The position numbers were made by a program, and so were the translations under genes. Under the pieces are notes generated by a model. That model had not been told where the DNA came from and did no database searches. It saw only the letters and a list, made by a program, of their open reading frames with translations. DNA of 64,000 nt. Source: Flavobacterium azooxidireducens (GTDB taxonomy: Bacteria > Bacteroidota > Bacteroidia > Flavobacteriales > Flavobacteriaceae). Below are positions 1-64,000 of the stretch, one piece after another; position 1 is the first letter of the stretch, and each line of letters opens with the position of its first letter. Location of the stretch: NCBI RefSeq assembly GCF_023195775.1, contig NZ_CP096205.1, positions 1,364,001 through 1,428,000 on the forward strand, read 5' to 3'.

Positions 1-3000
1 AACTCTTACCCAAATTTGTTGACCATCTGTACCTTCAAACTCTGTAGGAGTTTCAATAGGGTTTTGAGGAATAGAAGCATCCTCTTCCGATTCATAATAA
101 GTAATTAAGAATAAATCAGGATTATAAGAACCTAATATTATTGGTGTATTTTGAGTTAAATCAAATATTGCTGTACCTGTAGCACTACAAGATTCTAAAT
201 CTATTGGATCATTACTTGGGAATTCAATAATATAAACAATATCAACATTTTTAGTAGTTGAAACTTCTTCACCTGGGGTACAAGTAGCATATGTTGCAAC
301 AGCTTGCATTTCAAGCGTTAAAGACAAGTTTGTTTCTAACTCTTGTTGTTGTTCTGGTGTTAAAACGATAGAAATATCTTCTTGACTACTAAAGAAAGCT
401 CCATTCATCAACCATTGGAAATCTACATCTGACTCTCCGTTGGGTAAGAACCTCCACGCCTCATTTGTTGCAGACCAAGGTCCTGTATTTCTACCAGGAG
501 GTGTATAGCCTAATGTTCCTGCTGCATTTTGAATACCTATAACACCTCTACCTCCATTCCAAGATGTACAAGGAACTCTTCTCTGAACATAAACCTCTAT
601 AATATTTGAAATTTCATAAATTACGATTTGAGTTGTTTGAGCTCCAATATTTGCATCAGTTGTACAACCAAATTGTGCAACTTCTGAGAAACTTACTACT
701 AATGCTCTACACGGGGATGTGCCTAAAACCTGATAATTAATGTTAGGATTAGCAAAAGCATTATTAATATTTGGGTCAATATCTTGGTAAACTCCATAAA
801 TTGCATTTCTGATTGGAAAAGTTGGGTCTGGAACATTTTGTGTGTATTGCCAAGGGGAAGATCCCGGTATATTAGGTGCAAAATTGGTTCCAAAAGTAAC
901 GGCTCCATTTGAACTTACTTGAGCAGTAGAAAAACTTTCGCCAAAGAAACAGAAATTAAATGGTAAATTAATAACATTAGACCAAACGTCATCAGTGTCT
1001 ACAGATGTCTGTGTACCACCTGTAAAAGGAAATGGTGGTGCGTATTCAATAGATTCAACTGCATATGAAGTAGTTGCTGCAATTCCGTAGAAAGAAGCAG
1101 AAAGATTAATTTCTTCGATATCTGAATCCGGACAAACAACAATTGAACCATCAACGATATCTACTCCAACGCCAACAACATCAACAGATGCACATCCTGG
1201 TGGGATGAAGATTGAAAATTGTTCTGGACCAGACCAAAAACTAATATCGTCATCACTACAAATAGCTCTCACGTAAAATTCATAGAAAACATCTTCATCA
1301 GCCATAAATATGTAACTTGGATTATTTACAACAACTCCAGTTGCTGTAGCTCCAGGAGCTCCAGCTCCTAATGGCTGCACAATAACTTCCCATTGGGTTT
1401 CTGGTCCAAGTGGTGTCCAAGTTAAGTTAACTGCATAAGAACCGATTTCTGTAGTTGCCAAAAGGTCGGTTGGTTGAGGACATGTTGGCAAAGTGGTTCC
1501 AGTCGCTGATAAACTCCATGGCCCGGTTTCTTCATCACAAACTGCTCTAACATAAAAATTATAACAGGTTAAAGGGTTTAATCCTGTATATACATGCGAT
1601 GTAGTGTCACTAGTTTGCCATCCTGTTGAACTAGCATTAGGAGCAGGCGAACCACAAGGCAAAGCTAAAATCTCCCAGCTGTTTCCGCTTAAGCTAGTCC
1701 ACGTTAAATCTGCAGTATATGTATTAGTTGCTGTAACTGTTAGATTGGTTGGTGAAGGACAGCTTGTACATACTACACTTGCTACCCAACCCGGAGCGTT
1801 TACAACTCCATCAGAGGTGAAAACAAAGGTTAAGCAACCACCAAAGGTTGAAGAACTAATTTGCGGTGGCAATGTAGTTCCGGTATAAGTACCAACTAAT
1901 GGTGCTGTTGCATCACTACCATTATATATTGTTAAGAAATCCCAATTGTTTTCAAGATTAAATGCTGAAAAAGTTACTGTAACAACTTGATTGTTGTTAT
2001 CTGGACATATTGTAGTGGTAACATTAGAATTATTTGGATAATTTCCTGAAACTCCACCCGGATCTGTAAAAGTTCCTCCACATGCTGGTGGTACTTGTTG
2101 TGTGGTTGCATTTACGCCTTGAGACCAAGTGCTGATATCATCAACAGCACATACTGCTCTAACATAAAATGTATAACAAGTATCTGGATTTAGTCCTGTA
2201 ACGTTGAATGGATTTGTTGGAGCATCAACCCAACCTGTTGTTGAAGCAGTTGGTAACGGAGAGCCACATGGTAACGCAAGCACTTGCCACGCTGTAGCAG
2301 TACTGTTATTTGTCCATGCTAAGTTAGCCGAACCTGATAAAACCGCAGAAGTTACTAACGCTGTTGGTCGTGGACATGTTGGTGCCGGACCACAAGTTAC
2401 GTTGGCAACCCATCCAGCTTCTACAACACTAATGTCTGAAGTAAATACAAATGTTAAACAGCCTCCTGGTGTAGATGATGTAACATCAGGTGGAATAGCC
2501 GTTCCTCCATATGTGCCAATTAATGGTGCAGTAGCATCACTACCGTCATATATTCTTAAAAAGTCACAACATCCTTCAGTTACAAAAGATAAAAATGAAA
2601 CAGTGACTAAATCTGTTGCATTATCCGGACATATCGTTGTAGTTACGTTTGCATTATTTGCATAGTTTCCTGATGCACCTCCCGGATCTGTAAAAGTTCC
2701 TCCACACGCTGGAGGCACTTGTTGTGTCGTTGTGTTTATTCCTTGCGACCAAGCACTAATATCATCTACAGAACATACTGCTCTAACATAAAATGTATAA
2801 CATGTATCTGGATTTAATCCTGTAACGTTGAATGGATTTGTTGGTGCATCAACCCATCCTGTTGTTGAAGCAGTTGGTAATGGAGAACCACAAGGTAAGG
2901 CAAGCACTTGCCACGCTGTAGCAGTACTATTATTTGTCCAAGCTAAATTAACTGAGCCTGACAAAACAGCAGAAGTTACTAAAGCTGTTGGTCGTGGACA

Positions 3001-4800
3001 TGTTGGTGCCGGACCACAAGTTACGTTAGCAACCCATCCGGCTGCTACTCCTGAACCGTCTGATGTGAAAACAAATGTTAAACATCCTCCTGGAGTGGAT
3101 GATGTAACATCAGGTGGAATATTATTTCCTGTGTAAGAACCTATTAATGGAGATGCGGCACTAGGGCCATCATAAATTCTTAAAAAGTCCCAATTGTTTT
3201 CTAGAGCAAAGGATAAAAATGAAACAGTTACTAAATCTGTCCCGTTTTCTGGACAAATTGTTGTTGTAACGTTTGCATTATTTCCATAATTTCCTGATGC
3301 ACCTCCTGGATCAGTAAAAGTCCCTCCGCAAGCTGGAGGCACTAGCTGTGTTGTTGCATTTACTCCTTGAGACCAAGCACTAATATCATCTACAGCACAA
3401 ACTGCTCTAACATAAAATGTATAACATGTGTCTGGATTTAATCCTGTCACGTTGAATGGATTTGTTGGTGCGTCAATCCAACCAGTTGTTGAATCAGTTG
3501 GTAATGGAGAACCACAAGGTAAAGCAAGCACTTGCCACGCTGTAGCAGTACTATTATTTGTCCAAGCTAAATTAACTGAGCCTGACAAAACAGCAGAAGT
3601 TGCTAAAGCTGAAGGTCGTGGACATGTTGGTGCAGGTGCACATGTAATGTTAGCGACCCATCCGGCTGCTAATCCTGATCCATCTGATGTAAAAACAAAA
3701 AACAAACATCCTCCAGGAGTTGACGAAGTTAAAATTGGAGGTAAATTGTTACCTGTGTAAGCTCCAATCAAAGGAGCCGAAGCACTATTACCATCATAAA
3801 CTCTTAAAAAATCCCAATTGTTTTCTGTTGCAAAAGATAAAAATGTAACAGTAACTAAATCTGTTGGACTATCCGCACAAATTAATGTTGATATATTTTC
3901 GTTGTTGCCGTAGTTTCCTCCTGCTCCACCTGAGTCTACAAAAGTATCACCACACCCAATAGGTGCAATAGTAGTTGTAAAATTAAATGGCCCAACCCAT
4001 TCACTAGTTCCGTCTAAACATATAGCTTTTACGTAATATGCATAAGAAGTATTCGGTGATAAACCTTGTGCCAAATATGAATTTGAACCAGAATGAGGAA
4101 CTCCGGTGCCTGTTGGAACACCCGGTAATTCAACCACCTCTATTTCCCAAGAAGTAGCAGAACCAGACCATGTTAAGGTGGCAGTATTAAATGTAAAGGT
4201 TGCATTTAAATTTGTTGGTTCTAAACATCTTTCCACCACACGAACATTATCTACAATCCATCTGTCTCCGGTTGGACTAGTAGTGGGTTGTGTTACCAAC
4301 ATTACGAAGGCAATGTAAATTTCCTGCCCTTCTGCATAACCTGCTCCTACTAAATCAACTTGTTTTTCTTCACAAATATTGAATACTTGATTTAACTCAG
4401 CTTCTGTCCACTGAGCTACAATTTGGAAACCACTGTTTTGAGAAACAGTAGAAACTCTAATCTGATAAGTTGTATTGTCGAAACCGTTAATTGTTGAACG
4501 GGTTGAGAATAACAATTGCCCATTACTAGGAACTGTAACTAATGATGATACTAACCACTTTTCTGAAGTGTTACCAGCACCAATATTCTCTCTACCATTC
4601 ACATAAGCAGATACAGCTCCCTCACAAACAATTGGAGGAGTACTAACAGAATTAATGGTTGTCCATGTTGATGGACCAAAAGCGTTGTTATATGACGTCC
4701 ACCCAGGTGGTATTCCGCCCTCAAAATCTTGAGGAACCTGAGAATACGCAACTGTTCCTGTCAGCATAAACAACAGTAATAGTAAAGTAATTCTTTTCAT
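1..4800 (-). CDS. Giant secreted adhesin-like protein, CUB-Fn3 repeats, N-terminal part
   Basis: Partial: starts at ATG 4800-4798 and stays open for 1600 codons to the window edge. Residues 1-20 form a signal peptide (MKRITLLLLLFMLTG, cut near AYSQ). Residues about 21-190 resemble a choice-of-anchor J/cleaved-adhesin domain (DFEGGIPPGW, WLVSS, DRWIVDNV). Next comes an Fn3 domain, then four CUB-like domains (CGGTFTDPGG, WDFLRIYDG, GGCLTFVFTSDGSG) alternating with Fn3 domains (WQVLALPCGSP, CYTFYVRAVC). After a further Fn3 there is a nidogen-like stretch (VSSNGAVTFG). Position 1-120 carries the ITYYESEEDA and GQQIWVRV motifs, frequent in Bacteroidota gliding or T9SS type B proteins. A C-terminal sorting domain is therefore expected outside the window but not seen. 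Likely a cell-surface adhesin or matrix protein. Confidence 0.9.
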   Translation of the reverse strand, partial: MKRITLLLLLFMLTGTVAYSQVPQDFEGGIPPGWTSYNNAFGPSTWTTINSVSTPPIVCEGAVSAYVNGRENIGAGNTSEKWLVSSLVTVPSNGQLLFSTRSTINGFDNTTYQIRVSTVSQNSGFQIVAQWTEAELNQVFNICEEKQVDLVGAGYAEGQEIYIAFVMLVTQPTTSPTGDRWIVDNVRVVERCLEPTNLNATFTFNTATLTWSGSATSWEIEVVELPGVPTGTGVPHSGSNSYLAQGLSPNTSYAYYVKAICLDGTSEWVGPFNFTTTIAPIGCGDTFVDSGGAGGNYGNNENISTLICADSPTDLVTVTFLSFATENNWDFLRVYDGNSASAPLIGAYTGNNLPPILTSSTPGGCLFFVFTSDGSGLAAGWVANITCAPAPTCPRPSALATSAVLSGSVNLAWTNNSTATAWQVLALPCGSPLPTDSTTGWIDAPTNPFNVTGLNPDTCYTFYVRAVCAVDDISAWSQGVNATTQLVPPACGGTFTDPGGASGNYGNNANVTTTICPENGTDLVTVSFLSFALENNWDFLRIYDGPSAASPLIGSYTGNNIPPDVTSSTPGGCLTFVFTSDGSGVAAGWVANVTCGPAPTCPRPTALVTSAVLSGSVNLAWTNNSTATAWQVLALPCGSPLPTASTTGWVDAPTNPFNVTGLNPDTCYTFYVRAVCSVDDISAWSQGINTTTQQVPPACGGTFTDPGGASGNYANNANVTTTICPDNATDLVTVSFLSFVTEGCCDFLRIYDGSDATAPLIGTYGGTAIPPDVTSSTPGGCLTFVFTSDISVVEAGWVANVTCGPAPTCPRPTALVTSAVLSGSANLAWTNNSTATAWQVLALPCGSPLPTASTTGWVDAPTNPFNVTGLNPDTCYTFYVRAVCAVDDISTWSQGVNATTQQVPPACGGTFTDPGGVSGNYPNNSNVTTTICPDNNNQVVTVTFSAFNLENNWDFLTIYNGSDATAPLVGTYTGTTLPPQISSSTFGGCLTFVFTSDGVVNAPGWVASVVCTSCPSPTNLTVTATNTYTADLTWTSLSGNSWEILALPCGSPAPNASSTGWQTSDTTSHVYTGLNPLTCYNFYVRAVCDEETGPWSLSATGTTLPTCPQPTDLLATTEIGSYAVNLTWTPLGPETQWEVIVQPLGAGAPGATATGVVVNNPSYIFMADEDVFYEFYVRAICSDDDISFWSGPEQFSIFIPPGCASVDVVGVGVDIVDGSIVVCPDSDIEEINLSASFYGIAATTSYAVESIEYAPPFPFTGGTQTSVDTDDVWSNVINLPFNFCFFGESFSTAQVSSNGAVTFGTNFAPNIPGSSPWQYTQNVPDPTFPIRNAIYGVYQDIDPNINNAFANPNINYQVLGTSPCRALVVSFSEVAQFGCTTDANIGAQTTQIVIYEISNIIEVYVQRRVPCTSWNGGRGVIGIQNAAGTLGYTPPGRNTGPWSATNEAWRFLPNGESDVDFQWLMNGAFFSSQEDISIVLTPEQQQELETNLSLTLEMQAVATYATCTPGEEVSTTKNVDIVYIIEFPSNDPIDLESCSATGTAIFDLTQNTPIILGSYNPDLFLITYYESEEDASIPQNPIETPTEFEGTDGQQIWVRV
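2093..3964 (-). repeat. Tandem 624-bp CUB-Fn3 coding repeats
   Basis: Three consecutive units have exactly the same spacing: equivalent positions fall at 2093, 2717 and 3341, so 624 bp or 208 residues each. They are nearly identical over long stretches. A fourth, diverged unit lies at about 1470-2092. Each encodes one CUB and one Fn3 domain of the adhesin. The high nucleotide identity suggests recent duplication or gene conversion, so copy number may vary between strains and short-read assemblies may collapse it. Confidence 0.9.
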
Positions 4801-4850
4801 AAATGAAAGTTTAGATTGTTTTGAAAATTTTTTCCGTAAGTTTAGAGAGC

Positions 4851-4858
4851 CAAATTTA
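4851..4858 (-). promoter_or_regulatory. Candidate -7 box for the adhesin gene
   Basis: The minus strand reads TAAATTTG, matching the Bacteroidota TAnnTTTG box, about 50 nt upstream of the adhesin ATG. No TTG element sits at the usual distance, so this is a -7 match only. Confidence 0.35.
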
Positions 4859-4939
4859 ACAAAAATTAAGAATTATGTAACATTATTTTAATTTTTAACT
4901 AAATTATTCAATCAATTTGTTTTTATAGTTTAAAAATTT

Positions 4940-4972
4940 TTGTCTAAAAAGCGACTGAATTGCTTAATTTTG
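4940..4972 (+). promoter_or_regulatory. Promoter of hflX
   Basis: TTG at 4940-4942, 22 bp, then TAATTTTG at 4965-4972. This fits the Bacteroidota sigma factor pattern TTG-N17-23-TAnnTTTG. Transcription would begin about 4978, giving a short leader before the ATG at 4991. Confidence 0.6.
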
Positions 4973-4990
4973 CAAGACATTTAATTGAAT

Positions 4991-6214
4991 ATGCTAGAAA
5001 AAGAAAAAACAAATTTTGAAAAGACAGTTGTAGTAGGAATTGTTACGAAAGAACAAGATGAGTCTAAATTGAATGAATATTTAGATGAATTAGAGTTTTT
5101 AACGTTTACTGCCGGCGGTGAAGTGATTAAACGTTTTTGGCAACGACTTGAAAAAGCACATCCTAAAACCTTCGTTGGAACAGGAAAAATTGAAGAAATT
5201 CATAAATATATTGTTGAAAACGAAGTTTCTACCGTGATTTTTGATGATGAACTCTCGCCTTCTCAACAAAAAAATATTACCAAAATTTTAGATTGTAAGG
5301 TGTTGGACCGAACCAACCTGATTTTGGACATTTTTGCTCAACGTGCCGAAACGTCGTATGCCAGAACTCAAGTTGAGTTAGCTCAGTGTCAGTATTTGTT
5401 ACCGAGATTATCGGGAATGTGGACGCACTTGGAACGTCAGCGAGGTGGAATTGGAATGCGTGGTCCGGGTGAAACGGAAATTGAAACGGATAGACGAATT
5501 GTCCGTGATCGAATTGCTTTGTTGAAAGATAAAATTAAAACGATTGACAAACAAATGTCGGTGCAACGCGGAAATCGTGGTTCGTTGGTTCGTGTTGCTT
5601 TGGTGGGATATACCAATGTGGGAAAATCGACATTGATGAATGCTGTTGGAAAAAGCGATGTTTTTGTAGAGAATAAATTGTTTGCGACATTAGACACAAC
5701 GGTTCGAAAAGTGGTAATTAAGAATTTACCATTTTTGCTTTCGGATACGGTTGGTTTTATTCGAAAATTGCCGACTCAGTTGGTAGAATCGTTTAAAAGT
5801 ACGCTGGATGAAGTTCGCGAAGCCGATTTACTACTTCACGTTGTTGATATTTCGCATCCGGATTTTGAACATCACATTGCTTCAGTAAATCAGATTTTGC
5901 AGGATATTAAAAGTGCCGATAAGCATACGATTATGGTTTTTAATAAGATTGATGCCTACAAACCTGCTCAATTTGATGAAGATGATTTGATGATTGAAAA
6001 AACATCAAAACATTATTCATTGGAAGAATGGAAAGCCACTTGGATGAGTAATGTGGGTGAAGAGCGTGCATTGTTTATTTCGGCTACGAACAAGGAGAAT
6101 TTTGAAGAATTTAGAGAAAAAGTCTATGAAGCCGTAAGGGAAATTCACGTGACTCGTTTTCCGTATAATAAATTTTTGTATCCGGATTATAAGGATGCTG
6201 TGGATGAGGAATAG
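4991..6214 (+). CDS. hflX: GTPase HflX
   Basis: 407-residue ribosome-associated GTPase of the Obg-HflX superfamily, which splits or rescues stalled 70S ribosomes and is cytoplasmic. The N-terminal HflX domain (GGEVIKRFWQRLEKAHP, FVGTGKIEEI, DDELSPSQQKN) and the coiled linker with RGGIGMRGPGETEIETDRR precede the G domain. There G1 (VGYTNVGKST) is at about residue 203, followed by the switch region DTTVRK, G3 (DTVGFI) and G4 (NKID). The frame is open back to a TTG at 4985, but the ATG at 4991 is preferred, with a good promoter just upstream. It stands alone, divergent from the adhesin gene. Family length and motifs are complete. Confidence 0.97.
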   Translation: MLEKEKTNFEKTVVVGIVTKEQDESKLNEYLDELEFLTFTAGGEVIKRFWQRLEKAHPKTFVGTGKIEEIHKYIVENEVSTVIFDDELSPSQQKNITKILDCKVLDRTNLILDIFAQRAETSYARTQVELAQCQYLLPRLSGMWTHLERQRGGIGMRGPGETEIETDRRIVRDRIALLKDKIKTIDKQMSVQRGNRGSLVRVALVGYTNVGKSTLMNAVGKSDVFVENKLFATLDTTVRKVVIKNLPFLLSDTVGFIRKLPTQLVESFKSTLDEVREADLLLHVVDISHPDFEHHIASVNQILQDIKSADKHTIMVFNKIDAYKPAQFDEDDLMIEKTSKHYSLEEWKATWMSNVGEERALFISATNKENFEEFREKVYEAVREIHVTRFPYNKFLYPDYKDAVDEE

Positions 6215-6215
6215 T

Positions 6216-6380
6216 TGATTGCACCGACTGCGACAGGGATTGCAGTGGAAAGCTTTTTTGATTTTTTTTGTACAAATGGCCGAGCGAGGAAGCGACCAAC
6301 GGAAGCTACCGCAGCCGGAGCAGTTGTTGAAAAAAATCAAAAAACTTGGAACAGAAAGCCCGGCCGTTCGCCAAAAAAAG
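6216..6380 (+). repeat. Interspersed stem-loop element, family B copy 1
   Basis: Begins right after the hflX stop. It has the family landmarks ATTGCAGTGGAAAGC near the 5' end (about 6239) and TTGGAACAGAAAGCCCGG near the 3' end (about 6345). Between them are self-complementary A/T runs (CTTTTTTGATTTTTTT against AAAAAATCAAAAAAC). It matches in architecture the copies at 14559, 26285 (reverse) and 44758. Short reading frames inside it are not credible genes. Confidence 0.7.
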
Positions 6381-6398
6381 TAAAAAATTATTCCCTAC

Positions 6399-6491
6399 TG
6401 TGTCATTTCGACGAAGGAGAAATCACATAACGCTAAGCAAGAAAACCGAGTTACCTACTTTATGTGATTTCTCCTGCGTCGAAATGACACA
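6399..6491. repeat. Long palindromic repeat, family A copy 1
   Basis: Two inverted arms of about 30 bp, TGTGTCATTTCGACGAAGGA... (6399-6430) and ...CGTCGAAATGACACA (6461-6491), flank a loop of about 30 nt. The same paired-arm structure recurs at 29339-29432, and single arms recur at 44936 and inside metG. In RNA it would form a strong hairpin. It lies between the convergent ends of hflX and the DUF3078 gene, so it could also act as a terminator. Confidence 0.85.
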
Positions 6492-6513
6492 GATTGGGGA
6501 TAAATTTATATTA

Positions 6514-7434
6514 TTAAAATCCGTAATTCACGCCAACTCCCAACACTTGACGGGTTTGGAATCCGCGAAATGCGTTGTCGTCATAAATGGTTTGGAATGA
6601 CAAATTGGTGGATAGAAATTTATTGATGGTCATCACGATATTTAACTGATAATCAACGTCCACATTTTGCGGATCTTCTAAATAATTGGAATATAAACTT
6701 AGGATATTTTCGGCAGAAACGTTTTCGAATAAATTGAATTTGTAGTAGCCGGCTGCATAGAAACCGAGTTCGTAACGCATTGATTTTCCTTCATCTACAC
6801 CAAAATAACTTCCATCAACATAACCCGGAACAGAAGTATAATCTTTATCTACAAATGTGAATTTTGAAGATAGCGGAGCTAAATTGAATTTGAAATTATC
6901 GCTTTTTTTCCACATCATATCCGGACCAAAAGTGAGGTAACCCGGTGACATAAAGTTGGTGTTTTCGGTTCTTATTTCTCGGCCGTTTTCATCGGTTCCG
7001 TAAACAAAACCTTTTGTGAATTGCGTTCTGAAGTTTAAAAATGCTGAATAATACCAATATCCTCCTGCTCTTTTTCCGGCAAGGGAATTGAACTCGAAAC
7101 GGTCGTCGGTTTTCTTTTCGAATTCTGAATTTTTGGTTTTTACGATTCCGTAGGAAGCAATTACTTTGTTGTCCCAAGACCAGTCGTCGCTTTTGTAATT
7201 GAAATCATAATTTAGTCCTAGATTTCCTGAAATATTATTTTCACCACCGGCAACCCAATTGTCAAAAGTAGATTGATTGAATAAGAAAGAGATGTTCCCT
7301 TTTTTGATCCAACCTTTGGTTCGTGTAGTATCGTTTACTGCTTTTACTACTTCTTCAACACTTTTTACAACTTCTTGTTGAGCAAAAGTGTGTAAGCCAA
7401 ACATCAAACTTAATGCTATTACTATTTTTCTCAT
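6514..7434 (-). CDS. DUF3078 family secreted protein
   Basis: 306 residues with a signal peptide (MRKIVIALSLMFGLHTFAQQ). The body has alternating aromatic beta-strand segments and family-typical sequence (WIKKGNISFLFNQS, NWVAGGENNISG, WSWDNKVIASYG), ending in YGF, as in outer-membrane beta-barrels. I recognise it as DUF3078, found in Bacteroidota, often last in suf operons. The function is unknown. An outer-membrane or periplasmic location is inferred from the signal peptide and the aromatic C-terminus. It is the last gene of the distal suf block here. Confidence 0.85.
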   Translation of the reverse strand: MRKIVIALSLMFGLHTFAQQEVVKSVEEVVKAVNDTTRTKGWIKKGNISFLFNQSTFDNWVAGGENNISGNLGLNYDFNYKSDDWSWDNKVIASYGIVKTKNSEFEKKTDDRFEFNSLAGKRAGGYWYYSAFLNFRTQFTKGFVYGTDENGREIRTENTNFMSPGYLTFGPDMMWKKSDNFKFNLAPLSSKFTFVDKDYTSVPGYVDGSYFGVDEGKSMRYELGFYAAGYYKFNLFENVSAENILSLYSNYLEDPQNVDVDYQLNIVMTINKFLSTNLSFQTIYDDNAFRGFQTRQVLGVGVNYGF

Positions 7435-7512
7435 CTTTTTATTTTTAAGATTTGCGAGGCAAAGTTAGTAATTGTTGTAAAATTTAACAATTTATTTCTG
7501 CTTAAAGGTCGG

Positions 7513-8019
7513 CTATTTTGATGCTTTGAATAATGGTACTGCCGAGCAAGCTTCGCCAAACATAACACTTTTGGCTACTTTTTGTAGATTTTGAATAGCA
7601 AAAATATAGGCTGATTCCGGAACCGGCTTTTTGGAACATCCTTTTAGAATAACCGGTTTTCCTTGGTAAATGGAATAATCGATTTGTTGCAGAATTTCAC
7701 TATATAATAAGGTGTCGATTTCTTCTTTTTTGCCTAAGATGATTTTTTTAGCAAACGGCTGAAGATGAACCGTAACTAAAATAGTTGCCCAGGCCGGTAA
7801 AATGGCATCGGTAGAACAATGAATTGCCACGAAATGGTTTTGATAGTGTGACCAATCGTGGTTTTTTAATTCCTCACGGAAGTTGTTTTCTTTTAATAAA
7901 AATCCTTCTTCGAGCCATTGAGCAATATCAATTTGTGTTCGAATTCCGGTTGGATAAAAATCTTCCAAATCGAATACTAAAAGGGTTGAATTGGCTACTT
8001 TGTTGATGATTTCGTTCAT
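7513..8019 (-). CDS. DUF2480 family protein
   Basis: 168-residue cytoplasmic protein with no signal or membrane segment. Sequence such as VFDLEDFYPTG, DWSHYQNHFVAIHCSTDAI and VILKGCSKKPVPESAY is typical of DUF2480. Two conserved cysteines (AIHCSTDA, LKGCSKK) in a suf locus make an iron-sulfur-related role attractive, but that is inference. It lies downstream of the DUF59 gene and is separated from it by a hairpin repeat. Confidence 0.85.
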   Translation of the reverse strand: MNEIINKVANSTLLVFDLEDFYPTGIRTQIDIAQWLEEGFLLKENNFREELKNHDWSHYQNHFVAIHCSTDAILPAWATILVTVHLQPFAKKIILGKKEEIDTLLYSEILQQIDYSIYQGKPVILKGCSKKPVPESAYIFAIQNLQKVAKSVMFGEACSAVPLFKASK

Positions 8020-8023
8020 TTCT

Positions 8024-8113
8024 GTTGTCGGTTGTCCGTTATCGGTTGTCGGTTGTCGATTGTCGTTGTCGGTTGTCTGAAAAACGGATAACAGACAACT
8101 GACAACCGATAAC
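8024..8113. repeat. GTTGTCGG-rich imperfect inverted repeat
   Basis: Tandem GTTGTCGGTTGTC-type words (8024-8076) are followed, after GAAAA, by the complementary series (8083-8110: AACGGATAACAGACAACTGA and on). This makes a long imperfect hairpin between the DUF59 and DUF2480 genes. It ends within 3 nt of the DUF59 stop codon. It resembles intergenic filler repeats seen in Flavobacterium and may modulate read-through. Confidence 0.7.
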
Positions 8114-8115
8114 TG

Positions 8116-8439
8116 TTACAGCATCCCCAATTCTAATTTTGCTTCTTCGCTCATTAAATCTTTGCTCCACGGTGGATCGAAAGTGATTTCTACTTCGCAG
8201 GATTTTACGGCATCGAGTGATTTCACTTTCTCTTCTACTTCTCTTGGCAATGTTTCAGCAACAGGACAATTGGGTGAGGTTAGAGTCATTAACACTTTTA
8301 CATCATTGTCTTCGTTGATCATTACGTCGTAGATTAATCCGAGTTCGTAAATATCGACTGGGATTTCGGGGTCGTATATTCCTTTAAGAACTTTTACAAC
8401 TGATTCGCCTAGGTTTATTTCGTCTTTATATTCTTCCAT
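8116..8439 (-). CDS. DUF59 iron-sulfur assembly factor (SufT-like)
   Basis: 107 residues; MIP18/DUF59 domain throughout. Visible family features are VLKGIYDPEIPVDIYELGLIYD, the reactive cysteine loop LTSPNCPVAETLP and the C-terminal EITFDPPWSKDLMSEEAK. Proteins of this family help mature or deliver iron-sulfur clusters in the cytoplasm. It follows sufE (gap 61 nt) and sits in the normal place of a Bacteroidota suf operon. Confidence 0.93.
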   Translation of the reverse strand: MEEYKDEINLGESVVKVLKGIYDPEIPVDIYELGLIYDVMINEDNDVKVLMTLTSPNCPVAETLPREVEEKVKSLDAVKSCEVEITFDPPWSKDLMSEEAKLELGML

Positions 8440-8500
8440 TTTGTTTACTTCTAAGTTTTGTTTTTGCCACTAAGGCACAAAGTCAATAAGTCTTTATTTT

Positions 8501-8920
8501 TTAATTCTTCGCTTCAAAAGCTAACGCATACATTTTTATCTGCTTTATCATAGATACTAAACCGTTTGCTCGTGTGGGAGACAAATGTTCTTTCAATCCT
8601 ATTTCATCAATAAAATCAGTATTGGCTTCTAAAATGGCGGATGGTTTTTGGTTGGAAAATGTTCGGATTAAAATAGCAATGATTCCTTTGGTTAAAATGG
8701 CATCGCTATCGGCTGTGAACGTAATTTTTCCGTCATTTTCTTCACCTTGCAACCATACTTTTGATTGGCATCCTTTGATGATGTTTTCTTCGGTTTTATA
8801 TTTTTCATCAATCAACGGCAATGTTTTCCCGAGTTCGATGATGTATTCGTAGCGTTGCATCCAATCATCAAACATCGAAAACTCGTCAACGATTTCGTCT
8901 TGTATTTCTTTAATTGTCAT
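8501..8920 (-). CDS. sufE: Cysteine desulfuration protein SufE
   Basis: 139 residues. SufE accepts persulfide sulfur from SufS and passes it to the SufBCD scaffold. The active-site cysteine is in NIIKGCQSKVWL. Other family marks are LGKTLPLIDEKYK, ILTKGIIAILIRTFS and HLSPTRANGLVSMIKQIK. Its ATG overlaps the end of the upstream lipoprotein gene by 11 nt, which indicates translational coupling. Confidence 0.96.
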   Translation of the reverse strand: MTIKEIQDEIVDEFSMFDDWMQRYEYIIELGKTLPLIDEKYKTEENIIKGCQSKVWLQGEENDGKITFTADSDAILTKGIIAILIRTFSNQKPSAILEANTDFIDEIGLKEHLSPTRANGLVSMIKQIKMYALAFEAKN

Positions 8921-9350
8921 CTTTTTCGGTTTTTACAAACGAAACTATTTTATTTACAAAGGCTTTAATTTCTACTGGTGGAGCATCATGGTCAAACGTT
9001 TGTGATTGATAAACTTTTCCTTCATACACAATTCTAACATTGGCCATTGCTGCACCGTCATAAAATCGTTTTTCGGTTGGTGCTTTGTACTCTTCTAGTT
9101 GGTCTAAATCTAATTTCATGAACAAATCTGCCAATTCTTTCCAATCTTCTTTTGCTAATTGATAGTTTTTTGCTTTTTCATCTCGTTTTCTAACAATAGA
9201 AAGGTTTTCGTTCTGAATTTGAATATTAAGATAACTACCTCTCGTTATCGCTTGATATTCGATGGTGGCTTTTTTCATTTCTTCTTTTTCCTTTTGATTG
9301 CAATTTTTAGTTAAAAAAAGTGAAAGAAAAATTAGGGTTATCGTTTTCAT
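8910..9350 (-). CDS. Small secreted or lipid-anchored protein of the suf operon
   Basis: 146 residues. The hydrophobic N-terminus MKTITLIFLSLFL with a Cys at residue 17 suggests a lipoprotein, although the residues before the Cys (LTKNC) are a poor lipobox. The rest is hydrophilic, with FYDGAAMANVRIVYEGK and QTFDHDAPPVEIK. Flavobacterial suf operons often carry such a protein between sufS and sufE. No function is known to me. It lies between sufS (12-nt gap) and sufE (11-nt overlap). Confidence 0.8.
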   Translation of the reverse strand: MKTITLIFLSLFLTKNCNQKEKEEMKKATIEYQAITRGSYLNIQIQNENLSIVRKRDEKAKNYQLAKEDWKELADLFMKLDLDQLEEYKAPTEKRFYDGAAMANVRIVYEGKVYQSQTFDHDAPPVEIKAFVNKIVSFVKTEKDDN

Positions 9351-9362
9351 ATTTTTTGTTTT

Positions 9363-10577
9363 TTAAGACAACATTAGTTTTGCTCTTTTAACGGCTTCTA
9401 CCAACGCATCGATTTCTTCTTTGGTATTGTAAAAAGCAAACGAAGCTCTCAACGTTCCGGGAATTTTATAAAAATCCATAATTGGTTGGGCACAATGATG
9501 TCCGGTGCGAACCGCTATTCCTAACTTGTCAATTATCGTACCAATGTCATACGGATGAATGCCATCAATATTAAACGAAATTACGGAAGTTTTTTGATTG
9601 GATGTGCCATAAATTTTTAATCCTTCAATTTCTAGTAATCGGCTGGTTCCGTATTCTAATAACTCATGTTCGTACGTCGCAATGTTGTCAAATCCAATTT
9701 CATTGAGATAATCGATGGCCGTTCCCAGCACAATTCCGCCCGCAATGTTTGGTGTTCCGGCTTCGAATTTATGGGGTAATTCGGCATACGTTGTTTTTTC
9801 AAAAGAAACGGTCGCAATCATTTCGCCTCCGCCTTGATAGGGAGGTAATTTGTTTAACCAAGCTTCTTTGCCATATAAAATTCCGGTTCCGGTTGGTCCG
9901 CAGATTTTGTGGCCGGAAAACACATAAAAATCACAATCCAAGTCTTGAACATTAGGTTTTAGATGCGGAGTTGCTTGTGCTCCATCGATTAAAACCGCTG
10001 CTCCAACTTCGTGGGCTTTTTCAATCATCCATTTGATTGGATTGATGGTTCCCAACGCATTGGAAATATGATTTACGGTTACAATTTTGGTTTTATCTGA
10101 AAGTAATCGTTCGTATTCAGATTGAATTAATTCGCCGTTTTCATTCATCGGAATGACAACCAATTTCGCTCCGGTTTTTTCGCATAACATTTGCCAGGGA
10201 ACGATGTTGCTGTGGTGTTCTAATGCAGAAACCATGACCTCATCGCCTGGTTTAAGAAAACTTGCAAATCCGTTGGCAACCAAATTAATTCCGTGAGTAG
10301 TTCCGGAAGTAAAAAGGACTTCGTGACTAAATTTTGCATTAATGTGCTGTTGAATTTTCAACCGTGAAGCTTCATACGCATCTGTGGCCAATTGACTTAA
10401 TGTGTGAACACCACGATGAATGTTGGCATTAATTTCTTTATAATAATTCGCTTCGGCTTCAATAACTTGAATTGGTTTTTGCGAAGTGGCGGCATTATCG
10501 AAATAAACAAGCGGTTTTCCGTTTACTTTTTGGGAAAGTATCGGGAAATCGGCTCTGATTTTTTGGATGTTTATCAT
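9363..10577 (-). CDS. sufS: Cysteine desulfurase SufS
   Basis: 404 residues; PLP-dependent group II cysteine desulfurase that takes sulfur from cysteine for the SUF pathway. Visible are the N-terminal IRADFPILSQKVNGKPLVYFDNAATSQ region, LVANGFASFLKPGD and the PLP lysine in FSGHKICGPTGTG. The catalytic cysteine is in RTGHHCAQPIMDFY, and LRASFAFYNTKEEID is at the end. The length is normal. It heads the distal suf block and has its own candidate promoter box at 10603-10610, needed because sufBCD are 34 kb away. Confidence 0.97.
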   Translation of the reverse strand: MINIQKIRADFPILSQKVNGKPLVYFDNAATSQKPIQVIEAEANYYKEINANIHRGVHTLSQLATDAYEASRLKIQQHINAKFSHEVLFTSGTTHGINLVANGFASFLKPGDEVMVSALEHHSNIVPWQMLCEKTGAKLVVIPMNENGELIQSEYERLLSDKTKIVTVNHISNALGTINPIKWMIEKAHEVGAAVLIDGAQATPHLKPNVQDLDCDFYVFSGHKICGPTGTGILYGKEAWLNKLPPYQGGGEMIATVSFEKTTYAELPHKFEAGTPNIAGGIVLGTAIDYLNEIGFDNIATYEHELLEYGTSRLLEIEGLKIYGTSNQKTSVISFNIDGIHPYDIGTIIDKLGIAVRTGHHCAQPIMDFYKIPGTLRASFAFYNTKEEIDALVEAVKRAKLMLS

Positions 10578-10602
10578 TTTTTATTTAGAAAAATTCTAAA
10601 TA

Positions 10603-10610
10603 CAAAAGTA
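10603..10610 (-). promoter_or_regulatory. Candidate -7 box for sufS
   Basis: The minus strand reads TACTTTTG, a perfect TAnnTTTG match 25 nt upstream of the sufS ATG. No clear TTG element at 17-23 bp. Confidence 0.45.
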
Positions 10611-10730
10611 GTAAAAATGATTCCGTATTAGCCACGAATTTACGAATTTTTATGAATTGTATGAACTGAAAATGTCAACGATTGATTTTCATTTGAGATA
10701 ATTTTATACATTGCACTAAATAAATTTCAA

Positions 10731-12077
10731 ATGAAAAAATTCTTCAAATTTCTTGGTATTGCTATTTTATTGTTCATCATTTATATTGGAATAACAACCT
10801 ATCCAAAATTGGATATTGTTTCCGGTTTTTCAGCAAAAAGTGTGGCTTCCGGTCATTTTATTGATGGACGATCGCTCCAAATTATTGAAAGTGGTGATAA
10901 TGATATAGAAACTGTACGATTAGCTAAAAACGAAATTGATGATGAAGGAAAATTTGCTGTTTCTTCCGCTTTTGGATTGAAAAAAAGAAAAGCCATTTAC
11001 CGAGAAGGTTTGGGTGCCACTTTGATAAATGATGATTTTGATGAAACAAAACCGTATTTGGTTCCGAAACGAACAAAAGTTGAAACGAATTTACCTTTTC
11101 CGTATGGAAATTTAGAACCAAAAGATTCAATTTTTCCGGAAGTGAATTATATGAAACTAAATACTGCTGTTGCAAATGCATTTGATAGTAAAGGCGAAAT
11201 AAACAAGCGAACAAGAGCTCTTTTAGTGATTTATAAAGATAAAATCATTGCTGAGAATTACGAAATTGGCTTTTCTAAAAATACTAAATTCTTAGGTTGG
11301 TCGATGACAAAAAGTATCACGGCAACTTATTTTGGAATTTTACAAAAGCAAGGCAAAATTGACATTAATAAACCTGCTCCAGTGAAAGAATGGGCAAATG
11401 ATTCTCGATCGAAAATTACGTTGCATAATTTGATTCAAATGAATTCCGGTTTGGAATGGGAAGAAGATTATGGGAAAATATCGGATGTAACGAAAATGCT
11501 TTTTTTAGCGGATGATATGGCGAAAATTCAATTGGAAAAACCGGCTACTTTTGCACCGAATACACATTGGAATTATTCTTCGGGAACAACGAATTTGCTG
11601 TCGGGAATTTTGCGAAGACAATTTCAAAATCATCAGGATTATTTGAATTTTTGGTATGCTTCGTTGATTGATAAAATCGGCATGCATTCGATGTTGATTG
11701 AACCGGATATGGCAGGGAATTATGTAGGTTCTTCGTATGGATGGGCAACGGCTCGTGATTGGGCGAAATTTGGTTTGCTTTATTTGCACGAAGGCAATTG
11801 GAATGGTGAGCAACTATTTGATAAAAGTTGGGCGAAGTATGTGGCGACTCCTACACCCACTTCTAACGGAGAATATGGTGGACATTTTTGGTTAAATGCC
11901 GGTGGAAAATATCCTGATGTTCCGAAAGATATGTATTTCTGCGGCGGATTTCAAGGTCAGAAAGTGATTATTATTCCTTCCAAAGAATTGGTGATTGTTC
12001 GGTTTGGTTTGACGGAAGATGAGGATTTTGATTTTAATGGGATGATGAGGGGAATAATTTCAAGTTTAAAAAAGTAA
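10731..12077 (+). CDS. Beta-lactamase-family serine hydrolase
   Basis: 448 residues with an N-terminal membrane anchor (residues 5-22, FLGIAILLFIIYIGITTY). The serine hydrolase fold (class C beta-lactamase or PBP-like) begins near residue 140. The catalytic SxxK is in GWSMTKSITATYFG. A Tyr-containing second motif is in HWNYSSGTTNLLSG, and GGFQGQKVIIIP stands in for the KTG region. It probably acts in the periplasm on peptides, esters or cell-wall fragments; the substrate cannot be read from sequence. Divergent from sufS. Confidence 0.85.
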   Translation: MKKFFKFLGIAILLFIIYIGITTYPKLDIVSGFSAKSVASGHFIDGRSLQIIESGDNDIETVRLAKNEIDDEGKFAVSSAFGLKKRKAIYREGLGATLINDDFDETKPYLVPKRTKVETNLPFPYGNLEPKDSIFPEVNYMKLNTAVANAFDSKGEINKRTRALLVIYKDKIIAENYEIGFSKNTKFLGWSMTKSITATYFGILQKQGKIDINKPAPVKEWANDSRSKITLHNLIQMNSGLEWEEDYGKISDVTKMLFLADDMAKIQLEKPATFAPNTHWNYSSGTTNLLSGILRRQFQNHQDYLNFWYASLIDKIGMHSMLIEPDMAGNYVGSSYGWATARDWAKFGLLYLHEGNWNGEQLFDKSWAKYVATPTPTSNGEYGGHFWLNAGGKYPDVPKDMYFCGGFQGQKVIIIPSKELVIVRFGLTEDEDFDFNGMMRGIISSLKK

Positions 12078-12134
12078 ATTTCTTATATTAATGAGTTTTT
12101 TCTTAATTTTACCATAATTTATTTATTCAGTTTT

Positions 12135-12653
12135 ATGGTTTTTAACAAAAATATTGTTTTTATTGGAGGAATTCACGGAGTCGGAAAAGGTACAATTTGT
12201 AAAGAAATTTCAAACGAATCTGGACTAACCCATCTTACAGCAAGTCAAGTTTTAAAATGGAATGAAATTAGTAAATCTGATAATAAATTAGTTGATAATA
12301 TTTCTACGACGCAAGAAAGATTGATTTTAGGCTTAAAAAATCTTATTGAAAAAGATAAACAATATTTACTTGATGGACATTTTTGTTTGTTGAATTCAAA
12401 AGGAATTCCAAGTAAAATTGAAGAGGAAACATTTGACTATATTAATCCAAGAATTGTTGCAATCGTAATTGATGATGTTGAAAAAGTTGCAGAAAGATTG
12501 GAAAAAAGAGATAAAAGAAAATATGATTCTAAAATCTTAAATGAATTGCAAGAAATGGAAATTGAGTATGCAAAGTATCTTTCAAACAAATATTCTGTTC
12601 CATATATTGAAATATGGAATAGTAATTATAAAAGCCTTTTAAACATTATTTAA
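12135..12653 (+). CDS. Adenylate-kinase-like P-loop NTPase of the PIN/ASCH module
   Basis: 172 residues. Walker A is GGIHGVGKGT (residues 11-20) and a Walker B-like strand is YLLDGHFCLLN. An Arg/Lys-rich lid-like stretch (RLEKRDKRKYD) follows VAIVIDD. This is the nucleotide or small-molecule kinase branch of P-loop proteins (AAA_18/AAA_33-like); the substrate is unknown. The stop overlaps the next start by one base (TAATG), so the two are surely co-translated. The three-gene unit is visibly more AT-rich than the flanking core genes, suggesting transfer. Confidence 0.75.
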   Translation: MVFNKNIVFIGGIHGVGKGTICKEISNESGLTHLTASQVLKWNEISKSDNKLVDNISTTQERLILGLKNLIEKDKQYLLDGHFCLLNSKGIPSKIEEETFDYINPRIVAIVIDDVEKVAERLEKRDKRKYDSKILNELQEMEIEYAKYLSNKYSVPYIEIWNSNYKSLLNII

Positions 12654-14173
12654 TGATGAAAATTTTACTCGACACAAACATTATTATTCACCGAGAAGCG
12701 AATAAAATTTATAAGCCTGAAATTGGTCAACTTTTCAAATGGATTGATAACCTTAAATACTCCAAATATATTCATCCATTAACGGTTAAAGAGTTAGAAA
12801 AGTATAAAGATAAAAATGCTCTTGACACAATGAGCATTAAAATTGAGAGTTATAATTTACTAAAGCATCAAGCTCCTTTTAGCGAAAAAATGTTAGAAGT
12901 TATATCTCAAGTAGATGGAAATGATAACGATATTATTGACTCGCAGATATTAAACGAAGTTTATGAAGGTAGAGTTGATATTTTAATTTCTGAAGATAAA
13001 AAAATTCACACTAAAGCAAATTTACTTGGGATAGGTAATCGGGTTTTTAAAATTCAAAGTTTTTTAGAAAAAGTAATTTCGGAAAACCCTGATTTAGTTA
13101 ATTACAAAGTTCTTGCTGTTAAAAAAGTTGATTTTGCTGAAGTAAATATTAAAGACGAGTTTTTTGATAGTTTCAGATTAGATTATGGAGAATTCGACAG
13201 TTGGTTTAACGGTAAATCCGAAGAGCCCTGTTATGTATGTTATAGCGATGGAAATTTGACAGCTTTTCTTTTTGTCAAAATTGAAAACGAAAATGAAAAC
13301 TACTCTAATATAAATCCTGTTTTTCAACCAAAAAAAAGATTGAAAATAGGAACTTTAAAGGTTACTGGAAATGGATATAAAATTGGAGAAAGGTTTTTAA
13401 AAACAATTTTTGATAATGCAATCCAATTTAAAGTCAAAAAAATATATGTTACACTTTTTACGAAAAGACCTGAACAAGAGCAGTTAGTAGAAATGTTAGA
13501 AGAATGGGGATTTATTTATTATGGATTAAAAACAACAAAAAACGGAGAAGAAAAAGTTTATATTAGACCTTTTAGTAGAGAAACCCCCGTTAATTTAGAG
13601 AATCCAAAACTTACATTTCCCTTTTTATCAAGAAAAACAGACAAATATATTATTAAAATTGAGCCTCAATATCATACTGAGCTTTTTCCAGATAGTATAA
13701 ATACTAGAGAAGATATTCAGAAATATACTGAAAATGAGCCGCATAGAAATAGAATTGGTAAAGTATATATATCGCATTCTCAAGATAGAAATTTAAAATC
13801 TGGGGATCTTTTGATAATTTATCGAATGGGTGAAACATCACCAAAAAAATATTCAAGTACTGTTACAACAATTTGTATTGTAGAAAATGTACAAAATAAC
13901 TTTAGCTCCTTTGAAGATTTTTTTAATGCTTGTAAAAGAAGAACTATGATTTCAAAAGAAGATTTAAAAACAAATTGGTGGGATAAAAATCCAAAGAACA
14001 GACCATTTGTTGTAAATTTTTTATATGCTCATTCGTTACCAACACCAAAACCCACTCTTGATGATTTAAATAGATTAGGGATAATTCCAGATATATTAAA
14101 TATGCCGAGAGGATTTATTAAAATAACGAATGAACAGTTTAATGTTTTGATTAAATTTGCCTATAAATTATAA
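12653..14173 (+). CDS. PIN nuclease - GNAT - PUA-like (ASCH/EVE-type) fusion
   Basis: 506 residues in three parts. Residues 1-145 are a PIN domain with the acidic set D7 (LLDTN), E47 (TVKELEKY), D96 (NDIIDSQI) and D115 (LISEDKKIH), so likely an active metal-dependent RNase. Residues about 165-310 are GNAT-like, with an acetyl-CoA loop (GNGYKIGERFL), LKIGTLKV before it and a final WGFIYYGLK. Residues about 330-506 resemble PUA-fold ASCH/EVE proteins (RIGKVYISHSQDR, SGDLLIIYRMG, TTICIVENV). It is followed after 3 nt by a stand-alone ASCH gene. An RNA-cleaving or RNA-modifying stress or defence effector is inferred. PIN is confident, GNAT moderate, PUA-like moderate. Confidence 0.8.
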   Translation: MMKILLDTNIIIHREANKIYKPEIGQLFKWIDNLKYSKYIHPLTVKELEKYKDKNALDTMSIKIESYNLLKHQAPFSEKMLEVISQVDGNDNDIIDSQILNEVYEGRVDILISEDKKIHTKANLLGIGNRVFKIQSFLEKVISENPDLVNYKVLAVKKVDFAEVNIKDEFFDSFRLDYGEFDSWFNGKSEEPCYVCYSDGNLTAFLFVKIENENENYSNINPVFQPKKRLKIGTLKVTGNGYKIGERFLKTIFDNAIQFKVKKIYVTLFTKRPEQEQLVEMLEEWGFIYYGLKTTKNGEEKVYIRPFSRETPVNLENPKLTFPFLSRKTDKYIIKIEPQYHTELFPDSINTREDIQKYTENEPHRNRIGKVYISHSQDRNLKSGDLLIIYRMGETSPKKYSSTVTTICIVENVQNNFSSFEDFFNACKRRTMISKEDLKTNWWDKNPKNRPFVVNFLYAHSLPTPKPTLDDLNRLGIIPDILNMPRGFIKITNEQFNVLIKFAYKL

Positions 14174-14176
14174 AAT

Positions 14177-14557
14177 ATGAAAGTAGTACTATCAATAAAG
14201 CCCCAATTTGCAAATAAGATTTTTGATGGGACAAAGAAATTTGAATTCAGAAAAGCTATTTTCAAAAACCAAAATGTTACTTCGGTTTTAGTTTATGCTT
14301 CTTCACCTGTGCAAAAAGTAATTGGAGAATTTGAAATTGGAGAAATTTTCAATTTTGACTTAAAAACTCTTTGGGATAAAACTAAAGAACACTCAGGTAT
14401 AACAGAAGATTACTTTTATGAATATTTTGCTGACAGAAAAAATGGTTTTGCAATTCAGATTAAGAATAAAAAAAGATTTGAAAACCCAAAATGTTTAAAG
14501 GCAGATTATAATTTAACTCCTCCTCAATCATTTTCTTACTGGAATTCAAAAGAATAA
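14177..14557 (+). CDS. ASCH domain protein
   Basis: 126 residues, essentially one ASCH (PUA-like) domain: VLSIKPQFANKIFDGTKKFEFRK, VLVYASSPVQKVIGEFEIG and a C-terminal LTPPQSFSYW. ASCH proteins are suspected RNA or modified-nucleoside binders, and some are hydrolases. It starts 3 nt after the PIN-GNAT fusion and closes the operon. It may act as reader or antitoxin-like partner of the fusion protein; this is inference. Confidence 0.85.
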   Translation: MKVVLSIKPQFANKIFDGTKKFEFRKAIFKNQNVTSVLVYASSPVQKVIGEFEIGEIFNFDLKTLWDKTKEHSGITEDYFYEYFADRKNGFAIQIKNKKRFENPKCLKADYNLTPPQSFSYWNSKE

Positions 14558-14558
14558 A

Positions 14559-14697
14559 CTTTCCTGAAACTCAATACAGTCTATCCACTAGCCCCGATTG
14601 TAGTGGAAATCTTTTTGTTGGCGAGCTTTGCTCGTGAACAAAAAATTGGAACGGAAAGCGGGAAAATGGTTGGCTGAAAATGCCCGAGCCATTCGCT
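14559..14697 (+). repeat. Interspersed stem-loop element, family B copy 2
   Basis: Follows the ASCH stop directly. Blocks TCCTGAAACTCAATACAGT, AGCCCCGATTGTAGTGGAAA, TTGGCGAGCTTTGCTCG and GGAACGGAAAGCGGGAAAAT match the copy at 44758-44917 almost base for base. The main difference is a 21-bp insertion present only in that other copy. The inner GCGAGCTTTGCTCG is itself a small hairpin. Confidence 0.8.
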
Positions 14698-14741
14698 CAC
14701 AAATTTTGTTATCGCTTGTTTTGCTTCTATTAATTTTTAAA

Positions 14742-15737
14742 TTAATCTAACTTGTCCGTTAATTTTTTAAAAACACTTTTCGGGTCTTTACTTTCGTATA
14801 AAATCTGATAAACCGCATCAATAATTGGGGTTTTGGCTCCGTAATCTTGATTTAATTTATAAGCACTTTTTACGGCATAATAGCCTTCGGCAACCATGCT
14901 CATTTCCATCATCGCACTTTTCACGGTGTAGCCTTTTCCAATCATGTTTCCGAACATTCTGTTTCGAGAAAAAACGGAATAACCGGTTACCAATAAATCG
15001 CCCAAATAGGCAGAATCATTGATATTTCGTTTCATTTTGTGCACTTTACGGATGAATTTCTTCATTTCGCGAATGGCATTACTCATCAACAAGGCTTGAA
15101 AATTATCGCCGTAACCTAAACCGTGAGCCATTCCGGCAGCAATAGCATAAATGTTTTTCAACATGGCAGCATATTCGGTTCCGATAATGTCATCGGAAAT
15201 TTTGGTTTTGATGTAATTGCTGTTTAAATTTTTGGCCACAATTTTTGCTTTTGAAGCATCAGCACAGGCAATTGTTAAGTAGGAAAGACGTTCTAACGCT
15301 ACTTCTTCTGCGTGACACGGACCGGTGATTACACCAATGTTTTCATACGGAATGTTGTATTGTTTGTGAAAATGTTCGCCTACAATCAAAAATGTTTCAG
15401 GAACAATTCCTTTGATGGCAGAAAAAATCACTTTATCGTTTAAGGATTCTGTCAATTTTTCCAATTCGGTATTTAAAAAAGCAGATGGAATGGCAAAAAT
15501 TAAAATATCGGCATAACTAACCGCTTCGTTTATATCGGTAGTTAGGTGTAATTTTTTGGTGTCAAATTCAACGGAACTCAAGTAATTTGGGTTGTGTTTT
15601 TCGGTTTTAATATGGTCGATTGCGTTTTGATTCCGCATGTACCAACAAATTTCAGCTTGGTTAACGCACAACATTTTTGCTATCGCAGTTGCCCAGCTTC
15701 CGCCACCAATCACTGCAAATTTTGGAGAATTGTTCAT
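14742..15737 (-). CDS. gpsA: Glycerol-3-phosphate dehydrogenase [NAD(P)+]
   Basis: 331 residues. Reduces dihydroxyacetone phosphate to sn-glycerol 3-phosphate for phospholipid synthesis; cytoplasmic. Visible are the Rossmann motif VIGGGSWATAIAKML at the N-terminus, FSAIKGIVPET, GPCHAEEVALER and the catalytic lysine region EYAAMLKNIYAIAAGMAHGLGYGDN. C-terminal helices follow (GDLLVTGYSVFSRNRMFG). The length is normal. A TAnnTTTG box lies at 15755-15762. Confidence 0.96.
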   Translation of the reverse strand: MNNSPKFAVIGGGSWATAIAKMLCVNQAEICWYMRNQNAIDHIKTEKHNPNYLSSVEFDTKKLHLTTDINEAVSYADILIFAIPSAFLNTELEKLTESLNDKVIFSAIKGIVPETFLIVGEHFHKQYNIPYENIGVITGPCHAEEVALERLSYLTIACADASKAKIVAKNLNSNYIKTKISDDIIGTEYAAMLKNIYAIAAGMAHGLGYGDNFQALLMSNAIREMKKFIRKVHKMKRNINDSAYLGDLLVTGYSVFSRNRMFGNMIGKGYTVKSAMMEMSMVAEGYYAVKSAYKLNQDYGAKTPIIDAVYQILYESKDPKSVFKKLTDKLD

Positions 15738-15754
15738 TTTATAAGTTTAGTTTG

Positions 15755-15762
15755 CAAAGGTA
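15755..15762 (-). promoter_or_regulatory. Candidate -7 box for gpsA
   Basis: TACCTTTG on the minus strand, 18 nt upstream of the gpsA ATG and overlapping the region just after the upstream epimerase stop. No TTG at the expected distance. Confidence 0.4.
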
Positions 15763-15765
15763 AAT

Positions 15766-16566
15766 TTAACCTAAATTTTTAAATTCATAGTTCAAAACGG
15801 TAATCAATTTGTTGGATGAAACTGTTTTTCCGACAGAAGGTTGATTTTCATTAAATTGAGGAGGAACTAAATTCAACTCCAATGCTTTTTCTGTATAATA
15901 CTTTTTCCGATTGGGATGAAACGGAGCAACGGCATTAAAAACAGTATTCCAAACCTCTTTTTCAATGATTTTTTGGATGATTTCGATGCAATCAAGTTGA
16001 TGAATTAAGTTGATGGGAGCTTCCGGATTTTCGATATTATTTCTTCCTGATAAAAATTTTATAGGATGACGGTCTTCACCAATTAATCCGCCAAAACGGA
16101 GAATTGTGGTTTGAAAGTTGGAATTATTTAAAAGTAAATTTTCAGAAATCAGCAATTGTTTTCCGCTTTCTGTCTCCGGTTTTGGAGGAGTTTCTTCGGT
16201 AATAAGTTCGTTTTTATCTGCATAAACCGAAGTTGAACTCACAAAAATTACTTTTTTAACGGAAGATTTTACGATAAACGGAATGAAATTTTCCATCTTA
16301 GCCACAAAATTTTCTCCTGAATTTCCTCTTAATCCGGGAGGAATATTGATAATTAAAATTTCTGAATTTTCTAAAAAATCGGCAATTTCACGCGGAATAT
16401 CATTCGCTTTAAGCGAAATTAAAAAAGGTGAGATGCCTTCATTTTGAAGTAATTCTAATTTTGTTTCTGTAGTGGTTGAACCTTTAATTGAATAGCCATT
16501 TTGAATCAGATGTTTCGCTAATGGCATTCCCAACCAACCGCAACCTAAAATGCTAATTTGTTTCAA
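15766..16566 (-). CDS. NAD(P)-binding epimerase/dehydratase-like protein (YeeZ-type)
   Basis: 266 residues, extended-SDR fold. The NAD(P)-binding motif ILGCGWLGMPLAKHL starts at residue 5, SSTSVYADKNE supplies the Ser/Tyr region, and RFGGLIGEDRHP is a late motif. The Rossmann motif begins immediately and no ATG precedes it, so translation should start at TTG 16566-16564. That start lies inside the 3' end of the peptidase gene (14-nt overlap). Substrate unknown. Confidence 0.85.
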   Translation of the reverse strand: MKQISILGCGWLGMPLAKHLIQNGYSIKGSTTTETKLELLQNEGISPFLISLKANDIPREIADFLENSEILIINIPPGLRGNSGENFVAKMENFIPFIVKSSVKKVIFVSSTSVYADKNELITEETPPKPETESGKQLLISENLLLNNSNFQTTILRFGGLIGEDRHPIKFLSGRNNIENPEAPINLIHQLDCIEIIQKIIEKEVWNTVFNAVAPFHPNRKKYYTEKALELNLVPPQFNENQPSVGKTVSSNKLITVLNYEFKNLG

Positions 16567-18937
16567 GACTGTCTTTTTGAGTAGTTAATGAATCCATTTC
16601 GGTTTCAATCGTTTCGCTGATTTCCACTTTTTTTGGAACAGATTTGATAAGTTTCTTTTTCACAATTATTGCATCCGTTAACACAAATGGCATCGGAATA
16701 AACGAATCCGGTCGTTTTGGAATACTGAATTGTGGATTTTCCAATAAATCAAACGAAGAAATCATCACATCCATATCCAATTTATCGTCTTTGTGAATTT
16801 GAAAACTCAGCGTTAACGGTTTGTTGTTAATCGGATAATAATTCAACACATTGGATTTTTTTCGCTTATAAAAACTTCCTTCTTGGTTGATGTTTTTAAT
16901 TCCGTTTGCTTTTAGATGATGGATTTTTAATTTTTCAGAAGCAAAAACATCAATTCTATTTGCGTTTTTATTGGCTTCAATTTTAACTGTGATTGCTCGT
17001 TGATTGCCCACAATTGTATCTCTTAAAAAGGTAAATGTCGGTTTAGCAATGTTTTTTCTAGGAGCTTCAGCCGAATAACTGTAGCCGGAATTGTATTTGC
17101 TACTCAATCCGAATTTATTTAAATTTTTATCTAAACTCGGATTTTCGCCTAAATAATTCTTAGTCCAATTGTCTAACACTTTGTCATACGTTGCCCAATT
17201 GGCTTTGTCATTATCAGCATCATAAACATAGACGAGGCTGTTGGGTTTGCCTTTTCCTTTTTCAAAATCGCTTTGAAAATGAGCTTTGATAAAAAATCCA
17301 ATAGAAATAATAAACAAGAAAGTTCCCCAATTGGCTTTTCTAGAATAATCACCAAAAAGAGGTAGTAATAGTGTAAATGTAAGTACAACTAATACGGCAC
17401 TTCCAGCTAACATTTTTAAACCCAAACCGATTGGAAATAAATGAATAAACGGAGCTAAAATCGTCAAAGCGGGAATACTTAAAACCAAATTTATGTAAGG
17501 ATTTGATTTTTCTTTAAACACCAAAAAAGCAAGAATGAAAACACCAAAATAAACTGGAATTATAAAAAAAGCGGCTCCTTCTAAGTAAATACAAATCAAA
17601 AGATTGATGATGAACCATAAAAATAATGGAGCTACAAAATGACTTGGCATTAATTTACTTTTAGTGAATTTGGCGTAAATCCAAAAACAAATAGCCATAG
17701 ACAGCAACACAAAAGCAGCAATATAACTATGACCGTTATAAGTGAAACCATGGAGCATGTCTTGGTACTGTGGATAAAGTGATTGAATCATTTCCCAACC
17801 AAAAAAAGTAACCAATCCAACTAGTATAATTGACAAAAATAATGGTGCAAATCCCCGTATAACTTCTTTAAAATCTAATAAATGTTTGCCTAGTCCAATG
17901 GTTACAACTCCAAGAAAAAGCACGAAAGCAATAATTAAAAGCGGAAAATTCCATGAAAAAGGATAATTAAAAAATCCAACCGCAGAACTAAAATAGACAT
18001 GATCTTGATCAGTTTTTAAATTACTCAAATCGGCATTGGAATAATGTGCGAGCAACGGCATCAAATAAGTGGCTTGATGTTCTAAACATTCGGGAGTGAA
18101 ATTTTCATAATTATCTTGAATGGTATGGTAATCAAAATGATCATCAATAAAGGCGAAATTGTAGCCCGGAATATCAGCTTTTTCACGAAAAGCGGTTAAG
18201 TCGGTGTCGTTAGGAAGCATCTTATAAATACTGTACATCAACGAATTGGTAACCGGAAATTTCGGATTCGCAGCTGCAAAACATTTAATTAAGTTGGCAT
18301 TTCCGTAGTTTGTTTCGGCTAACATCATCGAAGGGCCGGCAGTTCCACGGGCTTCAAAATTGATAACTAAACCGACTTCTTTTGCCCACGGATGTTCGGA
18401 TGCAAAGGCATAAGCTCCGTTTAAACCCAATTCTTCCGCATCCGAAAAAACAATAATAATGTCGTTTTTGTGGGTTGATTTGTTGTGAAGAAAAGTTCGA
18501 ATTCCTTCTAAAATTACCGCTAAACCATTTGCATCATCGCTGGCTCCGAGTGATTTAGTGTGTGGAGCACTGTCAAAATGCGTGAGAAGCAACAACGCTT
18601 TTGATGAATCTGAACCTTTGATTCGGGCAATGATATTTTTTGTTTCAACTAAATTATTCCATTTACTTAAAATGGCACTTTGCTGAATTTGGGTTTCTAA
18701 ACCTAGTTTTTGTAGTTCTTTTTCCAAATAATTCATCACTTTCGGATGATTGGGTGAGCCAACATAATGCGATTCTTTGGAAATTTCTTCAATGTGTTTT
18801 AACGCTCGTTCGGTTGAAAATTCACTTGCCGGAACGTCTCCTTTAGAGTAATCGGAAGGCATCATCCGATGGAAAATAAACCAAATAATTCCCATCAACA
18901 AAACGGAAATGAGTAACGAAGCGTAATTTTTTTTCAT
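16553..18937 (-). CDS. Membrane-anchored M28 family metallopeptidase
   Basis: 794 residues, similar in plan to Fxna/vacuolar membrane protease proteins. An N-terminal membrane segment (residues 7-24) is followed by an M28 catalytic domain: LLLTHFDSAPHT, GASDDANGLAVILEG and FSDAEELGLNGAYAF supply zinc ligands and the catalytic Glu, and INFEARGTAGPSM follows. Residues about 325-570 hold several transmembrane helices (PLLIIAFVLFLGVVTIGLG, LAFLVF and others). A soluble C-terminal domain of about 210 residues ends the protein. It likely processes peptides outside the cytoplasmic membrane. First gene of a short operon with the epimerase. Confidence 0.88.
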   Translation of the reverse strand: MKKNYASLLISVLLMGIIWFIFHRMMPSDYSKGDVPASEFSTERALKHIEEISKESHYVGSPNHPKVMNYLEKELQKLGLETQIQQSAILSKWNNLVETKNIIARIKGSDSSKALLLLTHFDSAPHTKSLGASDDANGLAVILEGIRTFLHNKSTHKNDIIIVFSDAEELGLNGAYAFASEHPWAKEVGLVINFEARGTAGPSMMLAETNYGNANLIKCFAAANPKFPVTNSLMYSIYKMLPNDTDLTAFREKADIPGYNFAFIDDHFDYHTIQDNYENFTPECLEHQATYLMPLLAHYSNADLSNLKTDQDHVYFSSAVGFFNYPFSWNFPLLIIAFVLFLGVVTIGLGKHLLDFKEVIRGFAPLFLSIILVGLVTFFGWEMIQSLYPQYQDMLHGFTYNGHSYIAAFVLLSMAICFWIYAKFTKSKLMPSHFVAPLFLWFIINLLICIYLEGAAFFIIPVYFGVFILAFLVFKEKSNPYINLVLSIPALTILAPFIHLFPIGLGLKMLAGSAVLVVLTFTLLLPLFGDYSRKANWGTFLFIISIGFFIKAHFQSDFEKGKGKPNSLVYVYDADNDKANWATYDKVLDNWTKNYLGENPSLDKNLNKFGLSSKYNSGYSYSAEAPRKNIAKPTFTFLRDTIVGNQRAITVKIEANKNANRIDVFASEKLKIHHLKANGIKNINQEGSFYKRKKSNVLNYYPINNKPLTLSFQIHKDDKLDMDVMISSFDLLENPQFSIPKRPDSFIPMPFVLTDAIIVKKKLIKSVPKKVEISETIETEMDSLTTQKDSLETN

Positions 18938-18955
18938 GATTGAAAGTGGTTGTGG

Positions 18956-19306
18956 TTAATTGTCTCTTTTGACTAACATGAAATAGTCGTTTTCCAAAGC
19001 CAAATAGCCCTGATCATACAAAAAATGATAGGTGTTTCCGGTTTTGGTATGTAAAATGGAAGTGAAAAAATCAAAATCAAAACCCTTGCTAAGCAGTTTA
19101 GATTTAGTGGTTTTGCTTTTTCCTTCGGTATTTAATTCGCTTAAAATTCGATAATTTTTTCGCAACTTGTTGTTGATGTTTCGCATCAAATTGTTGCTGT
19201 CTTTGTTCATTTTGTTGTTGTAGGCATTTCTACAACCGTCGCTGCAAAACTTTTTATCTTCGCGACCAATGATTTTTTCGTTACATTCTAAACAGTTTTT
19301 TGTCAT
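18956..19306 (-). CDS. Small zinc-ribbon protein
   Basis: 116 residues. The N-terminus carries a CxxC...CxxxC zinc-ribbon (NCLECNEKI, KKFCSDGCRNAYNNK), as in DUF2116-type or FCS/TRASH-like fingers. The remainder is basic and helical, then LHTKTGNTYHFLYDQGYL. The family is common in Bacteroidota but has no assigned function. A nucleic-acid or protein-binding role is a guess from the zinc finger. Five nt downstream of the next lipoprotein gene. Confidence 0.8.
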   Translation of the reverse strand: MTKNCLECNEKIIGREDKKFCSDGCRNAYNNKMNKDSNNLMRNINNKLRKNYRILSELNTEGKSKTTKSKLLSKGFDFDFFTSILHTKTGNTYHFLYDQGYLALENDYFMLVKRDN

Positions 19307-19310
19307 AATT

Positions 19311-19901
19311 TCATTTTAAATTTTCAATGTCATTAAGTAGTTTTTCACCGTTTTTTTCGATATCGGTTAAAAGATCTTTATATTTTGCTAAGTTGTCTTT
19401 TCGAATTGAAATCTTTTGATTCATACTTTTTGTATTTAAAATTTTAATTTCATATCCCCATACAAAATTTTCGTCAATGATTTCAACTGCTTCCTCTATA
19501 TTCCCAAGAAATCTTGTCATAACAATGTAATCAACATCAATTCTCTCAATAATCGGAATACAATATTTTTTGTCATAAACTCCTTGAAAAGTGACCCCTA
19601 CTAGTTTTTTGTTTGGAAAAGGAACGATAGTAAAACCTTCCTTTTTACTAATTTCAGACTCAATAGTTCTATTAAAATCATTGTGACCATAGCCGTTAGA
19701 ACATTGTAAAACGATTACTTTTATGTTTGATTTAACTTCATTTTCAATAGAATCTTTTTCAATACGATTAACTTTATTAGAGTCAATTTCTTTTTTTTGA
19801 ATTTCAGTATCCATATTTATTTGTTGTTGCTCTTCATTTTTTGAATTGCAACTAATCATGAAAACGAATATGAACAACACTATTGTGAAGGACTCTTTCA
19901 T
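19311..19901 (-). CDS. Lipoprotein of unknown function
   Basis: 196 residues. A lipoprotein signal (FIFVFMISCNS, Cys 18) is followed by an acidic/Gln-rich linker to about residue 55. The globular part has KVIVLQCSNGYGHND, VDYIVMTRFLGNIEEAVE and WGYEIKILNTKSM. That alternation of strands and helices vaguely recalls TolB-N/CsgG-like periplasmic domains, but I do not recognise the family. It lies between the GNAT-nitrilase gene (1-nt gap) and the zinc-ribbon gene. Confidence 0.7.
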   Translation of the reverse strand: MKESFTIVLFIFVFMISCNSKNEEQQQINMDTEIQKKEIDSNKVNRIEKDSIENEVKSNIKVIVLQCSNGYGHNDFNRTIESEISKKEGFTIVPFPNKKLVGVTFQGVYDKKYCIPIIERIDVDYIVMTRFLGNIEEAVEIIDENFVWGYEIKILNTKSMNQKISIRKDNLAKYKDLLTDIEKNGEKLLNDIENLK

Positions 19902-19902
19902 A

Positions 19903-21429
19903 CTATTTCAATTTCTTAATGTTGTATAAATCATGTCTTCTGTCTTTTAAAATTCGGACAGTTCCAAATTCGTGCAATTGTTTTAGTAAATCTAAATCAA
20001 CATCAACAATTAATGTCATTTCGGTGTTTGGCGTGGCTTCGGCCTTGATTCCATTACTTGGAAAAGCAAAATCAGAAGGTGTAAAAACCGCTGATTGAGC
20101 ATACTGAATATCCATATTATTTACCTTTGGTAAGTTACCAACGCAACCGGCAATTGCCACATAACACTCGTTTTCAATGGCTCTAGATTGAGCACAATGT
20201 TTCACGCGTGTGTAACCGTTTTGAGTATCGGTTAAAAACGGAACGAAAAGAATATTCATTCCTTCATCGGCCATTAATCGGGATAATTCCGGAAATTCCA
20301 CATCATAACAAATCATAATGCCAATTTTTCCGCAATCGGTGTCGAAGGTTTTAATTTGCGATCCGCCTTTCATTCCCCAATGCAACGATTCGTTGGGTGT
20401 GATGTGAATTTTGGTGTACATTTCGCTGCTTCCATCGCGTTTGCACAGAAATCCAACGTTGTATAAAACACCGTTTTCCAGGTAAGGCATACTTCCTGTA
20501 ATGATGTTGATGTTATAAGAAATGGCATATTCTTGAAATCTTTTTCGAATGGGTTCCGAATGTTTTGCTAGTTCACGAATCGCATCAGCTTCGGAAAGAT
20601 GGTTGTAATCCGCCATCAAAGGTGCGGTGAAAAGTTCGGGGAATAACGCAAAATCACTTCCGTAACCGGAAACAACATCGATAAAAAATTCGGCTTGCTC
20701 AAAAAGTTGTTCTAAGTTGTTCAATGGACGCATTTGCCATTGAATTAATCCTAAACGAATGACGCTCTTTTTAAGGTTAATTAAATTCGGATTTTCATCA
20801 TAATAAATATTGTTCCATTCCATCAAAACCGCATATTCGTTAGAACTGGTATCGCCAACCAAATAATTTTTCATGATTTTTTTTACGTGAAAATCATTGC
20901 TTATTTGAAAAGATAAAACAGGATCATAGAGTTCTTTTAATTTTACTTTTTCAATATATTGTTTGGGAGAAAGTTCTTCTTTGTAATCAATATAATTCGG
21001 AATTCTGCCAGCGAAAATAATGGATTTAAGGTTCAATTGTTCGCATAATTCCTTTCGAGCATCATACAAACGTCTTCCCAATCTTAAACCTCTGTATTTT
21101 GGATGTATGAAAACATCAATTCCATATAAAACTTCACCTTCTTGATTGTGTGTATCAAAAGAATAATTTCCTGTAATTTGGGCGTACGTGTGATTGGCAA
21201 TCACTTTTCGATAATCGATAATCAATGAAAGTGCTGAGCCAACAACTTTTCCATCCACCAAAACAACCAATTGTCCTTCGGGGAAAATGGAAAGTAATTT
21301 TTCGATATGATGTTCTTTCCAATACGAATTTTCGAGTTCGCTATAGGCTTCCATCATCGAATTTTTCAATTCTTTGTAATCTTCAATTTGTAAATTTCGT
21401 AACTCAATTTTCTTAATTGCTTCGTGCAT
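19903..21429 (-). CDS. GNAT acetyltransferase / nitrilase-family amidohydrolase fusion
   Basis: 508 residues. Residues 1-210 are a GNAT domain (GIDVFIHPKYRGLRLGRRLYDARKE carries the acetyl-CoA loop). Residues about 222-508 are a carbon-nitrogen hydrolase with the catalytic triad Glu (LFPELFTAP), Lys (YTKIHITPNE) and Cys (IGIMICYDVEFPEL). The same fusion is widespread in Bacteroidota. The hydrolase half would release ammonia from an amide and the GNAT half would acylate an amine. The physiological substrate is not known to me. Cytoplasmic; first of a three-gene group. Confidence 0.93.
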   Translation of the reverse strand: MHEAIKKIELRNLQIEDYKELKNSMMEAYSELENSYWKEHHIEKLLSIFPEGQLVVLVDGKVVGSALSLIIDYRKVIANHTYAQITGNYSFDTHNQEGEVLYGIDVFIHPKYRGLRLGRRLYDARKELCEQLNLKSIIFAGRIPNYIDYKEELSPKQYIEKVKLKELYDPVLSFQISNDFHVKKIMKNYLVGDTSSNEYAVLMEWNNIYYDENPNLINLKKSVIRLGLIQWQMRPLNNLEQLFEQAEFFIDVVSGYGSDFALFPELFTAPLMADYNHLSEADAIRELAKHSEPIRKRFQEYAISYNINIITGSMPYLENGVLYNVGFLCKRDGSSEMYTKIHITPNESLHWGMKGGSQIKTFDTDCGKIGIMICYDVEFPELSRLMADEGMNILFVPFLTDTQNGYTRVKHCAQSRAIENECYVAIAGCVGNLPKVNNMDIQYAQSAVFTPSDFAFPSNGIKAEATPNTEMTLIVDVDLDLLKQLHEFGTVRILKDRRHDLYNIKKLK

Positions 21430-21607
21430 ATACTTTGTTTTTCTGCAAGATACAAAAAATATTTTCCGTTTACAAACGCTTACAAATATTTACAACCGAA
21501 AGTAATTGTTTTTCTACCGAATAAAATTTGCCGGTTGTCACAACTTTGCAATGTCGAAACGAAAGAACGACAACAATTTTTATAAACCATTTAAAATTTT
21601 AAAAGCC

Positions 21608-21937
21608 ATGAATGCAATGAAAAACAAAGTACAATTAATCGGACATGTTGGAAACGAACCAATCATTAGAGATTTAGACGGAGGGAAAAAAGTAGCAAAC
21701 TTATCGCTAGCCACAAAAGATGTTTTCGTAAACAAAAGTGGAGATCAAAAAGAACAAACGCAATGGCATAATGTTGTTGCTTGGGGAAAAACAGCCGAAA
21801 TCATCGAGAAATTTGTTGATAAAGGAAAGCAAATTGGTATCATCGGGAAACTGACTTCCAGAAGTTATGACGACAAAGAAGGCAACAAACGCTATGTAAC
21901 GGAAGTGGTTGTGAATGAACTGCTTTTGATGAATTAA
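21608..21937 (+). CDS. ssb: Single-stranded DNA-binding protein, short paralog 1
   Basis: 109 residues from the ATG at 21608, chosen because the OB-fold starts there (KNKVQLIGHVGNEP). The upstream in-frame extension is unlike SSB. Further family motifs are VANLSLATKD, QTQWHNVVAWGKTAEI, GIIGKLTSRSYDDKEG and RYVTEVVVNE. The protein stops right after the OB-fold, so the acidic C-terminal tip that recruits partner proteins (DDDIPF-like) is absent. About 65 nt upstream of a second, similar ssb, so the pair arose by duplication. Confidence 0.93.
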   Translation: MNAMKNKVQLIGHVGNEPIIRDLDGGKKVANLSLATKDVFVNKSGDQKEQTQWHNVVAWGKTAEIIEKFVDKGKQIGIIGKLTSRSYDDKEGNKRYVTEVVVNELLLMN

Positions 21938-22002
21938 ACTTTCAAAAGATCAATTACAATATCAATAACAAAAATCAAATAAACCATTAAATTTTATACG
22001 CC

Positions 22003-22332
22003 ATGAACACAATGAAAAACAGAGTACAGTTAATCGGTCACGTTGGAAATGACCCTGAAGTAAAAACCTTCGAAGGTGGAAAAGTAGCGAATTTTAATAT
22101 CGCTACGAATGATTCTTACACCAACAAAAAAGGTGAAAAAGTGGAACAAACCGAATGGCATCGTTTGGTTGCTTGGGATAAAAATGCCGAAATCATCGAA
22201 AAATTTGTAACCAAAGGAAAAGAAATTGCCATTGAAGGTAAACTAACCTCCAGAAGTTATGATGATAAAGATGGAAACAAACGCTACATCACAGAAGTGA
22301 TTGTGAATGATATAATGTTGTTAGGTAAATAA
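22003..22332 (+). CDS. ssb: Single-stranded DNA-binding protein, short paralog 2
   Basis: 109 residues, one OB-fold (NRVQLIGHVGNDPEVK, VANFNIATNDSY, QTEWHRLVAWDKNAEI, AIEGKLTSRSYDDKDG). It is clearly a sister of the preceding gene and also ends at the OB-fold with no acidic tail. It is followed after 19 nt by an HRDC protein. Short SSBs like these may be accessory (competence, recombination) or may mix with a full-length SSB encoded elsewhere; the latter is inference. Confidence 0.93.
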   Translation: MNTMKNRVQLIGHVGNDPEVKTFEGGKVANFNIATNDSYTNKKGEKVEQTEWHRLVAWDKNAEIIEKFVTKGKEIAIEGKLTSRSYDDKDGNKRYITEVIVNDIMLLGK

Positions 22333-22351
22333 ATCCATTAAACTAGAAATT

Positions 22352-22804
22352 ATGAAAGTAAAACATTTCAGAGTTCGTGTAAGTGGGGAGTATTTACAGA
22401 ACGATCAAGACGCCATCAATCAGTTTTTAACCGATGTAAACGTTGAAAAAACAGCAACTAATTTTATAACAGGAATGATTGATTATTGGTCAGTTTTAGT
22501 TTTTTATTCACCAAAAACTGAAAAAATAAAAGAAACAACTGAAACAGAAAAAGTGGCCGTTTTGAATTATGATGAGTTAACTTTAGAAGAAAAAAACACA
22601 TTGAATTCGCTTAAACATTGGCGAAGTGAGAAATCGTCAAAATTAGGATTACCACAATATATGATTTGTCATAATTCTGAATTGATGACAATTGCAAAGC
22701 TAAAACCGGATTCGGTTGATGAACTGAAAAAGATTAAAGGTTTTGGAGAAAATAAAATTTCAAGATACGGAAACGATATCATTTCGTTATTACACGCCAG
22801 TTAA
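22352..22804 (+). CDS. HRDC domain protein
   Basis: 150 residues. Residues about 70-148 form an HRDC helical domain: LNSLKHWRSEKSSKLGLPQYMICHNSELMTIAKLKP, then DELKKIKGFGENKISRYG. This is the nucleic-acid-binding module at the end of RecQ helicases. The N-terminal 65 residues (VKHFRVRVSGEYLQNDQDAI) are a short unrecognised domain. It has no helicase. With two ssb genes directly upstream it probably works on single-stranded DNA, but its exact job is unknown. Confidence 0.85.
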   Translation: MKVKHFRVRVSGEYLQNDQDAINQFLTDVNVEKTATNFITGMIDYWSVLVFYSPKTEKIKETTETEKVAVLNYDELTLEEKNTLNSLKHWRSEKSSKLGLPQYMICHNSELMTIAKLKPDSVDELKKIKGFGENKISRYGNDIISLLHAS

Positions 22805-22821
22805 ATTTATTTAAGATTAGT

Positions 22822-22855
22822 AAAAAGCGACAACGTAAAATATTGTCGCTTTTTT
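22822..22855 (+). terminator. Rho-independent terminator of the ssb operon
   Basis: AAAAAGCGACAA (22822-22833), loop of about 9 nt, TTGTCGCTTTTTTT. Perfect stem with a T tract, 18 nt after the HRDC stop codon. Confidence 0.85.
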
Positions 22856-22991
22856 TATGAAAATAAGAATTTGAACATATATAAATTAAAAACTTTTCAA
22901 CACGAAAACGTTTTCGGTGAGGTGTTGTATAGGTAAGGTGTTAAATTATTGAAGTATTTATTTAACTTTATTGTAAATTAACATAAATCGT

Positions 22992-23420
22992 ATGAGCCAG
23001 TTAAAAATTATTTTCGTTTTAGTATTGATGTGTTTGATTTCAAAAAGTTCATTTGGACAAGTTGGAATTAACACAACAACACCTTTAAGCACTTTAGATA
23101 TTAATGGAAATTTATCATTAAAAACTGTTATTTTGGTAGGAAGTGCTACACCAACTTTAATTAATGACGGAGTTTATATTTCTTTGCAACCTTTATTAAC
23201 AGATCAGGAATTCAGATTGCCAAATGCTGTAAATTTTCCGGGAAGAGTTTATATTTTAAGAAACATACAAAATAGTGTTACAGCTCGTTTAACCACTGCG
23301 GGAGGGTTATTGTTTCCAAAAACATCGACCACAGGAAGCACAGATGTTTATATGTTTGAAGGAAATAATAGAAGTTTAATCGTCATCAGTGACGGAATCA
23401 ATTGGACATATTTTAATTAA
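22992..23420 (+). CDS. Secreted protein with VGINTTTP N-terminus
   Basis: 142 residues. Signal peptide MSQLKIIFVLVLMCLISKSSFG, then QVGINTTTPLSTLDINGNL, a start shared by many secreted flavobacterial proteins related to tail-fibre-like or shufflon-like surface proteins. The rest is beta-rich (VYILRNIQNSVTARLTTAG). No enzymatic motif. Single gene, convergent with the HAD hydrolase (15-nt gap). Function unknown. Confidence 0.8.
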   Translation: MSQLKIIFVLVLMCLISKSSFGQVGINTTTPLSTLDINGNLSLKTVILVGSATPTLINDGVYISLQPLLTDQEFRLPNAVNFPGRVYILRNIQNSVTARLTTAGGLLFPKTSTTGSTDVYMFEGNNRSLIVISDGINWTYFN

Positions 23421-23435
23421 GAAATCTCCAAGCAA

Positions 23436-24128
23436 CTACTTTTTAAGCAAAATCGGCAAAACTTCCGTAATTTTTTCAATTGTTTTAAAGTTGGGATGTT
23501 CCACTTTGTGGTCAATTCGCTCGTGAGCCCAAGTGGTATGAAAAGGAACGTGAACGGCATATCCTCCCATTTGCAAAACCGGTAAAACATCCGATTTCAG
23601 TGAATTTCCAATCATAAAAAATTCCTCCGGTTTGATTTCAAGCCGACCGATTAATTTTTGATAATCCAACACTTGTTTGTCAGACATCACTTCAATATGG
23701 TGAAAATATTTACCCAAACCGGAATCGTGTAATTTACGTTGTTGATCTTTTAAATCGCCTTTGGTAGCAACAACCAATTTGTATTTTCCGTGTAATTCTG
23801 CCAAAGTTTCTTCAACACCGTCTAACAATTCAATTGGTTTTTCTAATAATTCTTTACCGTATTGAATAATTTTTTCGACAATTTCGATTGAAATTGTGTT
23901 ATTCGAAATTTTCATCGCCGCTTCAATCATCGACAAAATATAGGCTTTAATTCCATAACCATAAACCGGTAAATTTTGAATTTCCGTCCGAAATAATTCC
24001 TGCGATAAACTTTGATGTGATAAATAATCTTCCATCAAACCACAGAATTTCTTCTCGGTTTCTTCAAAATAGGGCTCGTTAACAAATAAAGTGTCGTCGG
24101 CGTCGAATGCGATTACTTTTAGGTTCAT
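23436..24128 (-). CDS. HAD family hydrolase
   Basis: 230 residues. HAD motif I is IAFDADDTLF (nucleophile and acid Asp). Motif II is VVATKGD. Motif III is a Lys around QVLDYQKL, and motif IV is MIGNSLKSDV. It fits the subfamily of small phosphatases acting on sugar phosphates or nucleotides; the substrate is not readable. Starts 11 nt after the metG stop and probably shares its transcript. Confidence 0.9.
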   Translation of the reverse strand: MNLKVIAFDADDTLFVNEPYFEETEKKFCGLMEDYLSHQSLSQELFRTEIQNLPVYGYGIKAYILSMIEAAMKISNNTISIEIVEKIIQYGKELLEKPIELLDGVEETLAELHGKYKLVVATKGDLKDQQRKLHDSGLGKYFHHIEVMSDKQVLDYQKLIGRLEIKPEEFFMIGNSLKSDVLPVLQMGGYAVHVPFHTTWAHERIDHKVEHPNFKTIEKITEVLPILLKK

Positions 24129-24139
24129 ATATTATTTTT

Positions 24140-26212
24140 TTAAGAAATCAACGCCCCATTATCAACCCCATCTCCATCCGGATTCATAAAAACCAATTTT
24201 CCTTCCGCGTTATTGGTCATTAAAATCATCCCTTGGCTTTCAACACCTCGCAATGCTCTTGGTGCTAAATTCACTAAAACGGTTACTCTTTTTCCAACCA
24301 CTTCTTCCGGTGAAAAATGTTCAGCAATTCCCGAAACAATGGTTCGCACATCAATTCCTGTATCCACTTTTAAAACCAATAATTTATTTGCTTTTGGCAT
24401 TTTTTCAGCTTCCAAAATAGTTCCGACACGTAAATCTAATTTTGAAAAATCTTCAAAAGTTGTCGTTTCTTTTTGTGGTTCTACAGTTCTGTTTTCCATT
24501 TTGTTAGCGGTTTTAGTTGCTTCCAATTTGTCTATTTGTTTTTGAATTTCGGCATCGTCAATCTGTGCAAACAATATTTCACCTTGACCGATTTTGTAAC
24601 CTGGTTTTAATAATTCGGATGATTTGGAAACGGTTTCCCATCCTTTATGAGATTCCTCCTTCGTCGGAATGACAAGAATGCGTGAAAGTTTCTCAGCCGT
24701 AAATGGCAAAAAAGGTTCCGATAAAACCCCCAACGCAGTCGCAATTTGCAACGCAACATACATCTGTGTTTTCACACGTTCCGGATCGGTTTTAATCATC
24801 TTCCAAGGTTCTTCATCGGCTAAATATTTATTACCTAATCGAGCCACATTCATCAATTCACCTTGTGCTTCTCTAAATCGGTATCGTTCAATTGAACTTG
24901 CAATCACAGCCGGATACGCTTTTAATTCTGCTAAAGTCTGCTCATCAACCTCCGAAAATTCATTCGGTTGAGGAACAATTCCATCATAGTATTTATTCGT
25001 CAAAACCACCACACGATTTATGAAATTCCCATAAACCGCTGCCAATTCATTATTATTTCTCGCTTGAAAATCCTTCCAAGTAAAATCATTGTCTTTCGTT
25101 TCCGGAGCATTCGCCGTCAAAGCATAACGCAAAACATCTTGCTTATCCGGAAAATCAACCAAATATTCGTGCAGCCAAACCGCCCAGTTTTTTGAAGTTG
25201 ACAATTTATTTCCTTCCAAATTCAAAAATTCATTCGCCGGAACATTATCAGGCAAAATAAAACTGCCTTCAGCCTTCAGCATCGCCGGAAAAATAATGCA
25301 ATGAAAAACGATGTTATCTTTTCCAATAAAATGAACCAATTTAGTGTCAGCATCTTTCCAATACGGTTCCCAATCTTTTCCTTCTTTGGCAGCCCATTCT
25401 TTAGTAGAAGAAATGTAACCAATCGGAGCATCAAACCAAACATACAATTTCTTGCCTTCGGCACCTTCCACAGGAACATCAATTCCCCAATCCAAATCAC
25501 GAGTGACAGCTCTTGGTTTCAAACCATCATCTAACCACGATTTCACTTGACCCAAAACGTTGGTTTTCCAATCATTTTTATGACCGACTAAAATCCATTC
25601 CTTTAAAAAATCATCATATCTGTCCAATGGCAAAAACCAATGTTTCGTCGATTTCAAAATCGGAGTTTCACCAGTAATCGTCGATTTCGGATTAATCAAA
25701 TCGGTTGCATTTAAGGTCGATCCACATTTTTCACATTGATCGCCGTACGCTTCTTCGTTGCCACACTTCGGACAAGTTCCAACCACAAATCGATCGGCCA
25801 AAAACTGATCAGCTTTCGCGTCATACAATTGTTCATTGGTTTCCTCAATAAAATCGCCGTTCTCATACAATTTTCTAAAAAAAGCAGAAGCCGTTTCGTG
25901 GTGAATTTTAGACGAAGTCCGCGAATAATTATCAAACGAAATTCCAAAATCCACAAACGATTTCCGGATAATTCCATCATATTTATCAATCACTTCCTGA
26001 GGCGTAATTCCCTCTTTTTTGGCTTTCATCGAAATCGCCACGCCGTGTTCATCACTACCACAAATAAACGCCACATCTTTCCCCTGCAAACGCAAATAGC
26101 GAGCATAAATATCAGACGGAACATAAACTCCCGCCAAATGACCAATGTGAATCGGTCCGTTCGTATAAGGCAACGCCGCCGTAATCGTATATCTTTTTGG
26201 ATTTTCTATCAT
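24140..26212 (-). CDS. metG: Methionyl-tRNA synthetase
   Basis: 690 residues from ATG 26212 ([19 protein letters not shown]). A longer frame upstream is not MetG-like. Class I signatures: HIGH in [10 protein letters not shown], zinc knuckles in TCPKCGNEE and DQCEKCGST, and the KMSKS-type loop as KLSTS. A C-terminal tRNA-binding OB-fold ([17 protein letters not shown]) is present. Residues about 513-523 ([11 protein letters not shown]) are encoded by a family A palindromic repeat arm embedded in frame between the anticodon-binding domain and the C-terminal part. Charges tRNA with methionine; essential. Confidence 0.97.
24644..24676. repeat. Family A repeat arm inside metG
   Basis: TTTATGAGATTCCTCCTTCG and the following CGGAATGACAAG match one arm of the intergenic palindromes at 6461-6491 and 29401-29432 with a few changes. 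It is in frame and adds about 11 residues ([11 protein letters not shown]). Confidence 0.75.
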
Positions 26213-26230
26213 AAACTTCAAAATTGTATG

Positions 26231-26259
26231 CAAAAATAAGTTTTTTATCGCACAGACAA
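26231..26259 (-). promoter_or_regulatory. Promoter of metG
   Basis: On the minus strand TTG (26259-26257), 18 bp, TATTTTTG (26238-26231). Both elements and spacing fit the Bacteroidota consensus. The start would lie about 15 nt upstream of the metG ATG. Confidence 0.6.
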
Positions 26260-26284
26260 GAGGCAATGACTTCAGAGATTGCAA

Positions 26285-26443
26285 TTTATTTTTTTCAAGA
26301 AGCTATTCCGGCTATCCGTTTCAAGCTTTTTTGTCTTGTTGTTTTTTTCTAAGGCAAAAAAAGAGCTTCCTTTGGTCGCTTTTTTTTGCCAAGAAAAAAT
26401 ACAACAATCCTGCAAAAGGCTTTCCACTGCTATCCGGGCTAGG
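26285..26443 (-). repeat. Interspersed stem-loop element, family B copy 3 (reverse)
   Basis: Read on the minus strand it starts AGCCCGGATAGCAGTGGAAA (26443 downward), has long A/T-rich arms and ends with GAAACGGATAGCCGGAATAG. This is the same plan as copies 1, 2 and 4 but with a different central stem. It fills most of the divergent gap between metG and the methyltransferase gene. Confidence 0.7.
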
Positions 26444-26509
26444 GATAAGTGCAATAAAGAGAGATGTAATCAATCATTTTATTAAAATATCAAAAGTCAA
26501 AAAAATTAG

Positions 26510-26517
26510 TAACTTTG
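26510..26517 (+). promoter_or_regulatory. -7 box directly before the methyltransferase ATG
   Basis: TAACTTTG ends only 4 nt before the ATG at 26522, so the mRNA would begin at or next to the start codon (leaderless). No convincing TTG element. Confidence 0.45.
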
Positions 26518-26521
26518 ATAA

Positions 26522-27559
26522 ATGATTAAAACAGATAAAAATATACTTTCAAATTATAACTTTATCGACCTATTTGCAGGAATAGGAGGATTTCATTTGG
26601 CTTTAAAATCATTTGGTGCTAATTGTGTTTTTGCCTCTGAATGGGACAAATTTGCATCAACAACTTACTATGAAAACTTCGGAATAAAGCCTCTTGGAGA
26701 CATCACTAAAATCAATGAAAGTGAAATTCCTACCCATGATATTCTTTGTGGTGGTTTTCCTTGTCAAGCCTTTTCAATTTCTGGAAAACAAAAAGGTTTT
26801 GAAGATACAAGAGGAACATTGTTTTTTGATATAGCAAGAATTGTAAACCATCACAAACCAAAAGTTCTTTTTTTAGAGAATGTAAAAAACTTAGTCAAGC
26901 ACGAAAATGGGAAGACATTAGAAATTATTACTAACATTCTGAAAGAATTAGATTATGAGGTTTTTACCAAAGTATTGAACTCCAGTAATTTTGGACTACC
27001 TCAAAACCGTGAGAGATTGTACATAATTGCCTTTCATAAATCAATAGATTCAAGCAAATTTAGTTTTCCTTCACCAACTAACGAACCAATTTGTTTAGGT
27101 AAAATTCTCGAAAATCAACCTGAAAATGCCAAAGTTATTGATAGAGATGATATTGAAATTTATAAAAATTATACTGTTTCAAGCAACTTGTTTTCAGATA
27201 TACAATTGCTCAACAAACCTATACAGATAGGAAAAGTTAACAAAGGTGGACAAGGAGAAAGAATTTACCATCCATTAGGTCATGCAATTACGCTTTCTGC
27301 ACATGGAGGTGGAGTGGGTTCAAAAACAGGATTGTATCTCATTAATGATAAAATACGAAAATTATCACCAAGAGAATGTGCAAGAGTACAAGGTTTTCCA
27401 GAGAGTTTTATTTTAAATTCATCAGACACACAAACGTATAAACAATTTGGAAATAGTGTTTCTGTTAATGTTTTACAACATATCCTATTCGAGATTGCAA
27501 AAGTTTTGAACGCAAACAGTAAAAATTTAATCCAAACAACTAAGTTAGAATATGCATAA
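26522..27559 (+). CDS. DNA cytosine-5 methyltransferase, HhaI/HinP1I type (GCGC)
   Basis: 345 residues with all m5C motifs: I FIDLFAGIGGF, IV GGFPCQAFS with catalytic Cys 81, VI FLENVKNL, VIII QNRERLYII and X QFGNSVSVNVLQH. The target-recognition region GGQGERIYHPLGHAITLSAH followed by GGGVGSKTG closely resembles M.HhaI as I remember it. It should therefore modify the inner cytosine of GCGC. The gene overlaps the endonuclease gene by 8 nt. Cytoplasmic; protects host DNA from its partner. Low GC content suggests acquisition. Confidence 0.95.
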   Translation: MIKTDKNILSNYNFIDLFAGIGGFHLALKSFGANCVFASEWDKFASTTYYENFGIKPLGDITKINESEIPTHDILCGGFPCQAFSISGKQKGFEDTRGTLFFDIARIVNHHKPKVLFLENVKNLVKHENGKTLEIITNILKELDYEVFTKVLNSSNFGLPQNRERLYIIAFHKSIDSSKFSFPSPTNEPICLGKILENQPENAKVIDRDDIEIYKNYTVSSNLFSDIQLLNKPIQIGKVNKGGQGERIYHPLGHAITLSAHGGGVGSKTGLYLINDKIRKLSPRECARVQGFPESFILNSSDTQTYKQFGNSVSVNVLQHILFEIAKVLNANSKNLIQTTKLEYA

Positions 27560-28298
27560 AGAGCAATTATTAGGTTCGCAAACAGCAAAAAACGGATTTT
27601 TAAATGAAGATAATATTGTAATCAAATTTAATAATTGGGAATTCGATGAAGAAGCTCAGAAATGGCTTTTAATCATGCAATATGAACTCAACCAAATTGA
27701 ATTTAAAGCACTTAAATTAAGTGGTTTTAAAACAGACGTTCAAGTTCAGGTAACAATTAAATTGAAAGAAGCTATTGATGCCCAAAATTTACAAGTAAAG
27801 CTTGTAAGTAATACAAGAGGGTTTAATCAAATTGATAAAAGGTGGGTTGATAAATATATTGAAATGTGGAATATTCCTCAAAACATAGCTTCAATTCTTA
27901 AACGTTATACAGGTGAAGTTGAACCTAGTGTTACAAATTCTAAAGACAAAAGAAGAATGTTCTTTCATGAATTTACTACAGAAGAACAGAGTAATGTCTT
28001 AAAATGGTTAAAAGAAAATAAATCGCTTATTGTTTCAGATATTTTAAAAGGCAGAGGACAATTTTCTGCTGAATGGATGCTTGTTGCCCAAAAACTTAAA
28101 CAAAATTCCAGATGGATTTTAAAACCTATGAATTTTTGTTTAAATCATTTTGGAAATGGTGAAGTTGAAGTCACAAAAAGAGGTAATTTTAAAATTGGAA
28201 GGATAACGATGCAGCGAAAAGGAGGAGATGGTGGAAGAAAAACAGCAAATATGCTTCAATTTAAAATTAATCCCGCAGAACTTTTTGATTGTGAATAA
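27552..28298 (+). CDS. Type II restriction endonuclease, HinP1I-like (GCGC)
   Basis: 248 residues, nearly the length of R.HinP1I (about 247). Shared stretches recalled from HinP1I include LGSQTAKNGFLNE, SNTRGFNQIDKRWV, NSKDKRRMFFHEF, ILKGRGQFSAEWMLVAQK and ITMQRKGGDGGRKTANMLQF. The active-site residues fall at D62, Q81 and K83 (TDVQVQ, QVKLVS), the same positions reported for HinP1I. It should cut unmethylated GCGC. Translation is coupled to the methyltransferase by an 8-nt overlap, so the methylase is made first. Confidence 0.93.
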   Translation: MHKEQLLGSQTAKNGFLNEDNIVIKFNNWEFDEEAQKWLLIMQYELNQIEFKALKLSGFKTDVQVQVTIKLKEAIDAQNLQVKLVSNTRGFNQIDKRWVDKYIEMWNIPQNIASILKRYTGEVEPSVTNSKDKRRMFFHEFTTEEQSNVLKWLKENKSLIVSDILKGRGQFSAEWMLVAQKLKQNSRWILKPMNFCLNHFGNGEVEVTKRGNFKIGRITMQRKGGDGGRKTANMLQFKINPAELFDCE

Positions 28299-28330
28299 AG
28301 CCTTTGAAACAAACAAATACTTTCTTAACC

Positions 28331-29296
28331 ATGAAAAAAGCCATAACCATTTTATTACTTTCACTCTTTTTCAACACAAATGCTCAATTAGATAAAAAAA
28401 TGATAACTCCACCTTATTTACAAAAAGGCGACACGGTTGCCATCGTAGCCACAGCCAGAAAACACTTGAATGACGATTTAAAATTAGCCCAAGAATTCCT
28501 TGAAAATTGGGGTTTAAAAACTGTAATTGGTTCGTCCATCGGGTTAGATAACCATCAACTGGCCGGAACGGATGAAGACCGAGCAAAAGATTTTCAAACC
28601 CAAATGGATAATCCAACTATTAAAGCAATCTGGTGTGTCCGTGGAGGGTATGGAACTGTCCGGATGGTCGATTTACTCGATTTTTCTAAGTTTAAACAAA
28701 ATCCAAAGTGGGTCATCGGATTTAGCGATGTAACGGTTTTGCATAGTCATTTGAATACGTTAGGTTTTCAATCCATTCACGGAATGATGCCTGTCAATAT
28801 TCCAAGAGCTACACCCGAAGCCAAAGAAAGCTTACGAAAAGCCTTATTTGGAGAAAAACTTTCATATACAATTCCGCATGATTCAATGAATAAATCAGGA
28901 AAGGCAAAAGGCGAGTTGGTGGGCGGAAACCTTTCTATTTTATACAGTTTATTTGGGTCAAATTCAGCGATTGATTGCTCAGATAAGATTCTCTTTCTGG
29001 AAGACTTAGACGAATATTTATATCACTTTGACCGAATGATGATGAACCTCAAACGCAACGGTTGCCTTGAAAGTTTAAAAGGAATCGTGGTAGGAAGCAT
29101 GACTAAAATGAACGATAACGAAATTCCTTGGGGAAAAAACGCATTAGAAATTATTCAAGATGTGACTAAAAAGTATAATATTCCGGTTGTTTATAATTTT
29201 CCTGCCGGACATATACCGGACAATCGTGCGTTGGTTTTTGGAAGGCAAGTAACGTTGGAAGTTAGTGAGAAAGGAACGATTTTGAAGTTTGAATAA
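28331..29296 (+). CDS. LD-carboxypeptidase (peptidase family S66)
   Basis: 321 residues from ATG 28331, chosen because a signal peptide starts there (MKKAITILLLSLFFNTNA). Catalytic serine in IGFSDVTVLHSH, glutamate in LFLEDLDEYLYHFDRM and histidine in FPAGHIPDNRALV; the N-terminal PPYLQKGDTVAIVATA is typical. It removes the terminal D-Ala from murein tetrapeptides during peptidoglycan recycling. Unusually for recycling enzymes, the signal peptide puts this one in the periplasm, a common arrangement in Bacteroidota. Confidence 0.93.
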   Translation: MKKAITILLLSLFFNTNAQLDKKMITPPYLQKGDTVAIVATARKHLNDDLKLAQEFLENWGLKTVIGSSIGLDNHQLAGTDEDRAKDFQTQMDNPTIKAIWCVRGGYGTVRMVDLLDFSKFKQNPKWVIGFSDVTVLHSHLNTLGFQSIHGMMPVNIPRATPEAKESLRKALFGEKLSYTIPHDSMNKSGKAKGELVGGNLSILYSLFGSNSAIDCSDKILFLEDLDEYLYHFDRMMMNLKRNGCLESLKGIVVGSMTKMNDNEIPWGKNALEIIQDVTKKYNIPVVYNFPAGHIPDNRALVFGRQVTLEVSEKGTILKFE

Positions 29297-29338
29297 AACT
29301 TTCAATTAAATATATTTAATGCTAAATTCACTTCCAAT

Positions 29339-29432
29339 TGTGTCATTTCGACCAACGGGAGAAATCACATAAACTTAGGCCGCTGTTATTTTATCTACTT
29401 TATGCGATTTCTCCTATCGTCGAAATGACACA
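29339..29432. repeat. Long palindromic repeat, family A copy 2
   Basis: Arms TGTGTCATTTCGACCAACGG and on (29339-29371), and CTTTATGCGATTTCTCCTAT and on (29399-29432). The structure is the same as at 6399-6491 but the loop sequence is unrelated. Located between the LD-carboxypeptidase and yraN. Confidence 0.85.
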
Positions 29433-29449
29433 GAAAATAAAGCATCATC

Positions 29450-29809
29450 ATGGCAAAACACAACGAACTCGGAAAAAAAGGAGAAGAAATAGCTGTTGAA
29501 TATCTCCAAAAAAATGGTTATGAAATTCTCGAAACCAATTGGGTTTATCAAAAAGCAGAAATCGATATTATTGCTCAAAAGGAAACAATTCTTGCGATTG
29601 TAGAAGTAAAAACAAGAACTTCAGGCGATTTTGGTTTACCACAAGATTTTGTGAAAGGAAAAAAAATTCAAAATTTAGTGAAAGCGGTTGACCAATATAT
29701 GAATGTAAACGATCTTGATTTAGAAGTGCGTTTTGATATTTTAGGAATTATTATCAACAACCAAGAAACAGCTATCGAACATCTTGAAGATGCTTTTTAT
29801 TATTTTTAA
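29450..29809 (+). CDS. yraN: YraN family (UPF0102) nuclease-like protein
   Basis: 119 residues, complete UPF0102: HNELGKKGEEIAVEYLQKNGY, ETNWVYQKAEIDIIAQKE, LAIVEVKTRTSGDFG and RFDILGI. The E...D...ExK pattern matches the PD-(D/E)XK nuclease fold. The biological role of YraN is unclear. Cytoplasmic, single gene. Confidence 0.95.
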   Translation: MAKHNELGKKGEEIAVEYLQKNGYEILETNWVYQKAEIDIIAQKETILAIVEVKTRTSGDFGLPQDFVKGKKIQNLVKAVDQYMNVNDLDLEVRFDILGIIINNQETAIEHLEDAFYYF

Positions 29810-29817
29810 TGTTATAT

Positions 29818-29848
29818 TTGTAACAAATTGTTTTTATTTATATATTTG
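29818..29848 (+). promoter_or_regulatory. Promoter of the ACT-domain gene
   Basis: TTG at 29818-29820, 20 bp, TATATTTG at 29841-29848: full match to the Bacteroidota promoter pattern, 23 nt before the ATG at 29872. Confidence 0.6.
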
Positions 29849-29871
29849 CCGTGTTTTTAAAACATTTTTAA

Positions 29872-30531
29872 ATGAAAACTATTTCTTCGGTTGTAGAACA
29901 TTACATCAAAACAAAACCATTTTTGTTGAGTGCTTTGTCTCAAGGTATCATCAATTTAACTTCATTATCCCGAAACATGATGCCCGAATTGGAGCAGGAA
30001 TTGGGGAAAGATGTCAAACAAGGAGCTGTTGTTATGGCTTTAAAAAGACTTTCAGAAGAATTGGATTTCAGAGTTAATCACAAAATCTTAAAAGTCTTAA
30101 AAAACATTGGCGAAATCACCGTTCGCTCTTCGTTAATCGATTATACGTTTGCTGTTTCGGAAACCATTTTAGACAAACAAGCCGCTTTAATTTCGGAAAT
30201 AAATAAAGAAACCGGAATTTTTTATACTTCTTCACGAGGTGTAAACGAAACTAACATTGTTGTAAGTGAAAGTGTTGGTCATTTGGTAGACAAGCATTTT
30301 TCAACTGAAAAGTTAATTCAAAAGCAAGAAAATTTAGCTTCAATAACCGTAAAACTTCCTAAAGAAAACGTTAGTATTCCCGGAATATATTACTTCATTT
30401 TTCAACGTTTGGCTTGGGAAGGAATTATTATTAACGAAGTAATTTCTACTTCAAACGAGTTTACCATTTTAGTGAGCGAAGAAGAAGTTGATGTGGCTTT
30501 TAAAGTGATTAAAGACTTGAAAAGTCTTTAG
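29872..30531 (+). CDS. ACT-domain protein, aspartokinase C-terminal-like, no kinase domain
   Basis: 219 residues. The C-terminal half (about 140-219: ITVKLPKENVSIPGIYYFIFQRLAWEG, TSNEFTILVSEEEVDVAF) is an ACT-like regulatory domain of the kind at the end of aspartate kinases. The N-terminal half is helical (VVEHYIKTKPFLLSALSQGIIN, GAVVMALKRLSEEL) and reads like a small winged-helix or dimerisation domain. Databases often label this family aspartate kinase, but no kinase motif is present, so that name should not be trusted. A small-molecule-sensing regulator is my inference. Confidence 0.8.
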   Translation: MKTISSVVEHYIKTKPFLLSALSQGIINLTSLSRNMMPELEQELGKDVKQGAVVMALKRLSEELDFRVNHKILKVLKNIGEITVRSSLIDYTFAVSETILDKQAALISEINKETGIFYTSSRGVNETNIVVSESVGHLVDKHFSTEKLIQKQENLASITVKLPKENVSIPGIYYFIFQRLAWEGIIINEVISTSNEFTILVSEEEVDVAFKVIKDLKSL

Positions 30532-30538
30532 ATAAATT

Positions 30539-30835
30539 TTATTTCTTTAATTTATTAACAGCATCTTCTTTAGTATGCCAGAACGCTAAGATGTATACCT
30601 CATCCGAATCAAAAATATAGTAAATTCCATAGGGAAAAGTTTTCAACCAAATTATTCTAATTGTTTGATAGCGAAATTGAAAACTTTCCGGATGTTTTGA
30701 AATTTTTAAAAAAGAATAACGAATCTCTTTTTCAAGTTTTTGAGCTAAAGATTTATTTATATGGGAATAATGTGAAATTGTATTTTCAATTTCAATAGAA
30801 GCGGTAGATTTAAGAATGAGTTTTTTATAACTCAT
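30539..30835 (-). CDS. RelE/ParE family toxin
   Basis: 98 residues with the ParE/RelE pattern: N-terminal ILKSTASIEIENTISHYSHI, central SFLKISKHPESFQFR, and the C-terminal beta-sheet FPYGIYYIFDSDEVYILAFWHTKED. It may poison gyrase or ribosomes; which one is not readable. Starts inside the 3' end of the partner gene (11-nt overlap), antitoxin first. Confidence 0.85.
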   Translation of the reverse strand: MSYKKLILKSTASIEIENTISHYSHINKSLAQKLEKEIRYSFLKISKHPESFQFRYQTIRIIWLKTFPYGIYYIFDSDEVYILAFWHTKEDAVNKLKK

Positions 30836-31058
30836 ATTTTGTTTTGATAGAATCTAAGAACTCGAAAGCATCAACTCCTGATTTGGGATTTTTTTGATGT
30901 TCTTCTAATCGATTATTCAACTCTTGCTTTTGAAGATCAGTTAATTCTCCTTGTTCAATTTCTTTCAATACAAATTGCTTCACTTTCTTTAAAATCGAAA
31001 CATCACTAATATTTTGAAGTAAATCAATTAAGATCGATTTTTCGGTTTGAACACTCAT
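30825..31058 (-). CDS. Antitoxin partner of the ParE-like toxin
   Basis: 77 residues from ATG 31058 (MSVQTEKSILIDLLQNI). The frame continues upstream only to a TTG. Helical, with an acidic tail ending FLDSIKTKYEL, as in small addiction-module antitoxins. It overlaps the toxin by 11 nt. Sequence recognition is weak; identity rests mostly on gene order. Confidence 0.75.
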   Translation of the reverse strand: MSVQTEKSILIDLLQNISDVSILKKVKQFVLKEIEQGELTDLQKQELNNRLEEHQKNPKSGVDAFEFLDSIKTKYEL

Positions 31059-31129
31059 ATCAATTCTTTTGAATATCAAAGATAATAAGAAAATTATAAA
31101 AACAACGAAAACGATTAAAGCAGAAAGAG

Positions 31130-34100
31130 TTAACGTCCCATCAACTCCATAAATTCCAACGCCTTCCTAATCGATTTTACATTCTCAAAAGTCAACAACA
31201 AACGCAAGCCGCTTTTGGTTTCTTTCTCTTTCATTTTGCAAAGGTTTCCGTGCAATTGAACAAACTGCAACACCTTTCTAAATCGAGAAGATTGATAATA
31301 ATCACTTTGTTGATCGCCCACAAAATAACCAATCATTTTACCTTGTTTCATAATGAGTTTTTCGATGCCTAATCGCGTGGCAATCCATTTAATTCGGATG
31401 CTGTTCAGCAACGCTTCTGCTTCTTTTGGCAATGAGCCAAAACGGTCAATTAGTTTTTGTTCGTAGGCTAATAAACCTTCTTCGTCTTTTACACTTCCAA
31501 GTTCGTTGTATAAATTTAATCGCTCGTTGACACTGTTGATGTAGTCATCCGGAAACAATAATTCAAAATCAGTATCAATTTGAAGATCTTTCACAAATTC
31601 TTTGGTTTCAATATCATTTTCTTCCTGATATAATTCTTTGAATTCGTTTTCTTTTAATTCTTCGATGGCTTCGTTCATAATTTTTTGATACGTGTCAAAA
31701 CCGATTTCATTGATAAAACCGCTTTGTTCGCCACCCAATAAATCACCGGCTCCACGAATTTCTAAATCTTTCATCGCAATGTTGAAACCACTTCCCAATT
31801 CGCTAAATTGTGTCAATGCATTGATTCGTTTTCTTGCATCTTCCGTCATCACTGATTGGGGCGGTGTGATAAAATAACAAAACGCTTTTTTATTGCTTCG
31901 ACCCACACGACCACGCATTTGATGCAAATCGGATAGACCAAAATTATTGGCATTGTTGATAAAAATCGTATTGGCGTTTGGTACATCTAAACCGCTTTCA
32001 ATAATGGTGGTGGCAACCAACACATCAAAATCACCGTTCATAAAACCAAGCATTAATTCTTCTAACTTTTTTCCATCCAATTGTCCGTGACCAATGCCAA
32101 CACGAGCATCGGGAACAAGCCGTTGAATCATTCCGGCTACTTCTTTAATATTTTCGATACGATTATTGATGAAAAAAACTTGACCATTTCGCTGAATTTC
32201 ATACGAAATAGCATCTCGAATCAGTTCTTCATTAAACCCAACCACATGACTTTCGATTGGATATCGATTCGGTGGTGGAGTTGTAATGACCGATAAATCC
32301 CTTGCTGCCATTAACGAAAATTGCAACGTTCTCGGAATCGGAGTTGCGGTCAACGTCAATGTATCAACCGTAGCAGAAATCGTTTTGAGTTTATCTTTTA
32401 CATTCACTCCAAATTTCTGTTCTTCATCAATAATCAATAATCCTAATTCTTTAAACTTCACATCTTTACTCACCAATTGATGCGTTCCGATGATGATATC
32501 TACTTTTCCTTCTGCTAAACCTTTTAGTGTTTCGCTTTTTTGTTTCGCGGTTCTAAATCGATTTAAATAATTCACCGTAACCGGCATATCTTTCAAACGT
32601 TCGGTAAATGTTCGATAATGTTGATAAGCCAAAATCGTAGTTGGAACCAAAATAGCGACTTGTTTTCCGTTGTCAACAGCTTTAAATGCAGCACGAATGG
32701 CGACTTCTGTTTTTCCAAAACCAACATCGCCACAAACTAGTCGATCCATCGGACGATCACGTTCCATATCGTTTTTTACATCTTGCGTAGCTGTAATTTG
32801 GTCGGGCGTATCTTCATAAATAAACGAACTTTCCAATTCTTTTTGCAAATAACTATCCGGTGCACAGGCAAAACCTTTTTCCAAACGTCTTTTGGCATAC
32901 AATTGAATCAAGTTGAACGCAATATGTTTGACGCGAGCTTTGGTTTTTTGTTTTAAAACTTTCCACGCATTCGAACCTAATTTGTAAATTTTTGGAGGTG
33001 TTCCGTCTTTTCCGTTGTATTTTGAAATTTTGTGTAGCGAATGAATGCTCACATACACAATATCATTGTCTGCGTACACCAATTTAATGGCTTCTTGCAT
33101 TTTGCCTTCCACCTGAATTTTTTGTAAACCCCCAAATTTTCCGATTCCGTGGTCAATGTGCGTCACATAATCACCCACAGAAAGTTGGGTTAATTCCTTT
33201 AACGTAATGGTCTGCTTTTTGGAATACCCGTTTTTGATGCTGAATTTATGATAACGTTCAAAAATCTGATGATCGGTGTAGCAAGCTAATTGATTTTCTT
33301 CGTCAATAAAACCTTGAAAAAGCGGAAAAACAATGGTTTTGTATTGTTTTCGGATGTTTTCGTGATTTTCTTCATCAATACTTTCAAAAATATCGTGAAA
33401 GCGATTAGCTTGATTTTCATTGGAACAAAACAAGTAATTTTTGATTCCGTTAAAGTGATTTTCATTCAAATCATTCAACAATAAATCAAATTGTTTGTTG
33501 AAAGATGGTTGTGGTTTGGTAAGAAATTCAATCGTTTTTTCGGATTTAAAAATCGATTTCAATCCAACTTCAACAATAGAAAAATCAAGTGCTTTTTTTA
33601 CAAAAGAAGATTGATTGATGAAAAGTTCATCTGGTGAAGCGTGTTTAATGTCACCGGAAAGTTTTCCGAAGGCTTCTGTTGCTTTATCGAATAATTTATC
33701 AAATTGACTCAAAACCATTTCTGTTTCCTGAACAAAAAGAACGGTTTTTGGATTGATATAATTGAGGAAACTTTCTCTATTTTCCTGTAAAAATTTATTT
33801 TCTACGTTAGGAATGATGGATATTTTCTTCTGTTTTTCAAGGGAAAGTTGCGTTTCTACATCAAATGTTCGGATGCTATCGACTTCATTGCCAAAAAATT
33901 CAATTCGGTACGGATTGTCATTTGAAAATGAAAAGACATCGATGATTCCACCACGAACCGAAAACTCGCCCGGTTCTGATACAAAATCAACGCGTTTAAA
34001 ATTATATTCAAACAATACTTCGTTGATAAAATCAATCGAAATTTGATCGGCAACAGCGACTTTCAACGTGTTTTTATCTAATTCTTTTCGAGTAACCACT

Positions 34101-34492
34101 TTTTCAAAAAGAGCTTCCGGATAAGTAACAATAATCGATGGTTTTTTGCGGGAATTGATGCGGTTTAACACTTCAGCCCGAAGCAAAATATTAGCATTAT
34201 CTGTTTCTTCAATTTGATAAGGTCGTCGATACGAACTCGGATAAAAAAGCACATCTTGATCGTTGATGAGGTTTTCCAAATCATTCAAATAATAAACGGC
34301 TTCTTCTTTATCATTAAAAAGTAATAAAAAAGGTAATTCTGTTTTTTGAAATAAAGTTTGAATAACAAACGACAACGACGAACCAATTAATCCTTTGATT
34401 TGAATTTTATTTTCTGGAACGGTAATGTTTTCAGCTAATTGAATAATTTTAGCAGAAGAATTATAAGCAGAAGAAATAGTTGAAACGTTCAA
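31130..34492 (-). CDS. mfd: Transcription-repair coupling factor Mfd
   Basis: 1120 residues. Removes RNA polymerase stalled at DNA lesions and recruits UvrA. Order: UvrB-like N-terminal domains, CarD-like RNAP-interaction domain (LSVGDYVTHIDHGIGKFGGL, residue about 440), then superfamily 2 helicase with Walker A (GDVGFGKTEVAIRAA), DEEQ box (LLIIDEEQKFGV), TATPIPRTLQF and QMRGRVGRSNK, and a C-terminal TRCF domain. It begins with TTG at 34492-34490, directly after and in frame with the TAA of the upstream lipoprotein gene. No ATG occurs in the first about 100 codons, so the TTG start is favoured. Confidence 0.96.
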   Translation of the reverse strand: MNVSTISSAYNSSAKIIQLAENITVPENKIQIKGLIGSSLSFVIQTLFQKTELPFLLLFNDKEEAVYYLNDLENLINDQDVLFYPSSYRRPYQIEETDNANILLRAEVLNRINSRKKPSIIVTYPEALFEKVVTRKELDKNTLKVAVADQISIDFINEVLFEYNFKRVDFVSEPGEFSVRGGIIDVFSFSNDNPYRIEFFGNEVDSIRTFDVETQLSLEKQKKISIIPNVENKFLQENRESFLNYINPKTVLFVQETEMVLSQFDKLFDKATEAFGKLSGDIKHASPDELFINQSSFVKKALDFSIVEVGLKSIFKSEKTIEFLTKPQPSFNKQFDLLLNDLNENHFNGIKNYLFCSNENQANRFHDIFESIDEENHENIRKQYKTIVFPLFQGFIDEENQLACYTDHQIFERYHKFSIKNGYSKKQTITLKELTQLSVGDYVTHIDHGIGKFGGLQKIQVEGKMQEAIKLVYADNDIVYVSIHSLHKISKYNGKDGTPPKIYKLGSNAWKVLKQKTKARVKHIAFNLIQLYAKRRLEKGFACAPDSYLQKELESSFIYEDTPDQITATQDVKNDMERDRPMDRLVCGDVGFGKTEVAIRAAFKAVDNGKQVAILVPTTILAYQHYRTFTERLKDMPVTVNYLNRFRTAKQKSETLKGLAEGKVDIIIGTHQLVSKDVKFKELGLLIIDEEQKFGVNVKDKLKTISATVDTLTLTATPIPRTLQFSLMAARDLSVITTPPPNRYPIESHVVGFNEELIRDAISYEIQRNGQVFFINNRIENIKEVAGMIQRLVPDARVGIGHGQLDGKKLEELMLGFMNGDFDVLVATTIIESGLDVPNANTIFINNANNFGLSDLHQMRGRVGRSNKKAFCYFITPPQSVMTEDARKRINALTQFSELGSGFNIAMKDLEIRGAGDLLGGEQSGFINEIGFDTYQKIMNEAIEELKENEFKELYQEENDIETKEFVKDLQIDTDFELLFPDDYINSVNERLNLYNELGSVKDEEGLLAYEQKLIDRFGSLPKEAEALLNSIRIKWIATRLGIEKLIMKQGKMIGYFVGDQQSDYYQSSRFRKVLQFVQLHGNLCKMKEKETKSGLRLLLTFENVKSIRKALEFMELMGR

Positions 34493-35080
34493 TTAGTCTA
34501 GATTTTTTGGTGTTTCACGAACAGCTCTGGAAGTATCTAACATTCTGATCATATCAGCTTCTCCTTGTTCCATTGGAATTTGTCGTTTTCTAATTAATTC
34601 ATTCATTTGCAATTCGATAGAGGCTAATTGCAAGTTAATATCTGATATTAAATCAATTACTTTTTTTTCCGGAATGGCATCCAAATGAATGTATAATTCT
34701 AACGATCGAAAATGGTTTAACAAAACAGTAAAACGACTTTTGAATTCCGGATTCGATAAAGACTGGGGAATTGTATTTAAAAGAGCATCTGCTTTTTGCG
34801 TTAGGTTTTTAGATTTTTTTTGAAAAGCTCCAATTGAACTTGTTGGTTTTTGTTCTAATTCGGTAAGAAACAAACGCCATTCTGCCCAATCTTTCACTAA
34901 ATTTTGAGAGGATGATTCCAAATTCATGGTTCTAAAACTCCATGCTTTGTCTATTTTTTTAAAGATTTCCTCCTTCTTGGCGACTTCTTTTTGTTGTTCG
35001 ATTAAACGTTTCTCATTATCCTCTTCGCAAGAAAAAAGAAATAAGGCAGTAATACAGATAAAAAGGAAACGAATTTTCAT
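34493..35080 (-). CDS. Lipoprotein of unknown function upstream of mfd
   Basis: 195 residues from ATG 35080. Lipoprotein signal MKIRFLFICITALFLFSCEED (Cys 18), then a mostly helical acidic/basic domain (LIEQQKEVAKKEEIFKKIDKAW; IELQMNELIRKRQIPMEQGE). No family recognised. Its TAA is immediately followed by the TTG start of mfd in the same frame. An envelope lipoprotein translationally coupled to a DNA-repair helicase is probably positional rather than functional. Confidence 0.8.
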   Translation of the reverse strand: MKIRFLFICITALFLFSCEEDNEKRLIEQQKEVAKKEEIFKKIDKAWSFRTMNLESSSQNLVKDWAEWRLFLTELEQKPTSSIGAFQKKSKNLTQKADALLNTIPQSLSNPEFKSRFTVLLNHFRSLELYIHLDAIPEKKVIDLISDINLQLASIELQMNELIRKRQIPMEQGEADMIRMLDTSRAVRETPKNLD

Positions 35081-35194
35081 CAAATTTAATTTAGATTTTC
35101 AAAAATACAAAGGTAAATCGAAACTTGGTTATTCTCGTTAAAGCTTTCTAAAATAAAAGCCTATTCTTAACAGTTTTTTGCTTTCCGAAAACCT

Positions 35195-35202
35195 TATATT
35201 TG
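35195..35202 (+). promoter_or_regulatory. Candidate -7 box for the threonine dehydrogenase
   Basis: TATATTTG, 19 nt before the ATG at 35222. The nearest TTG (35178-35180) is 14 bp upstream, slightly too close to be a standard -33 element. Confidence 0.45.
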
Positions 35203-35221
35203 CATCATAAATACACAACTA

Positions 35222-36163
35222 ATGAGCACAAAAATTCTAATCATAGGAGCGTGCGGTCAAATTGGAACCGAATTAACGCAACAATTACGAAAACTTTACG
35301 GAACTGATAATGTGATTGCTTCCGACATCAGAAAGTTAAATAATGATGTAGTGAATGATGGAATTTTTGAGGTTTTGAATGCATTAGATTTTAATCAAAT
35401 TGAGCATATTATTGAAAAATATCATGTAGAAGAAGTTTATTTGATGGCGGCTTTATTATCGGCTACAGCCGAAAAAAATCCAGCTTTTGCATGGGATTTG
35501 AACATGAATTCACTTTTTCACGTATTGAATTTAGCGAAAGCCGGAAAAATTAAAAAGATATTTTGGCCTTCCAGTATTGCTGTTTTTGGACCTACAACAC
35601 CAAGAGAAAATACGCCGCAGTTTACGATTATGGAACCAACGACGGTTTACGGAATTTCGAAACAATCGGGAGAAAGATGGTGTGAATATTACCACAACAT
35701 TTTTGGCGTAGATGTTCGAAGTGTTCGTTATCCGGGATTAATTAGCTGGTCAACACCACCGGGCGGAGGAACGACCGATTATGCTGTAGATATTTATCAT
35801 AAAGCATTAAGCGATGGAAAATTTGAATGCTTTTTATCGGAAGAAACGCGTTTGCCGATGATGTATATGGATGATGCAATACGTGCAACGATAGAAATTA
35901 TGCAAGCTCCGTCAGAAAAAATAAAAATTCGTTCGTCTTATAATTTGTCAGGAGTAAGTTTTACACCGAAAGAAATTGCGGAAGAAATTAAAAAACATAT
36001 TCCTGATTTTACAATTTCATATCAACCCGATTTCCGTCAGAAGATTGCAGACAGTTGGCCGGGTTCAATTGATGATTCTTCCGCACGAACTGATTGGGGC
36101 TGGAAACACAATTTTGATATGGATTTGATGACTGTTGAAATGTTGGAAAACCTTCAAAAATAA
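35222..36163 (+). CDS. L-threonine 3-dehydrogenase, SDR type
   Basis: 313 residues, extended SDR. NAD motif IIGACGQIGTELTQQL, ASDIRK (Asp for NAD specificity), catalytic region PSSIAVFGPTTPREN and YGISKQSGE (Tyr-x-x-x-Lys). The signature PGLISWSTPPGGGTTDYAVD belongs to the UDP-galactose-epimerase-like threonine dehydrogenases. It oxidises L-threonine to 2-amino-3-ketobutyrate, leading to glycine. Cytoplasmic, single gene. Confidence 0.92.
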   Translation: MSTKILIIGACGQIGTELTQQLRKLYGTDNVIASDIRKLNNDVVNDGIFEVLNALDFNQIEHIIEKYHVEEVYLMAALLSATAEKNPAFAWDLNMNSLFHVLNLAKAGKIKKIFWPSSIAVFGPTTPRENTPQFTIMEPTTVYGISKQSGERWCEYYHNIFGVDVRSVRYPGLISWSTPPGGGTTDYAVDIYHKALSDGKFECFLSEETRLPMMYMDDAIRATIEIMQAPSEKIKIRSSYNLSGVSFTPKEIAEEIKKHIPDFTISYQPDFRQKIADSWPGSIDDSSARTDWGWKHNFDMDLMTVEMLENLQK

Positions 36164-36164
36164 A

Positions 36165-36196
36165 GAATCACCACCCTAAAAAAAGAATGGTGATTC
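36165..36196 (+). terminator. Hairpin after the threonine dehydrogenase gene
   Basis: GAATCACCA (36165-36173) pairs with TGGTGATTC (36188-36196) two bases after the stop codon. No T tract follows on either strand, so termination is possible but not classic. Confidence 0.5.
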
Positions 36197-36220
36197 CGCA
36201 CAGTTAAAGTAGGAGATATA

Positions 36221-36805
36221 TTATTCTTGTACAATAGGTGCTCTAAGCGATTCTAAAACAGCAACAACATCACCAATTAAAGCTGGGTCTGTTACTCCGT
36301 TTAAACCGGCTGCAGCTCCTACGTAGCCAATAAATTTATCATAGTCAGCATTGTTTGCTTTAACACCCATTCTTGGGTTTTGAGCAGGGTCATGAGCCGC
36401 AACCATTCCTAGGCCAGAGTAGGTGTTTGTTGCACCACCACCGGTATTAGCTGAAAAGAAATCGGTTAAGTTTTTACTTAACACGGCAACATTGGTTGTG
36501 TTTCCGCCTAAAACTTCACCAACTACAGGAGCAAAATGAGCTCCTAAATTTCCTTGAGAATCGGCTACAATATCGGCTACAATCAGTGTAATTGTGCTGT
36601 CAACTACAGAACGATAAGACAATCTTCCTTGTTCAATCATTTGACCGGGATTGTTTGGGTCAGAAACTTTGGCAGTTCCGCCTAATTTTTGATAAAGGGT
36701 CAATTCTGCCGGCGGTGTTGCATCGTCGTCGTCACTACAAGAAACGAACGTAAATCCTGAAATAAGCAGGAAAGCAAAAAGGGATAATTTTGATAAATGT
36801 TTCAT
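36221..36805 (-). CDS. Lipoprotein with group 1 truncated-haemoglobin-like domain
   Basis: 194 residues. Lipoprotein signal (LISGFTFVSCSDDDD, Cys 23). The domain opens LTLYQKLGG, the usual start of truncated globins. It continues VAVLSKNLTDFFSANTGGG, TYSGLGMVAAHDPA and RMGVKANNADYDKFIGYVGAA, and ends DVVAVLESLRAPIVQE. His in VAAHDP is in place to be the proximal haem ligand. A periplasmic or surface haem protein binding O2/NO is inferred. Globin identity is by pattern only; some cytosolic globin positions are altered by Gly/Ala-rich loops. Confidence 0.65.
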   Translation of the reverse strand: MKHLSKLSLFAFLLISGFTFVSCSDDDDATPPAELTLYQKLGGTAKVSDPNNPGQMIEQGRLSYRSVVDSTITLIVADIVADSQGNLGAHFAPVVGEVLGGNTTNVAVLSKNLTDFFSANTGGGATNTYSGLGMVAAHDPAQNPRMGVKANNADYDKFIGYVGAAAGLNGVTDPALIGDVVAVLESLRAPIVQE

Positions 36806-36821
36806 AACAATTCTATTTAGG

Positions 36822-37259
36822 TTAATTAAAAATACGTTGGATTCCTCTTGAAAATTTGTAACTAAAGCTATCGGTACTCATAGCCGGACATACTTTTTTG
36901 GATGCCAGTTCATCCGAAATCACAAAGCGTTCAGCTTGGTAATCTCCTTTGGCAGAAAGTTGTGCAAAAACTTGTTCAGAATTGGCAATACGGTTGTCAT
37001 GAAAGTAAACAACCACACCTTTTTCGGGTACAATTTTGATGTTTTTTACTCCATCAATCGATTTTAGGTTTCTGTGAATTTCTTTCGATTTTAGCGAATC
37101 AAGCGGTTCATTAAAATCGATTCTACTAATTTGTATGGTTGCATTATCTACTTCAACCGGCTTGGCTGTTGCGATGTGAACTACTAATGTCACAAAAAGC
37201 AGGAATACAATTCCGGCAATGCTTCCTAAAAAGAGTTTTACTTTTCTGTTGATTTTCAT
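36822..37259 (-). CDS. Membrane-anchored protein with HMA-like domain
   Basis: 145 residues from ATG 37259. Transmembrane segment at residues 8-30 (VKLFLGSIAGIVFLLFVTLV) with the rest outside. Residues about 60-105 (LKSIDGVKNIKIVPEKGVVVYFHDN, SEQVFAQLSAKGDYQAER) follow the beta-alpha-beta pattern of heavy-metal-associated domains but lack the CxxC metal site. A Cys occurs later (KKVCPAMS). Seventeen nt upstream of the globin-like gene, suggesting an operon. Function unknown. Confidence 0.7.
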   Translation of the reverse strand: MKINRKVKLFLGSIAGIVFLLFVTLVVHIATAKPVEVDNATIQISRIDFNEPLDSLKSKEIHRNLKSIDGVKNIKIVPEKGVVVYFHDNRIANSEQVFAQLSAKGDYQAERFVISDELASKKVCPAMSTDSFSYKFSRGIQRIFN

Positions 37260-37325
37260 AACCAAGAATTTTGAGTTTGTTCTTCTTAGTTACGAGAAAA
37301 GTTTTGGTATGGTTTTATGAAAGTG

Positions 37326-37826
37326 TTATTTTTTTGATTTTAATTTTTGAATGTAGTTGGTTTCGATGGAATCTTTAATAGCAATTACTTCTTTTGAAGT
37401 TTCATTTGGAATGGTCATGGAGAGAACGTAATGTTTAATTTTCCATTTTCCGTTCACTTTTTCTAAAACGCCTGAGCCTCTGCAGATTTTGAATGAAGTG
37501 TCGAGTAGTTCATCAAACCAAGCTATTTTATTGTTTTTATCAACATAAATAGTTCTTTCTAATTTATGGAAAGTCCATGCTCTGCCTTTGTCAAAATGTG
37601 GTTTTGAATAGGCTTCAAAATCTTTTCTATTCCAATTTTCGGATGCATCGGTTCCGATAAAAACAGCGTCATCGGTCATTAAACCAAAATAATTATCAAA
37701 ATTAGCTTCGGCGGCAGCCTTATGCCATTGATTAATAACGGAATCAATTTCTATTTTTTCTTGTTCTGTATCTGAATTAGAAAAAAAACCAAAAACGGCT
37801 ACCAAAGTGATAAAATATGTTTTCAT
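37326..37826 (-). CDS. Secreted SnoaL/NTF2-like protein (DUF4440 type)
   Basis: 166 residues, signal peptide MKTYFITLVAVFGFFSNS. NTF2-like cone fold: SVINQWHKAAAEANFDNYFGLMTDDAVFIGTD, then GSGVLEKVNGKWKIKHYVLS near the end. Such domains bind small molecules or act as enzymes; no clear catalytic residues. Situated between the HMA-like gene and the sigma factor locus. Confidence 0.8.
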   Translation of the reverse strand: MKTYFITLVAVFGFFSNSDTEQEKIEIDSVINQWHKAAAEANFDNYFGLMTDDAVFIGTDASENWNRKDFEAYSKPHFDKGRAWTFHKLERTIYVDKNNKIAWFDELLDTSFKICRGSGVLEKVNGKWKIKHYVLSMTIPNETSKEVIAIKDSIETNYIQKLKSKK

Positions 37827-37857
37827 TTGAGTTTATTTTGAAAGTTAAAGATACAAA

Positions 37858-37888
37858 AAAAGAGCACCAAAACCGGAAGTGCTCTTTT
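37858..37888 (-). terminator. Terminator after the sigma factor operon
   Basis: AAAAGAGCAC (37858-37867) and GTGCTCTTTT (37879-37888) form a perfect 10-bp stem. On the minus strand it is followed by T7. It would end the transcript of the sigma factor/beta-barrel operon. Confidence 0.75.
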
Positions 37889-37977
37889 CTATTTGTTATT
37901 ACTGATGGCAGTAAAAGTAATAACGAACTTAACTAAAAAACTAAAACATTATAAGCCAAACCAATAAAGCTTATATA

Positions 37978-39579
37978 TTAAAAACGATAGCTTAGACCGG
38001 AATATAAACCAACAAAATAGGGTTTAAATCCACCGTCGTTACTGCTAAATGTATTGAGTTGATATTTAAAAGTGGGTTCAAAATTTGCTTGAAACGACTT
38101 CCAAAATCGGTACCTGAAACCTAGTCCAACATTGGTGCTAAAATGAACGGAATTAAGATTATTTGCTTTTCCTAATTCGGCCGAAAAACCATCGGAAACC
38201 ACCATTAGATTATTGTCGTTCAATAAAAGCGTACTAAATCCGCCAATGACATCTATTCCAAATTTTTTATTTAGAACTTTGTATGATAATTCAAGTGGAA
38301 TTTCATAATATTCCATGCTTTGTTCGATCGCTCCTTGTTGCGTCCAAGCCATTGAAAGTTCTCCTGTAGTAAAAGTAGAATTTTGAACTACAATTGTAGC
38401 AGCATTTGATGAATTTGTTGTGCTTAATGAAGCCATTTGGCGACCTTCTAGCGAAGCAAAAAATTCTATACCGTTGGTCAAATATTCAAAATTAACTTTG
38501 TTAATACCAGTTCTTAACGTTAGCTTTTTGCTAACATCATAATTTACGCCAAGCCCATAACTCATTGTGTTTTGATAGTCTTTACTATTGTTGGCAAATT
38601 GAGAGTCGATTGGAGAACCGTTGGAAGATGAACCTAAATAAACAGGAGCTAGATTTGAGGTAATCTGCCATTTGTTTTCTTTAGGTTCAACTTTAGGTTT
38701 TTGATCTTTTTCTTTTTCTTTTAGCAATTCTCCCAACGTATTCAATTCTTCGTTTGTTGCAATTAGCGTTGCAACAGCAGTAGAATCGATTTTATTTTTA
38801 TCTATTTTAGATGAATGATCTTCTAAAACAAATTGTTTATCATTTTTGATGATGTTATTGTCAACTAAAACTCCTAATTTATTTTTTTCTTCGTTTTCAG
38901 TCTCATTACCAGTAGCTTTTTGATTGATTGAACCAGTGTTTGCAATAGCTGATTCAGTTTCAGAAATTTGTTTTGTTTTTTTGTCTTTAGTTGTTGAATT
39001 ATCAACTAGTTCCGAATTATTTGTTTTGTTTAAATTGTTTTTAGTTTCTTCTTTGGTTCGATTTGTTTTATCGAAAGAATTTGAAACTAATCCTGAATTT
39101 TCTTTTTTCTTTTGGTTTAATTTGTCAGTGTTGTTATGCTGATTATTTTCTTTTTTTGAAGGTTTTTCAATATTAGAATTTTCATTCGCAAGAGCTTCAT
39201 CATCAGAAAACAATGGTTTTTCTGAGTTATTATTTATTTTATTTGAATCATTTTCATCTGAATTCAATTGATTATGATTATCTTTTTCGTCTGAATCAAC
39301 AACACTATTTTGATTATCTGTTGAATTGATTTTTTCTTCAATTACAATTGGATTGGTTGTTTCAATTTTTGATTGATTCAAAAGTGCACGAGTTCCTAAA
39401 AATCCAAAAATAAACAAAGCAGCTACACCCGAAAGTTTATACCAAAGCGGGATGATTCTTCTTTTTTTCTTTTTGGTTAGTTCTGCTTCGATGTTTTTCC
39501 AAACAATTTCCGGCGGAATTTCTTCAAAATCCTTGAATTGTTCTTGAAACAATCGGTCTAAATTCTTTTTATCTTTCAT
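37978..39579 (-). CDS. Anti-sigma-like membrane protein with C-terminal outer-membrane barrel domain
   Basis: 533 residues. Residues 1-42 are a charged cytoplasmic segment (LDRLFQEQFKDFEEIPPEIVWKNIE) of the kind used by sigma partners. One transmembrane helix spans about 45-65 (LSGVAALFIFGFLGTRALL). Residues 70-300 are a long Asn/Lys/Glu/Ser-rich low-complexity linker. Residues about 320-533 are beta-rich with aromatic-ended strands, finishing GLYSGLSYRF, as in PorT-like outer-membrane proteins. The start overlaps the sigma gene by 4 nt. A single chain linking both membranes to a sigma factor is inferred. Confidence 0.8.
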   Translation of the reverse strand: MKDKKNLDRLFQEQFKDFEEIPPEIVWKNIEAELTKKKKRRIIPLWYKLSGVAALFIFGFLGTRALLNQSKIETTNPIVIEEKINSTDNQNSVVDSDEKDNHNQLNSDENDSNKINNNSEKPLFSDDEALANENSNIEKPSKKENNQHNNTDKLNQKKKENSGLVSNSFDKTNRTKEETKNNLNKTNNSELVDNSTTKDKKTKQISETESAIANTGSINQKATGNETENEEKNKLGVLVDNNIIKNDKQFVLEDHSSKIDKNKIDSTAVATLIATNEELNTLGELLKEKEKDQKPKVEPKENKWQITSNLAPVYLGSSSNGSPIDSQFANNSKDYQNTMSYGLGVNYDVSKKLTLRTGINKVNFEYLTNGIEFFASLEGRQMASLSTTNSSNAATIVVQNSTFTTGELSMAWTQQGAIEQSMEYYEIPLELSYKVLNKKFGIDVIGGFSTLLLNDNNLMVVSDGFSAELGKANNLNSVHFSTNVGLGFRYRFWKSFQANFEPTFKYQLNTFSSNDGGFKPYFVGLYSGLSYRF

Positions 39580-40118
39580 TTGGCTTCATTCATTTCATTC
39601 GACGCCTTGTTTTCTATTTTTTCTTTTAATATCGCTCGTGCTCTAGACAGATTTGATTTTGATGTTCCTTCGGAAATTTTAAGCATCGTTGAAATTTCTT
39701 TGTGCGAATAATTGTCTAAAACATACAAATTAAATACTAAGCGATATTTGTCCGGTAATTCCTGAATTATTTTTGTCAAAAACTCCATTGATATGGTTTC
39801 TTCTTCCACTTCTACATCAACCACATCGGGATAATTTTCTGATACAATTTCAAAAATACCTTGTGTTCTGTACTTTTGAAGGATGTTGTTAATCATCACT
39901 CTTTTAGCCCATCCTTCAAAAGATCCTTTATTGTCAAATTGATTTATTTTATCAAAAATTATTAAAAATCCATCTTGTAAATTATCTTGAGCTTCGGCAT
40001 AATTCTTCGAATACTTAATGCAAACACTAAACAATTTAGGAGATAATAATCTAAATAATTGTTCTTGTGCTTTAGTATTGTTGCTTTTGCATTCATGTAT
40101 GAGTAATTCTAGATTCAC
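39576..40118 (-). CDS. ECF-type RNA polymerase sigma factor
   Basis: 180 residues. Region 2 (QDNLQDGFLIIFDKINQFDNKGSFEGWAKRVMINNIL) and region 4 (QELPDKYRLVFNLYVLDNYSHKEISTMLKISEGTSKSNLSRAR) are both intact. Directs RNA polymerase to a regulon, likely envelope-related. The downstream overlapping gene encodes its probable membrane partner. Confidence 0.94.
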   Translation of the reverse strand: MNLELLIHECKSNNTKAQEQLFRLLSPKLFSVCIKYSKNYAEAQDNLQDGFLIIFDKINQFDNKGSFEGWAKRVMINNILQKYRTQGIFEIVSENYPDVVDVEVEEETISMEFLTKIIQELPDKYRLVFNLYVLDNYSHKEISTMLKISEGTSKSNLSRARAILKEKIENKASNEMNEAK

Positions 40119-40148
40119 TCGCGATGGTTTTCTAAGATGATTTAATCA

Positions 40149-40559
40149 TTAATTCACCGGGATTTCTACTTCTTCAAAAATATTGTTTCCGTCTTCGTCT
40201 TTTCCTTTATAAAATTTAAATAAATAGGTTTCGTTGCTAATTACTTGAAAGTTAAAATTAACTTCATATAGCTCTCCTTCATACGGTATACAATTGGGCG
40301 AATTTGTCACAATACATTGTAATCCAACAGTTCTAACGTTTAAATGTTTTTCAAAATAAATGCCGGCAAGTTCATGACAAATAGTTGGTTTTTTATAAAA
40401 TAATTTTATTTGATGAAACCCTAAATAATTAAATGTATCAGGAACAATGAAATTTTCAACAGGGACAATTTCCATGTGGTATCCTGGTTCAGAATCATCA
40501 TCTAAGCTACATGAGCCTAAACTTAAAACAATTGCAAATAAAAAAAACAGCTTTTTCAT
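40149..40559 (-). CDS. Small lipoprotein
   Basis: 136 residues with lipoprotein signal MKKLFFLFAIVLSLGSCSLDD (Cys 17). Beta-rich rest with three or four cysteines (TICHELAG, LQCIVTNSPNCIPYE) that might form disulfides. Common in Flavobacteriaceae, function unknown. It lies upstream of the sigma gene (30-nt gap) and downstream of the recA terminator. Confidence 0.8.
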   Translation of the reverse strand: MKKLFFLFAIVLSLGSCSLDDDSEPGYHMEIVPVENFIVPDTFNYLGFHQIKLFYKKPTICHELAGIYFEKHLNVRTVGLQCIVTNSPNCIPYEGELYEVNFNFQVISNETYLFKFYKGKDEDGNNIFEEVEIPVN

Positions 40560-40611
40560 AAAATTCTAATTATATTTTGTAGATACACGAAAGTTAAAAA
40601 GGTTGCGTATT

Positions 40612-40641
40612 ACTAATAAAAAAACCCGAAAATTCGGGTTT
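40612..40641 (-). terminator. recA terminator
   Basis: AACCCGAA (40623-40630), 2-nt loop, TTCGGGTT (40633-40640). On the minus strand the stem is followed by a T-rich tract, 8 nt past the recA stop. Confidence 0.8.
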
Positions 40642-40648
40642 ATTATGT

Positions 40649-41650
40649 TTATTCAGCTTCTTTTATTTTGTCTTTAATTTTTACCTCAAGTTCATCGGCT
40701 AATTCAGGATTGTCTTTAATCAAAGATTTCACTGCATCTCGACCTTGACCTAATTTTGTTTCGCCATAACTAAACCATGAGCCTGCTTTTTTGATAATTT
40801 CAAATTCAACGGCTAAGTCTAAAATTTCTCCTGTTTTTGAAACTCCTTCTCCATACATAATGTCAAATTCGGCTGTTCTGAAAGGTGGAGCTACTTTATT
40901 TTTAACAACTTTTACTTTGGTTCTGTTTCCAATTACATTTTCACCGTCTTTAATTTGTGATGATCTTCTGATGTCTAAACGAATGGAAGCATAGAATTTT
41001 AACGCATTTCCACCAGTAGTCGTTTCAGGATTTCCGAACATTACACCAATTTTTTCACGTAATTGATTGATAAAGAAAACGGTACAATGTGTTTTACTAA
41101 TCGTAGCAGTAAGTTTTCTTAATGCTTGCGACATCAAACGAGCATGTAATCCCATTTTGGAATCACCCATTTCGCCTTCAATTTCACTTTTAGGAGTTAA
41201 GGCTGCAACCGAGTCAATTACAACAATATCAATTGCTCCCGAACGAATTAAGTTTTCAGCAATTTCTAAGGCTTGTTCACCATTATCCGGTTGCGAAATG
41301 ATTAAATTTTCAATATCAACACCTAATTTTTCTGCATAATTTCTGTCAAAAGCATGCTCAGCATCAATAAATGCAGCAATTCCACCTGCTTTTTGAGCTT
41401 CAGCAATAGCGTGAAGCGTTAAAGTAGTTTTTCCTGAAGATTCCGGACCATATATTTCTATAATTCTTCCTTTTGGATATCCGTTTACGCCAAGTGCTAA
41501 ATCTAGACCAAGTGAACCGGATGAAATACTTTCTACTTCTTCTACCGCTTTGTCACCCATTTTCATCACCGTGCCTTTACCGTAGGTTTTATCTAGCTTA
41601 TCAAGTGTTAGTTGCAAGGCTTTTAATTTGGCTTCTTTTTCTGAACTCAT
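40649..41650 (-). CDS. recA: Recombinase RecA
   Basis: 333 residues. Walker [15 protein letters not shown], Walker [16 protein letters not shown], loop L1/L2 region [23 protein letters not shown] and [30 protein letters not shown]. Catalyses strand exchange and SOS coprotease activity. Normal length, no intein. Followed by its own terminator. Confidence 0.98.
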
Positions 41651-41764
41651 AATAATTTGGCTTTAATTTTAATAAAGAATTGTTTGTGTAAAAATACTTT
41701 TTTTTTTGATGTGTAAATAATTTATTTTTCCACAAAAGCAATCGGCTAAGTTATTTTGATTTCT

Positions 41765-41772
41765 TACTTTTG
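41765..41772 (+). promoter_or_regulatory. Candidate -7 box for the plsC operon
   Basis: TACTTTTG, 18 nt before the ATG at 41791. No TTG at the standard distance. Confidence 0.4.
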
Positions 41773-41790
41773 CAATGATTCCAAAACTCA

Positions 41791-42525
41791 ATGCACAAAA
41801 TTATCTCATATCCGATTTCGGTTATTTATTACCTAACTTTTGGGTTGTTTTTGTGTATATTTCATCCTATTCAATGGATTTGTTTTAATTGGTTTGGTTA
41901 CGAAGCTCATAAAAAAAGCGTGAGTATTTTAAACTTTTTCTTAGTTAGAACCACACATTTACTGGGAACTACCTATGATTTTCAAAACAGAGAAAAGTTA
42001 CCTAAAGGTGTGCCGATAATAATTGTGGCTAACCACCAAAGTCTGTATGATATTCCTGCAATTATCTGGTTTATGCGAGATTGGCATCCCAAATTTGTCA
42101 GTAAAAAAGAACTCGGCAAGGGAATTCCAAGCGTTTCATACAATTTAAGACACGGAGGTTCCGTTTTAATAGATAGGAAAGATCCAAAACAAGCGTTGTC
42201 TGCTATTAGAGTGATGGGTGAATACATTGAAAAACACAATCGCTCAACCGTTATTTTTCCTGAAGGAACTCGAAGTAAAACAGGTGTTCCCAAGAAATTT
42301 TCAGAAAATGGCTTGAAAATTTTGTATAAATACTCTCCTTCGGCTTATATTGTACCGATTTCAATTAATAACTCATGGAAAATGAATCGATTTGGGCAAT
42401 TTCCGATGGGATTGGGAAATAAAATTACATTTACAATACAAGAACCTTTTCCTGTAAAGGGAATGACGTTCGAAGAAATGATGCAAAGAACAGAAAATGC
42501 CGTGATTAGCGGAATAAAAAATTAA
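41791..42525 (+). CDS. plsC: 1-acyl-sn-glycerol-3-phosphate acyltransferase
   Basis: 244 residues. N-terminal membrane segments (SYPISVIYYLTFGLFLCIFHP) precede the acyltransferase motifs NHQSLYDI (NHxxxxD) and IFPEGTRSKTG, with GGSVLIDR between. Makes phosphatidic acid at the inner membrane. Five nt upstream of an acyl-ACP desaturase, so fatty acid placement and unsaturation are co-expressed. Confidence 0.93.
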   Translation: MHKIISYPISVIYYLTFGLFLCIFHPIQWICFNWFGYEAHKKSVSILNFFLVRTTHLLGTTYDFQNREKLPKGVPIIIVANHQSLYDIPAIIWFMRDWHPKFVSKKELGKGIPSVSYNLRHGGSVLIDRKDPKQALSAIRVMGEYIEKHNRSTVIFPEGTRSKTGVPKKFSENGLKILYKYSPSAYIVPISINNSWKMNRFGQFPMGLGNKITFTIQEPFPVKGMTFEEMMQRTENAVISGIKN

Positions 42526-42529
42526 AATT

Positions 42530-43519
<990 letters not shown>

Positions 43520-43541
43520 ATTATATCAACTCGTTACACTT

Positions 43542-43967
43542 ATGAAAGCAATAAAAATTTTTCTTAGACTTGCTGTTGCTATTAGTTTCTTGTCTGCAGT
43601 AGCTGACAGACTTGGTTTTTGGAATAAAGAAATAGCCGTTTGGGGAAATTGGGACAACTTTTTAAGTTATACGCAAATGATAAATCCTTGGTTGCCCAAA
43701 AGTACTGTTTCAACGATAGGATTATTAGCAACTGTTTTAGAAATTGTCTTTGCAGTTTGTTTGATGATCGGTTACCGAACGGAATATTTTGCAAAATTAA
43801 GTGGTTATCTATTGCTAATTTTTGCTTTGTCAATGACATTTTCAACCGGAATTAAAGGAGCTTTTGATTATTCTGTTTTTAGTGCTTCAGCAGCAGCTTT
43901 TGCTCTGAGTACCATGCATTCTTTGAAATATTTAGAAATAGATATTGTATTAAATTCCAAAAAATAA
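43542..43967 (+). CDS. DoxX family membrane protein
   Basis: 141 residues, four hydrophobic helices (IFLRLAVAISFLSAVADRLGF, LLATVLEIVFAVCLMIGYR, LSGYLLLIFALSMTF, SVFSASAAAFAL). The pattern of small DoxX/SURF4-like proteins. Function uncertain; may be redox-linked. In the plsC-desaturase operon. Confidence 0.85.
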   Translation: MKAIKIFLRLAVAISFLSAVADRLGFWNKEIAVWGNWDNFLSYTQMINPWLPKSTVSTIGLLATVLEIVFAVCLMIGYRTEYFAKLSGYLLLIFALSMTFSTGIKGAFDYSVFSASAAAFALSTMHSLKYLEIDIVLNSKK

Positions 43968-43973
43968 TTTGAA

Positions 43974-44618
43974 ATGTCTTTGATTGATAAAACTATTCTT
44001 TTTGTAAAAGAAAAACTCCAAGATGCCGAAGGCGGTCACGATTGGTTTCACATCGAACGCGTTTTTAAAAATGCTGTTTTAATTGCTCAAGAAGAAGTTT
44101 GTGATGTTACCGTTGTGAAATTAGGAGCTTTATTACACGACATTGCCGATTCAAAATTTCATAATGGAGATGAAGAAATTGGCCCAAAAACTGCTAGAAA
44201 ATTTTTAGAAAGCGAAAATGTTTCCGAAGAAATAATCGAGCATGTGATTCAAATCATCAAAAATATTTCGTTTAAAGGCGGGAATTTTGAAAAAACTTTT
44301 TCATCCAAAGAATTAGAAATCGTACAAGATGCCGATCGATTGGATGCTTTAGGAGCAATCGGAATTGCAAGAGCTTTTAATTATGGTGGTTTTAAAAACA
44401 GAGCTTTATATAACCCAACTATTGCTCCAAAACTAAACATGAGCAAAGAAGAATACAAAAACAGTGATTCGCCCACTTTGAATCATTTTTATGAAAAATT
44501 ACTTCTTCTAAAAGATAAAATGAATACCGAAACCGGAAAAAAATTAGCTCAAGAACGTCACCGTTTTATGGAAACATTTTTGAGCCAATTTTATGCTGAA
44601 TGGGAAGGTGAAATGTAG
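43974..44618 (+). CDS. HD domain phosphohydrolase
   Basis: 214 residues. HD signature: GGHDWFHIERVFKNA (first His), LGALLHDIADSKFH (HD pair) and IVQDADRLDALGAIGIARAF (final Asp). Resembles YedJ/YpgQ-type HD hydrolases. Likely a metal-dependent phosphatase on nucleotides or similar. Last gene of the plsC operon (6-nt gap). Confidence 0.9.
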   Translation: MSLIDKTILFVKEKLQDAEGGHDWFHIERVFKNAVLIAQEEVCDVTVVKLGALLHDIADSKFHNGDEEIGPKTARKFLESENVSEEIIEHVIQIIKNISFKGGNFEKTFSSKELEIVQDADRLDALGAIGIARAFNYGGFKNRALYNPTIAPKLNMSKEEYKNSDSPTLNHFYEKLLLLKDKMNTETGKKLAQERHRFMETFLSQFYAEWEGEM

Positions 44619-44757
44619 TTTTGCGAACTATATTGTTAACCTATCACCTAAAAGCTATTGCTATTGTAGATTTTTTTTTGACTACTTATTTTCTGCAAAT
44701 TTTACCCAAAAATTTCATCTGCCAAATTGATAATTTAACCGAAAGGTTTGAAGAAAT
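44619..44757. other. Intergenic stretch without recognisable gene
   Basis: Between the HD hydrolase stop and repeat copy B4. AT-rich, with no convincing reading frame, hairpin or promoter. Confidence 0.4.
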
Positions 44758-44917
44758 TTTCCTGAAACTCAATACAGTTTATCTTTTAGCCCCGACCTTG
44801 CCTACCGGCAGGCAGGTTGCAGTGGAAATCTTTTTGTTGGCGAGCTTTGCTCGGGAACAAAAAATTGGAACGGAAAGCGGGAAAATGGTTGGCTGAAAAT
44901 GCCCGAACCATTCGCTT
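44758..44917 (+). repeat. Interspersed stem-loop element, family B copy 4
   Basis: Near-identical to copy 2 at 14559-14697 (same TCCTGAAACTCAATACAGT, CAGTGGAAATCTTTTTGTTG, GGAACGGAAAGCGGGAAAAT). It differs mainly by an inserted 21-bp palindrome at 44796-44816. Confidence 0.8.
44796..44816. repeat. Nested 21-bp palindromic insert
   Basis: CTTGCCTACCGGCAGGCAGG with a leading C. It interrupts the AGCCCCGA/TTG(C/T)AGTGG junction that is intact in copy 2. It is the short palindrome whose translations (LPTGRQ, LPAGRQ) turn up in many Bacteroidota genomes. Confidence 0.75.
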
Positions 44918-44935
44918 CAAATATTTAAAAAATAT

Positions 44936-44976
44936 ACTTCGATTATGTGATTTCTCCCTCTGGTCGAAATGACACA
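44936..44976. repeat. Family A single repeat arm
   Basis: CTTCGATTATGTGATTTCTC and TGGTCGAAATGACACA match the second arm of the palindromes at 6399 and 29339. The first arm is missing, so this is a solo or decayed copy, immediately downstream of sufD. Confidence 0.75.
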
Positions 44977-44991
44977 AAATGAGGATAAACC

Positions 44992-46308
44992 CTACAAATC
45001 AAACCCCAAATTCACACCCAGTTTCATCGCAATAATTTTCGTGATGCGTTGTTTGAGTTCAGGTATTTTGATGCTTTCGATCACTTCGTTGGAAAATGCA
45101 TACAGCAATAACGCTTTGGCTTCTTTTTTAGGAATTCCGCGTTGTTGCATATAGAACATCGCACTTTCGTCTAATTGACCAATGGTGCAACCGTGTGAAC
45201 ATTTGACATCATCGGCAAAAATTTCCAATTGTGGTTTGGCGTTGATGGTGGCTTTATCGCTTAATAAAATGTTGTTATTTTGTTGAAAAGCATCTGTTTT
45301 TTGGGCTTCTTTTTCCACGAAAATCTTTCCGTTGAAAACGCCGGTGGAACTTCCACCTAGGATGGTTTTATAGTTTTGATGGCTTTCGCAATTGGGCGTG
45401 GCATGATTTACTAAGGTGTAATGATCCACGTGTTGCTTGTCGCCAATAATCGTGATTCCTTTTAAAGTTGAATCGATTCGTTCACCAAAATGATAGAAAT
45501 TCAGGTTGTTTCGGGTGATATTTCCACCAAAAGAAAACGTGTGAACCGCTACTCTACTCTCTTGTTTTTGAGAAATATAAGTGTTGTCAATTAAGTTGGC
45601 GGTTTGTTCGTCGTTTTGAATTTTATAATAATCGACAATCGCTCTTTTTTGAGCAAAAATTTCGGTTACCGAATTGGTCAACACCGGATTACTGTTCAAA
45701 CTTTGATGACGTTCGATGATTTGCACGTGAGCATTTTCACCTACAATAATCAAATTTCGAGGTTGTACCATTAACGCACTTTCAACTCCGGTAGAGAAAT
45801 GAATGATTTCAATTGGTTTATCAGCCACTTTACTTTTCGGGATGTTGATGAACGCTCCTTCCTGTGCAAAAGCAGTATTTAAAGTTGTTAAACTCTCGTC
45901 TTTACTAGCGATTTGGTTAAAATAGGTGTCCAAAACCATTTTGTATTTTGGCTTTGTCAGCACCGAAGAAAGTAAGCAAACGTCAATTCCTTCGTGCGTT
46001 GTTGACGACATAAACGAACTGAATTTTCCATCGATAAACACTAATTTGTAGGTGTCAATTTCGTGTAGAAAAAATTTCTTGACATCTTTAAATTCAATTG
46101 AATTTTCTCTTTTTGGGAAAACAGAAAAGTCGTTTTTTAGTACGGTATTTAATGATGTATATTTCCAAGCTTCCTCTTTTTTGGTTGGGAAACCTTTGTT
46201 TTCAAAGTTTTTGATGGCAGAAGTTCGAATGTCGTGTAACTCGGCGGTTACATCGATTCGTTCTTCAAAGGCCATGAAGGATGATACTAATTTTTCTTTT
46301 AAATCCAT
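44992..46308 (-). CDS. sufD: Fe-S assembly protein SufD
   Basis: 438 residues. SUF scaffold subunit paralogous to SufB: NKGFPTKKEEAWKYTSL, GENAHVQIIERHQS, HFGERIDSTLKG, DDVKCSHGCTIGQLDESAMFYMQQRGI. Builds clusters with SufB and SufC. Last gene of the proximal suf block; in related genomes sufS follows directly, but here it is 34 kb away. Confidence 0.97.
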   Translation of the reverse strand: MDLKEKLVSSFMAFEERIDVTAELHDIRTSAIKNFENKGFPTKKEEAWKYTSLNTVLKNDFSVFPKRENSIEFKDVKKFFLHEIDTYKLVFIDGKFSSFMSSTTHEGIDVCLLSSVLTKPKYKMVLDTYFNQIASKDESLTTLNTAFAQEGAFINIPKSKVADKPIEIIHFSTGVESALMVQPRNLIIVGENAHVQIIERHQSLNSNPVLTNSVTEIFAQKRAIVDYYKIQNDEQTANLIDNTYISQKQESRVAVHTFSFGGNITRNNLNFYHFGERIDSTLKGITIIGDKQHVDHYTLVNHATPNCESHQNYKTILGGSSTGVFNGKIFVEKEAQKTDAFQQNNNILLSDKATINAKPQLEIFADDVKCSHGCTIGQLDESAMFYMQQRGIPKKEAKALLLYAFSNEVIESIKIPELKQRITKIIAMKLGVNLGFDL

Positions 46309-46321
46309 TTTGTTATTCTTT

Positions 46322-46410
46322 TGTCATTGCTTCGCCAATTCGAGAATAGTTCTCGTGTCCGAGGAACGAGTGATCTCATAATGAGATGCTTCCTTCGTCA
46401 GCATGACAAT
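46322..46410. repeat. Repeat region upstream of sufD
   Basis: Begins TGTCATTGCTTCGCC, ends GCTTCCTTCGTCAGCATGACA, and contains the perfect palindrome ATCTCATAATGAGAT. Related in style to family A, but a distinct subfamily. It fills the sufC-sufD gap. Confidence 0.65.
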
Positions 46411-46416
46411 ATTGTG

Positions 46417-47166
46417 TTAAACCAATTCACTTTTTATCCAATCGTATCCTTTTTCTTCTAACTCGTAAGCTAGTTCTTTTCCGCCGGATTTTACGATTTT
46501 TCCGTCCATCAAAACGTGTACAAAATCAGGGATTATATAATCTAATAAACGTTGATAATGCGTGATTACTAAAACAGCATTGTCCTGGCTTTTCAATTTA
46601 TTCACACCATTGGCCACAATTCGCAATGCATCAATATCTAAACCTGAATCGGTTTCGTCTAAGATGGCTAATTTGGGTTCCAACATCGCCATTTGAAAAA
46701 TTTCGTTACGTTTTTTTTCTCCACCCGAAAAACCTTCGTTTAACGAACGAGATAAAAACTTACGATCAATTTCTAATAATTCTGATTTTTCACGAATGAG
46801 TTTCAGCATTTCATTTGCCGGCATTTCTTCTTTTCCATTAGCTTTTCTGGTTTCGTTGATAGCCGTTTTCATAAAATTCGTTACCGAAACTCCAGGGATT
46901 TCCACCGGATATTGAAACGATAAGAAAATACCTTTATGAGCACGTTCTTCGGGAGCTAAATCGGCTAAATCTTCGCCTAATAATTCAACAGAACCTTCGG
47001 TTACATCAAACGTTTCATTTCCGGCAATTACAGCAGAAAGTGTGCTTTTTCCTGATCCGTTCGGACCCATAATGGCGTGCACTTCTCCCGCTTTTATTTC
47101 AAGGTTGATGCCTTTTAATATTTCTTTGTCTTCGATGGAAGCGTGTAAATTTTTTATGCTTAACAT
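46417..47166 (-). CDS. sufC: Fe-S assembly ATPase SufC
   Basis: 249 residues, ABC ATPase: Walker [18 protein letters not shown]-loop [11 protein letters not shown], signature [13 protein letters not shown], Walker [18 protein letters not shown]-loop VITHYQR. Powers the SufBCD scaffold. Separated from sufB by a toxin-antitoxin pair. Confidence 0.98.
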
Positions 47167-47208
47167 TTTGTGTTTTGTTTCAAGTTTAATGTTTCAGGTT
47201 TATTAAAC

Positions 47209-47481
47209 CTATTCGTAATGTCCTTTTAAAGACAAAATATTTAAAATTTCAATTGTGTTTTCGTCGATTAATTGATAAATAATTCGGTGTTCTTGATTTA
47301 TTCTTCTTGACCATTTACCCGAAAGTTGATGTTTCAAAGGTTCTGGTTTTCCTATGCCTTCAAAAGGATGTAATTGAATATCTTCAATCAAAGCTGAAAT
47401 TTTATTCATTATTGCTTTGTTTCCAGATTTTTTCCAAAACTCACGATCTTTTTGAGCCTTTTCAGAATAAACTACTTCCAC
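47209..47481 (-). CDS. Txe/YoeB family toxin
   Basis: 90 residues. YoeB features: YSEKAQKDREFWKKSG, catalytic Glu in HPFEGIGKPEPLK, Arg in WSRRINQEHRIIY, and the terminal His-Tyr in LSLKGHYE. A ribosome-dependent mRNA endonuclease. Its start lies inside the antitoxin gene (10-nt overlap). Inserted between sufB and sufC on the same strand. Confidence 0.95.
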   Translation of the reverse strand: MEVVYSEKAQKDREFWKKSGNKAIMNKISALIEDIQLHPFEGIGKPEPLKHQLSGKWSRRINQEHRIIYQLIDENTIEILNILSLKGHYE

Positions 47482-47669
47482 AAATCTTCCAATTTTATTT
47501 TCACACCTTTTCCGTCTTTGATACTTTGTTCTGCTTCCAAAATTTCTTTAACAAATTCGGGATTGTAGGGTTTCTCGATTTTTTCAACAATTTCAAAACC
47601 AAGTGATTTTGCCAATTTTTTTAAAAGTGGAAAATCTTTTTTCTTTACGTTTTTTAAAATTATATCCAT
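47472..47669 (-). CDS. Antitoxin of the YoeB pair (DUF2683-like)
   Basis: 65 residues: helical N-terminus NVKKKDFPLLKKLAKSLGFEIVEK, then EILEAEQSIKDGKGVKIKLEDLWK, a C-terminus that would wrap the toxin. This is the usual small partner of YoeB in Flavobacteriaceae. It lies 14 nt after sufB, so the pair can be transcribed with the suf operon. Confidence 0.85.
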   Translation of the reverse strand: MDIILKNVKKKDFPLLKKLAKSLGFEIVEKIEKPYNPEFVKEILEAEQSIKDGKGVKIKLEDLWK

Positions 47670-47683
47670 AACTATTAGTTTTA

Positions 47684-49132
47684 TTATCCTACTGAACCTT
47701 CCAACGAAATCTCTAGCAATTTCTGAGCTTCAACTGCAAATTCCATTGGTAATTTATTCAATACTTCTTTGCTGAAACCATTTACAATTAAAGCAATTGC
47801 TTTTTCGGTTGGAATACCACGTTGGTTGCAATAAAAAACTTGATCTTCTCCAATTTTGGAAGTCGTTGCTTCGTGTTCAATTTTGGCAGATGTGTTTTTA
47901 CTTTCGATATACGGAAACGTGTGTGCTCCACAATTATTTCCCATCAAAAGCGAATCACATTGCGAAAAGTTTCTGGCATTATCGGCATTGGCACTAATTC
48001 GAACCAAACCTCGGTAACTATTTTGTGATTTTCCGGCAGAAATTCCTTTGGAAATGATAGTCGATTTAGTGTTTTTCCCTAAATGAATCATCTTTGTTCC
48101 GGTATCGGCTTGTTGATGATTATTGGTTACGGCTATTGAATAAAACTCACCAATCGAGTTATTTCCTTTTAAAATAACGGAAGGATATTTCCACGTAATG
48201 GCCGAACCGGTTTCAACTTGTGTCCAAGAAATTTTTGCGTTTTTCTCGCACAAGCCTCTTTTCGTTACAAAATTAAAAACACCACCTTTTCCTTCTTTAT
48301 TTCCGGGATACCAGTTTTGAACGGTTGAATATTTTATTTCGGCATCATCCATCGCAATCAATTCAACCACAGCGGCGTGCAATTGATTTTCGTCACGACT
48401 TGGAGCGGTACAACCTTCTAAATACGAAACATAACTGCCTTCATCGGCAATTAATAACGTTCTTTCAAACTGACCTGTTCCGGCTTGATTGATTCGGAAA
48501 TAAGTTGATAATTCCATCGGACAACGAACGCCTTTTGGAATATAACAAAAGCTTCCATCTGAAAAAACGGCGGAATTCAAAGCCGCATAAAAATTATCTC
48601 TTTGCGGAACAACCGTTCCTAAATATTTCTGAATTAAATCCGGATGCTCTTTAATTGCATCAGAAATCGAACAGAAAATAATTCCTTTTTCGTTTAATGT
48701 CTTTTTGAACGTTGTAGCTACAGAAACCGAATCCACCACAATATCCATCGCCACATTATTCATTTTTTTCTGTTCATCAATCGAAATTCCCAGCTTTTTA
48801 TACATCGCTAATAATTCCGGATCAACATCGTCTAGTGTTTTATTTGGATCTGCTTTTTTTGGAGCGGAATAATACGAAATTGCTTGAAAATCGGGTTTTT
48901 CATAATGTACATTTGCCCAATCCGGTTCGATCATTTCTTGCCAAGCACGAAAAGCTTCCAAACGCCAATCGGTCATCCATTGTGGCTCTTCTTTTTTCAT
49001 AGAAATCGCACGGACAATGTCTTCATTTAGCCCAATAGGAAACGTTTCCGAGTCTAATTCGGTGTAAAATCCGTATTCGTATTCTTTGCTTTCGAGTTCA
49101 ACTTTTAAATCGTCCTCTGTATATTTTGCCAT
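47684..49132 (-). CDS. sufB: Fe-S assembly protein SufB
   Basis: 482 residues. SUF scaffold subunit: [118 protein letters not shown]. Normal length. Second gene of the proximal suf block. Confidence 0.98.
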
Positions 49133-49201
49133 TTTTTTAATTTTTTTTAAACCATTAAGAGATTAAGAAACATTAAGTTTTCTATCTTAATAGTTTAGTT
49201 T

Positions 49202-49531
49202 TTAAAGCGAAAAACTTTCTCCGCAACCACACGTTCTGTTCGCATTTGGATTATTAAATACAAATCCTTTTCCATTTAAACCACCGGAAAATTCTAATAT
49301 GGTTCCGGCTAAATAAAGGAAACTTTTCTTTTCAACTGCTACTCGTATATTGTTGTCTTCGAATACTTTATCGTTTTCTCCAATTTCTTTGTCAAATTTT
49401 AAATCATAAGACAAACCGGAACAACCACCACTTTTTACGCCAACTCGAACGTAATCTCGGGCAGCATCAAAACCATCATCTTCCATCAAATTGATGATTT
49501 TCTTTTTGGCTGTATCTGAAACTTTAATCAT
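49202..49531 (-). CDS. A-type iron-sulfur carrier (HesB/IscA/SufA family)
   Basis: 109 residues. The three conserved cysteines are in SGGCSGLSYDL and RTCGCGESFSL. Carries assembled clusters to apoproteins. First gene of the suf block, 69 nt upstream of sufB. Confidence 0.96.
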   Translation of the reverse strand: MIKVSDTAKKKIINLMEDDGFDAARDYVRVGVKSGGCSGLSYDLKFDKEIGENDKVFEDNNIRVAVEKKSFLYLAGTILEFSGGLNGKGFVFNNPNANRTCGCGESFSL

Positions 49532-49667
49532 TTGCTATTTTGATTTTGTCTAAATTAACTGCAAAGATACATCAAAATAGGAATTTTAAAAGGATTCCTA
49601 ACATTTTTATAACGAATGGATAGATAGAAAAAATTGATTTTGACTCGGAAATACACTGTTTTTTTAT

Positions 49668-49675
49668 TAATTTTG
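49668..49675 (+). promoter_or_regulatory. -7 box directly before the DUF6922 gene
   Basis: TAATTTTG ends 4 nt before the ATG at 49680. A TTG at 49640-49642 is 25 bp upstream, slightly beyond the usual range. Predicts a leaderless message. Confidence 0.5.
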
Positions 49676-49679
49676 TAGT

Positions 49680-49940
49680 ATGCAAAAAAATGATAAACCA
49701 AACATTCCAGCGTTCCTTCTTTGGGAATATGATCTAAAAACATTTAACTACGACAAATCGTATAAAATTGTTATTGAACGTGTTTTACAATTGGGTACTA
49801 TCAATGATTGGAAAGAGATGATACGGTTTTATCCTAAAGAAAAAATTTTGGAAACCATTGAATGGTCTGCTCAGCTTGATAAAAGAGATAAGGATTTTAG
49901 TCTTTTTTTCTTAAAATCTGATATGCTTTATGCTGTGTAA
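49680..49940 (+). CDS. DUF6922-like partner of the AbiEii protein
   Basis: 86 residues: IPAFLLWEYDLKTFNYDKSYKIVIERVLQLGTINDWKEM. Small Bacteroidota family found ahead of AbiEii nucleotidyltransferases, probably the antitoxin-like partner (analogous to AbiEi). It overlaps the next gene by 11 nt. Confidence 0.8.
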   Translation: MQKNDKPNIPAFLLWEYDLKTFNYDKSYKIVIERVLQLGTINDWKEMIRFYPKEKILETIEWSAQLDKRDKDFSLFFLKSDMLYAV

Positions 49941-50562
49941 GGATCCTTTTATCATTCATCCTGAAACTTTCAATTTGATTCAGGAACTTCAATCGCTTGA
50001 TTATCTCAAAGATTTTTATTTAGTTGGCGGAACGGCATTAGCATTAAAACTTGGCCATCGAAATTCAATTGACATTGATTTATTCACTCAAGACGAATTT
50101 AATGACAATGAACTTTTAGAAAATCTTCTACATTTATTTGATTTAAAATTAGTTTATAATCGTAAAAACACTATTGTCTGCTCAATAAATGAAATAAAAA
50201 CTGATTTTATTCGGCACAATTATCCACTAATTAATGAGCCTATTTCTGAAGAGGGAATTACATATCTTTCCTTGGAAGATATTTGTGCTATGAAACTACA
50301 CGCGATACAAAATTCAGGGAAACGTCTTAAAGATTTTATAGATATTTATTTTTTACTTGAGCATTTTTCATTGAATCAAATGTTGGGATTTTATGAAATA
50401 AAATACAAACATTCTAATAAATTAATTGCCTTAAGAGCTATTAATTATTTTGAAGATATTGACCCTAGTATAGACCCTCCTGTTCTTAAAAAACCGATTT
50501 CAATAGTAAAAATTCAAAAAAGAATACAGCAAGCAACATTACACGGAAACAAAAAATTTTAA
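49930..50562 (+). CDS. AbiEii/AbiGii-type nucleotidyltransferase toxin
   Basis: 210 residues. Nucleotidyltransferase core LVGGTALALKLGHRNSIDIDLF (GG...DxD), later LSLEDICAMKLHAIQNSGKRLKDFIDIYFLLEHF. Members of this superfamily add nucleotides to tRNA or other targets and cause growth arrest in phage-exclusion systems. Paired with the overlapping small upstream gene. Confidence 0.88.
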   Translation: MLCKDPFIIHPETFNLIQELQSLDYLKDFYLVGGTALALKLGHRNSIDIDLFTQDEFNDNELLENLLHLFDLKLVYNRKNTIVCSINEIKTDFIRHNYPLINEPISEEGITYLSLEDICAMKLHAIQNSGKRLKDFIDIYFLLEHFSLNQMLGFYEIKYKHSNKLIALRAINYFEDIDPSIDPPVLKKPISIVKIQKRIQQATLHGNKKF

Positions 50563-50565
50563 AAA

Positions 50566-51429
50566 ATGAAACTATACCCCATTGAAGCCGGAAACTTTAA
50601 ACTCGACGGCGGAGCTATGTTTGGCGTTGTCCCGAAAACCATTTGGAACCGAACAAATCCGGCAGACGAGAACAACCTCATCGACATTGCTGCACGCTGT
50701 TTGTTGATTGAAAATGGAAATCGATTGACGTTGATTGACACCGGAATGGGCAATAAACAATCAGATAAATTTTTTGGTTATTATTCGCTTTGGGGCGAAC
50801 ATTCATTAGATAAATCGTTGGCAAAATATGGTTTTCATCGGGATGATGTAACCGATGTTTTTATGACGCACCTTCATTTTGACCATTGTGGCGGAAGCGT
50901 CAATTGGAATAAAGATAAAACCGGTTATGAAGTCGCTTTCAAAAATGCAAAATTCTGGACGAATGAAAATCATTGGGAATGGGCAACTAAACCCAATTCT
51001 CGTGAAAAAGCGTCTTTTCTGCACGAAAATATCATTCCGATGCAAGAAAGTGGTCAGTTGAATTTTATCAAAAGACCAAACAGTGATTTTGGTTTTTCGG
51101 AAGAAATGGATTTCGGAATTTTTTATGCGGATGGTCATACTGAAAAGCAAATGCTTCCTCACATCAAATACGAAGATAAAACCATTGTTTTTTGTGCGGA
51201 TTTATTGGCTACGGCTGGTCATATTCCAATTCCGTATGTGATGGGTTATGACACCAGACCGCTTTTAACGTTGGATGAAAAAGCAAAATTTTTAACAACC
51301 GCTGCCGAAAACAACTACTATTTGTTTTTAGAACACGATGCTCACAACGAAATTATCACTGTTGAAAAAACTGAAAAAGGCGTTCGTTTGAAAGAGGTTT
51401 TTTCGTGTAAGGACATCCTAAACCTTTAA
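50566..51429 (+). CDS. MBL-fold metallo-hydrolase
   Basis: 287 residues. Metal site MTHLHFDHCGG (HxHxDH), later Asp in YADGHTEKQM, Asp in VFCADLLATAGH and His in FLEHDAHNE. The layout resembles N-acyl-homoserine-lactonase-type MBL proteins. Substrate undefined. Cytoplasmic. Starts 3 nt after the AbiEii gene, so it may share the transcript by position only. Confidence 0.88.
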   Translation: MKLYPIEAGNFKLDGGAMFGVVPKTIWNRTNPADENNLIDIAARCLLIENGNRLTLIDTGMGNKQSDKFFGYYSLWGEHSLDKSLAKYGFHRDDVTDVFMTHLHFDHCGGSVNWNKDKTGYEVAFKNAKFWTNENHWEWATKPNSREKASFLHENIIPMQESGQLNFIKRPNSDFGFSEEMDFGIFYADGHTEKQMLPHIKYEDKTIVFCADLLATAGHIPIPYVMGYDTRPLLTLDEKAKFLTTAAENNYYLFLEHDAHNEIITVEKTEKGVRLKEVFSCKDILNL

Positions 51430-51472
51430 AATTCAATCATTACAAATTGTTAAACTTGTACTAAATGTTTAT

Positions 51473-51499
51473 TTGATATATCAATTATTGATAAATCAT
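51473..51499. promoter_or_regulatory. Likely MarR autoregulatory operator
   Basis: Perfect palindrome TTGATATATCAA (51473-51484) and a near-copy TTGATAAATCAT (51488-51499), 26 nt before the marR ATG. Paired TTGAT-ATCAA sites next to a MarR gene suggest self-repression. Confidence 0.5.
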
Positions 51500-51524
51500 T
51501 TTTAATTTTGATTAAAATTATAAT

Positions 51525-51953
51525 ATGGAAAAAATCAGTAGTGTTATTTTTTATTCTATGGATCAAAGTATTCGAACCTATCGAATGTTTGCACAAAAAC
51601 GATTAAAAGACAACGGATTAAAAATAACGATAGACCAATGGCTTGTACTAAAAACAATCAATGAAAACCCTGATATTGCCCAAAATGAATTGGCTGATAG
51701 GGTTTTTAAAGACAATGCTTCCGTTACTCGAATCATCGAATTATTAGTAAAATCAGATTATTTAGAACGTAAAACAGATCAAAACGACAGAAGAAAATCT
51801 GTCCTAAAAATCACAAAATTGGGTTCAAAAACCATCGAAAAAGTATATCAAGTAGTTCTAGAAAACCGTCAAATCGCACTAACCGGAATTAATCAAGCTG
51901 AATTAGAAATTGTGGATCGGGTTTTGAAAAAAATCAGTCAAAATTGTAAATAG
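51525..51953 (+). CDS. MarR family transcriptional regulator
   Basis: 142 residues, winged helix: ITIDQWLVLKTINENPDIAQNELADRVFKDNASVTRIIELLVKSDYLERKTDQNDRRKS (residues 37-95) with flanking dimerisation helices. Ligand unknown. Palindromic sites lie just upstream. Confidence 0.93.
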   Translation: MEKISSVIFYSMDQSIRTYRMFAQKRLKDNGLKITIDQWLVLKTINENPDIAQNELADRVFKDNASVTRIIELLVKSDYLERKTDQNDRRKSVLKITKLGSKTIEKVYQVVLENRQIALTGINQAELEIVDRVLKKISQNCK

Positions 51954-51985
51954 TTTCAATCATCAATCAAAAAAACGAATCAGTT

Positions 51986-52054
51986 ATGTTACGAATTATC
52001 ACCTATTTAGTGATGTTAAGCTTGTCGGTTATAACATCCATTTATTCTGCTTAA
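51986..52054 (+). other. Orphan signal-peptide-like mini reading frame
   Basis: 22 codons, MLRIITYLVMLSLSVITSIYSA then TAA. It reads like an intact signal peptide with no mature protein. Either a leftover of a truncated secreted gene or chance. The rest of 51954-52214 shows no gene. Confidence 0.35.
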
Positions 52055-52214
52055 AGTAGAATGACAGCAACCTTTTCAACTGACGGAATCTTTGTATCGA
52101 AATTCTATCGGTTCAACAATTAGATAATAATCATAAAAAAAATCAAAAATATGTGGTTTTAGAACTTCTTTTTATGAAATTTGCCTTTTACATTAAATTT
52201 ACAAATCATTAACT

Positions 52215-53834
52215 ATGAAATTGATACGTTCAACAGCATTTACTCTTTTATCTGCTCTAATTTTAACCGGATGTGGAGCTTCAAAATCATCCTTCACTAA
52301 TTTAAAACCATTATCTTCTGAAACGGTTCCATTAAAAAACAGTAAAATTTCTGATGCCGAATTGTTACGTTGGAGTCATTTAGATTTAATTAAAGACACG
52401 ATTCCCGGTATGAGTGTCGATCGTGCGTATGAAGAATTGTTAAAAAACAAAAAAGGTCAAAAAGTAATTGTTGCCGTAATTGATAGCGGAACCGATATTG
52501 AACACGAAGATTTAAAAGGTCGTGTTTGGACAAACGCTAAAGAAATTCCCGGTAACGGAATTGACGATGACAATAACGGTTATATCGATGATATTCACGG
52601 TTGGAACTTTTTAGGCGATGTGGTGAATGAAACACTAGAAATGACTCGCATCGTACGAAAAGGCGATGATGGTTCTGAAACCTATAAAAATGCTTCGAAA
52701 AAATTGGAAGAAAAAAAGCAGGAAGCATTGATGAACAAACAACAAATCGATTTTATTGTTGCTGCTGATAAAGGAATTTTAGAACATTTAAAAAAAGAAG
52801 ATTACACCTTACAAGATGTAAAATCGATCTTAACCACCAATCCAACATTGGGAAATTACAAAATGGCGATGATGCAATTTTTAGCTAATTCTTCCCGCGA
52901 AGAATTTATGAAAGGCGTAAAAGAATATGAAGAGCACGTTTATGATCAATTGAACTACAATTTGAACACAGAATACGATGGTCGAAAAATTTTAGGTGAT
53001 AACTACGAAGATTTTTCAACCAAATTCTATGGAAACAACCAAGTTTGGGGTCCAGATAAAAAACACGCGTTACACGGAACGCACGTTGCGGGAATTATTG
53101 CTCAAGTTCGAGGAAATAATTTAGGTGGTGATGGTGTGGCAACTAACGTAGAAATTATGGCGATTCGTGCCGTTCCTAATGGAGATGAATACGACAAAGA
53201 TATCGCTCTTGCCATTCGCTATGCGGCTGATAACGGTGCGAAAATTATCAACGGAAGTTTTGGAAAAGGATTTTCTCCTCAAAAAGAATGGGTTTATGAT
53301 GCCATTAAATATGCGGCAAGCAAAGATGTTTTATTCGTTCACGCTGCCGGAAATGATGGTGATGATTTAAACATCGTAGAAAGTTTTCCAAATGATCGAG
53401 TTGGCGATACTGAAATTGCAGACAACTTCATCAAGATTGGTGCTTTAAACTTTGATTATGGTTCAAAAACTGTCGCTGATTTTTCAAACTACGGGAAAAC
53501 CGATGTAGATGTTTTTGCTCCCGGTGTAAAAATTTATGCTACCGTTCCAAACAACGAATACGAACACCAACAAGGAACTTCAATGGCATCGCCAAACGCA
53601 GCGGGAGTTGCGGCTTTAATTCGTTCGTATTATCCAACGTTAACCGCTCCGCAAGTAAAACAAATTTTGAAAGAAAGCGGCGTTGCGATCAACAAAACTG
53701 TAGTTGTAGCTGGAGATCCAACAAACAAATTGCCGTTCTCAGAATTATCTACTTCGGGAAAAATTGTGAATGCGTATAATGCGTTGTTGATGGCGGATAG
53801 ATTGGCTAAATCAACCGGAAAAGTTTCAAAATAA
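52215..53834 (+). CDS. Subtilisin-like S8 serine protease, lipoprotein
   Basis: 539 residues. Lipoprotein signal ALILTGCGAS (Cys 20). Catalytic Asp in VIAVIDSGTDIEHEDLKG, His in LHGTHVAGIIAQ, oxyanion Asn in VHAAGNDGDD and Ser in GTSMASPNAAGVAAL. An insertion of about 170 residues separates the Asp and His motifs (LEEKKQEALMNKQQIDFIVA and on), typical of this Bacteroidota branch. Acts at the cell envelope. Followed after 17 nt by an M1 peptidase. Confidence 0.94.
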   Translation: MKLIRSTAFTLLSALILTGCGASKSSFTNLKPLSSETVPLKNSKISDAELLRWSHLDLIKDTIPGMSVDRAYEELLKNKKGQKVIVAVIDSGTDIEHEDLKGRVWTNAKEIPGNGIDDDNNGYIDDIHGWNFLGDVVNETLEMTRIVRKGDDGSETYKNASKKLEEKKQEALMNKQQIDFIVAADKGILEHLKKEDYTLQDVKSILTTNPTLGNYKMAMMQFLANSSREEFMKGVKEYEEHVYDQLNYNLNTEYDGRKILGDNYEDFSTKFYGNNQVWGPDKKHALHGTHVAGIIAQVRGNNLGGDGVATNVEIMAIRAVPNGDEYDKDIALAIRYAADNGAKIINGSFGKGFSPQKEWVYDAIKYAASKDVLFVHAAGNDGDDLNIVESFPNDRVGDTEIADNFIKIGALNFDYGSKTVADFSNYGKTDVDVFAPGVKIYATVPNNEYEHQQGTSMASPNAAGVAALIRSYYPTLTAPQVKQILKESGVAINKTVVVAGDPTNKLPFSELSTSGKIVNAYNALLMADRLAKSTGKVSK

Positions 53835-53851
53835 ATCCTAAATCTATTTTT

Positions 53852-55738
53852 ATGAGAAAGGCTACCGTGCTTCTTTTTATTGTTTTTTCTAATTTTCTTT
53901 CCGCTCAAAACAATCCAAATCCAGGCTATTGGCAACAACAAGCCGATTATAAAATGGATTTCTTTATGGATGTGAAAACCTTTCAATACAAAGGAACTCA
54001 GGAATTAGAATACACCAACAATTCACCCGACACGCTTCGCAAAGTGTTTTATCATTTGTATTTTAATGCGTTTCAACCGGGAAGCGAAATGGATATTCGA
54101 CTAAAAACGATTACCGATCCCGATAAACGAATGGTGAAAAGTTTTAAAGTAGGCGACAAAGAAGTCAAAGAAAGTAGAATTTCCACCTTAAAACCTGATC
54201 AAATTGGGTATTTAAAAATCAATAATTTTAAACAAGACGGACAAGTTGCTGCGACAAAAGTAGTGGGAACCATTTTGGAAGTTACGTTAGTAAAACCAAT
54301 TCTCCCTAAATCAAAATCGACATTCACATTGGATTTTGACGGACAAGTACCGGAGCAAGTGCGTCGTTCAGGAAGAAACAGTGCGGAAGGAGTCGCTCTT
54401 TCAATGACGCAATGGTATCCGAAAATCTGTGAATTTGATTTTGAAGGATGGCACGCCGACCCTTACATTGGCAGAGAATTTCACGGTGTTTGGGGAAATT
54501 ATGACGTAAAAATTTCGATTGATAAAAATTATACCATTGGTGCTTCGGGCTATTTGCAAAACAAAAACGAAATCGGTCACGGCTACCAAGACGAAGGTCT
54601 AGAAGTCAAACATCCTAAAAAAACCAAAAACCTAACCTGGCATTTTGTAGCTCCGATGGTGCACGATTTTGCTTGGGGTGCGGATGACGACTACATTCAC
54701 GATAAAATCATCGGAGAAAACGGTGTCGAGCTCCATTTTTTCTATAAAAATGATAAAGAAATCCTTGAAAATTGGAAGACTTTACAACCTAAAACAGCGG
54801 AATTATTAAGCTTCTTCAATAAAACAATTGGCGTTTACCCCTATAAACAATATTCAGTTATTCAAGGTGGCGATGGTGGTATGGAATATGCGATGTGTAC
54901 CCTCATCACCGGAAAACGCTCGTTGGGCAGTTTGGTGGGTGTTACTGCTCACGAATTGGCTCACACTTGGTTTCAACACGTGTTGGCAACCAACGAAAGT
55001 AAGCACGAATGGATGGACGAAGGGTTTACTTCCTTCATTTCCGATTTGGCAATGTCCGAAATAATGCCTCCTAAAAACAAAAAAGAAGACGACAACCCAT
55101 TTCAAAGTGCTTACAACAACTATTTCTACATGGTGAGCACTGGTCGTGAGCAACCGCAATCTACGCATGCCGATCGGTATGATGAAAATATGGTATACGG
55201 CATTTCTTCGTACAGCAAAGGAACAGTTTTCTTGACCCAATTGGCTTATGTAATTGGGATGGATAACATGTTTAAAACCTTAAAACGGTTTTACCACGAT
55301 TATCAGTTTACGCATCCAACGCCAAACGATTTTAAACGTACTGCCGAACGTATTTCGGGAGCAGTTTTAGATTGGTATTTGGTGGATTGGACACAAACGA
55401 CCAACACAATAGATTATAGCATTAAAAACATAGATGACAGCGGTAAACTAACCCTCGAACGCATCGGAAGAATGCCAATGCCGCTAGATATTTTGGTAGC
55501 TTATGAAGACGGTACCGTAGAAAGTTTTTACATCCCAAACCCGTTAATGCGATGGGAAAAAGAAAACCCGTATCCACAAGTAAAACGAACGGTTGTAAAA
55601 GGCTGGGATTGGGCATATCCAACGTATGAATTGCCACTTTCACAGGAAAAATCAAAAATTAAATCGGTGGTGATTGACCCGAGTGGTTTAATGGCCGATG
55701 TGAATCAAGAGAATAATATTTATCCGAAAGGAAATTAG
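53852..55738 (+). CDS. M1 family metallopeptidase, secreted
   Basis: 628 residues, signal peptide MRKATVLLFIVFSNFLSA. Substrate region GGDGGMEYAMCTLI, zinc site TAHELAHTWFQH (HExxH) and WMDEGFTSF (second Glu). Lower-complexity C-terminus. Removes N-terminal amino acids from peptides. Probably pairs with the S8 protease for extracellular protein use. Confidence 0.94.
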   Translation: MRKATVLLFIVFSNFLSAQNNPNPGYWQQQADYKMDFFMDVKTFQYKGTQELEYTNNSPDTLRKVFYHLYFNAFQPGSEMDIRLKTITDPDKRMVKSFKVGDKEVKESRISTLKPDQIGYLKINNFKQDGQVAATKVVGTILEVTLVKPILPKSKSTFTLDFDGQVPEQVRRSGRNSAEGVALSMTQWYPKICEFDFEGWHADPYIGREFHGVWGNYDVKISIDKNYTIGASGYLQNKNEIGHGYQDEGLEVKHPKKTKNLTWHFVAPMVHDFAWGADDDYIHDKIIGENGVELHFFYKNDKEILENWKTLQPKTAELLSFFNKTIGVYPYKQYSVIQGGDGGMEYAMCTLITGKRSLGSLVGVTAHELAHTWFQHVLATNESKHEWMDEGFTSFISDLAMSEIMPPKNKKEDDNPFQSAYNNYFYMVSTGREQPQSTHADRYDENMVYGISSYSKGTVFLTQLAYVIGMDNMFKTLKRFYHDYQFTHPTPNDFKRTAERISGAVLDWYLVDWTQTTNTIDYSIKNIDDSGKLTLERIGRMPMPLDILVAYEDGTVESFYIPNPLMRWEKENPYPQVKRTVVKGWDWAYPTYELPLSQEKSKIKSVVIDPSGLMADVNQENNIYPKGN

Positions 55739-55742
55739 AAGG

Positions 55743-55772
55743 AAATCCGGACTTAGGTTCGGATTTTTTTTT
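55743..55772 (+). terminator. Terminator of the protease operon
   Basis: AAATCCGGAC, TTAG loop, GTTCGGATTT, then a run of T. Stem of 10 with one G-T pair, 4 nt after the M1 peptidase stop. Confidence 0.85.
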
Positions 55773-55794
55773 GTATGCTGCGAGGTCGAGTTTA

Positions 55795-56478
55795 TTATCC
55801 GAAATTCCGTTTTATATTTTGAATGTGCTTTGCTTTAATTTCCTGACTTTCTCCGTTTAGCACCGCTGAATTAAAAAGATTTACTATTTCTCTTTTGTTA
55901 ACGTAGGTGGCTGGTTCATTTCGTTCTAAGATTTCTTTTACTACTTTAATTGCCCTATGTGATTTTACCAAGAATGTACTATCTGGGACGTAATCTAGGT
56001 TTCTGAAACTACAGTTTCCAAAAAAAACAATTATCGAGTAGAAAGGAACATTTTGAAATTGGGGTAATTGCTTTTTTAAATCTTGAATATGTTTTTTGTT
56101 TTGAAAGATTGGATTGTAAAAGCGATATTTATGTTTACCATAAGCTAATACTTGTGTCCAATAGGTTTGATTTGCAAATCCGAAAATCCAACCATTATAT
56201 TTCTTTACTTCGAAAACTAATATCCCAACTTTTGTGGCAACTACCAAGTCAATCTGAGAATAATTTCCACTTTGTTTTTTTAAATATAAATCATGAAAGA
56301 TGGTTTGGTGTGGAATCCCAGATTTCAAAAGATATAAAACCATTAACCTTTCTGTTCGTGTGCCTCGGTGAGATTTCGTGACAGTATTCAACAACTTTCT
56401 GTCTTGTATATTTTGATATATAAAAGCAACTAAGACGAGGGTAAAAATAACCGATAAAAGTATAATACTTGTATCCAT
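55795..56478 (-). CDS. NERD domain protein
   Basis: 227 residues. N-terminal membrane helix (IILLSVIFTLVLVAFIYQNI). Nuclease-related domain: RGTRTERLMVLYLLKSGIP, IDLVVATKVGILVFEVKKYNGWIFG (D...ExK-like), FYNPIFQNKKHIQDLKKQL. NERD proteins are thought to process DNA; the exact role is unknown. First of a run of accessory genes. Confidence 0.9.
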   Translation of the reverse strand: MDTSIILLSVIFTLVLVAFIYQNIQDRKLLNTVTKSHRGTRTERLMVLYLLKSGIPHQTIFHDLYLKKQSGNYSQIDLVVATKVGILVFEVKKYNGWIFGFANQTYWTQVLAYGKHKYRFYNPIFQNKKHIQDLKKQLPQFQNVPFYSIIVFFGNCSFRNLDYVPDSTFLVKSHRAIKVVKEILERNEPATYVNKREIVNLFNSAVLNGESQEIKAKHIQNIKRNFG

Positions 56479-56545
56479 AACTTTAAATATCTGTGACCAT
56501 CGCTGAGCTTCGTGTTAGTAAAGAAGAGTTTGGAGAGCTTAGGAA

Positions 56546-56815
56546 TTATACTCTTTTCAGTCTTCTTATTTCTGCTATTAATTTTGGTATATCTTGTTTT
56601 GCGTTTGCAATAAAAATCAAATCTTCCTTCATTCCATTTGTCAAATAAAGGTCTTCTCCTCTTTCAGGATTTTGATATTCGTTTGAATTTTCAACGCCTG
56701 TCATTATAAAATCAGAACCGCTAGTATGCGTTATTCCTTCAATCATAGCAATCCAAGGACCTTTAGTCCCAGAAACACATCTGGTTTCTATTTCTTGTAA
56801 TTCTTTATCAGTCAT
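56546..56815 (-). CDS. Small protein of unknown function
   Basis: 89 residues from ATG 56815 (MTDKELQEIETRCVSGTKGPW), chosen because it overlaps the upstream gene by ATGA. The frame extends further up with less gene-like sequence. The C-terminal DLIFIANAKQDIPKLIAEIRRLK is a helix seen in many small phage or accessory proteins. No function assigned. Confidence 0.75.
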   Translation of the reverse strand: MTDKELQEIETRCVSGTKGPWIAMIEGITHTSGSDFIMTGVENSNEYQNPERGEDLYLTNGMKEDLIFIANAKQDIPKLIAEIRRLKRV

Positions 56816-57018
56816 CTTTTTCTTATAAAAACAAAACACGAAATTATCGTTAAAATCAAAATCCCAATTGTTCCATAGATAATTAAATTCAACCACATAA
56901 AAACATCATGATAACCCGGGGCAAAAATATTTAATAAACGCTCAGAATAGAAAAACAACACCGCTGTTAATACTAAAAACAGTAGAATATGGAGTAAGAT
57001 GATTTTTCTTTTGGTCAT
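56812..57018 (-). CDS. Small two-helix membrane protein
   Basis: 68 residues: helices at about 6-27 (IILLHILLFLVLTAVLFFYS) and 42-63 (LIIYGTIGILILTIISCFVF), basic ends. Overlaps the downstream gene by 4 nt. Function unknown. Confidence 0.7.
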   Translation of the reverse strand: MTKRKIILLHILLFLVLTAVLFFYSERLLNIFAPGYHDVFMWLNLIIYGTIGILILTIISCFVFIRKR

Positions 57019-57080
57019 TTAGGTAATTGCTCTTTTATTCATTAAAAATTTTGTTTGTAGGTTCGAGCTTGACACTCACA

Positions 57081-58202
57081 CTAGCAGGATGATACGGTGT
57101 CAATAACATGGTCAGAAATAATTACTTTGTCTGCAATTAATTCTTCTACCAACATTACTTCAAAAGTTTCTACTTTTTCAATATATTCAGGAATTACATG
57201 AATTTCAATTTTTCCATTTGTATTGAAATCACGAGCAAGTAATTCCCATTCAACTGTTATTATATTTATTTCATGTTTTGGAAGTATAGAAACATCAAAA
57301 ATTCTATAATCTTTCTGAATTAATGGTTCATTTTTGAGAGGATAATATGTTAGTGATTTTTTATCATCTGAAACATAAACTTTTCTCAAATTTAAAGGGG
57401 TTGACGTCGAATGAATACTTTCGAATTCATCGAAAATATGCCTTATACCATCAATAAATTTTAATTTAAATTTCCAATCTTCAATCACTTTTTTACCGGA
57501 GTTTTCAAGGTTGATTTCAAAATCGCACCAAGATTTATTTACTTTACTTGGGAAATGAATTTTTCTTATTAAATCCCAATGCGAAATTGGAGTAAAGGAT
57601 TTTTTTTCTAATTTACTAAGGATAAATTCATGTTGGCTTTTTTTAGTTAAAATGTATTTAGTTATATTTTTTTCGAAGATAGGTTTAAGTGTTAATTCTT
57701 TTTGAAAATCATTAAACGATATTGTGAAATCAAATTTATCTTTTTGCCCTATACCACTTAAGTACCAATTATATACATCATTATATTCTTCAAGCAAATC
57801 GACAATATCTTCCCAACAAAAAAGATGTATTTCCATACCATTTTTTCGACTCTCAAAATCTTTTATTCTGACATATTCTTCAATTTTAGCATCTTTATTA
57901 GCTGTTGTTGCAATAATGTAAGTTTCCAATTTAGGTTTAAAATTTTTTGCATTGTCAATCTCTTTGTCAATTTCTGCTTTCGTTAATTTGGCGTTTGTAT
58001 AGTCATCTTTCCCTTTACATTGTATTCCCCAATAATTATTTTTGTTTTTGGGGATTCCATAAACATCTACTCCTGCTTGTTCTTGACCTAATCTTCCATT
58101 CTTTTTTATAGAGCTGGAAATATCCCATACTTCACCCCATAGTTTTTTACAGAGTAATTCAAAATCTTGCCAGTTTTCGGGTTTCCCTACTGTTTTTTTC
58201 AT
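57081..58202 (-). CDS. Restriction-endonuclease-like (PD-(D/E)XK) protein with C-terminal unknown domain
   Basis: 373 residues from ATG 58202 (MKKTVGKPENWQDFELLCKK). The N-terminal 150 residues have the nuclease fold: GQEQAGVDVYGIPK (Asp), YWGIQCKGKDD (QxK), then LTKAEIDKEIDNAKNFKPKLETYIIATTANKD. The same N-terminal domain occurs fused to STAND ATPases in antiphage systems; here it is followed instead by about 220 residues of beta-rich sequence I do not recognise. Possibly a stand-alone nucleic-acid-cleaving defence protein. AT-rich, next to a strange repeat array. Confidence 0.75.
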   Translation of the reverse strand: MKKTVGKPENWQDFELLCKKLWGEVWDISSSIKKNGRLGQEQAGVDVYGIPKNKNNYWGIQCKGKDDYTNAKLTKAEIDKEIDNAKNFKPKLETYIIATTANKDAKIEEYVRIKDFESRKNGMEIHLFCWEDIVDLLEEYNDVYNWYLSGIGQKDKFDFTISFNDFQKELTLKPIFEKNITKYILTKKSQHEFILSKLEKKSFTPISHWDLIRKIHFPSKVNKSWCDFEINLENSGKKVIEDWKFKLKFIDGIRHIFDEFESIHSTSTPLNLRKVYVSDDKKSLTYYPLKNEPLIQKDYRIFDVSILPKHEINIITVEWELLARDFNTNGKIEIHVIPEYIEKVETFEVMLVEELIADKVIISDHVIDTVSSC

Positions 58203-58390
58203 ACTAAATGTGTGCAAATGGTGAATAGTCTTTCAAATATTTTGTTACAAATATTTACCGCTATTTATAATTATATCCTTGATTGAATTATTTTTAATTC
58301 CCCACCAAATTACAAAAAAAATTAACACTTTAACAATTCCAAACCAAATTCCCCCAATCCACCCATCCAAAACCCCATTTCCCTACCCAA
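58203..58390. other. AT-rich intergenic leader of the repeat array
   Basis: No gene. AT-rich with C-rich patches (ACCCATCCAAAACCCC), grading into the repeat array. Confidence 0.5.
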
Positions 58391-58925
58391 AAACCACTTT
58401 TTATACGTTGGTCAACTACTTTTTTGGCGTTTCAAACTACTTTTATCACGTCTTAAACTACTTTTTATAGGTTGTCAAACTGGTTTTACCACGTTAGGTA
58501 ACGTATTAAAAGGGGTTCTAAACTACTTTTACCACGTTGGGTAACGTATTAAAAGTGGTTCCGAACGTATTAAAATACGTCTACCAACGTGGTAAAAGGG
58601 GTTGTTGGACGTATTAAAATACGTTAGTAGACGTGGTAAAATGGGTTCGGAACGTATTAAAATACGTTAGGGGACGTGGTAAAAGTAGTTCAGAACGTGG
58701 TAAAATACGGTAGGGGACGTATTTTAATACGGTAGGAGACGTGGTAAAATACGTTGGGGGACGTGGTAGAATACGTCCAAGGACGTGGTAAAATACGTTA
58801 GGCAACGTGGTAAAAGTGGTTCGGAACGTATTATAATACGGTACAGAACGTGATAAAATACGTCTGGGGACGTGGTAGAATACGTCTATGGACGTGGTAA
58901 AATACGTTCTGCGACGTATTACTTT
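58391..58925. repeat. Array of about 25 degenerate 22-bp repeats
   Basis: Units of 21-22 bp with the core ACGTGGTAAAAtACGT or ACGTATTAAAATACGT followed by a short variable TTnGGG-like hexamer. From about 58500 to 58925 nearly all units run forward. Between 58391 and 58545 units of the reverse form (AACTACTTTTACCACGTT) are interleaved. The core is itself palindromic (ACGT...ACGT around TTAA/TAAAAT). The units are imperfect and contiguous, so this is not a CRISPR array. No protein is plausibly encoded. Confidence 0.9.
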
Positions 58926-58984
58926 ATTTTTAATCGACCTGAAAAAAGGTGAGAAATGGTTGCAAATAATGATTTAGCAAAAAA

Positions 58985-59818
58985 TTAGTTGATCATTTTC
59001 TCCAATTCCTTATAAATTTCCAACGAAACTCCTTTTAAAACACGAGCTTCTAAGGCTTTGTTGAATCGGTAAAACTCGTAATCCTTTTTTATGCTTCCTT
59101 TTGTTTCATTTGTAGTGACAAAGTTCTTTTCATAAAAAATTTTATTGTTTTCCACATAAAATGAATTTATATACGAGACCTCTTCATCAATCGGACTTTT
59201 TTCTCTGGTTAAAATTCGAATTAAGTTGTTGTTATTTTTATAGAAAATAAAGGTAATTTCTGTTTTGCTTTGTTTAAAATTTGCTACCGCATAGTGCCTA
59301 TTTTCAGAATGTGAATAACTAATAGCAATAGAATCAATAGGAAAATTGGGTTTTTCTGTAAACTCTCCTAAATCTTCCTTCATTCTATCTACTTTTTCAT
59401 CAATTTTCAGGACTTTAAATTCAGCACTTCGTTGGTAGTGTGTTTTTACTCCTTCTTGCACTTCTATTTTGGTTATTTGATCAAACGGAACGTGGTTCAT
59501 CAACCCTAAAATTCTCGATTTTTCTCCTTTCAACGTGTCGTTTTCTATAAAAACTGTATCAAAAAAGAAGGCATTTTTTTTACCGTTCTTTTGCGTAACC
59601 TGCATTTCTATAGTTGGAGAATTGGGCAGCGTGGTTGCATTTCCCTTACTATCATATACCACCAAATTGTCAAGATCATAGGCTTGATAAATTGTTTTTT
59701 GATGCTGATTTTCAACTTTCGAAAGTTGTTTTTTAAAATTTTCCGGCGGAATGGTATAGGTTTTACATGAATTCAAAACTGTAAGTAGCAATGCAAAAAG
59801 AATGGCTTTTACTTTCAT
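58985..59818 (-). CDS. Lipoprotein of unknown function
   Basis: 277 residues, lipoprotein signal LLTVLNSCKTYTIPPENF (Cys 18). Beta-rich body with repeated IFYEKNF and FIFYKNNNNL. Present in Flavobacteriaceae as an uncharacterised lipoprotein. Single gene divergent from rnpA. Confidence 0.75.
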   Translation of the reverse strand: MKVKAILFALLLTVLNSCKTYTIPPENFKKQLSKVENQHQKTIYQAYDLDNLVVYDSKGNATTLPNSPTIEMQVTQKNGKKNAFFFDTVFIENDTLKGEKSRILGLMNHVPFDQITKIEVQEGVKTHYQRSAEFKVLKIDEKVDRMKEDLGEFTEKPNFPIDSIAISYSHSENRHYAVANFKQSKTEITFIFYKNNNNLIRILTREKSPIDEEVSYINSFYVENNKIFYEKNFVTTNETKGSIKKDYEFYRFNKALEARVLKGVSLEIYKELEKMIN

Positions 59819-59992
59819 ATTAATTTGATTCTAAACGGTTCGGGTTCACTTGCACAAAGTTATATTTTATTCTGTTGAGGAACATGAAACAAGTAAAATA
59901 TAATAAAAGTGTTAAATTACCAGTTATAAATAATTCAAAATAGCTCAAAACTTAACTTTTCAATCCAATTCTCCACACTCAAAACCTTTTCG

Positions 59993-60000
59993 TACTTTTG
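59993..60000 (+). promoter_or_regulatory. -7 box directly before rnpA
   Basis: TACTTTTG ends 4 nt before the ATG at 60005, predicting a leaderless message. No TTG at the standard distance. Confidence 0.45.
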
Positions 60001-60004
60001 CCGC

Positions 60005-60382
60005 ATGACCTTCACCTATCCCAAACACGAAAAACTTAAAAGCCAAAAGCAGATTGATTTACTGTTTTCGGATGGGAAATCGGTTTCCAAGTATCCGTTG
60101 CGGTTGGTTTTTGCTCCGGTGGAATTGGAGAACGAAGAGAAAATTAAGTTCGGGGTTTCGGTTTCAAAGAAATATTTTAAAAAAGCAGTCGATCGAAATT
60201 ACTACAAACGGTTGCTGCGTGAATGTTATCGGTTAAACAAAAAAATCTTATTGGAAAACATCGATAAACCCTATGCCATTATGTTTTTTTACCAAAGCAA
60301 AGAAGCAATGACTTTTGAAGAAATGAATCAAAAAACGATTCAACTTTTCGAAAAGTTTATTAAGGAGATCAAATCGGTCTGA
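60005..60382 (+). CDS. rnpA: Ribonuclease P protein component
   Basis: 125 residues. RnpA motifs: HEKLKSQKQIDLLFSDGKSV and the RNR-type helix FGVSVSKKYFKKAVDRNYYKRLLRECYR. Assists the RNase P RNA in tRNA 5' maturation. Not next to rpmH in this window. Followed by the S41 protease gene. Confidence 0.95.
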   Translation: MTFTYPKHEKLKSQKQIDLLFSDGKSVSKYPLRLVFAPVELENEEKIKFGVSVSKKYFKKAVDRNYYKRLLRECYRLNKKILLENIDKPYAIMFFYQSKEAMTFEEMNQKTIQLFEKFIKEIKSV

Positions 60383-60524
60383 TTTTTGAGTTACAAAACT
60401 GCATTTGATACTTTATCGAACGGGTTTAACGTTATATCAACAGTTTATTACAATTTTATTCTTAATTTAGATGCCACTTTGTTTCTATTTATTAAGTCAA
60501 TCAAAAAATATAATACCTTTTTTC

Positions 60525-62162
60525 ATGTTTAAAAAATTCAAAAAACGCTATATCATTCCCGTAATTTTAAGTGGATTTTTACTTGTTGGAAGTAGTTTCA
60601 GAGAAGATTTTTTTGAAATCGCCAAGCAAATTGAAATCTTCACTAATTTGTTTAAAACCGTGAATATGAACTATGTTGACGAAACAAATCCGGGTGAAAT
60701 GATGGACAAAGCAATCAAAAGTATGTTGGCCGATTTAGATCCGTACACCAATTATTTTAATGAAGGTGATGTGGTGAAATTTAAAATCAACAACACAGGC
60801 GAATACACCGGAATTGGTGCGATGATTACTCGAAAAGACGGTAAAATCATCATTAAAGAACCGTATAAAGGTTATCCTGCCGACAAAGCTGGATTGAAAG
60901 CCGGCGATGAGATTTTTCAAATTGGCGATGTCAATCTAAAAGACTACAAAGAAGATGCTTCTGCCTTGATGCGAGGTGCCAAAAACACTAAAGTTGATGT
61001 GAAGTTCATCCGTCAAGGAAAAACACAAAATGCTACGATTGTGTTAGACGAAGTGGAAGTGAAAGCCGTTCCGTTTTATGGAAAAGTAGATGAAAAAACC
61101 GGTTATATCGTGCTTTCGCAATTCAACCGAAAAGCATCGTTTGAAACCCAAGCTGCTTTGTTGGATTTAAAAACACAAGGAGCCGAACGAATCATTTTAG
61201 ACTTACGCGGAAATCCGGGTGGATTGCTGAACGAAGCCGTGAATATTTGCAACCTATTTGTGCCAAAAGGCGAAGTGATTGTAACCACCAAATCAAAAAT
61301 TGACAAACACAATCAATCCTATAAAACCACTCGTGAACCCATCGATTTAGATATTCCGGTAGTGGTTTTGGTAGATGGAAAAAGTGCTTCTGCCAGCGAA
61401 ATTGTGGCGGGTGCTTTGCAAGATTTAGACCGTGCCATTGTGGTGGGAAGTCGTAGTTTTGGAAAAGGTTTAGTGCAACGTCCGTTGGATTTAACGTATG
61501 GAACACAAGTAAAAGTGACGATTTCTCGTTATTACACACCTTCCGGCAGATGTATTCAGGCGTTGGATTATTCCAAAAAAGACGTTAACGGAAAAGCCAT
61601 CAAAACCGATTCCAAAAATTTTAATGCTTTTAAAACCAAAAAAGGAAGAACGGTGTATGATGGCGGAGGTATTCAGCCGGATGTGGAATTGGAAGAAACA
61701 AAATTGAGTTCGATAGCCGAAGCTCTTCAACGAAATGATGCTGTTTTTAATTTTGCTACGGTTTATTTTTATAAAAATCCGAATTTAGGGACAAAAATTC
61801 CAAGCATTTCCGATGCCGATTTTAATGACTTTAAAGCGTTTTTAAAGAAAGAAAACTTCTCGTTTGACACAGAAACAGAAAAGCAATTAAAAAAGACATT
61901 AGAAGCTGCTCAAGTTGAAAAAATAGACGAAAACATCAAAACCGAGTACCAAAATTTGATGACTGCTTTGCGAAAAAGTGAAGATATTCAGCTGAACAAA
62001 AATCAATCGGAAATTAAAGAATTGTTGTTAGACGAATTAATCAAACGCTATCAATACAAAGAAGGACTTTATCAATATTATATTCAAAATAATTCTGAAG
62101 TTAAAAAAGCGACTTCTATTTTGGCAAATGCTTCCGAATACAATAAAATTCTTATAAAATGA
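60525..62162 (+). CDS. S41 family C-terminal processing peptidase
   Basis: 545 residues from ATG 60525, where an anchor begins (FKKFKKRYIIPVILSGFLLVG). PDZ domain GYPADKAGLKAGDEIFQIG (residues about 100-170). Catalytic Ser in GKSASASEIVAGALQD and Lys in GSRSFGKGLVQRPL. Cleaves C-terminal tails in the periplasm. The last four bases (ATGA) overlap the OmpA-family gene. Confidence 0.94.
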   Translation: MFKKFKKRYIIPVILSGFLLVGSSFREDFFEIAKQIEIFTNLFKTVNMNYVDETNPGEMMDKAIKSMLADLDPYTNYFNEGDVVKFKINNTGEYTGIGAMITRKDGKIIIKEPYKGYPADKAGLKAGDEIFQIGDVNLKDYKEDASALMRGAKNTKVDVKFIRQGKTQNATIVLDEVEVKAVPFYGKVDEKTGYIVLSQFNRKASFETQAALLDLKTQGAERIILDLRGNPGGLLNEAVNICNLFVPKGEVIVTTKSKIDKHNQSYKTTREPIDLDIPVVVLVDGKSASASEIVAGALQDLDRAIVVGSRSFGKGLVQRPLDLTYGTQVKVTISRYYTPSGRCIQALDYSKKDVNGKAIKTDSKNFNAFKTKKGRTVYDGGGIQPDVELEETKLSSIAEALQRNDAVFNFATVYFYKNPNLGTKIPSISDADFNDFKAFLKKENFSFDTETEKQLKKTLEAAQVEKIDENIKTEYQNLMTALRKSEDIQLNKNQSEIKELLLDELIKRYQYKEGLYQYYIQNNSEVKKATSILANASEYNKILIK

Positions 62163-62983
62163 TAAAAAAGTGGGTTTCGGGCATTTTATTACTGATGAGT
62201 TTTGGACTTTTTGCTCAAGAAGAAATTGTTCAATCAATCTATTTTCAAACCAATAAATCGGATGTTGAAGCAAAATATGCAACCGAATTACTCAATTTTA
62301 TTCAAAAAACAGACAGTACAAGAGTAGAAAGCATCGAAATTTTTGGCTACTGTGATGATGTTGGAAAAGATGATTATAACCGAAAATTATCTACCGAAAG
62401 GGCCAATAAAGTAAAAGCGGAAATCACCAAAAGCGGCATCAAAAGCAAAATTATTGTGACAATTGAAGGAAAAGGTCGCATTTTGATTGACGATGATATT
62501 GAAGAAAATCTTCCTGAAATCCGTTCCAAAAACCGTCGGGTGGACGTGGTATTAAATATGAAACCGCAACCCGAAGAAGATCTAAAAATTCCCGGTGTCT
62601 ATGCAATGTTTGACAAAGAAAATATTGTGGGCGACCGCATCATGCTTTCTGACATGATTTTTGAAAGAGGAAGCAGCAAACTCACCCTAAAAAGTAAAAA
62701 TCAATTAGACAAAATGGCTCGCATGTTGTTGAAAAACAAAAACATCAACATCGAAATTCAAGGTCATGTGTGTTGCACGCCGCCCAACCACAAAGAAGCC
62801 ATAGACAAAGGAACCAAAAAAAGAAAACTGTCGCACAACCGTGCGGAAGCGGTTTACAAATACCTCATCTTAAAGAAAGTACCCAAAGCCAGAATGACTT
62901 TTAAAGGCTACGGAAACACAAAACCGTTGGGCAAAAGTCCGGAATTGGATAGACGGGTGGAGTTGGTGATTACGAAGGTGTAG
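62159..62983 (+). CDS. Protein with two tandem OmpA-like domains
   Basis: 274 residues with signal peptide MIKKWVSGILLLMSFGLFA. First OmpA-like domain about 25-135 (IYFQTNKSDVEAKYATELLNF, IEIFGYCDDVGKDDYNRKLSTERA, SKNRRVDVVL). Second about 160-274 (MIFERGSSKLTLKSKNQLDK, IEIQGHVCC, LSHNRAEAVYKYL, YGNTKPLG, DRRVELVI). Each domain would bind peptidoglycan, so this periplasmic protein could tether two strands. Coupled to the S41 protease by an ATGA overlap. Confidence 0.9.
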   Translation: MIKKWVSGILLLMSFGLFAQEEIVQSIYFQTNKSDVEAKYATELLNFIQKTDSTRVESIEIFGYCDDVGKDDYNRKLSTERANKVKAEITKSGIKSKIIVTIEGKGRILIDDDIEENLPEIRSKNRRVDVVLNMKPQPEEDLKIPGVYAMFDKENIVGDRIMLSDMIFERGSSKLTLKSKNQLDKMARMLLKNKNINIEIQGHVCCTPPNHKEAIDKGTKKRKLSHNRAEAVYKYLILKKVPKARMTFKGYGNTKPLGKSPELDRRVELVITKV

Positions 62984-63008
62984 GGTTGTTTTTAAAATCT
63001 AAAAGATA

Positions 63009-63308
63009 TCACAGCTTTTCTATTTTATCAGGGTTTTGATGCGTATTAAAAACTGCATTCAGAAAAACTGTTTTTGTGGGCTCATCTACAATAAAAAAAG
63101 CGATGAAAGGAAACTTTTTAAATGGTAAGTACCTGTAATTACTGTCGTGAAATTGATAGAAAGGATTTTTCTGAAGGGCTTTATATACTTTTTGATAATC
63201 ATCAAGAAATGCAAGAGCTACTTTTTTGCTGGCTTGTTCGATATAATATTCTAAGGCACTATCAATATTTTTCAACGCAATGGGAGAAACAATGATCTTA
63301 TAAGCCAT
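63009..63308 (-). CDS. RelE/ParE family toxin
   Basis: 99 residues: IIVSPIALKNIDSALEYYIEQASKKVALAFLDDYQKVYKAL, then LPFKKFPFIAFFIVDEPTKTVFLNAVFNTHQNP. This is the ParE pattern. It begins inside the antitoxin gene (11-nt overlap). Confidence 0.9.
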   Translation of the reverse strand: MAYKIIVSPIALKNIDSALEYYIEQASKKVALAFLDDYQKVYKALQKNPFYQFHDSNYRYLPFKKFPFIAFFIVDEPTKTVFLNAVFNTHQNPDKIEKL

Positions 63309-63525
63309 ACTTGTTTTTTAAATCACCATAAACTGTTTCTGCATCGGTGTAGTGTTTTTTATCTAAACCAACTTGGTCATCCAATTGCTTTTGTTGCTCA
63401 CCAGTTAGGGAAAATGGTTTGTCTTTAGAAATCTCAAACTTAATTTTCAAGGCTTTCATAAATGCTTTTACAGCTTCTATTTGTGCGTCATCTTGTGGAT
63501 GAATGGTTATATTAAGTGGTGTCAT
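63298..63525 (-). CDS. Antitoxin of the terminal ParE pair
   Basis: 75 residues: ITIHPQDDAQIEAVKAFMKALKIKFEI, acidic tail ending DAETVYGDLKNKYGL, as in DUF2683-type antitoxins. Precedes the toxin. Confidence 0.85.
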   Translation of the reverse strand: MTPLNITIHPQDDAQIEAVKAFMKALKIKFEISKDKPFSLTGEQQKQLDDQVGLDKKHYTDAETVYGDLKNKYGL

Positions 63526-63547
63526 TTCTAATTTAATTTAGTTATTA

Positions 63548-63555
63548 CAAATATA
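63548..63555 (-). promoter_or_regulatory. Candidate -7 box of the terminal toxin-antitoxin pair
   Basis: TATATTTG on the minus strand, 22 nt before the antitoxin ATG. No TTG at standard spacing. Confidence 0.4.
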
Positions 63556-63897
63556 AGAAAAAAATCAGTGTTGTTGTATTTGAACAACATACCTACTTTT
63601 TTTTTTTAAACAAACTGATAGTTTGAACTATCCCCTCTTCATTTCAAGATGTGGAATATCATCTTCCAAACAAAAAGTACTTTTTATTACAAAAATTATT
63701 CTACTTTTTTAATATCAAAAGCCCCCTGTTTTTAGTGAGACAAAAAAAATCACTAGAAGTGGGTATCGTTTAGTGTTTATTTTTATTCTAAAATTGTAAT
63801 GTGTTGAGAGTTAGTAAGAAATTTTGCAAAAAGAAAATATTCTCATAATACGCAGTATGCTCCCTTTTGTAAATTTACTTTCTTAAACTTTAACAAT

Positions 63898-63918
63898 TTT
63901 TACAGATTTTCTGTAAAA
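63898..63918. promoter_or_regulatory. Perfect 9-bp inverted repeat
   Basis: TTTTACAGA, TTT, TCTGTAAAA. Operator-like: no T tract after it and no gene before it on the plus strand. Confidence 0.45.
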
Positions 63919-63971
63919 TGTATCTAAACACGTTCTATAATTTGCCGTAAATTCCAAATAGAAAATAAAAA

Positions 63972-63988
63972 TTACGGAAAGTCCGTAA
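63972..63988. promoter_or_regulatory. Perfect 7-bp inverted repeat at the window edge
   Basis: TTACGGA, AAG, TCCGTAA. A half-copy (GCCGTAAA) occurs near 63943. Likely binding site of a dimeric regulator for the next gene. Confidence 0.45.
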
Positions 63989-64000
63989 AGTAATATTTTT

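Follow-up and report, generated by a model that had tools for sequence, protein, structure and literature searches.

A candidate toxin-antitoxin module of Flavobacterium whose EVE-like domain appears to be exchanged at a fixed chromosomal site

Does the short run of genes at positions 12135-14557 of the window (the whole 64,000-nt stretch of Flavobacterium azooxidireducens DNA analysed here) encode a new RNA-targeting system, and what might its parts do? The three genes are intact, closely spaced and AT-rich, and encode, as the original prediction had stated, an adenylate-kinase-like protein, a PIN-GNAT-PUA-like fusion and an ASCH protein, with the ASCH gene starting 3 nt downstream of the fusion gene. 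The features are as follows.

10731..12077, + strand: beta-lactamase-like gene that borders the insertion site upstream, outside the module (Pfam PF00144, E 6.8e-27)
12135..12653, + strand: adenylate-kinase-like P-loop protein (AAA_17), putative accessory kinase (172 aa; Pfam AAA_17, E 2.2e-18)
12653..14173, + strand: PIN-GNAT-EVE-like fusion, presumed toxin/effector (506 aa; PADLOC PDC-M11A, E 5.1e-209)
12653..13072, + strand: PIN nuclease domain of the fusion (about residues 1-140)
13148..13567, + strand: GNAT acetyltransferase domain of the fusion (about residues 166-305)
13628..14170, + strand: EVE/PUA-like domain of the fusion, the apparently exchanged domain (about residues 326-506)
14177..14557, + strand: stand-alone ASCH protein, presumed antitoxin/immunity partner (126 aa; PADLOC PDC-M11B, E 7.7e-53)

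The module is of an already known kind, catalogued as a candidate phage-defence or toxin-antitoxin set. The earlier suggestion of a system that targets RNA in a toxin-like or antiphage manner holds up; the suggestion of novelty does not, and a new, unnamed system is rejected, since PADLOC (PDC-M11) and Bell et al. 2020 already contain the set. In PADLOC, PDC-M11 is a candidate defence system; the PDC-M11A match spans residues 2-504 of the fusion and PDC-M11B matches the ASCH protein, but no M11 model covers the window's kinase, whose best PADLOC match is VakA (E 1.4e-6). In the passages of Bell et al. 2020 on this family (PMC7641849), PIN-GNAT-EVE proteins with an ASCH partner, often accompanied by AAA_17, are predicted to form a toxin-antitoxin family, at that time experimentally uncharacterised, located near type I RM loci and with PIN-less forms in prophages. 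The window shares with these (PIN)-GNAT-EVE operons (Bell et al. 2020; Iyer et al. 2013) the order of the fusion, the ASCH partner and the AAA_17 protein; EVE exchange at a fixed site, an ASCH-kinase fusion and a membrane accessory, by contrast, were not found in those passages or by a term search of the main text. A literature search of limited reach found no experimental study or published mechanism for the family, and among the papers it brought up, Bell et al. 2020 was the only one to deal with it; in term searches of the accessible text, one paper uses PDC names with M11 absent (PMC12988326) and another concerns other systems (PMC10853773).

One relative carries functional names. The record PV340567.1 (Escherichia phage PhiR47_2) calls a PIN-less fusion the GevT toxin and its ASCH neighbour the GevA antitoxin, functions that are the depositor's labels. 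The GNAT-EVE part is 35.8% identical to that of the window, the ASCH proteins are 44% identical and the gene order is the same; however, the phage pair has neither the PIN domain found in the window nor, in the 9 kb examined, a kinase. Of 5426 complete E. coli genomes, 274 contain DNA near-identical to the lambdoid GevT/GevA pair.

The whole fusion protein matches two families without an assigned function, phrog_6345 (E 4.6e-79) and phrog_10674 (E 8.5e-63), and its predicted structure has a model pLDDT of 86.9. Its PIN_4 match (E 0.0094) is weaker than the PIN_4 cut-off, and PIN_3 is detected in 35 of 80 family members; no PIN structure is among the 50 rows shown for the structure comparison, which are filled by GNAT and ASCH structures. 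The four predicted catalytic acids (D7, E47, D96 and D115) are all present in the window protein and are kept in 49-50 of 50 aligned rows. The middle domain proved GNAT-like, as originally proposed. The first Gly of the classical acetyl-CoA loop motif is replaced in the fusion family mostly by Lys, Arg or Leu, so that acetylation by the fusion is unsure, and this departure is the reason why PIN may be the main effector in the window's protein.

In Flavobacterium the usual position of the module is between the beta-lactamase-like gene and a SufD-like gene (the names SufS, SufB, SufC, SufD, GpsA and HsdS used in this analysis were assigned by eye, with no family search behind them); in the genus loci examined, the beta-lactamase-like gene adjoins a SufS-like gene. 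When 1.5 kb was examined in 13 fusion-bearing genomes, the module lay beside the beta-lactamase-like gene in eight, beside SufS without that gene in one, and beside neither in four. All 16 named loci at the site have the beta-lactamase-like gene, which is broken in L059, and in 13 of them SufD comes after the module. In 20 module-free genomes, which are the top of the flanking-gene match list and not a random sample, the end of SufD lies within about 320 nt in 13, and other genes occupy the space in seven; two of these seven have Fic cassettes there (L230:4726-6182 and L234:5192-6273), of which one matches PADLOC PDC-M59A/B and the other is an HTH-Fic pair.

By eye, the immediate neighbours of the window's module are of housekeeping type and do not form a defence island. 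The SufD-like gene (44992-46308) lies about 30 kb away (span compared, 14558-46308), whereas in L028, where the fusion is 99% identical to that of the window, it follows within about 0.3 kb of the ASCH gene; by this contrast, the window genome is rearranged downstream of the module. Elsewhere in the window are a complete-looking type II RM pair, a C5 cytosine methyltransferase adjoining an R.HinP1I-type restriction endonuclease (26522-28298); an AbiEii-type nucleotidyltransferase (49930-50562; Pfam E 4.8e-17) next to a SufB-like gene; and a 378-aa Mrr_cat_2 restriction-endonuclease-like protein (57081-58217).

The module is patchily distributed. The fusion was found in 13 of 249 Flavobacterium genomes (of 15 with matches, G084 and G203 were left out as short partial ones) and in 12 of 395 genomes phylum-wide; the family numbers 4492 proteins at E<=0.001 among 7998 candidates scored. 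Two samples of loci were chosen by the fusion gene, namely the best 80 of 490 confirmed genome loci and the best 80 of 128 viral loci, and single genes were therefore also searched across the 249 Flavobacterium genomes; related sequences in these samples are not independent. The genome loci are the top matches of a query that carries PIN, with lengths of 489-535 aa throughout, and are for that reason uninformative on the frequency of PIN.

The expectation that the genes would be conserved together elsewhere was borne out, at the level of 78 of 80 genome loci (best 80 of 490) for ASCH and 11 of the 13 fusion genomes of the genus for the kinase. In 73 of those 80 loci ASCH follows the fusion at a distance of no more than 110 nt; in the other five that have it, a membrane-protein gene sits between the two, and the two loci without ASCH, L060 and L078, both end at contig ends. 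On viral contigs (best 80 of 128 loci), where a single-protein scan gave no relative and an alignment-based scan did, ASCH is present in 80 of 80, and the fusion is without PIN in 78 of 80. The gene order varies: HTH-ASCH, fusion, kinase in Rhizobium etli; ASCH, fusion and then a separate kinase in Mesorhizobium; and fusion, ASCH in an archaeal prophage.

The presence of the two main genes is asymmetric: ASCH occurs without the fusion, and the fusion hardly ever without ASCH. Among the 249 Flavobacterium genomes, ASCH is in all 13 fusion genomes and in G063 and G234; in G234 it is decayed by an in-frame stop and stands beside the SufD-like gene, with no fusion or kinase. All 16 fusion-carrying phage records have ASCH, and of 26 ASCH-carrying records 16 have a detectable fusion, with none detected in 10; these counts are inflated, eight of the 16 fusion records being Escherichia ones with the same score and several accessions GenBank/RefSeq doubles. 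The PIN-bearing form is also on some phage and plasmid records (psiM100 and rhizobial plasmids). In psiM100 (L239), most of the PIN-GNAT-EVE gene lies within a segment annotated as an inserted fragment, which begins inside a series of three 125-bp repeats; in phage psiM2 the ASCH gene is retained, but a fusion was not detected.

The module has an optional fourth member, a membrane protein of an unnamed family. Intact proteins of this family measure about 280-380 aa and, judged by eye, have membrane helices at the C-terminus. The gene lies on the same strand as the fusion, within 640 nt of it, in 21 loci (examples are L061:9496-10428, L094:6311-7375 and L114:4826-5965). Twelve of these are among the best 80 of 490 genome loci and seven among the best 80 of 128 viral loci; the remaining two, L009 and L010, duplicate L060 and L062. 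Pfam searches of four members gave nothing better than E 0.085, and no match was found for three members in NCBIfam and for one in PADLOC; of 222 homologues found, none of the 120 listed has a Pfam domain. The gene is in two of 249 Flavobacterium genomes, both fusion carriers, and beside the fusion in both. The window's module is without it. Relics were sought in L058, L059 and L063, where the fusion-ASCH gap is 97-103 nt; matches were short and mostly to the start of ASCH, and no relic is claimed.

The Flavobacterium site carries three EVE classes alongside closely related PIN, kinase and ASCH. Mean EVE identity is 45% between classes I and II and 88-90% within classes, while mean PIN identity is 88% between the same two classes and 87-91% within. 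In trees of the window and 16 site loci (of the quick type, with several long branches), PIN forms one clade against the other rows sampled (support 85), as do 15 ASCH rows (94), both supports being under the tree program's strong mark; the kinase also forms one clade (95, starred), and both GNAT halves are compatible with one (p 0.49 and 0.61). The EVE part rejects a single site clade (log-likelihood difference 145.8, p-AU 2.6e-6, in a test that was not blind, the site group having been picked by chromosomal position after identities were seen, and five parts being tested besides EVE), and starred branches force at least three changes in its tree.

Outside the site, the nearest relatives of the class II EVE domain are L069 (66%), L066, L070, L096 and L073 (62%); L069 and L096 have the membrane gene between fusion and ASCH, and L066, L070 and L073 are without it. 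The membrane gene is in the same position in four of the seven class II loci. Comparison of ASCH across 15 site loci, which cover every EVE class, gave 84-99% identity with the window's copy. These comparisons suggest an exchange of EVE at a fixed site while kinase, PIN, GNAT and ASCH remain compatible with one lineage. The plain reading would be that recombination replaced the EVE end, in part together with the membrane gene, and that the same ASCH went on serving; since the EVE end would have been swapped while ASCH stayed, ASCH would act independently of EVE class.

All 51 distinct kinase homologues taken from the loci have the LDGH and RD motifs unchanged. At E<=1e-8 the kinase is confined in Flavobacterium to 11 genomes of 249, 11 of the 13 with the fusion and none of the 236 others. 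It is directly upstream of the fusion in 37, and anywhere in the locus in 40, of the best 80 of 490 genome loci, and is present in 11 of the best 80 of 128 viral loci. In L025-L027, from the phylum sample, a single ASCH-kinase protein directly follows the PIN-GNAT-EVE gene, and among 95 proteins listed for such a natural fusion as query, 75 cover at least 88% of it. Natural ASCH-kinase fusions are the ground on which the kinase is argued to work with ASCH.

The idea that ASCH is a YqfB-like N4-acetylcytidine amidohydrolase was dropped: E23, at the presumed nucleophile position of that enzyme, is an invariant Glu in 123 of 123 homologues. The protein has a homologue of solved structure, ZmASCH of Zymomonas mobilis (5gus/5guq; E 3.5e-11), and both it and the EVE part resemble ZmASCH in fold. 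Paralogy of EVE part and ASCH is rejected: their hhalign match is colinear but non-significant (probability 1.6%, score 19.4, against controls of 19.2 for PIN and 13.2 for GNAT). ZmASCH is reported to cleave single-stranded RNA in a magnesium-dependent manner, with Tyr47, Lys53 and Ser128 contributing to binding and cleavage (PMC5615036); the proposed role of ASCH and EVE as two modified-RNA readers is thus unproven. Among 123 distinct ASCH homologues from the loci, the Tyr47 equivalent is conserved in 123 and that of Ser128 in 122, whereas the Lys53 position is Q in 56, G in 50, S in 12 and K in four. Because the Tyr and Ser are conserved, the RNA-binding cleft is probably kept in the module's ASCH; with the Lys mostly replaced, its nuclease activity is only putative. 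The cleavage of single-stranded RNA reported for ZmASCH fits an antitoxin poorly, and of all the results it speaks most strongly against ASCH as a simple antitoxin.

Taken together, a toxin-antitoxin-type module, probably antiphage, with an interchangeable EVE recognition domain, is judged the most likely explanation, with moderate confidence. The C-terminal EVE-like domain of the fusion, the predicted toxin, would recognise an RNA, probably a modified one and most likely a tRNA or phage RNA, which the PIN nuclease, the GNAT acetyltransferase or both would then inactivate. ASCH would serve as the matching antitoxin or immunity protein, its point of action being the conserved PIN-GNAT part or the RNA itself and not EVE; the adenylate-kinase-like protein would be an optional accessory working with ASCH; and EVE would be a specificity unit exchanged by recombination with the rest of the operon in place. 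The gene associations, the EVE exchange and the conserved residues are observations; toxicity, neutralisation, the RNA target, acetylation and antiphage action are inferred. The defence reading draws on the PADLOC candidate, the toxin and antitoxin labels of the phage record, and the Fic cassettes at the same site. A more elaborate version is tentative at best: EVE might resemble the exchangeable target-recognition domain of HsdS, swapped to follow phage RNA or tRNA modifications, with a single ASCH acting as antitoxin whatever the EVE class, the kinase gating ASCH with nucleotide, and the membrane partner that came with one EVE class adding a membrane-directed arm.

As a second possibility, an unlikely one, phage GNAT-EVE proteins would acetylate aminoacyl-tRNAs, and host PIN-GNAT-EVE proteins would find the same acetylated, modified tRNAs via EVE and degrade them. 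This counter-counter-measure is suggested by Bell et al. 2020 in its passages on the family (PMC7641849), and the near-absence of PIN from viral loci (78 of the best 80 of 128) agrees with it, though the 80 genome loci were picked with a PIN-bearing query; however, the GNAT core residues are equally conserved in PIN-bearing and PIN-less rows, both forms keep the same kind of ASCH, for which a pure clean-up nuclease has no obvious need, and the PIN form also travels on psiM100 and rhizobial plasmids.

As a third, equally improbable, the module might modify nucleic acid, following Iyer et al. 2013 as cited in the same passages of Bell et al. 2020 (PMC7641849): GNAT would acetylate a DNA or RNA base, EVE and ASCH would read it, the kinase would supply or recycle the modified nucleotide, and PIN would remove wrongly modified RNA. 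The kinase, however, was not found in 40 of 80 PIN-type genome loci (best 80 of 490) in the DNA examined around the fusion, and the immediate neighbours at the Flavobacterium site are beta-lactamase-like and suf-like genes. PIN nucleases, moreover, act on RNA. An ordinary RNA-processing or quality-control operon would suit the housekeeping suf-like flanks and the domains (PIN, GNAT, EVE, ASCH and kinase are all known from RNA metabolism), but is very improbable for a fusion that just 13 of 249 Flavobacterium genomes and 12 of 395 genomes phylum-wide carry, in an AT-rich module that has relatives in phages and plasmids and sits where other genomes have alternative cassettes.

For the toxin-antitoxin-type reading, the kinase-ASCH link and the membrane accessory are concrete partners to test. 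The fusion family is widespread, yet the limited search turned up no published mechanism, and the one-site Flavobacterium series, with its similar PIN, kinase and ASCH and its three EVE classes, offers a ready-made set for asking which targets EVE reads and which part of the system ASCH neutralises.
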